DNA of 20,671 nt from a virus. The notes beneath the pieces are model-generated. The model searched no databases and was not told where the DNA came from. It saw nothing but the letters and a program-made list of their open reading frames with translations. Within the stretch, counting starts at the first letter, position 1, and each line of letters opens with the position of its first letter. The stretch is taken from positions 1 through 20,671 of the IMG/VR virus record IMGVR_UViG_3300028025_000548. The stretch is one strand, 5' to 3'. Positions 1 through 20,671 of this stretch are shown in pieces. The position numbers and the translations under genes were made by a program.

Positions 1-18
1 AACTTATGAAAGTCAAAA

Positions 19-255
19 ATGTCTAAACAAATGCTTGATATTAAATTTGCTGCCCGTGAATATGAATCAGAGGGTAAAACCAAAACCGCTTGGACAACTC
101 ACGGCACATTATTTGTCAATGAGGCGGGGAAAATCTCAATAAAATTAGATTCACTACCAGTTGGTGAAAGATTTAAAGGTTGGTTTCAAGTATTTGAACA
201 ACCAATTAAAGACCATCAAAGTTTGCCAAAGGATGATGGCGAAATCCCATTTTGA
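19..255 (+). CDS. Small ssDNA-binding-like protein with SSB-type C-terminal tip
   Basis: This 78-residue protein reads as a compact beta-rich domain: residues 21-60 alternate polar and hydrophobic residues, with a TAWTTHGTLFVNEAGKISIK core followed by LDSLPVG. It ends in a charged linker and the tail DDGEIPF. That tail closely matches the acidic C-terminal tip of bacterial SSB proteins (typically DDDIPF), which recruits replication and repair partners. Small phage and plasmid proteins with the same KT.W...G..F...G...I.LD..P pattern are familiar to me. I infer an accessory single-strand-DNA-binding or SSB-mimicking role in phage replication. The ATG lies 10 bases after a TGA that may end an upstream gene; the Shine-Dalgarno is weak. 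The protein is much shorter than true SSB (about 150-180 residues), so a non-SSB small OB-like protein is equally possible. Confidence 0.6.
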   Translation: MSKQMLDIKFAAREYESEGKTKTAWTTHGTLFVNEAGKISIKLDSLPVGERFKGWFQVFEQPIKDHQSLPKDDGEIPF

Positions 256-260
256 TTAAC

Positions 261-317
261 GGGGGGAAAGCTGTGCAAAGGTTAATCCTAGCTTGCGGAC
301 GAGCAGTTAGTACCCCC
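261..317 (+). ncRNA. Candidate structured RNA or 5' leader upstream of the winged-helix gene
   Basis: The 79-base gap between the first two genes can fold into a closed multi-branch structure. GGGGG at 262-266 pairs with CCCCC at 313-317 and encloses two hairpins. One is AGG (279-281) with CCT (287-289) around a TTAAT loop. The other is GCTTG (291-295) with CGAGC (300-304) around a CGGA tetraloop; its five pairs include one G-U. No promoter or intrinsic terminator is obvious. It has no T-loop sequence or anticodon-arm layout, so it is not a tRNA. It could be a cis-acting leader controlling the downstream gene, whose AGGAAC ribosome site begins about nine bases after the closing strand, or a small RNA. 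Base pairing is seen; function is inference. Confidence 0.35.
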
Positions 318-334
318 ACCTTTTAGGAACAATC

Positions 335-655
335 ATGGACTACAAAAGAATGTTTGACAGAATATTTCCCGAATTTCCAAGAGTCAGAGCCAATGACCCC
401 GTAACCTCATTTGAGGCAGCGGAGTCGATCAAAGACGCTGTGTCTCAGCACCACCAGACCATTTTGGATTGTTTGCAAAAACACGGTGCTTTGGGTAAAG
501 ATGGGATTTCAGCCCGTACAGACTTAGACCCCAATCAAGTGGCCAGGCGCTTAAATGAAATGAAAGTCATTGGGCTTATCCAATTGACAGGCAACACAGT
601 TAAATCAAATTCAGGCAGAAACGAAAGAGAGTGGCAATGTATCCAATCGGATTAA
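335..655 (+). CDS. Winged helix-turn-helix phage protein
   Basis: The 106-residue protein has the layout of a recurring family of small phage winged-helix proteins. It opens with a basic segment (RVRANDPVTSFEAAESIK, residues 17-34) that in relatives reads like R..DP.TS.EAA. A helix follows around HHQTILDCLQKHG, then GKDGISARTDLDPNQVARRLNEM as the helix-turn-helix, and IGLIQLTGNTVKSNSGRNEREW as the wing. It probably binds DNA and regulates or assists early phage functions; no target can be named. ATG is preceded by AGGAAC at good spacing. Its end overlaps the next gene by 19 bases. The candidate structured leader directly upstream makes this the one early gene with visible scope for post-transcriptional control. 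Confidence 0.6.
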   Translation: MDYKRMFDRIFPEFPRVRANDPVTSFEAAESIKDAVSQHHQTILDCLQKHGALGKDGISARTDLDPNQVARRLNEMKVIGLIQLTGNTVKSNSGRNEREWQCIQSD

Positions 656-825
656 ACGGCAATCAACCTGTCCACAAATTAAAATGTTGCAATAAGTGTG
701 AGGAAATCAAACCCCCAGAGGGGGGGATTGACATGGGGCATAAATGGATTTGCCAATCTTGTTGGATTTCTAAAAAAGTAGGCAGACACCAAAGGATTAC
801 AAATGACCAAAGACGATCTAATTAG
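637..825 (+). CDS. Small zinc-ribbon protein
   Basis: This is a 62-residue protein with two CxxC knuckles: CNKC at residues 18-21 and CQSC at 39-42, separated by 17 residues. That is the layout of a zinc ribbon. The C-terminal third is basic (KKVGRHQR, NDQRRSN), suiting nucleic-acid contact. I chose the ATG at 637 over an in-frame GTG at 631 because a GAGAG ribosome site sits 5-6 bases upstream of the ATG. It overlaps the winged-helix gene by 19 bases and the following gene by 23, indicating one early operon. Zinc binding is inferred from the cysteines; the biological role is unknown. Confidence 0.55.
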   Translation: MYPIGLNGNQPVHKLKCCNKCEEIKPPEGGIDMGHKWICQSCWISKKVGRHQRITNDQRRSN

Positions 826-997
826 TTTGCTACGCATGACAGGCGCTCAAGAAACCTCTATAGACGCTGTGTGTGCTGCTTACGACGCTGGTTGGAACGA
901 TGCCCTTGACGATTACGCAAAACGCATAGAGTCGCTTCCGTTTGGCAAAACGACAATTGACAGCTTTAGTATTTTTATCAAGTCAGCTAAGAAATAA
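803..997 (+). CDS. Hypothetical early phage protein
   Basis: This 64-residue, mostly helical, acidic protein begins MTKDDLISLLRMTGAQ. Short phage proteins with this type of start (M..DDII.L.R..G) followed by an alanine-rich helix are common near replication genes, but I know no function for them. The ATG has a clear AAAGGA ribosome site six bases upstream (791-796). It overlaps the zinc-ribbon gene by 23 bases at its start. Its stop overlaps the convergent lysozyme gene by 15 bases, so early and late transcripts meet here with no intergenic space and no convincing terminator. Confidence 0.55.
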   Translation: MTKDDLISLLRMTGAQETSIDAVCAAYDAGWNDALDDYAKRIESLPFGKTTIDSFSIFIKSAKK

Positions 998-1486
998 AGC
1001 CTTTTCAGCTTTTCTGCGCTTGACCAAACCAGCCACCTCTTTACCGCCCGCTTTAGTCCAACTCATAAAGGCTTCAGCTGCGCCCTCCCAATCACCACGG
1101 TTGACCTTCATGCGAATGGTTGACCGTTGGTAATTTCCTAGACCAGCGTTGTAAGCAAAACTGGTAACAGCGTCAAATTTACTTTGATGACTAGCAAGAT
1201 CAGGAGAAAGTCGAAGAACACCACGTTCAAAAGTATTGATGTCCATCTTGAATAAATCGACCAGTTCCTCTTTTGACCAAACACGATTGTCACCTTCCTT
1301 TAGTTGGTAGTCAGACCTAATAAGCCCCGTGTAACCTTCTTTGCGGACGTTTGGTAGACTTAGTTGGTCAGCGTACATAGCGTGACCCCACCCAACAGTC
1401 CAAATGGCCGCAGAACAGCGATAAGGCTTGTTCCTGTACCCTTCAAAGAAGTGCATCAAGTCCTCACCCGCTTTGCTGACTTTCAT
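983..1486 (-). CDS. Endolysin, T4-type lysozyme (GH24 muramidase)
   Basis: The 167-residue enzyme cleaves the glycan bond between N-acetylmuramic acid and N-acetylglucosamine in peptidoglycan at the end of infection. It carries the GH24 catalytic pattern E-8-(D/C)-5-T as Glu15, Cys24 and Thr30, within FFEGYRNKPY and IWTVGWGH. Cysteine at the second position occurs in P1-type relatives. The middle (QSKFDAVTSFAYNAGLG) and the end (GLVKRRKAEKALF) also match the family, and the length is typical. There is no N-terminal signal-anchor, so the protein should wait in the cytoplasm for a holin. Its ATG overlaps the stop of the upstream holin-like gene (ATGA), and its last 15 bases overlap the convergent early gene. 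It is the last gene of the late operon. Confidence 0.93.
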   Translation of the reverse strand: MKVSKAGEDLMHFFEGYRNKPYRCSAAIWTVGWGHAMYADQLSLPNVRKEGYTGLIRSDYQLKEGDNRVWSKEELVDLFKMDINTFERGVLRLSPDLASHQSKFDAVTSFAYNAGLGNYQRSTIRMKVNRGDWEGAAEAFMSWTKAGGKEVAGLVKRRKAEKALFLS

Positions 1487-1986
1487 TTCTTAGACCATGA
1501 ACGTGAGCCAAACCAAAACCCAATAATTCCTCCAAGCATAGCCATTTCGTCTGAGGAAAAGATAATGTCGGAAACACGAATCAGATCATCCATGTTTGTC
1601 ACTAAGCTAGGTCTGCTGTAAACATAATAAGCAATCCATGCGTTGATTGCACAAAGTTCAAAGATAAAGATGTAAGTCACAATAGGTCTTACAGTCCCTA
1701 CAAAATTAACCACCCAAGTGCTTGCCCTTTCCATGATCTTTTCATCATGTTTTAAAGCAGCCTCAGTCATCTGGGCATCAGTCTGCATGGCGATCTGATC
1801 TGTGCGAATTTCCTCCATACGCTCTTGGGCAGCAAAGCCTTGAGCCATCATTTGTAGCTGTAACTCAACTTGAACACGGGCTAAAGCTAATTCATGTCGT
1901 TGATCGTCTTTGTTTTGAAAAAACTCTAATAACTTTGGTAAGCCTGAGATAAGCAGACCGCCAAGCGTTGAGAATAGTGAAAGCAT
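1483..1986 (-). CDS. Putative three-TM holin (GTA-holin-3TM-like)
   Basis: This 167-residue membrane protein has three hydrophobic segments: about 1-20 (LSLFSTLGGLLISGLPKLL), 101-123 (PIVTYIFIFELCAINAWIAYYVY) and 148-160 (EMAMLGGIIGFWFG). A long charged helix, probably coiled coil, lies between the first and second (residues 24-90). The ending GFWFGSRSWSKK is characteristic of a phage family annotated as three-TM holin, usually found beside lysozyme genes, as here. The likely role is forming lesions in the inner membrane that release the endolysin. It is translationally coupled on both sides: its ATG forms TAATG with the gene before, and its TGA forms ATGA with lysozyme. The family call is by pattern recognition. 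Confidence 0.7.
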   Translation of the reverse strand: MLSLFSTLGGLLISGLPKLLEFFQNKDDQRHELALARVQVELQLQMMAQGFAAQERMEEIRTDQIAMQTDAQMTEAALKHDEKIMERASTWVVNFVGTVRPIVTYIFIFELCAINAWIAYYVYSRPSLVTNMDDLIRVSDIIFSSDEMAMLGGIIGFWFGSRSWSKK

Positions 1987-2294
1987 TATTTTTTCCCCAG
2001 TTTTTCGTAAATAACAGCAATGTCTTGTCGGTTGTGCATGATATCGTCACGATTCTTTTGGATTTCTTTTTCCAAATCTTGACGCAGTTTTTCACGGGCT
2101 AACTCAGCACCCGTGTTAGTAGCTTGTTTGTTGTCTGAAGTAACAACCAAACTAATCTTGTTGTTAAGAACAGTCACTTCATGCGACAAATGCGAAAGTG
2201 AGTTCATTAGGTACACCACACAGGTAAACAAAATTGGTAGGATGGCAAACGCCACCTTCTCAATCAAAGCGTGTTTTTCATTTGGCTCACTCAT
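1986..2294 (-). CDS. Membrane-anchored coiled-coil lysis-cassette protein
   Basis: The protein has 102 residues: a short cytoplasmic head, one transmembrane helix (about 13-32, VAFAILPILFTCVVYLMNSL), then a long charged helix of coiled-coil character (residues 35-102) ending in KLGKK. This single-anchor plus coiled-coil layout resembles an inner-membrane spanin or an auxiliary holin, but there is no diagnostic motif. It sits between a 49-residue one-helix protein and the three-TM holin and is coupled to both (ATGA and TAATG). I see no overlapping or downstream outer-membrane-lipoprotein partner with a lipobox, which weakens the spanin reading. A lysis role is inferred from position and topology only. 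Confidence 0.6.
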   Translation of the reverse strand: MSEPNEKHALIEKVAFAILPILFTCVVYLMNSLSHLSHEVTVLNNKISLVVTSDNKQATNTGAELAREKLRQDLEKEIQKNRDDIMHNRQDIAVIYEKLGKK

Positions 2295-2440
2295 AATCCA
2301 ATCATCCCTAATAGTTTATCGACAATCTTCCCAGCCAACTCATCTGGCAGGAAACGGAGCAGTCCAAGCACCCACCAAGCAATGCAAAGCCTGACAAAGA
2401 CTTTAAGAAACAAGTCAAATTGTTTTTGGTATTCATTCAC
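2291..2440 (-). CDS. Tiny one-helix membrane protein (49 residues, GTG start)
   Basis: This short gene exactly fills the gap between two lysis-cassette genes. It starts with GTG at 2440, which overlaps the TGA of the preceding gene (GTGA). Its own TGA overlaps the ATG of the next gene (ATGA). The 49 codons encode a short polar head (NEYQKQFDL), a strongly hydrophobic helix (about 11-31, with RLCIAWWVLGLLRF) and an amphipathic tail (DELAGKIVDKLLGMIGL). The exact fit between two overlaps and the sensible membrane protein argue for a real gene. Small size with one membrane helix is compatible with a pinholin, antiholin or other lysis accessory, but nothing decides between these. The ribosome site is weak, so translation probably depends on coupling. 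Confidence 0.6.
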   Translation of the reverse strand: MNEYQKQFDLFLKVFVRLCIAWWVLGLLRFLPDELAGKIVDKLLGMIGL

Positions 2441-2931
2441 CGACCACACCGAATTCTTGCACAAACTTCTGAAATTTCAGCAATGCCCCATCCAACAGCG
2501 CCAATGAGCATCACAATTACAACAATGCCAATAGCCCACGCCATTTGCTCGGCTTCATCTTTTTTGCGCTTTTTTTCATCAGCTTTAGCTTGACGGGCTA
2601 AATGAGCATCTTCAATGTCCATTTGTTGCTGACGTTCTTTGATTTTCTGCCACACGTCTGCTCGGCCTGTAGCCTGAAAAAGCATCATCAATTCAGCCTC
2701 AAACCGTTTGGCCTCATCCAAAACCATTTCAATTTGAAGCGCTGTTCCTAAATTGGATTTGTTGCCAGATCGTTTAGCTTCAACCATTGCCTTTGTTGCA
2801 ACGCTTTTAGCGTCAAACATCTTGGCAATCATGGGGGTCAGACCCGCTAGATCGTTAGCAACCTTGCTTGCTTTTTTAACAAGCCCTATGGCGGTTTGTA
2901 GCCCTTCTAGCGCTGTTATGGGGTCTATCAT
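2437..2931 (-). CDS. Coiled-coil protein with C-terminal membrane anchor
   Basis: With the start chosen here the protein has 164 residues. A longer form beginning 10 codons upstream is possible. I prefer the ATG at 2931 because it forms an ATGA overlap with the preceding gene and because relatives of this phage family begin M.DPITAL. The protein starts with a helical domain (IDPITALEGLQTAIGLVKKA), continues with long charged helices including a lysine-rich stretch (KADEKKRKKDEAEQ), and ends in one membrane helix (about 131-150, AWAIGIVVIVMLIGAVGWGI). Similar proteins are frequent near phage lysis genes, but their role is not established. A tail-anchored protein with a large cytoplasmic helical domain could be a lysis regulator. 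Confidence 0.6.
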   Translation of the reverse strand: MIDPITALEGLQTAIGLVKKASKVANDLAGLTPMIAKMFDAKSVATKAMVEAKRSGNKSNLGTALQIEMVLDEAKRFEAELMMLFQATGRADVWQKIKERQQQMDIEDAHLARQAKADEKKRKKDEAEQMAWAIGIVVIVMLIGAVGWGIAEISEVCARIRCGR

Positions 2932-3068
2932 TTCCGTACAACCTTTTCCCACTGTAGGCAAACAACTTTGCGGTTATAAACATCACCCGTCCATGCCCAC
3001 CTTACACAACGGTATTCAGTAGATGACGCTTGCGAAAGTATTAAAACAATCGCAATCGTCCATTTCAT
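2928..3068 (-). CDS. Small secreted protein with signal peptide and two cysteines
   Basis: The protein has 46 residues. The N-terminus is a short signal peptide (MKWTIAIVLILSQASS) with cleavage likely near residue 16 or 17. It is followed by about 30 residues with Cys21 and Cys37, which could form a disulphide in the periplasm, and several aromatic residues (RWAWTGDVYN). No lipobox is visible, so it is not a typical outer-membrane spanin. A longer reading starting at 3137 exists, but the internal ATG at 3068 overlaps the previous stop (ATGA) and gives the signal peptide directly, so I prefer it. The conserved-looking compact body and its place in the lysis cassette suggest a periplasmic lysis or envelope function, otherwise unknown. 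Confidence 0.55.
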   Translation of the reverse strand: MKWTIAIVLILSQASSTEYRCVRWAWTGDVYNRKVVCLQWEKVVRK

Positions 3069-3268
3069 TTTGACCAGTAATGGGAAATGTAACCAAAGAA
3101 AGTAGAAATGCCTGACACAAAAACCATGCCCATCCAAAAGCCACCACGCCCTTTGTTGGCCAACTCAATTAGCGTTTCAAGTTGGCTTTCCATTTTGTCG
3201 ATCTTGGCTTCCATAGATTCAACTTTTTGCCAAAGCACCCCATATTTAACCAAATCAATATCAGACAT
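3065..3268 (-). CDS. XhlA-like small membrane protein
   Basis: This 67-residue protein has an N-terminal charged coiled coil (about 12-40, with LWQKVESMEAKIDKMESQLE) followed by one membrane helix near the C-terminus (about 45-62, WMGMVFVSGISTFFGYI). That arrangement is the one seen in the haemolysin XhlA family, small phage proteins found with holins and endolysins. It is the first gene of the lysis/membrane cassette. It starts one base after the stop of the tailspike gene and is coupled to the next gene by ATGA. The family assignment rests on topology and size, so it is tentative. Confidence 0.55.
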   Translation of the reverse strand: MSDIDLVKYGVLWQKVESMEAKIDKMESQLETLIELANKGRGGFWMGMVFVSGISTFFGYISHYWSK

Positions 3269-3269
3269 T

Positions 3270-3812
3270 TCAGGCTTTCTGAATGAATGCTAAAGAATAG
3301 TAAAGGGGCAAGTTTGTGCCGCCAGAACTTGTGACTGATGATGTAAAACCGCCTGTGTTACCTACAGCATAGGTGCTACCAGAACCCACCACAAAACGAT
3401 CACGCAAGTCTGGTGTGCCGTTAGAGCCATTGCAAAGGTAATAGCCTACAGGGATTGAGCCAATAGAACCTGACCACATAATAATGCCACCAGAGGGGAT
3501 TGGGTTAACTGCCGCAGCCGTTCCCAAGATGCCATAAAGGTTGTCGTAAGTGGCAATCTGCACATTGGCAGAATCTGTCAAAACAAACTTATATGAAAAA
3601 CCCTCAGTTAACCAAATTTCCTGTGGGGGGCGACCGCTTGTCCCCAATTGAATAGGATTGGTGTTGGCAATAGTTCCCGTTGCAGTTGTGTAGGTTGCAA
3701 GTGGGGTTGTAGAGCCAGCTTGGTAAGTGTAGATATACCCACCGTTTAGGGGAATGCCTGTGTTGGTAAAGAATTGAAAACCATTACCAATAGGTGCAAG
3801 ATTGACTGCCAT
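3270..3812 (-). CDS. Short tailspike/fibre with head-binding and tail-collar domains
   Basis: The 180-residue protein has two parts. Residues 1-95 (APIGNGFQFF, GIPLNGGYIYTYQAGSTTP, NPIQLGTSGR, EIWLTEGFSYKFVL, ATYDN) follow the layout of phage tailspike head-binding domains, with the GG.IY, NP....GR and Y..VL.D elements also seen in the P22 tailspike. Residues 105-180 (IPSGGIIMWSGS, GYYLCNGSNGTPDLRDRFVV, YAVGNTGG, LPLYYSLAFIQKA) match the phage tail-collar domain family. There is no long beta-helix enzyme domain, so this is a minimal fibre. It probably docks on the tail stump and presents a small receptor-binding tip. AAGGA lies seven bases before the ATG. It sits between ejection and lysis genes. 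Confidence 0.75.
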   Translation of the reverse strand: MAVNLAPIGNGFQFFTNTGIPLNGGYIYTYQAGSTTPLATYTTATGTIANTNPIQLGTSGRPPQEIWLTEGFSYKFVLTDSANVQIATYDNLYGILGTAAAVNPIPSGGIIMWSGSIGSIPVGYYLCNGSNGTPDLRDRFVVGSGSTYAVGNTGGFTSSVTSSGGTNLPLYYSLAFIQKA

Positions 3813-3814
3813 AT

Positions 3815-5965
3815 TTATTCCTTGTTAGCCATGCCCGATAAATCAATTTTTACGGGTTTTGGGGGTTTACCTAAGTCTGAGAGTTTAGTGCCAGCGCCAG
3901 GCTTTAAAGATTCCTGAGTTTGCTTTGCAGCTGCTCTGCTGGCCAACGCTTCACGGGTCATTGTGCCAAGTGGTAACACGCCAAAACCCGCCACATTACC
4001 CGCTTTTTCTAAACCGCCCTTTGCCATTTCTTTAGCACCCGCCACAAATGTGTTGGATTGGTTGACGTAGCTTCCACGGGGTTGTGCTTGTGTGTACCTA
4101 GACACATTACCTAAAGCCCGTAATTGTTGGGCAGTCTCACCGTCAACCAATTCCAACAGTTTAGGGTCAAGTTGTCTAAGCGCTTTGTTATATCCCGCTT
4201 GGCTAAAGTTACCGTTATCGTTTATGACACCAGCTTTGTCTTTAAGATAGTTCACCACAGCAGCAGACACGGCTTGATGGCCTTCTGAGCCTTTACCAAG
4301 TTGTGCAGTCAATGCTTCCAAATCACGCTTGTTTCCACTAATAATGTATTTGTTGATAAATTTATCGGGGGCTACATCATTAACCGCAGCGTCATAGGCG
4401 GGGTCTTTCTTGAGCAAATCAAACCTAGCTTTAGCGGCATTTCTAGCCTCGTTTGCCAATGGTTTAAGCGCTTCTGCCTCACCAAACAACGGTAAATCCT
4501 CTAAAGCCTGTCTAACAAGGCTTGATGCTGTCTTAGTATTTCCGTCGCCAGCTTTTTCTGCCTTACGCATTTCTGAAGCCAAATTAGTTCTCATGGCCTC
4601 AAATTGCTCAAAAGTCATTGCTTCGCCATTTTTGTATCGCTCTAATTGTTTGGCAATAGCGGGGGGCACAAAATCTGTCTTGAGTTTTTTGCTTAATAAA
4701 CTTTCGGCATTTGCAACAAATTGTTTTCCATCAATAGGGAAGTTACCGCCAGCGGCTTCCTCTAACGCTTTGTATTTGGCAGAAATGTCAGCAGTTCTTG
4801 TGTCATCAAGTGCTTTATAAGCGTTGATGATTGTGTCAGCATTTTCAAGATGATTTACGCCAAATACATCAGGGGCTGCTTTGTCCCTGATAGCATTTAT
4901 GTTTTCAATCAATTTGCCGTTTTGCTCATTGAAACGATTTGCCAATTCAGGGGTTTTGCCCCTCATGTTCATTTCGTCAGATAACAAATTAACGTCTTGA
5001 GTGGCTTGACCACGGGTCAGGCGAACTGGCACAGGCAACGTATCAGCCTCAACATGGCGCTCAAGGGCGGGCATATTAAACTGATTCATTGGTGTGGAAC
5101 GAATTTCGTTTTGCAGTTCAGGGCTTACTTTGGCAAGCATTGCGTTAATGGTTGCTTGATCAGTTGTAGCCGCAGCGCCAGCGCTTTGCTTACCGCCTCT
5201 AGCCTCAAACTGTCTTTGTATCTCTAGTTCGCCAACACCAAGTTGTTTGCCAATAGCGCTAGGTATTTGTCTGCCAGCTTGACCAATGGCTTGTTGTGAT
5301 TGTTGACTAGCAGGGCCAGCTAACGGTGCAAACCCCATAACTTCAGGCACACCAACGGGCGGTAGCTTGCTTGCTTCAAATGCACGTTGCATATCTTGCA
5401 CATACTGCTGACCTTGCGCTGTACGGGGTTGGTAAGTACCGCCCTCTTGAAGCCTACGGGCCATGTCTTGACCCGCTTGAATGCCTTGTTGAGTGCCGTA
5501 TTGACCGCTTGTCATTGTGCCAACAATTCCACCAAGGGCGCTTACAGGGGCGGCAACGCTACCAGAAAGGGCGGTTAACCCTGCCTCACCAGCGCCCACA
5601 ATTTTTTCGCCTAAAGCCCGTTTGCCCTCTTGCAATTTGTTGTAGAACTGAGCCGCCAAAGGCAGTTCATTCTTTTTCTCAGCCTTTTTTTCCTCTTGCG
5701 TTTTAGCAGCAGGGGTTGTTTCCCAAAGATCAGCCAATGTTTGACCACTAGCTTGTGTGGGTTGTGTTGTTGGTTGTGGTGTAGATTGAACTTTACCACC
5801 CATTTCACGGGTCAATGCGTTAATGTCGCTTTGCGCCCTTGGATCGCCTGATTGCAAGCGTTGCTGTGCTTTGGTCATCTCGTCTTGCAAGATAGCCATG
5901 CGGTCAACCTGACGGTTTTGTGCCGTTGCGGGGGCGGCATCCCAAAGTTCAGCAAGACTAGCCAT
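3815..5965 (-). CDS. Putative internal virion / DNA-ejection protein (716 aa)
   Basis: This large, mostly helical, glutamine- and alanine-rich protein has no enzyme motif that I can see. A short motif is duplicated at the N-terminus: SLAELWDAAPA (3-13) and TLADLWETTPA (76-86), separated by a charged helix and a low-complexity PQPTTQPTQ linker. Residues about 121-152 are hydrophobic and glycine-rich (IVGAGEAGLTALSGSVAAPV), suited to membrane insertion. The remainder is long amphipathic helices with polar linkers. Being the third of three large genes between the tail-stump genes and the tailspike, it occupies the place of P22 ejection proteins gp7, gp20 and gp16, which pass through the tail into the host envelope. 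The role is inferred from context and composition. Its start overlaps the previous stop (TAATG). Confidence 0.6.
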   Translation of the reverse strand: MASLAELWDAAPATAQNRQVDRMAILQDEMTKAQQRLQSGDPRAQSDINALTREMGGKVQSTPQPTTQPTQASGQTLADLWETTPAAKTQEEKKAEKKNELPLAAQFYNKLQEGKRALGEKIVGAGEAGLTALSGSVAAPVSALGGIVGTMTSGQYGTQQGIQAGQDMARRLQEGGTYQPRTAQGQQYVQDMQRAFEASKLPPVGVPEVMGFAPLAGPASQQSQQAIGQAGRQIPSAIGKQLGVGELEIQRQFEARGGKQSAGAAATTDQATINAMLAKVSPELQNEIRSTPMNQFNMPALERHVEADTLPVPVRLTRGQATQDVNLLSDEMNMRGKTPELANRFNEQNGKLIENINAIRDKAAPDVFGVNHLENADTIINAYKALDDTRTADISAKYKALEEAAGGNFPIDGKQFVANAESLLSKKLKTDFVPPAIAKQLERYKNGEAMTFEQFEAMRTNLASEMRKAEKAGDGNTKTASSLVRQALEDLPLFGEAEALKPLANEARNAAKARFDLLKKDPAYDAAVNDVAPDKFINKYIISGNKRDLEALTAQLGKGSEGHQAVSAAVVNYLKDKAGVINDNGNFSQAGYNKALRQLDPKLLELVDGETAQQLRALGNVSRYTQAQPRGSYVNQSNTFVAGAKEMAKGGLEKAGNVAGFGVLPLGTMTREALASRAAAKQTQESLKPGAGTKLSDLGKPPKPVKIDLSGMANKE

Positions 5966-7467
5966 TATTTAATAATCCCCAACATTTTTGCTTCTTGGAT
6001 TTTCTTGCTCATGTCTTTAATGTCTTGTGCAGACATAGAAGCCTTGAGTTTGGCAACCTGTTCAGGGGTCATTTCTTGGAAAATTCTAGGATCAGCAAAT
6101 CTATTAAACAATTGTGATTTTTCCTGATACTTTACAGGATCATTGCGAAATTGTCCTAAATAATCAGCACGTTTTTCTTTTAATCTTTCCACACCAATCA
6201 TTTGGTCTGAAACTTCTTTGATAGCTTGCAAAGTCATCTTGCCACTTGGGTTAGCAATCTCTGCCATAGCCCTAGCCGCATCAGTATTACCACCCGCCAA
6301 AGCCAACAACCGTGTGTTCTTGGCCAATTCGTCTGTGGCGGTATTTTCAGCCGTATAAGCATCAATTCCCGCTGCATTCAAAATGCCCGCTGCCAACTTC
6401 TTACGCTCTGCACCAACACCCGTAAAACCTTCAGGTGCAATCTTTTTAATGTTCTGAAAGATGGCAATTCTTGGTTGTGCTTCTTTTGAAGCGTTATAAG
6501 TATCTTGCCAATCTTGGTTAGCAATGGTTGTGTTTGCACCAATCGTGCTTGCTATTTGTGGCGCAAGACCCGTAACCATTGGCGCTTGTTGTTTAGTAGC
6601 AGCAGATGGAGGAATGTAAGTAGTTCCAACAGGCAAACCATAAGGATTACCTTCTGTAGCCACTTGGGGTTGACCTGGCCCAATCGTCAAAGGCTCTGCA
6701 CGACCCGTCATGCTTATGCTTGGCGCTTGTCCTGTGATGCCTTGAGGCGTTGTCAAAGTTTCTTTTAACTCACTGCCAGTAGGAGTCAAACTTACTTTTT
6801 GTGCAAACTCTTGACGTTGTTGTGGAATAGACAATAAAGATGCAGATTCAGCAAGCAAATCTTTTGTGATGTTTGGGCCAGCTTGGGCTTGCTTGAGCAA
6901 ATCAATTCTTGCATTGATCATGCGTTCCAAAGATGTGTTATCAGGGTTGTTTTTAATCAATCCCTCATACACTTTAATTATTTGTTTTGGATCGTTAACA
7001 CCCATCAATCCTAATGAATGATCTGTGTTTCCAATAATAGTTCTCTCAGTTTGCGTTAGTGCTTGTTTGGCACTAGCCGCCTCAGTTTGGCTTTTATGTA
7101 ATCCACTCAATGAACTAATCACATCAGAGCCTGTCAACGGTGCAATCTTTGGAATGGCCGAATTGATCTTGTCCATGTCAATGCGGCCATTGGTCTGCCA
7201 GTTTGTTGGATTGCTAGTGAACTCTTGCAGTTTTAAACGCTCATCATTCTTTTGACGCAAAACTTGATTTTCAATTTGCTTTTTTTCTAATTCCAAAGGA
7301 TTTAATTGTCTTGCTTGCTCGACTTCCTGTTGCGCTTTTTGCAAAACCAAAGGATTCATCTTTTGTGTTTGCTGATAGTTCTGAATCCCAGAAGCCATGT
7401 TCACCATGTCCCCTAGACTTGTAGTCTGGGGTTTTTGGTAATTTACGTTCATTGAAAAGTCAGCCAT
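5965..7467 (-). CDS. Putative internal virion / DNA-ejection protein (500 aa)
   Basis: This 500-residue, glutamine- and asparagine-rich protein has an N-terminal region (about 25-90) that reads as a long coiled coil (QKMNPLVLQKAQQEVEQARQ and on). The middle (about 225-300) is a proline/glycine/threonine-rich low-complexity stretch. The C-terminal half is helical (GFTGVGAERKKLAAGILNAAG; DAARAMAEIANPSG; MTPEQVAKLKASMSAQDIKD). It has no recognisable catalytic site and no signal peptide. Helical proteins of this composition between tail and lysis genes of podoviruses are usually ejected with the DNA, and I infer that here. AAGGAT lies seven bases before the ATG. The stop overlaps the next start (TAATG). 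I cannot say which P22 ejection protein it corresponds to. Confidence 0.6.
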   Translation of the reverse strand: MADFSMNVNYQKPQTTSLGDMVNMASGIQNYQQTQKMNPLVLQKAQQEVEQARQLNPLELEKKQIENQVLRQKNDERLKLQEFTSNPTNWQTNGRIDMDKINSAIPKIAPLTGSDVISSLSGLHKSQTEAASAKQALTQTERTIIGNTDHSLGLMGVNDPKQIIKVYEGLIKNNPDNTSLERMINARIDLLKQAQAGPNITKDLLAESASLLSIPQQRQEFAQKVSLTPTGSELKETLTTPQGITGQAPSISMTGRAEPLTIGPGQPQVATEGNPYGLPVGTTYIPPSAATKQQAPMVTGLAPQIASTIGANTTIANQDWQDTYNASKEAQPRIAIFQNIKKIAPEGFTGVGAERKKLAAGILNAAGIDAYTAENTATDELAKNTRLLALAGGNTDAARAMAEIANPSGKMTLQAIKEVSDQMIGVERLKEKRADYLGQFRNDPVKYQEKSQLFNRFADPRIFQEMTPEQVAKLKASMSAQDIKDMSKKIQEAKMLGIIK

Positions 7468-7476
7468 GATTTATCC

Positions 7477-10470
7477 TTATGTCGCTTTGATCAAAGAGCC
7501 AAGCAAAGCTGTATTGCCAAGGTTGCTTAACGCTGTTGCATTGGTTGCACCCGCTGCTGAAGCATTGCTTGCCAAAGCACCCGCAAGACCAGTTGCAAGG
7601 TTAGCGGAATTCAAACCATATACGTTTGCGGCATTCATGCCAGCGCCCGTGTTTGTTGTTAAGTTGTTAGCAAAGTTGGTTGAACCACCTAACAAATTAG
7701 AACCGTATTGGTTGTAAGCGCCTTGCATCGTGTTGGCGGCATTGACAACATTCCCCGCATAATTAGTTGAACCACTTGTCAAATTGCCACCGTACTGGTT
7801 GTAAGCGTTTTGCAGTTGGTTGGCATTGTTAACAACATTACCACCGTATGCAGTTGAACCGCTAGTTAAATTACCACCATATTGGTTATAGGCATTTTGC
7901 ATAGTGTTGGCGTTGGCAAGCACGTTACTTCCATAAGTATTAGCGCCACTTGTGACATTGCTTCCATACTGGTTGTATGCGCCTTGTAATTGACCAAGGT
8001 TAGATGACAACACATTGTTTAAGTTATTGACAACACCCGCTGTGTTAGAGCCGTAAGCATTACCAGCGCTCAACAAATTGCCTGTATTAGACGTAAGGTT
8101 GCTTCCAAGATTAGATGACAATCCAGCCATGTTAGAGCCGTATGTATTACCAAGACCAGCCAATTGACCCGCTGAAGTTGTACCAATATTAGCCATTCCC
8201 GCTAATGTGGAATAGATGTTTTGACGTTGTGTATTAAAGTTGTTAAACGCATTCTGATAAGCACCCGATGCATAGTTTTGGGTGTAGTCTTGCAAACCCT
8301 TCAACGCATTACCGCCTAAACTACCACCGCCCATGTTGGCGGCACGTTGGTTAGCCATTTGGCCTTGTTGCAGTTGGAATGCGTAGTTGGGGGCTAACTG
8401 TTCATTTAGATCAGAAGCGCCAAACTGACGGGTCAAATAACCTTGATTGTCAATCAGACCTTGTGAACCCGCTTTACCAACAGCTTGATAAGGTTGCTGA
8501 TAACCAACTTGTTCATCATAAACGTTACCCATGTTAGCAAGGGTAGCGTTGTAGTTTGCATTTAAACCAGCCGCATTTGCTGCAGCTTGTTCTTTTTGTC
8601 CTGTGTAGGTGCTACCCAACAAACCTAATTGCGTTGTAGCGTTTTTATTGATGCCTTGATTAGCAAGGTCATAGGCGGTTTTTTGGCTTGCTAATGTGTT
8701 ACCTAAATTAGCGTTTAGATTTGCATAATTGTTAGCTAAATTTGTATTTGTTGCATTAAAAACACCCGTTTGATTAGTTAAAGTGTCGTTTAACTTGGTG
8801 TTTAAATTTGCATAATTGCTAGCTAAATTTGCACCAGTTTGTTCAGCTACTTTTGCTTGTGCATTTAAAGTGTTATTTAAATTAGTATTTAAATTTGCAT
8901 AGTTACTAGCTAAACCTGTATTTGTAGCGTTGTAAATGCCACTTTGCTTATTTAAAGCATTATTTAAATTTGTGTTTAAATTTGCATAATTGTTAGATAA
9001 ATCTGTGCGCCCAGAAGCATTCAAGGCTTGTGCATCTGTGTATGCTTTAGTTAACGCTGCGTTAGCTGTTACACCGCCCGCTGTGATTGCGTTTCTAGCA
9101 TCAGTAATGCCTTGTTGATTTACGGCTGCACTTGCTATATCGGTTACAGCTTTTACAGTCAATCCTGTGGTAAGCGCAGTAGCCGCTGCCGCTGCTGCTG
9201 CATCTGCGGCCGTTTTTGCTGTGGCTGCCGCTGCTGCCGCATCTGCTGCGGCTTTTGCATTTGATGCATCTGCTGCGGCTTTAGCGGCTGCGGCATCTGC
9301 TGCGGCTTTGGCTGCTGCTGCGTCTGCGGCTGTTTTAGCTACTGCATCTGCGGCTGCATCTGTAGTCAATCCTGTTGTTGCACCTGTAGTGTTTACGCCT
9401 GTTGTCACAGCGCCACTATTTAAACCTGTCAGACCTGTGGTAACGCCTGTATTCAAAGCACCCGCACCCACATTAGCGGCATTGGTTAGACCTGTAAGGC
9501 CACCAGTAGTTGCGGCTGTGTTAGCGCCTGTACCTAACAGAGTTGTTCCCAAGTCAGAACCTGTCAACACGCCTGTGTTTGTTAATCCTGTTGTGCCTGT
9601 TGTGCCAAGCAAACTTGTGCCAAGATCAGAACCCGCCAAAAGACCTGTGCCTGTCAGACTTGCAAGGCTTGTTCCAGAACCAAGCAAACCAGTTCCTAAA
9701 GTAGAACCCGCCAAAACGCCTGTGCCTGTTAAACCGCTTCCCGCTGTGATACCAGACCCCAATGCATTAGCACCAAGACCCGCACCCGTACCCAATGCAC
9801 CGCCCGCATTTAAACCAAGACCTGAAGCACCAGCGGTTAGTCCTGTACCCGCACCCATGCCCGCTACAGCCCCTTCAGTACCTAATGCACCCAAAGAACC
9901 AAGAGTAGAGCCACCCGTTGCGCCAGCGGCTGATCCAGCTGCTGATCCAACCGCACCTGTTCCACCAAGCAATCCACCCGCATAAGCACCGCCTAAAGCG
10001 GCCAAAACTACAGGGTCTTTGAAAGCATCTACTAAACCACCAAAAAATGATTGATCTTTTTTAGTTTTAACTGTATTTATAAACTGACCATCAGCACTAT
10101 ACATTTGCACTGGTGTGCCAGCAGGGGCTTTATAGTTAACATCACCATTAGACTTAGATGTTGCAAAACCCTCAAGTGCGCCAACTTGCTCGTCCATACC
10201 AGAACCACTTGTTTGGTATTGAGGAACAATAACAGTATCGCCAAGAGTTGCTGAAGAACCTCGGGGAATGGTAGCGGCAGCTCTAGCCAAAATTTGTTGT
10301 TCTGGAATTTGAGCGACCCTAGACATTTGAGAAGGCGAAATTCCACTACTCTGCATTAACTGAACGATTTGAGAATCATTCATGTTTGGATTAGCCAACA
10401 ACTTACTTACAACTTGTTGATCTGTTAACCCAATGGTTTTGGTAACTAATGAATTTACTAAATTGTCCAT
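7477..10470 (-). CDS. Giant repeat-rich DNA-transfer/ejection protein (997 aa)
   Basis: Domains in order: a helical N-terminal region (1-70); a beta-like segment with a YKAPAGTPVQMYSADG motif (113-128); a glycine-zipper-like hydrophobic region (about 153-245); three LAGS.LGT.LLG repeats of about 25 residues (250-315); an alanine-rich rod (371-432, AADAAAAKAAADA type); a first 29-residue array (491-635); a conserved core (about 650-770; VYDEQVGYQQPY, APNYAFQLQQGQ, NMGGGSLGGNALKGLQDYTQ, RQNIYSTLAGMA); and a second 29-residue array (774-947). The core resembles phage proteins annotated as DNA-transfer or internal virion proteins. The flexible, almost cysteine-free, hydrophobic and helical build fits a protein that unfolds, leaves the capsid and reassembles as a conduit in the envelope. 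A tape-measure-like role is less likely, as no long-tail genes appear. Confidence 0.65.
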   Translation of the reverse strand: MDNLVNSLVTKTIGLTDQQVVSKLLANPNMNDSQIVQLMQSSGISPSQMSRVAQIPEQQILARAAATIPRGSSATLGDTVIVPQYQTSGSGMDEQVGALEGFATSKSNGDVNYKAPAGTPVQMYSADGQFINTVKTKKDQSFFGGLVDAFKDPVVLAALGGAYAGGLLGGTGAVGSAAGSAAGATGGSTLGSLGALGTEGAVAGMGAGTGLTAGASGLGLNAGGALGTGAGLGANALGSGITAGSGLTGTGVLAGSTLGTGLLGSGTSLASLTGTGLLAGSDLGTSLLGTTGTTGLTNTGVLTGSDLGTTLLGTGANTAATTGGLTGLTNAANVGAGALNTGVTTGLTGLNSGAVTTGVNTTGATTGLTTDAAADAVAKTAADAAAAKAAADAAAAKAAADASNAKAAADAAAAAATAKTAADAAAAAAATALTTGLTVKAVTDIASAAVNQQGITDARNAITAGGVTANAALTKAYTDAQALNASGRTDLSNNYANLNTNLNNALNKQSGIYNATNTGLASNYANLNTNLNNTLNAQAKVAEQTGANLASNYANLNTKLNDTLTNQTGVFNATNTNLANNYANLNANLGNTLASQKTAYDLANQGINKNATTQLGLLGSTYTGQKEQAAANAAGLNANYNATLANMGNVYDEQVGYQQPYQAVGKAGSQGLIDNQGYLTRQFGASDLNEQLAPNYAFQLQQGQMANQRAANMGGGSLGGNALKGLQDYTQNYASGAYQNAFNNFNTQRQNIYSTLAGMANIGTTSAGQLAGLGNTYGSNMAGLSSNLGSNLTSNTGNLLSAGNAYGSNTAGVVNNLNNVLSSNLGQLQGAYNQYGSNVTSGANTYGSNVLANANTMQNAYNQYGGNLTSGSTAYGGNVVNNANQLQNAYNQYGGNLTSGSTNYAGNVVNAANTMQGAYNQYGSNLLGGSTNFANNLTTNTGAGMNAANVYGLNSANLATGLAGALASNASAAGATNATALSNLGNTALLGSLIKAT
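7630..8151 (-). repeat. Six tandem 87-bp units coding 29-residue repeats (array 2)
   Basis: Residues 774-947 of the 997-residue protein repeat every 29 residues with no gaps. Units start GNTYGSN, GNAYGSN, YNQYGSN, YNQYGGN, YNQYGGN and YNQYGSN at residues 774, 803, 832, 861, 890 and 919. A seventh weak unit (ANVYGLN) starts at 948. Within each of the stronger units a second tyrosine motif (TYGSN, AYGGN, NYAGN) lies 15 residues after the first, so the unit is a 15+14 half-repeat. The middle four are most alike in DNA sequence as well, suggesting recent unit expansion. Confidence 0.9.
8566..9000 (-). repeat. Tandem 87-bp units coding 29-residue repeats (array 1)
   Basis: Residues 491-606 hold four strong units, each starting L(S/A)(S/N)NYANLN and continuing with TNLNNTL-like residues, at residues 491, 520, 549 and 578. 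A fifth, diverged unit (INKNATTQ) starts at 607, exactly one period later, and the next period falls on LNANYN at 636. The sequence is unlike array 2 but the period is the same 29 residues (87 bp), with no indels. Twenty-nine residues is eight turns of an alpha helix, so a long straight helix or helical bundle is a reasonable structural guess. Confidence 0.9.
9175..9360 (-). repeat. Alanine-rich rod coding repeat (TolA-like composition)
   Basis: Residues 371-432 of the 997-residue protein are about two-thirds alanine with regularly spaced Asp and Lys (AADAAAAKAAADA type). The DNA shows matching short repeats of gctgcggc and ctgctgccgc type. This predicts a long rigid helix, as in TolA-type rods. 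The base composition is richer in GC than the rest of the gene because of GCN codons. It probably bridges the hydrophobic N-terminal half and the 29-residue arrays. Confidence 0.8.
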
Positions 10471-10483
10471 GACTTAAACTTTC

Positions 10484-10723
10484 TCAAACATTGTAGTAAG
10501 GCACTTTGTAAGCCTGACCATTTACTGTGACATTGATAAACCCAACGGGGTTAGCTGGAAGCGTTGCAGACCCTGCCGTTGCAGTATCAGCAGAACTAAA
10601 ATTCAACAAGTTAAGAAAGAACTGTTGCCAAGATCGTGTAGGACGATTAGTCGCCCCATCCAAAAAAACTGATTGTGGATAAGGATTTATCTGCTGTGTG
10701 GTTGAAAGTCCAGAAGTAGCCAT
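10484..10723 (-). CDS. Small virion-associated-type protein
   Basis: This 79-residue protein begins with a polar segment containing NPYPQSVFLDGATNRPTRSW, which reads like a peptide-binding or capsid-docking region. It continues with a short helix (QFFLNLL) and ends with ANPVGFINVTVNGQAYKVPY. The closing pattern (G.I.V.VNG...K.PYY) recurs in small proteins of many phages encoded among virion genes; its structure is probably a small beta domain. Its ATG overlaps the stop of the gp10-like gene (TGATG), and 13 bases separate it from the ejection gene. A minor virion or assembly role is inferred from position; there is no firm function. Confidence 0.5.
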   Translation of the reverse strand: MATSGLSTTQQINPYPQSVFLDGATNRPTRSWQQFFLNLLNFSSADTATAGSATLPANPVGFINVTVNGQAYKVPYYNV

Positions 10724-12723
10724 CAGTTTTCTGCCCCTTGTACTTTAAGATTTGCCGAAATAATGACAAAGTTCACAGGATCACTTACCGAAACTTCAAA
10801 AATTCTGTCACGGGCTGTTCCTAATCTGCGCCAAATAGCACGATTAGTGTATTTACCAAGTTGACCCACGCTTGTCCAATGCTCGTTTGACCATGTAGAA
10901 CCACCATCATTTGACCACCTTAGCATTGCTTGAGGGTTGTTTGTGGTTGAAGTTATTACAGGTTGCTGAGTCGCCAAAATGTAAGTCTTTTCAGGCTCGA
11001 TGGTTAAAGTTGCACTTGCGGTAATGGTGTAATTATCGCCCAAATAAATGGTGTTTGTAGTGTCAACTTGTGTAGCGCCAGAAATGCCCGTTGTGCCTAC
11101 GCCTGGCTGAAACTGAATCTGCAATTCATCAAAATACTGACGCTGAAACTCAGTCACCAAGTGTGGCGCTCTACGCAATCTGCGAATGTTTTGGCCATCG
11201 TCTGTGTAATTGGTTTTGTCCAATTCGTACAGTTTGCCGTTTTCATAGTCACCAACAATGACCAATCCTTGAAACACAGCACAGCAATTACCACGGTGAC
11301 GCTGATATTCGTTGTTGTCTGTTGTGTAAAGCCACTTGTGCCACATGGCTGTGGTTGCGTCATAAGCCCATGTCAATTCCAAAGATGGGAAAGTGACAAC
11401 AAAAACCTCATGGCCTTCTAACTGATAAGTCCAAGAAATAGCATCGCCAACATATTTATTGACTAAAGTGTTTTCAACAGCATGGGTAGAAATGCGTTGT
11501 GGAACGTATCCTTGCATTTGCATGATTTGGGATTGACCACGGTTGTTACGGGAAACGTAAGCAAATGAGTTACCAAGTCGAGAAATGGAGAACGGTGCAG
11601 CAATACCGTGTTGGGTAGAAGTGCCAGGAATTCTCTGGAATGGAAACGGCACAGCGCCTACATCAGTCCATACTTCTGAGGAAATCTCACCCATCAAATA
11701 AATTTCACGGTGATCCACAATCAAAGCCACCAAATCATCTGGTGCGCCATCTTTTAGTGAAAAACTTAGTGGGGGTGAAATAGGCGACAAAAGGTCACTA
11801 GCGCCAAATTGCTGAGTCGTTGGGTTGTTATAGACAAAGTAGTTGTCAATAATGTCCACCGTGTTTGCACCGCTAAACGCACCATCAGTAGATGGCAAAA
11901 CAGAGAAGTTCAAACCATACATAGTCACGCCAACGGCTACGGTGCTTGACACGCTTAACGTGTAAGTTCCAACACCGCCTGATCCCGTACCCAAAGCCGT
12001 AATGATTGTGCCAATGGTTACGCCAACGCCACTAATAGTCTGACCAACATGTAAAACGCCTGATGCAACCGCAGAAACAGTCATTACCGTCCCTGCAATA
12101 GTGGCAGTCACCACCGCACCAACCGTTGCAGAATTCAACACCGCTGTTGCAACAGTCTGGCTTCTGTTAATTGTGTATGTACCAACACCGCCAGTTCCTG
12201 TGCCAAGCGCAGTAATGACGGTTTGTGGCAATACGCCAATGCCATACAAAGATTGTCCAACAGCAATCGTGCCACTAGAAACGCTTGCAACAGTTAATGT
12301 TGTGCCACTTGTAGAACCCGTAAACACAGCCGCAGCTGGGCTAGATATATACCATGTGTAACGATAAGCACCGTCCACAATGTAAACATTCACCCCGTTG
12401 TCAGTAATCCTAACTATTCCTGTACTGGAATTAAGTTGGCCAATCACCGCAGGGACAAAATTGGCTGTAAGCGCATAGACGTAAGGCCCACAAACGGCAA
12501 TCATTTGCTCACCGCCTGACACGGTATGAAGCCCACGCACCTCTTGTAAATTGGGCAACAAGGCTTTTAGCGTTAGACCTGGCGTTGGGTAAAGCGCAAT
12601 TACCCCACGCTCACCTTGTTGTTTTACAGGGTCAACTTCTGGAAAAAAATTGATGCACTCTTGAGCATCCTGATAGATGCTTGGTGCTTCATAAGACGAA
12701 CCAACAAAACCAAAATCTGGCAT
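10723..12723 (-). CDS. P22 gp10-like packaged-DNA stabilisation / tail hub protein
   Basis: The 666-residue protein closes the tail channel below the gp4 ring and holds the packaged DNA in P22-like phages. Family features are the start with [21 protein letters not shown] (residues 9-29), the central [20 protein letters not shown] (296-313), [16 protein letters not shown], and a strongly conserved end ([37 protein letters not shown]). These strands fit a beta-propeller-like fold. Residues 131-268 are an extra insertion made of two copies of a beta-rich module, making the protein longer than P22 gp10 (about 470 residues). The sequence reads naturally if the insertion is removed (TWYI joining [11 protein letters not shown]). 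It is nine bases downstream of the gp4-like gene. Confidence 0.85.
11920..12333 (-). repeat. Two tandem beta-rich modules inserted in the gp10-like protein
   Basis: Copy 1 is residues 131-197 and copy 2 is residues 203-268. Both follow the pattern G..LTV..V.SG...VGQ.L.G.GV..GT.ITALGTG.GGVGTYT followed by an S.TVA tail. The 14-residue core ITALGTG(T/S)GGVGTY differs at a single position between the copies. Each copy is about 66 residues. The high threonine, glycine and valine content predicts an all-beta domain, probably displayed on the surface of the tail. The DNA copies have diverged at many third positions, so the duplication is not very recent. Confidence 0.85.
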
Positions 12724-12732
12724 GGTAGCCCC

Positions 12733-13713
12733 TTAAACAAAGCCGCCAGTAAGAATCCATCCCGCATCCTTTGCCCTACCCGTCTGCAAAGCGTCAGGGT
12801 AACGGGCTACGGCAAGCGGGGCCATGTTTGTGCGTTTGATGGTAGCTTTAGCTTGCCCTGCAAACGTCTGAATCATTTGTATTTGCGTTGGTGAGGCTTT
12901 GCCATACATAGGCATCAAACGCTCGGCCAAACACCATCTAAGGCACATTGCATAGCCTTGTGGAAGTGTTATGTCCTCATACATTGAGTTGTAACGGCTA
13001 AACAAAGTATTGGCAAACAAATGCAGTTCACCTTGTGATGGGCTTGGCCACACAAACAAGTTACCTGAGTCTGAGCCAGCGTTAAAGTAAACCGCCTTTG
13101 GCCACGGGCCACTTAGCGTTTTTAAACCAATCATTTCGTAATCTTGCAAGGCAAGAACAGACATTGGGTAGTCCAAACCACCGCCCGTAATAGGCTGGCC
13201 ATTAGACGTAGTGTTTACCCTAACAAACGCAGAATCAAGGTTTAAAGGCTTTTGGTAGTAAGCCGTTATGGTTGTGGATGCAACAGTCTGATTGATGTTG
13301 ACTTGGTAAGTGCCTTCCTCATTGATGTTGCCACCAGCACCTGTCAAAAACTGAGTAATCTTTGTTCCAGCGGTTATGCCTGTGCCACTTAAAGTTTGAC
13401 CTTGAGCCAAAGCACCAGACAAGATGCCTGTCACGGTCAAGATATTTCCTGTTATTGAGCCTGTAAAAGAAGCGCCAATAAAGTTCTGAGTAGAGGGATT
13501 AGGGCCAATCGTGTATTGAGTTTGGCCAGGTATCACAGGGCAAATGATTTCTGTGACATTGAAAACCATCATGTTTTCATTTGACCATTGGTCAATCATG
13601 TCATTCATCATTTCAAACGCATCTAATGCTGCGTCTGGGGTTGGAGTTTCACCAGCTTCCAATGCACCAATATCTTTTAGCGCTCGGCTAACAATGTCAA
13701 AAGGCACAGCCAT
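12733..13713 (-). CDS. P22 gp4-like tail accessory factor
   Basis: This 326-residue protein belongs to the family that forms the ring joining portal to tail in P22-like phages. Diagnostic parts are the N-terminal [20 protein letters not shown] and [20 protein letters not shown] (residues 8-48), the strand QTQYTIGP, then [32 protein letters not shown] and the helix [16 protein letters not shown], ending in a basic region. P22 gp4 is about 166 residues, but longer relatives are common. Residues 79-151 are an inserted copy of the beta-rich module also found in the neighbouring gp10-like protein; it interrupts the join between [11 protein letters not shown] and [12 protein letters not shown]. Nine bases separate it from the gp10-like gene. 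Confidence 0.82.
13261..13479 (-). repeat. Beta-rich module inserted in the gp4-like protein
   Basis: Residues 79-151 follow the module pattern seen twice in the gp10-like protein: [12 protein letters not shown], then [20 protein letters not shown], then [10 protein letters not shown], and [17 protein letters not shown]. This copy has a small extra NINEE loop before GTY. It lies between the N-terminal helices and the rest of the gp4-like fold and can be removed without breaking the family pattern. Presence in two adjacent tail genes suggests module spread within this genome or separate acquisition. Confidence 0.8.
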
Positions 13714-13722
13714 AGTGATTCC

Positions 13723-14034
13723 TTAACTTAGTCTAAATGTGGGCGGCTTCCAAGGCAACGCAATTTCTTGCTGTTTTTTGACCGATTCAAGCTGCTCTAT
13801 TAGCCTTGATTTTATGCTACTTACACCATCTTGGGTAGTGCCTTCATCAATCCAATTTGCCACCATTTCCTCGGTTACATCAGACGTTGGGATTGTTGCC
13901 TTCTTAGGGTCAAAATTCCAATATCCTTCTGTCTCAATTCTCAGATCATCTTCAATCAAAGCAAGGTGATACTTAGCCTGAAAAATAGCTTTGGAATCAC
14001 CTTTTAACTCTGATATTTTCCAAATAAATCTCAT
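13723..14034 (-). CDS. Small phage protein, uncharacterised family
   Basis: The 103-residue protein starts MRFIWKISEL, with beta strands through LALIEDDLRIETEGYWNFD. A helical half follows: SDVTEEMVANWIDEG and GVSSIKSRLIEQLESVKKQQE. It ends in a proline-rich tail (ALPWKPPTFRLS). This layout (F.WKIS.L start, TEE.V..W, K..LE.QL, LPW..P end) recurs in small phage proteins found among tail genes, whose function I do not know. The ATG overlaps the preceding stop (ATGA), and nine bases separate it from the gp4-like gene. A structural or assembly role is possible from position only. Confidence 0.55.
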   Translation of the reverse strand: MRFIWKISELKGDSKAIFQAKYHLALIEDDLRIETEGYWNFDPKKATIPTSDVTEEMVANWIDEGTTQDGVSSIKSRLIEQLESVKKQQEIALPWKPPTFRLS

Positions 14035-14252
14035 TTGATCACCGCTGTTGATGTTTCTCTATCAAGTGTCAAAGTGCCGTTGCAAGCAATGTTCCAATCA
14101 ACACCATCAGTTTCATCCCAAATTGGGGCTTCAATTTTGATGTGCTTGACAAGATATTCCTTATCACCTTCAAACACACGCCAAACATGATCCATTGAAC
14201 CTCTACCCTCTTGACCTCTGCTTTTGTTAAAGCGAATCAAGAATTTGCTCAT
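14031..14252 (-). CDS. Small conserved-type phage protein
   Basis: The 73-residue protein starts MSKFLIRFNKSRGQEGRG, followed by MDHVWRVFEGDKEYLVKHI and a strand-rich end (DWNIACNGTLTLDRETSTAVI). The body looks like a single small alpha/beta domain. Near-identical patterning of the start and end is familiar from marine and freshwater phage proteins of unknown role, sometimes encoded near 2-oxoglutarate oxygenases or tail genes. It is coupled on both sides by ATGA overlaps, to the oxygenase upstream and to the next small gene downstream. I cannot assign a function. Confidence 0.55.
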   Translation of the reverse strand: MSKFLIRFNKSRGQEGRGSMDHVWRVFEGDKEYLVKHIKIEAPIWDETDGVDWNIACNGTLTLDRETSTAVIK

Positions 14253-14956
14253 ACGATTTCAGCCGCTGGCGCAGGGCAACTTTGTTGTTGCAAAATAACA
14301 GTTAAATTAAAGTGAACAAATTTTATTGGTTTGTCAGAGGCGTGACGGGTAAATGCATGGGCTAACCATGAATTTGCAAAAATCATCATGCCTGGCTTTG
14401 GCTCAAAATTGATCATTTTGCTTGCAGGGGTTGCCATACTCGCATCATTTTCGGGCAAATCTATTTGAACTTTTGCGGCTCTTGGATCGTGAAACACAAC
14501 TTTAGAGCAATTTTCTGGTGTTTCAAGAAAATAAAAACCAACAATTTGAGAGCCAAATCCATGCACATGAGCATCCATTGCAGAATGCTTGTAATGTTCT
14601 TGTGTCCACATTTCTGTAAATTGAACTGCTTTATCTTGCATGGCATACCCTTGTTCATTAAGAATATTCCATGCAGTTGCACCAACAAACTCAGAAAATT
14701 TAGCTAAACGTGAATCGGCATAATAATTGCCACTCATGTAAACAGGGTAAAGGTCATCTAATTTACGATCTTTACGTTGTATTTCTAAATTTTCTTCAGA
14801 AACAGCATTTACTGAGTCTAAAAAATCGGGACGGTCAATAATGTAGATTGGACAAGGAAAATGTAATTCAACTTGCAATAGCGTGTTTTGCACAACTTCT
14901 GCCACTTGTTCAGCAGCGTGACACACCTTTAACTTTTTAGAAATTACTTTTGACAC
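14249..14956 (-). CDS. 2-oxoglutarate/Fe(II)-dependent oxygenase
   Basis: This 235-residue protein has the double-stranded beta-helix pattern of the phage oxygenase family modelled by TIGR02466. The putative iron ligands are His130 and/or His132 in MDAHVHGFGSQIVGFYFLE, and His200 in IFANSWLAHAFTRH. FHDPR (155-159) is typical of the family strand after the first ligand. Lys212, in KPIKFVHFNL, stands where the 2-oxoglutarate-binding basic residue (usually Arg) is expected. Such enzymes couple oxidative decarboxylation of 2-oxoglutarate to hydroxylation of a substrate, unknown here. The start is GTG, supported by an AAGGA ribosome site seven to eight bases upstream. The gene lies inside the virion operon and is coupled by ATGA to the next gene, so a virion protein, DNA or a metabolite could be the substrate. 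Confidence 0.78.
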   Translation of the reverse strand: MSKVISKKLKVCHAAEQVAEVVQNTLLQVELHFPCPIYIIDRPDFLDSVNAVSEENLEIQRKDRKLDDLYPVYMSGNYYADSRLAKFSEFVGATAWNILNEQGYAMQDKAVQFTEMWTQEHYKHSAMDAHVHGFGSQIVGFYFLETPENCSKVVFHDPRAAKVQIDLPENDASMATPASKMINFEPKPGMMIFANSWLAHAFTRHASDKPIKFVHFNLTVILQQQSCPAPAAEIV

Positions 14957-14964
14957 GCTTATTT

Positions 14965-14978
14965 CCTTAGTTATAAGG
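14965..14978 (-). promoter_or_regulatory. Hairpin covering the oxygenase ribosome-binding site
   Basis: On the transcribed strand CCTTA pairs with TAAGG around a TAAC loop. The TAAGG arm contains most of the AAGGA ribosome site of the GTG-start oxygenase gene. The hairpin begins a few bases after the stop of the preceding gene, so ribosomes finishing that gene would melt it. This would make oxygenase translation depend on upstream translation. Five base pairs are seen; the regulatory effect is inference. Confidence 0.35.
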
Positions 14979-14981
14979 TGC

Positions 14982-15497
14982 TTAGTTTACAACTTGAACC
15001 CATTGCCAAGCAAAAAAATCGAAATTATATTGATTTTCATCATTAGGGCGTGCTGGAGTATCTTTCCAATTGCTTTCTGCACCACACCAAACAGTAAAAA
15101 TATTAGCATCTAACTTTGTTTGGTCTTTTTCTGGTCTAGGAATAGGAGGAATCATTGTGCAAGTAACTTCATCAAAAGTCCATGCTGACCAATTTTCTCT
15201 TTGATCACGATTGTTAAAAGAAACAATTGCATCTTGTTGTTTTGCAATTTTTTCTTCTTCAGTCATATTGCGTTTATGCCACACATCTTTCCATACGCCA
15301 TCAATTAACTCGTATGTTGATTCTTCAGACAACATAACTTCATAAACACCTAGTTGTGGGCGTGCAATGCGTTCAAATAAAGCAAACTCAGGCGGTAAAT
15401 TATTGACATCTACGTCAGGAAATGCTTGAACAAAGTTATCTTTAAAAATTGGATGTTCAAACGGTTGACCGTTTTTAATGCGAATGAAAAGTTCCAT
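14982..15497 (-). CDS. Fibre-associated / assembly-like phage protein
   Basis: This 171-residue protein starts MELFIRIKNGQPFEHPIFKD and continues with FPDVDVNNLPPEF and LGVYEVM. A charged helix (MTEEEKIAKQQDA) follows, then a C-terminal part with WSAWTFDEVTCTMIPPIPRP and an aromatic end (NFDFFAWQW). Proteins with the same start and the W.FDE.TC...PP.P.P motif are common next to tail-fibre genes in aquatic phages and resemble tail-fibre assembly proteins or small fibre-tip modules. It follows the glycine-rich adhesin gene and precedes the oxygenase. I infer a role in fibre assembly or as a fibre component, without proof. Confidence 0.55.
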   Translation of the reverse strand: MELFIRIKNGQPFEHPIFKDNFVQAFPDVDVNNLPPEFALFERIARPQLGVYEVMLSEESTYELIDGVWKDVWHKRNMTEEEKIAKQQDAIVSFNNRDQRENWSAWTFDEVTCTMIPPIPRPEKDQTKLDANIFTVWCGAESNWKDTPARPNDENQYNFDFFAWQWVQVVN

Positions 15498-15511
15498 TAT
15501 TTATCTCTTAA

Positions 15512-16366
15512 TTAAAGATCACCCGTGTTAGTCGATGGGAATTGACGGGTATTTCCAGGCCAAATAATACGAACTGCGCCTTCACGACCAACACCACCAA
15601 AATCACTAGAAGCGCCCCAAGCACCTGCACCACCACCTCCAAATGTACCGCCACGCCCGCCTTCAGCAGAACCTGTAAAGCAGCCAGAACAACCACCACT
15701 ACCGCCTTTACCTTCACGGCCTGTTGCTGGTGCGCCACCAGCACCGCTTGAACCTTGTCCCAGAAGTCCTACACCGCCACCGCCACCAGTAAACGTACCG
15801 CCACCACCGCCACCACCACAACCTGAAACACCATTTGTGCCAGCCGCTTTACCCGCGCCACCATTTCCTGAATATCCACCAGCGCCACCGCCACCACCAG
15901 AGAAACAACTTAAAGTACCACCACCCGTACCGCCAACACCGCCACCGTCACCAGTAAATGATCCACCAGCGCCACCGCAAGCACCTCCACCAGAAGCAGA
16001 TGCAGAGCCGCCTATGCCTCTTACTGTGCCTGTAGAAACAAAATAACTTGTGCCTCCGTTAGTGCCAGCACCACCAGACGAACTACCTCTTGCGCCTCCA
16101 GCAGCAACTACAACGGTATATGAACAACCCGAATTAACAGAATAATTATTTTTGTAACCAAGGCCACCACCGCCACCACCACGGCCAGGTGTAGGTGCAG
16201 ATGAACCGCCACCGCCACCGCCACCGCCAATAGCGACAACAGAAACTGAAGTTACTCCGCTAGGTGCTACCCATGAATATGTGCCAGGCGAACAATATGC
16301 TTGTTGACCAGGCGGGCCACCAAATGATCGTAAATTTTGGAAAACAGCTTGTTGAACACCACTCAT
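15512..16366 (-). CDS. Glycine-rich fibre-tip / adhesin protein
   Basis: The protein has 284 residues with the ATG at 16366, chosen because it overlaps the preceding stop (ATGA) and has GGGAG nine bases upstream; a nine-codon longer form is possible. It starts with a short helix and a conserved-type entry (PGTYSWVAPSGVTSVSVVAIGG). About 200 residues of glycine-rich sequence follow, with runs of five to nine glycines and scattered CF or CG positions. It ends AVRIIWPGNTRQFPSTNTGD. Such glycine-rich domains with a G.VRIIWPG...FPST end are typical of phage fibre tips, and in some T4-like phages polyglycine-II sandwiches form the receptor-binding adhesin. I infer that it forms the distal host-recognition part of the fibre complex with the two preceding proteins. 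Confidence 0.7.
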   Translation of the reverse strand: MSGVQQAVFQNLRSFGGPPGQQAYCSPGTYSWVAPSGVTSVSVVAIGGGGGGGGSSAPTPGRGGGGGGLGYKNNYSVNSGCSYTVVVAAGGARGSSSGGAGTNGGTSYFVSTGTVRGIGGSASASGGGACGGAGGSFTGDGGGVGGTGGGTLSCFSGGGGGAGGYSGNGGAGKAAGTNGVSGCGGGGGGGTFTGGGGGVGLLGQGSSGAGGAPATGREGKGGSGGCSGCFTGSAEGGRGGTFGGGGAGAWGASSDFGGVGREGAVRIIWPGNTRQFPSTNTGDL

Positions 16367-17046
16367 GTCAAACCACTCCCTGAAATTACCCAAATTCCTG
16401 AAGATGAAACACCCGAAACTTTAATAGCTGTTGCAGAACCGTATTGAGCCAATGAGCGTGTTCCAGTTGTGCCAGCACTAGACAAATACATTGTGTCACT
16501 TGTGATTGCAATGCTAATTGAAGTTGATGAAAGATTGATAAAGGTGATTGCCGTTCCAATTGGATAGGCTACAGAAGATGCAGCAGGGATTGTGTACGTT
16601 GCCGCACCAGCGCCTGAAGCGTGATAAATATGCTTGCCAGAGTCAGCCAACACCATTGTGTAACTGCCAGTTTGAGCATTTTGTGGAATATTTCTAAAAC
16701 CAACAGAATCTGTGCCATCAACGGTGCAATTGCTCAACGTGCCTGAAGTTGGTGTTCCTAAAACTGGTGTTGTAAAAGATGGGCTTGTTGCTAATGCGAC
16801 AACAGTCCCGCTTCCAGTTGTGGAATAACTTGTACCCCATGCAGAACCAGTTGAGTTGGCAATTCCAGCGCCAGGGTAAGTTTGCGTAGATGAAGCAAAA
16901 CTTAACGTGCCACTACCATTTGTTGATAGAAATTGACCGTTTGTGCCATCAGCTGCTGGCAATGTAAAAGTGGTTGTGGACGCAGTATTAGGGCCAGCCA
17001 AGTTGACCGCACCGCCTAATGTCGCTTGAAAAGTTAACTGTCCCAT
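16363..17046 (-). CDS. Fibre protein with conserved C-terminal beta domain
   Basis: The 227-residue protein is rich in Thr, Ser, Gly and Ala. The N-terminal half carries fibre-type repeats: FTLPAADGTNGQFLSTNGSG (27-46), then SPSFTTPVLGTPTSGTLSN. The C-terminal half (about 115-227) forms a beta domain with VGFRNIPQNAQTGSYTMVLA, TITYT-like strands, FINLSSTSISIAIT and GTRSLAQYGSATAIKVSG. That second half is familiar from phage tail proteins as a terminal module. AAAGGAAAA stands just before the ATG. It lies between the 613-residue fibre and the glycine-rich adhesin, so it may be the middle segment of one fibre. Confidence 0.65.
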   Translation of the reverse strand: MGQLTFQATLGGAVNLAGPNTASTTTFTLPAADGTNGQFLSTNGSGTLSFASSTQTYPGAGIANSTGSAWGTSYSTTGSGTVVALATSPSFTTPVLGTPTSGTLSNCTVDGTDSVGFRNIPQNAQTGSYTMVLADSGKHIYHASGAGAATYTIPAASSVAYPIGTAITFINLSSTSISIAITSDTMYLSSAGTTGTRSLAQYGSATAIKVSGVSSSGIWVISGSGLT

Positions 17047-17055
17047 GATTTTCCT

Positions 17056-18897
17056 TTACGGTGCAATGATTAGCTGATTGGCGGTAAAAGCGCCTGTGCT
17101 TGGGTTAAATTGTAGTTTTGTAGAACTAACATTCTGTGTTGATACTGTGCCTGTTGTTGCACTTGTAAACAACAAATAACGTGTGGCATTTGTTGAAGTA
17201 TCGTCAGCAATTGTGATGCCAGCCGCAGGGGTTGCCCATACAGCGGGTGAACCCGCACCCGCAGACGTTAAAACTTGACCATTTGAGCCAACAGAACCAT
17301 TAGCAGAAAATGTTGAAGTAATTGACAAAGTGGTAAACGCACCAGCAGCAGGGGTTGTCCCACCAATGGCCATGTTGTTCATTGTTCCAGCAGTTGCAGG
17401 GTTGACCGTTAAAGTGCCTGTGCCTGTGGGGGAAATCTGAATGGTTGCATTGGCGGGATTCATGTTAAATGCGCCATCAAGCGTCAAGTTAACACCACCG
17501 CCAGCACCCCATTGCAAACAAGCCGCACCGCTAGAAGTTCTTAAAGCACCACCGCCTGAGCCTGCCGCATCAAAATTAGTACCGACAAACTTTGTGCTTG
17601 CCGTGATGGTTGTGCCTGTAATCGTGTTTGCAGTTGTTCCACCAATGGCGGGAGGCGCTGACAAATCAAGCGTTCCACCAAGGGTCAGATTGCCTGTGCT
17701 TGTTACAGTCCCTGACAAACTAATGCCAGAAACCGTACCTGTACCGCTGACAGAAGTCACAGTTCCTGTTGTGGGTGTTGCCCAAGATGGGACACCGCTT
17801 GCCAAAGTTAGAACTTGACCGTTAGAACCAGCATTCAGGAAAGTTGTGGTAGATGCTGCGGTTTGGTAAGGAAGTGAACCTGTTGCACCACCAGCAAGGT
17901 TTGTAGCCGTTGTAGCGCTTGTGGCTGTGGCGGCATTGCCACCAATGGATAAACTTGTTGCAGTACCCGTTAAGCCCGTTCCAGCGCCTGTAAATGTGGT
18001 TGCATTAACTGCCGCAGCCGTTGTTGCACCAATTGTCGTGCCGTTAATTGCACCACCTGTGATGGCCACACTTGATGCTGATTGCGTTGACATTGTTCCC
18101 AAGCCTGAGACTTGAGTGTTTGCAATGGCAATGTCAGTTGCGGCTAACACCGTCAATTGACCTTGTGCATTGACAGTTGCGGTCAGAGTTTTAGACGCAG
18201 AACCATAAGCCGCAGCGGTCACGCCTGTGTTTGTGATACTGAAAACGTAGTCAGTAAGGGTCAATCCTGTGCCAGCGGTATAAGTTGCGGCAACAGAGAA
18301 GTTTGACCATACGATTGCGGTTGTGCCAATCGTCCCGCCTGGCTGAATCGTGCAATACCATGCAGACCCCGCTAACGTGCTTCCTGATTCCACAAACACC
18401 AAAGCAGAAATCAATTCATTCCATGTATCTGCATCAGGCGCTCTTGACCATGCCGTAGCAGAAGCCAAATAAATGCCGTTCTGTGATGTAGTTGTTTGGT
18501 TTTTAACCAACACCCTGTTATCAGCAACAACGGTTACGCCATCAATGGTTTGCAATCCAGAAAGCGTAATGTTTGCGGTAGTTCCACAACGAACTGGTTG
18601 TTTCCAAGAAATACCAGCCGCATAAAAATCAAGATATGTTTTATTAACAACATCATTACCACTTACAGGGGCTGTTGAGACTGTTGCAGTCGTAAAAGCC
18701 GCTGATGATGGTGTCGTAGCGCCAATAGTCGTGCTATTGATGACGCTGTTTGTGATGTTTAACCCAGATTGATTAGGGTTTGGAATTGCATAAAATGGCT
18801 GACCCTGACCAATAAACGTGTTAAAAGTTTTATCAACATTAAACAACGCCTGAACAGGCAAAATGTTTTGTTCTGTGGATTGTGCAGGGTCAGACAT
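17056..18897 (-). CDS. Long tail-fibre-like protein (613 aa)
   Basis: This Thr/Ser/Gly/Ala-rich beta protein is probably trimeric. Residues 1-50 (QALFNVDKTFNTFIGQGQPF) look like the virion-attachment end. A repeat of type INSTTIGATTPSSAAFTT occurs at about 53-70, again as GAINGTTIGATTAAAVNATT, and as NMAIGGTTPAAGAFTTLSI near the C-terminus. Residues 75-201 form a familiar phage fibre domain (VVNKTYLDFYAAGISWKQPV; VADNRVLVKNQTT; NGIYLASATAWSRAPDADTW; VFVESGST). Two GSNGQVLT repeats lie in the later half. It probably works with the next two genes as one fibre complex for host recognition. GAGG lies five bases before the ATG. Confidence 0.72.
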   Translation of the reverse strand: MSDPAQSTEQNILPVQALFNVDKTFNTFIGQGQPFYAIPNPNQSGLNITNSVINSTTIGATTPSSAAFTTATVSTAPVSGNDVVNKTYLDFYAAGISWKQPVRCGTTANITLSGLQTIDGVTVVADNRVLVKNQTTTSQNGIYLASATAWSRAPDADTWNELISALVFVESGSTLAGSAWYCTIQPGGTIGTTAIVWSNFSVAATYTAGTGLTLTDYVFSITNTGVTAAAYGSASKTLTATVNAQGQLTVLAATDIAIANTQVSGLGTMSTQSASSVAITGGAINGTTIGATTAAAVNATTFTGAGTGLTGTATSLSIGGNAATATSATTATNLAGGATGSLPYQTAASTTTFLNAGSNGQVLTLASGVPSWATPTTGTVTSVSGTGTVSGISLSGTVTSTGNLTLGGTLDLSAPPAIGGTTANTITGTTITASTKFVGTNFDAAGSGGGALRTSSGAACLQWGAGGGVNLTLDGAFNMNPANATIQISPTGTGTLTVNPATAGTMNNMAIGGTTPAAGAFTTLSITSTFSANGSVGSNGQVLTSAGAGSPAVWATPAAGITIADDTSTNATRYLLFTSATTGTVSTQNVSSTKLQFNPSTGAFTANQLIIAP

Positions 18898-18905
18898 AGC
18901 GCCTC

Positions 18906-19253
18906 TTAGGTTTGATCGCCCACGGGGGTGACATAAACGATTGATGGGCCAGCGCCCGAACCGATCATGCGGACATAGTAAGGGCTTGCGGGTACTGCCA
19001 AGACAATCGGAACTGTCATTGAGGCGGGCAACACAAAGTTCCCTGTGGTTGAACCGCTTACAGGCAATACAGCCGCAGCCACGTTAGCATCGCCAAGACT
19101 CACAGCAACATAGGTAGCACCCGTGTTGATGAAAGAAGCGTAGTTAACTTGGTCATTGGTGCTTGCAGTAATAAGCGTTGCGGCAGTAGAAGTTGCACCC
19201 ACCGAAATGGCAGTTGTTACTCCTACAGGGCGTAAAACCGTTGTATTAGACAT
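18906..19253 (-). CDS. Small beta-rich virion protein
   Basis: The 115-residue protein is almost free of charged residues: MSNTTVLRPVGVTTAISVGA, ASFINTGATYVAVSLGD, GNFVLPASMTVPIVLAVPAS and a VYVTPVGD end. The pattern (strand with N.G..YV.V..G, then a P..V...V strand, then a YVTPGD-type end) occurs in small phage structural proteins encoded next to capsid genes. It is probably a minor head protein or decoration-like protein. Its ATG lies two bases after the previous stop, and there is no clear ribosome site, so translation is probably coupled. Function is inferred from position and fold pattern. Confidence 0.5.
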   Translation of the reverse strand: MSNTTVLRPVGVTTAISVGATSTAATLITASTNDQVNYASFINTGATYVAVSLGDANVAAAVLPVSGSTTGNFVLPASMTVPIVLAVPASPYYVRMIGSGAGPSIVYVTPVGDQT

Positions 19254-19255
19254 GA

Positions 19256-19582
19256 TTAAACAGCGTTTGAATCAAGGGGCAAATACTCAGGACGATTAAC
19301 AACTACGGTATAAGTACCCGCAGCAGCAGAAGCGCTTGAGCCTGTTGCATTGATAAACTGAACAATCAAAGTGTCAGCCGCAGAAACATAAGCATTTGCA
19401 ACAGCAACGCCCGTGGTTTGTGCAGCGGGCAAAGTTACTTGTATTGCGTCACCGACCATGAGGCCCGCAACGGTAACAGTCTTAGATGCGCCAGAAGTGG
19501 CAACGGTTGTAGCACTAAACGCCACGCCCATAACGAATGCGTTGGAGATGTTTCCACGCAAAATTGTCGTTTGCAGAGCCAT
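19256..19582 (-). CDS. Decoration-like virion protein, paralogue of the next gene to the right
   Basis: This 108-residue beta protein includes VAGLMVGDAIQVTLPAAQTT, NAYVSAADTLIVQFINATG and GTYTVVVNRPEYLP. Residues from GLMVGD to NRP align without gaps over 59 positions with the protein encoded at 19676-20053; I count about 32 identities. The leader GAAAAGGAATTATCATGGC is nearly the same in both genes, so duplication included the ribosome site. It lacks the longer N-terminus of the paralogue. It is probably a capsid-surface or head-associated protein, judging by place and by similar small proteins of other phages. It lies just past a terminator, so it may be less expressed than its partner. 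Confidence 0.55.
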   Translation of the reverse strand: MALQTTILRGNISNAFVMGVAFSATTVATSGASKTVTVAGLMVGDAIQVTLPAAQTTGVAVANAYVSAADTLIVQFINATGSSASAAAGTYTVVVNRPEYLPLDSNAV

Positions 19583-19620
19583 GATAATTCCTTTTCAAGA
19601 ATGGTTAAATTGTAACGCTA

Positions 19621-19660
19621 AATAAAGAAAAAGCCACCCCTTTTGAGAGTGGCCTTTTTT
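19621..19660 (-). terminator. Rho-independent terminator between the two decoration-like paralogues
   Basis: On the - strand GCCACTCT pairs with GGGGTGGC around CAAAA, followed by TTTTTCTTTATT. Five strong pairs are extended by three that include G-U. On the + strand the same hairpin is followed by seven T residues, so it could stop transcription in both directions. It lies downstream of the gene at 19676-20053 and upstream of the operon's remaining genes. Those genes need either readthrough or a promoter in positions 19583-19625, where I see only a weak -10-like TACAAT. Confidence 0.8.
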
Positions 19661-19675
19661 TAAACTGAACTCAAA

Positions 19676-20053
19676 TTACCAAGAAAGTAATGGAGAAGTT
19701 TGGCCATAACCTGTAGAGGTACTTGGGCGCTGAACAGACACAAGGTAAGTACCTGATGCTGGTGTAACGCTTGCGGCAGTTGGGTTAACAAAACGAATTG
19801 TCAATTGATCAGCGGCTGAAACATAAGCGTCAAGAACGCCTACGCCCGCAGTTTGTGCGCCATTAAATGCTACTGAAACAAAATCACCAACCACCAAACC
19901 AATGCCAGTGCTGGCAAAGTTTTGGGCGGCAGTTGTAATTGTTGCAACAGCGGAGGGTGTGAGAGTCAAAGAAAAAACACCGCCTTTGACCACGTTGGTC
20001 ATTGGGGCAAATGATTCTTGGGTGACTGTCGTTGCTGGGCCTGGATTCGCCAT
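19676..20053 (-). CDS. Decoration-like virion protein, next to coat gene
   Basis: The 125-residue protein has an N-terminal extension (NPGPATTVTQESFAPMTNVV) followed by an all-beta domain: GLVVGDFVSVAFNGAQTAGV, DAYVSAADQLTIRFVN and TPASGTYLVSVQRP. The domain is shared with the following gene. Its place directly after the coat gene and its small beta fold fit a capsid decoration or head-stabilising protein, as in many phages; no specific family can be named. The ribosome site is AAAGGAAATTATC before ATG. It is bracketed by two terminators, which would set its level apart from the genes on either side. Confidence 0.6.
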   Translation of the reverse strand: MANPGPATTVTQESFAPMTNVVKGGVFSLTLTPSAVATITTAAQNFASTGIGLVVGDFVSVAFNGAQTAGVGVLDAYVSAADQLTIRFVNPTAASVTPASGTYLVSVQRPSTSTGYGQTSPLLSW

Positions 20054-20070
20054 GATAATTTCCTTTAATA

Positions 20071-20100
20071 AAGTTTAAAACGGGGGGTGATTAGCCCCCC
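20071..20100 (-). terminator. Terminator-like hairpin after the coat gene
   Basis: On the - strand GGGGGG and CCCCCC pair around CTAATCA directly after the coat stop codon, followed by GTTTTAAAC. The stem is six G-C pairs, but the T tract is short (four), so partial readthrough is expected. The stem may also protect the 3' end of a coat transcript. It lies seven bases beyond the end of the coat gene. Confidence 0.65.
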
Positions 20101-20107
20101 TTGACCA

Positions 20108-20671
20108 TTAGGCTGCTACTCGGCAAGCCAATTCAGGGTACAGAGGCGCCCAGCCATACAAAACGTCCAAACGTGTGGGAATGGAGTCATTATTGATGGT
20201 GTACTGACGCACAACACGCATTGACAAACCAATTTCCTTATCGCTTGCACGACCAGCAAAATGCACACCTTCTGGCAATTCCAAATCGGCTACTGCCAAT
20301 GTGAAAGCATTACGGTGCATGATGATGTTTTGTGGGGAAACAGTACCTGCCTTGTTAAAGAACGTGATAGCTGCTGTTGAGGAAGTTGTTGGGATTGACA
20401 CGTTCTGGAATTGACCAGCGGTAATCACAGCAGGGCTAACCACGACAGACATAGTGCCATCAGTAGCAGAAACGGCAGTTTTAACCACGAAATTACGCAG
20501 TTTGTTTGTGCCGTAGGCTTGACGATTTTGGGGGTTAACCGCATAAACACCAGCAATTTGGAATACATCGCCAGCGTTAAGTGAAACCGTACCAGTAGCA
20601 GTCAAAGTGATGGTGCTTGTTGATGCCCAACCAGAAGTCAGGAAACCTGTGCCTGTGGTTGTGTTCTCGAC
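20108..20671 (-). CDS. Major capsid protein, P22 coat-like (C-terminal part)
   Basis: The reading frame runs off the right edge of the window. The 187 residues seen form the C-terminal part of a coat protein. Family marks include GDVFQIAGVYAVNPQNRQ, QFQNVSIP, IIMHRNAFTLAVADLELPEG, SMRVVRQYTINNDS, TRLDVLYGWAPLYPELACR and a short alanine end. This is the pattern of the P22 gp5-type coat family, an HK97-like fold with an inserted domain, which forms an icosahedral shell around a scaffold. The apparent TTG start at 20605 is internal to the frame and not used. It is followed by a terminator-like hairpin and the decoration-like genes. Portal, terminase and scaffold genes are expected beyond the right edge. 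Confidence 0.85.
   Translation of the reverse strand, partial: VENTTTGTGFLTSGWASTSTITLTATGTVSLNAGDVFQIAGVYAVNPQNRQAYGTNKLRNFVVKTAVSATDGTMSVVVSPAVITAGQFQNVSIPTTSSTAAITFFNKAGTVSPQNIIMHRNAFTLAVADLELPEGVHFAGRASDKEIGLSMRVVRQYTINNDSIPTRLDVLYGWAPLYPELACRVAA

Follow-up and report, generated by a model that had tools for sequence, protein, structure and literature searches.

The Locus and Its Structured Element

Near the beginning of the window, by which is meant the whole stretch of 20,671 nucleotides analysed here (IMG/VR virus record IMGVR_UViG_3300028025_000548), two genes on the + strand are separated by a 79-base gap that runs from a stop codon at 253–255 to an ATG at 335. The upstream gene (19–255) encodes a 78-amino-acid protein with the acidic C-terminal tail DDGEIPF, which makes it SSB-like but not a proven SSB; no Pfam or PHROGs match was obtained for it, its profile found no sequence relative in the PDB, and its predicted structure is all-beta at low confidence (pLDDT 61). 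The downstream gene (335–655) encodes a 106-amino-acid winged-helix protein that matches phrog_1123, a family of unknown function (E 5e-13), with HTH and winged-helix (wHTH) Pfam matches below the cut-off. This gene has a Shine-Dalgarno-like sequence of its own, TAGGAAC, at 324–330 on the + strand, with a duplex energy of −4.2 kcal/mol (calculated for locus L082, which is identical to the window).

Within the gap, the 57-base stretch at 261–317 of the + strand forms one closed RNA domain of the short type, class A, as judged from its match to model R2, which was built from 36 short-type sequences, from covariation in three alignments (A4, A5 and A6) and from RNAalifold. The domain is closed by helix P1, in which GGGGG (261–265) pairs with CCCCC (313–317), usually followed by ACC (318–320 in the window), and the P1 pairs across A6 comprise GC, AU, UA, CG, UG and one GU. 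Directly inside P1, GAA (266–268) and AGUA (309–312) face each other as the two halves of what looks like a bulged-G (loop E) three-dimensional motif. The GAA/AGUA combination occurs in most of the members printed, though the search pattern required GAA and AGTA; AGUA is found in 36/36 sequences of A4, where the pattern required AGTACCC, and is also common in loci found by protein search. One subgroup carries GAUCCCCCC in place of AGUACCCCC, which lengthens P1 to match the six G of that subgroup.

Helix P2 joins GCUGU (270–274) to GCAGU (303–307) and covaries, the types seen being GCUG/CAGU, GCCA/UGGU, GCG/CGC and GUG/CAU. Next in sequence comes P3, where GCAA (275–278) pairs with UUGC (293–296), again with covariation (GCAA/UUGC, GGCA/UGCC, GACA/UGUC, GCUA/UAGC and ACUA/UAGU). 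The apical part (279–292) reads AGG-UUAAU-CCU followed by AGC in the window and differs in length and sequence among the short types. Between P3 and P2 lies the conserved 3' bulge GGACGA (297–302), present in 36/36 sequences of A4, though 31 of these came from a search whose pattern demanded GRACGA; among loci reached through protein similarity, AGACGA, AGGCGA and GGGCGA also occur. The window element scores 74.5 bits with R2 (E 3.2e-15), a match by construction, as the identical L082 sequence is among the R2 seeds, and together with the P1/P2/P3 pairing and the GGACGA-type bulge this places it in the RNA family described below.

No terminator-like site, that is, a GC stem followed by a U run, was found on the + strand of window positions 1–1100, and an intrinsic terminator was rejected for the element itself, since P1 runs directly into ACC and not into a U run. 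On the − strand, one terminator-like GC hairpin was found at 712–726, inside the ORF after the winged-helix gene, where 1.6 would be expected by chance. Further along, an endolysin gene (Pfam Phage_lysozyme, E 2e-33) and small genes occupy 983–2294 of the − strand and are convergent with the early genes.

Covariation and Folding Energy

The first-pass annotation of this DNA had proposed a structured RNA in the gap and named covariance among homologous gaps as a check, and compensatory changes in those gaps bear the proposal out. Alignment A4, a plain MAFFT alignment of 36 chosen class-A elements, has 99.0% of its cells paired and 29 double-change cells, compared with 7.5 after shuffling; RNAalifold, given the same 36 chosen relatives, returned P1, P2 and P3 unaided with the same 14 pairs. 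A5 was made from 79 matches in 78 chosen sources and has 78 distinct sequences; 96.2% of its cells are paired and 93 are double changes, against 19.4 ± 3.8 in shuffled alignments. For A6, 97 chosen sources gave 94 matches (E ≤ 0.05), with 96.0% of cells paired and 152 double changes, against 38.0. A5 and A6 were both made with the model and lean towards it. The double-change counts are inflated by the relatedness of the sequences, which is retained in a control where the partners were slid by 1–3 columns, and there 41.5–54.5% of the A5 cells were still paired. At two positions of A5 the commonest pair is G-U (GU 58, UG 36), which points to an RNA of that strand. One probable chance match, L101 (record G008), was left out of the alignments and the fold test and kept in the context and Shine-Dalgarno counts.

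The outer G5/C5 helix that the annotation had drawn is P1, with its compensatory changes. The two hairpins drawn inside it, one with a CGGA tetraloop, found no support: GCUUG/CGAGC can pair in 93.9% of cells, but it shows 0 double changes in 36 sequences and its second pair is broken in 10/36. The letters CGGA are the last base of P3 and the start of the GGACGA bulge.

The folding energy of the window element is below the shuffled mean (−19.2 versus −15.48 kcal/mol), but the difference is modest (z = −1.27), and 27/200 shuffles fold equally well, so that the lone sequence says little. For a set of 72 distinct short-type elements that includes the window's, the mean z is −1.35 and none reaches 0 or above. 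All 72 fold as one closed domain, compared with 10.6% of shuffles, a comparison in which the ends were set at P1 and thus favour the real sequences. A structured RNA family with strong covariation is on these grounds solid.

Occurrence and Variants of the Family

Pattern or model searches place the family in more than a hundred phage contigs of widely differing length in IMG/VR, which we presume to be environmental from the general nature of that collection and from two Manatee Spring records. A search of IMG/VR with the downstream protein gave 145 related stretches, and in the best 80 of these 145 the gaps share a recurring pattern in which changes on one side are matched on the other. When IMG/VR was scanned with a DNA pattern, at least 120 stretches came up, from which 117 elements were extracted. 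R2 detects 64 elements in the 80 winged-helix loci, besides that of the window, which is also one of the R2 seeds. The remaining 16 loci, judged by eye, comprise four with a long variant (L028, L029, L073 and L067, the last cut by the contig end), six with a plain hairpin of the type GGGGG-CUUAG-CCCCC or AGGGG-CUUUUG-CCCCU (L009, L010, L066, L069, L077 and L078) and six without any element (L040, L042, L071, L074, L075 and L080).

Among the short elements, class A has P3 as GCAA/UUGC with a longer loop, and class B has a P2 of 3 bp and mostly tetraloops. In the long type, a variable inside is framed by sequences resembling GGGGGGAAAGCGGAUGC...GCAGCGAGUACCCCC, and in L329 and L344 little beyond P1 and loop E is kept. 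The junction before the HTH family, tallied over the best 80 of 98 loci, has the short element in 19, a larger variant in 6, the frame only in 2, the long type in 11, a simple GC hairpin in 24 and other closed folds in 7, with the stop and ATG overlapping or touching in the remaining 11. HTH gaps are either absent or 25–134 nt long. An example of the plain replacement hairpins that occur naturally in relatives is GGGGGCUUCGGCCCCC. Four element-less MRN relatives (L287, L292, L298 and L299) have their stop 4 nt before the ATG; the truncated MRN loci L308, L311 and L314 were left out of the gap comparison.

Several junctions carry other arrangements. A different closed structure, CGCTAGG...CCTAGCG, occupies the same junction in L335 and L343 (also L345–L347), in a gap of 126–134 nt before the HTH start, and another closed fold, GAGGCGGTG...CACCGCCTC, lies in the gap before the HTH gene of L348 and L349; L349 also carries the standard element, some 300 nt upstream at an adjacent junction. 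Two elements stand in tandem in L079, and an apparent long-type 3' end lies just before the short element in L179, L259, L270, L280, L281, L302, L303 and L307. L390, L391, L393 and L394 have two long-type matches each (2213–2288 and 2898–2985), about 700 nt apart.

The annotation had also named an Rfam search for a known motif, and none of the Rfam families matched: at the Rfam 15 gathering threshold there were 0 matches for the window, 0 for 14 relatives and 0 for 7 long-type loci (E up to 0.5), and window positions 200–400 gave two matches far under the threshold (E 2.6 and 7.8). Window positions 1–1000 showed no DNA similarity to named phages, and the element itself had chance-level similarity only. 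Of the nine named-phage loci searched with R2, two from Manatee Spring in GenBank gave weak matches, one in MW202520 (21.9 bits, E 0.004), where an annotated opposite-strand gene overlaps the match, and one in MW202462 (19.5 bits, E 0.016), 17 nt before a 'MarR family' gene. Bacterial copies were sought and rejected: of 29 pattern matches in genome contigs, 12 were rescored with R2 (E up to 1) with a best score of 26.6 bits and none was convincing, and the seven inspected all overlap ORFs of at least 100 codons in some frame. Among the papers listed in PMC, surveyed by titles and abstract openings, none was on the motif; most subscription papers fall outside that coverage.

Genomic Context and Copy Number

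When ORFs were sought on the element's strand, 155 of 161 pattern-found entries (some contigs appear twice) had a co-oriented upstream ORF, and in 132 of these 155 the element starts 5–8 nt past the stop codon. In both-strand model searches, 66/66 and 49/49 matches lay on the strand of the anchoring gene, which for the window is the downstream gene. Sorted by tail and length, 90/155 upstream genes encode small proteins whose acidic tail ends in F, and 38/155 encode proteins of about 300 amino acids that also have an acidic tail. In other phages the upstream position is taken by a small family different from that of the window, and this one does match SSB families in PHROGs; the 300-amino-acid family is phrog_27714, of unknown function. 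Profile comparison of the two small families aligns the tail only, and the label 'SSB-like' for the upstream genes is partly inferential.

As the annotation's 'leader of a winged-helix gene', the element does precede wHTH genes, but this description proved too narrow. It is also followed by HTH genes (weak Pfam matches, below the cut-off), a 120-amino-acid family without matches, a DUF7307 gene and, by eye, DNA polymerase-like and primase-like genes. In L117 the element does not follow a stop codon but lies 12 nt past the end of a perfect sigma-70 consensus (12/12), ahead of a DUF7307 gene, the 300-amino-acid gene, an HTH-like gene and a primase-like gene; in relatives of L117, too, a consensus promoter precedes the element. 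In what appears to be the same operon, the element is found at four junctions: before the DUF7307 gene in L117, between the 300-amino-acid and HTH genes in L088, between the 300-amino-acid and primase-like genes in L102, and between the HTH and primase-like genes in L115. The next start was found 79–85 nt from the element in L103, L129 and L158, and in L103 and L158 a hairpin, AGCCCTGAGTGAACAGGGCT, lies about 10 nt past the element, and a search for a nearby gene start gave none. By eye, HNH-like genes stand before, after or in place of the element in L007, L071, L129, L170 and L260, as if the junction were a homing-endonuclease hotspot.

Copy number is low, with the reservation that the records may be fragments and that R2 detects the long type poorly. 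R2 matched 26/29 records, 25 of them once and one twice, the one match in G008 being probably due to chance. Among 44 element-holding records (three shared with the 29-record set), 41 had a single match and three a double one. Of 34 records chosen for a different-looking junction, L379 proved to be of the long type, and 32 of the 33 others had no match, L349 having one at its neighbouring junction.

Translation Signals around the Element

With a Shine-Dalgarno call defined as a duplex energy of −4 or better, the start codons downstream of the element fall into two groups. Where the base of the element is 15–26 nt from the ATG, a Shine-Dalgarno sequence is present in 53/59 distinct leaders; where it is 5–13 nt from the ATG, there is one in 0/25, or 0/23 without L126 and L192, two mis-set rows in this class whose assigned start probably lies upstream of the real one. 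The baseline is 60% of 517 other genes and 16% of random sites. In distinct gaps of 25–150 nt, a Shine-Dalgarno sequence lies 3' of the fold in 56/58 winged-helix gaps and on either side in 0/36 MRN gaps. In the HTH gaps, it lies on the stop side of the predicted fold in 12/36, on the start side in none and on neither side in 24/36, and the 12/36 may be an undercount because several HTH gaps pair AAGGA inside the predicted fold, where it was not counted.

The unpaired distance from stop to start was not shorter in real gaps than in shuffled ones, being below the shuffled mean in 22/62, 25/44 and 11/36 gaps. This 'effective distance' test of the spacer reading came out alike for real and shuffled gaps and was set aside as giving no discrimination.

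Possible Roles of the Element

The sequence comparison establishes that the RNA folds, that the fold is conserved, where it sits and how Shine-Dalgarno sequences are divided around it; from this we infer a mechanism, every functional step of which is conditional. The element would be a cis-acting structured RNA within an early polycistronic phage mRNA, a compact fold between a stop codon and the next start that may set how much downstream protein is made per translation of the upstream gene. At an ATG without a Shine-Dalgarno sequence, 5–13 nt from the fold, the stop and start would be held close in space, and a terminating ribosome could start the next gene. In some gaps of the HTH family, the element or a replacement hairpin stands downstream of a Shine-Dalgarno sequence located at the stop codon and upstream of the start. 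Because wHTH phages, the window among them, provide the downstream gene with a Shine-Dalgarno sequence of its own, bridging is not needed in the window, and the element there would more likely limit coupling or shield the mRNA. Our tentative preference, held at somewhat less than an even chance and drawn from sequence comparison, is that the element serves as a folded spacer separating neighbouring genes that are often coupled in translation; the gaps have the anatomy expected of a coupled pair into which a fold has been inserted. The spacer reading is weakened by the class without a Shine-Dalgarno sequence being drawn from few gene families, and a mere spacer role does not account for the conserved GGACGA bulge. 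Also against it are the gaps with a Shine-Dalgarno sequence on neither side (36/36 MRN, 24/36 HTH), the unpaired distances that are no shorter than in shuffled gaps, the promoter in place of a stop in L117 and its relatives, the distant starts in L103, L129 and L158 and the opposite-strand gene over the MW202520 match. PMC12548453 reports a negative correlation between coupling and structure immediately past the stop, which likewise counts against it. A more ambitious and doubtful proposal is that of a transferable phage RNA device, a P1 and loop E frame with exchangeable insides that would replace the Shine-Dalgarno sequence, so that terminating ribosomes might cross the fold into a gene lacking one, and that can be swapped for plain or unrelated folds.

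A role in mRNA stability or processing, in which a stable domain after the stop would block 3'-to-5' exonucleases or mark a cleavage site and let the upstream, often SSB-like, message outlast the downstream one, is rather unlikely. The placing of the element 5–8 nt past the stop in 132/155 entries, whatever the downstream gene, would suit it, as would the very stable CUUCGG hairpins found as replacements and the position of the element in L117, near the likely 5' end of the transcript; however, it predicts neither the Shine-Dalgarno dichotomy nor the conserved bulge, and RNase signals are usually less sequence-strict. As the annotation had proposed, the bulge and loop E might instead bind a specific protein or small ligand and switch the downstream gene. 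They are indeed less variable than the helices, an outcome towards which the search pattern was biased, and the fold directly precedes the start codon in most loci listed. Such a regulatory leader is unlikely in view of the several downstream gene families, the relatives that manage with plain hairpins or nothing, the usual single copy per contig and an unsystematic look in which no conserved alternative pairing with the Shine-Dalgarno sequence was noticed.

The four different junctions in an apparently single operon (L117, L088, L102 and L115) also suggest a small mobile or selfish nucleic-acid element that would insert between genes and be tolerated because it folds away. Tandem copies agree with this, as does L304, where CTAA flanks the element on both sides and the element-less L287 has CTAA once, but a 4-base repeat can arise by chance or deletion, neither ends nor an enzyme are known, the copy number is mostly one and host copies were not convincing, so insertion of this kind is improbable. 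For a trans-acting small RNA processed from the early mRNA, one could point to the self-contained fold, mostly a single copy per contig, at different junctions; yet 32/33 records with another fold or nothing at the junction have no copy elsewhere (these may be fragments, and R2 is poor on the long type), and the replacement of the element by plain hairpins, or its absence, in such relatives argues against an essential trans-acting RNA and leaves this role very improbable. A replication origin, of which the annotation had suggested a part, or a DNA-level structure could draw on neighbouring genes annotated as recombination or SSB genes in named relatives. This reading is almost certainly wrong, as the GC-skew extremum is not on the element in seven records, which may be fragments: the maximum lies 3.4–3.6 kb away in G001, G005, G006 and G010, and there is no extremum on the element in G014, G021 and G027. 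Moreover, G-U pairs are common and the strand is tied to the neighbouring gene. Taken as a whole, the earlier interpretation is partly supported.

The junctions at which a complex element, a plain hairpin and no gap at all are swapped for one another amount to a natural experiment on how intergenic structure governs translation, an open question for translational coupling. They do so in a strongly covarying RNA family that spans more than a hundred phage contigs and matches nothing in Rfam 15.

Comparison with Known Systems

REP and puf sequences are intercistronic hairpins that stabilise mRNA. The present element resembles them in being a GC-rich closed helix right past a stop codon in polycistronic mRNA, and differs in its conserved internal loops and in covariation at the level of a motif across phages. 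With termination-reinitiation coupling it shares a start without a Shine-Dalgarno sequence beside an upstream stop, some element-less relatives having the two touching or 4 nt apart; the difference is that a folded domain here lies between stop and start. According to PMC12548453, coupling works best when stop and start are near each other.

In T4 genes 25 and 38, structures between the Shine-Dalgarno sequence and the AUG improve initiation, according to PMC3014915. The likeness to this split ribosome-binding site is a hairpin in phage mRNA between translation signals, with a Shine-Dalgarno sequence on the stop side in 12/36 distinct HTH gaps. Unlike genes 25 and 38, the window has its Shine-Dalgarno sequence 3' of the fold and thus a different anatomy, most cases without a downstream Shine-Dalgarno sequence have one on neither side, and a conserved motif recurs here at unrelated junctions. 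The T4 gene 32 (SSB) autoregulatory pseudoknot, described in the same review (PMC3014915), is likewise a phage RNA structure linked to an SSB gene. It lies 5' of its gene and binds gp32, whereas the present element is found on the 3' side of its SSB or SSB-like genes, which belong to several families.

Follow-up and report, generated by a model that had tools for sequence, protein, structure and literature searches.

The 997-residue product of a gene at positions 7477-10470 (minus strand) can be read as an expanded ejection protein of the P22 gp7 type, in which two repeat arrays form the arms of one antiparallel helical hairpin that is probably part of a DNA conduit. We assign this reading a probability of roughly 0.7. 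The stretch of DNA analysed here, referred to below as the window, is a virus record of 20.7 kb; its minus strand carries the late genes of a P22-type podophage. Both arrays consist of 29-residue units, and the number of units per arm (n) changes among the relatives of the protein, always by the same amount in both arms.

Gene organization and parts of the probable ejection protein

The gene of the ejection protein was identified by a match to phrog_598 and by way of relatives without repeat units (n = 0). Upstream of it lies the gene of a head closure protein Hc3 of the P22 gp10 type (10723-12723, minus strand; phrog_578, E 1.4e-96). The next gene (5965-7467, minus strand) encodes 500 aa and the following one (3815-5965, minus strand) 716 aa; by gene order these would occupy the slots of the second and third ejection proteins, gp20 and gp16 in P22, respectively. 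No profile match was found for either of the two products. The window reads in the order Hc3, three large genes in ejection order (997, 500 and 716 aa), a collar/fibre gene and the lysis genes. The 500-aa gene starts nine bases past the stop of the ejection gene (spacing 7468-7476), and almost all relatives are alike in this spacing at any arm length.

Several parts could be distinguished in the ejection protein, all encoded on the minus strand. The N-terminal part (residues 1-432; 9175-10470) has a conserved start, followed by a low-complexity stretch rich in Gly, Ala and Thr. Half of residues 166-432 (9175-9975) are Gly and Ala, and an Ala-rich stretch of the AAADAAAAK type is located at about residues 370-432. 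An N landmark, or anchor (residues 433-461; 9088-9174), is in register with the 29-residue frame and precedes the N arm (residues 462-635; 8566-9087), which consists of six units, of the types c, b, b, b, b and a when read towards the core. The conserved core (residues 636-773; 8152-8565) has 138 positions and carries the predicted hairpin tip; this tip or turn, containing LAPNYAFQLQQGQMANQRAANMGGG, was placed at approximately residues 675-718 (8317-8448) by homology with the structure model of a relative with n = 2. The C arm (residues 774-947; 7630-8151) again has six units, of the types x1, x2, y, y, y and z from the core outwards, with no charged residue in the protein of the window. It is followed by the C landmark, or anchor, and the C terminus (residues 948-997; 7480-7629).

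Some features of the neighbouring genes and of the relatives were also recorded. The head closure protein has two copies (residues 127-197 and 200-266) of a domain of about 70 residues that is common to phrog_38233/21413, and one copy (residues 80-148) is present in the adjoining 326-aa protein (12733-13713, minus strand). Head closure proteins of the relatives measure about 661-666, 752-753, 841 or 928 aa; in the longer ones a second detectable domain copy lies further along, so that either the number of domains or an insert between the copies varies. A gene for a 2OG-Fe(II) oxygenase-like protein (14249-14956, minus strand; PF13759, phrog_81) lies among the structural genes. Two relatives of the ejection protein, L029 (ORF from 5587) and L076 (ORF from 5188), have an additional C-terminal part with a 'RMKENIEFVEQT.NGINIY.FDYKPEF' stretch, which resembles a tail-fibre intramolecular chaperone domain joined to the ejection protein; matches in BFVD, too, bear names of the intramolecular chaperone or tail-fibre type.

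Relation to the P22 gp7 family

The only PHROG matched by the protein of the window was phrog_598, annotated as 'DNA ejection', with an E-value of 1.3e-4 over residues 621-827 and positions 21-220 of the 240 in the profile. Relatives with n = 0 gave E-values of 5e-22 (L233) and 6e-16 (L062) over nearly the whole profile. These contracted relatives match phrog_598 much more strongly than the protein of the window, so that intermediates carry the family assignment, which would be weak if taken from the window protein alone. P22 gp7 itself belongs to phrog_598 (2e-95). A direct hhalign comparison of the family profile with P22 gp7 alone gave nothing, and the comparison with gp29 of Rhodoferax phage P26218, a member of the same PHROG (phrog_598), was positive at 98%. 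No PHROG match was obtained with the n = 2 region alone.

The gene order fits the gp7 type as well, the gene standing between head closure (gp10) and two larger ejection genes, in relatives that carry a P22-type portal. This portal (PF16510, E down to 2e-180) was detected in 16 of 24 related records, of which the other eight may be partial. The protein is probably an expanded gp7-type ejection protein, and its role in packaging or ejection is predicted from sequence.

Two repeat arrays with a period of 29 residues

The earlier note on this DNA had described two unlike arrays that repeat exactly every 29 residues, without indels, around a conserved core, and this description could be confirmed. 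Identity at lag 29 amounted to 43% in residues 480-640 and to 55% in residues 770-950, far above all other lags that are not multiples of 29. In both reported arrays 29 was the best lag, with z values of 10.2 for array 1 and 15.3 for array 2. Across 2000 shuffles, z never rose above 4.3 and 4.7, respectively, whatever the lag. At the DNA level, TRF detected a period of 87 at 8692-9006 and at 7679-7911, corresponding to the same arrays, and no indel was present in either of them.

The limits proposed in the note for array 2 (774-947) stood, and those for array 1 (491-635) proved to be one diverged unit short. The additional unit, residues 462-490, is the only one present in relatives with n = 1, which made it recognisable; the true start of array 1 is residue 462. 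As corrected (462-635 and 774-947), the arrays have six units each and are both exactly 174 residues long. Within an array of the window the units share about 49-77% identity in DNA; they have thus diverged, which points to an old repetition kept at the protein level and not to a recent tandem duplication. A 15+14 half-repeat, which had been proposed for array 2, was rejected: identity in the C arm was 0.13 at lag 14 and 0.15 at lag 15, no better than at lag 11 (0.19), as compared with 0.56 at lag 29.

Equal arm lengths among the relatives

Arm lengths were taken as the distances from the N anchor to the core and from the core to the C anchor, using landmark and core profile models that were built without the window. 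Besides the protein of the window, the sample contained 60 from IMG/VR contigs, giving 61 distinct complete proteins; nearly all relatives are encoded on metagenomic contigs. In all 61 proteins the N distance was equal to the C distance, to the residue. The arms measured 29 residues in 28 proteins, 58 in nine, 87 in 12, 116 in eight, 145 in two, 174 in the window and 232 in one, i.e. 29n residues with n = 1-6 and 8. All proteins with a core score above 200 bits were equal-armed, barring ORFs cut by a contig end, and two further scans, which added more distant relatives, brought no exception. In more distant relatives the landmarks directly abut the core on both sides (n = 0), as seen by eye in L062 and L393. 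A scan of genome_contigs yielded three distant relatives, located in metagenome-assembled Methylococcales and Pseudomonadota bins, and the phages collection contained only distant relatives of the protein.

Five candidate exceptions were rejected. In L178, which seemed to have a repeat on one side, the source of the 29-residue signal was a proline-rich segment lying outside the arm; L369, another candidate for a one-sided repeat, is cut by the contig end, and L012, L014 and L313 are cut ORFs as well.

Several identical proteins were found on separate contigs, among them the protein with n = 8 on three contigs, which makes an assembly error in repeat number less likely. According to a tree of the core, n changed at least 17 times and the match between the arms was kept in every protein; many branches of this tree are weakly supported, and if recombination carries core and arms together, paired insertions may have arisen independently less often than 17 times. 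Close relatives differ in n, the window (n = 6) standing beside L003 (n = 4) and L004 (n = 3) in the tree. The earlier note had regarded relatives with different, non-matching periods as an argument against its proposal; in the relatives compared, both arms share the 29-residue period. Its suggestion that one structural template constrains both arrays was strengthened, the two arms being always equal in unit number. The simplest such template would be a single hairpin with the arrays antiparallel, rather than matched rods from several copies.

The types of the units also correspond between the arms, running outwards from the core in the same order in both. The N unit nearest the core, a, goes together with the C unit x2: 23 proteins have both of them and 37 have neither. 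The remaining, distant protein L076 has x2 without a, a weak assignment at 41% identity. In L018, n = 3 is reached by an extra b and an extra y, both middle units, in a protein without a and x2. This pattern, a single case, is the one expected for paired insertion at equal hairpin height.

Helical character and structure models

Bulky hydrophobic residues peaked at the eighth harmonic of 29, with 38% and 47% of the power in the two arms (permutation p about 0.0005), and the arms can therefore be described as nearly straight helices with 3.625 residues per turn. Among the 8004 residues of the pooled arms there was no proline, and 0.1% of the residues in the pooled C arms were charged. Asn, Gln, Ser and Thr make up 45-47% of the arms, and Gly and Ala 27-29%. 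For the n = 2 relative, AlphaFold2 predicted a helix at 2-126, a tip and a helix at 171-329 (pLDDT 69, pTM 0.40). The model of the window protein has long helices at 88-242 and 287-461 (pLDDT 67, pTM 0.26); confidence was moderate, and the window model by itself is no proof of contact between the arms. The idea of long near-straight helices of matched pitch, raised in the note, is borne out by the harmonic peak, the lack of prolines and the long unbroken helices of the models. At 1.5 Å per residue, the helix on the N side would extend from landmark to tip over about 100 Å for n = 0, 360 Å for the window and 450 Å for n = 8.

The solved shapes closest to the n = 2 model were cytoplasmic hairpins of chemoreceptors (Z 11.5-11.9 over about 300 residues, rmsd 8-9), followed at lower ranks by SMC and Rad50 coiled coils and other long helical hairpins; a Z of about 12 may, in the case of a helical rod, reflect nothing more than a common arrangement. 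Among viral proteins, some of the models matched in structure bear the name 'DNA transfer protein' (E 1.5e-5 and weaker). Foldseek found nothing in the PDB with E under 0.001 for the n = 2 model, the window model gave middling matches only in VIA-align, and a sequence search of the PDB revealed no significant relative. In the searches made, no structure of any gp7-type protein was found. Literature searches returned nothing relevant on tandem repeats in ejection proteins and nothing on periodic SMC arm lengths.

A probable hairpin of stepwise length and its possible role

The results are best explained if the two arrays are antiparallel arms of a single long alpha-helical hairpin whose tip lies in the conserved core. 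Each arm unit of 29 residues would make eight helical turns and span about 43 Å at 1.5 Å per residue. Such a rod could gain or lose whole units without an altered packing register, provided that the unit count is equal in both arms, and it would be lengthened through paired insertions, one per arm. The hairpin is probably part of a trans-envelope DNA conduit, a role suggested because of the homology to gp7 and the gene order. Several hairpins might bundle into a helical tube, and the charge-free C arm would suit a surface along which DNA passes. Six gp14 molecules lengthen the tail channel of T7 so that it crosses the outer membrane (PMC11784390), and gp7 is listed as gp14-like in a review (PMC8954989).

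Little is understood of how podophage ejection proteins make a conduit that has a suitable length. It is a tentative proposal, and one we hold to be somewhat doubtful, that n acts as a viral length ruler which sets the length of a conduit segment in steps of about 43 Å, and that phages adapt to different host envelopes by changing n in both arms together. The natural series of arm lengths allows a direct test of conduit length against n. Among the relatives, the lengths of the 500-aa and 716-aa neighbour genes, considered as length partners, do not follow n, and neither does that of the head closure protein. The part before the N landmark, considered as a compensator, varies widely in the complete relatives (about 40 to 900 residues) and is likewise unrelated to n.

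The length of the hairpin could instead be tuned to the interior of the virion, where it would have to pack near the portal, and not to the host envelope. The ejection proteins of P22 are indeed located near the portal barrel before ejection (PMC8402733), but the portal ORF measures 696-697 residues where complete, in phages with n = 1 to 5, so that n does not track portal length, and we regard such tuning as unlikely.

The equality in length alone does not tell which chains touch. With about 12 copies of the protein expected (PMC8402733), the arms might be unpaired within the chain, each spanning the same two planes, e.g. two rings of a tube, or each pairing with a neighbouring copy. This arrangement seems quite improbable to us, as only a short core separates the arms, the chain doubles back in the n = 2 model, and insertions appear to lie equally far from the core in the N arm and in the C arm; the informative exception in this last respect is one protein.

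Equal arms might also be merely inherited, if whole hairpin cassettes carrying a small number of ancient paired insertions were exchanged by recombination, without ongoing selection for matched length. Phage genomes are mosaic, the arms flank the core in such a way that one exchange can move both, and the numerous weakly supported branches of the core tree would agree with this. Seven values of n in addition to n = 0 were observed, however, with close relatives differing in n, and crossovers inside the repeats would yield unequal arms unless these were selected against. Unequal arms were seen in 0 of 61 proteins, for which the 95% upper bound is about 5% when the proteins are treated as independent. 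Inheritance of this kind is thus a poor explanation in our view.

The notion of low-complexity, disordered Asn/Ser/Gly-rich repeats without a structural role and with coincidentally equal numbers, for which the composition of the arms might speak, is scarcely credible and in its simple form is refuted by the exact equality of the arms, which, moreover, are free of indels and prolines and carry a hydrophobic stripe of eight per 29 residues.

Among these readings we favour the antiparallel hairpin, which is supported by the equality of the arms and by structure models of moderate confidence. The exact co-variation of both arms over n = 0 to 8 is strong evolutionary evidence that the arms form a hairpin and that its length changes by fixed increments.

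Comparison with known systems

The protein of the window is like the P22 gp7 family in its match to the profile through the core and in its gene order, with head closure followed by three ejection-type genes. P22 gp7 differs in having 229 residues and no repeat arms, as against two times six units and an N-terminal part of 432 residues here. T7 gp14 (phrog_805) is alike in gene slot and in the role proposed for gp14-like proteins (PMC8954989). By sequence it falls into a different PHROG, T7 gp14 matching phrog_805 and the protein of the window phrog_598 only. We know of no repeat arms in T7 gp14.

In chemoreceptors (MCP), length classes of the cytoplasmic hairpin arise via symmetric insertions and deletions of heptads, according to the work of Alexander and Zhulin as cited in PMC5907407. 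The likeness to the protein of the window lies in equal insertions in both arms of an antiparallel hairpin, a predicted one in the window, and in a conserved tip. The unit of the MCP hairpin is seven residues, in contrast to 29 here (eight turns with 3.625 residues per turn), and a receptor is compared with a viral protein that is probably injected. The two have no sequence relation, and a Pfam search of the window protein gave no family, hence no MCP match. When the MCP criterion of symmetric changes in heptads is applied, the symmetry is found in 61 of 61 proteins, but in units of 29 residues, not 7. The protein is therefore MCP-like in one respect, the symmetric insertions in its arms, and is not a member of the MCP family. 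Symmetric hairpin insertions are already established for chemoreceptors, and the same principle is found here with a 29-residue unit in an unrelated protein.
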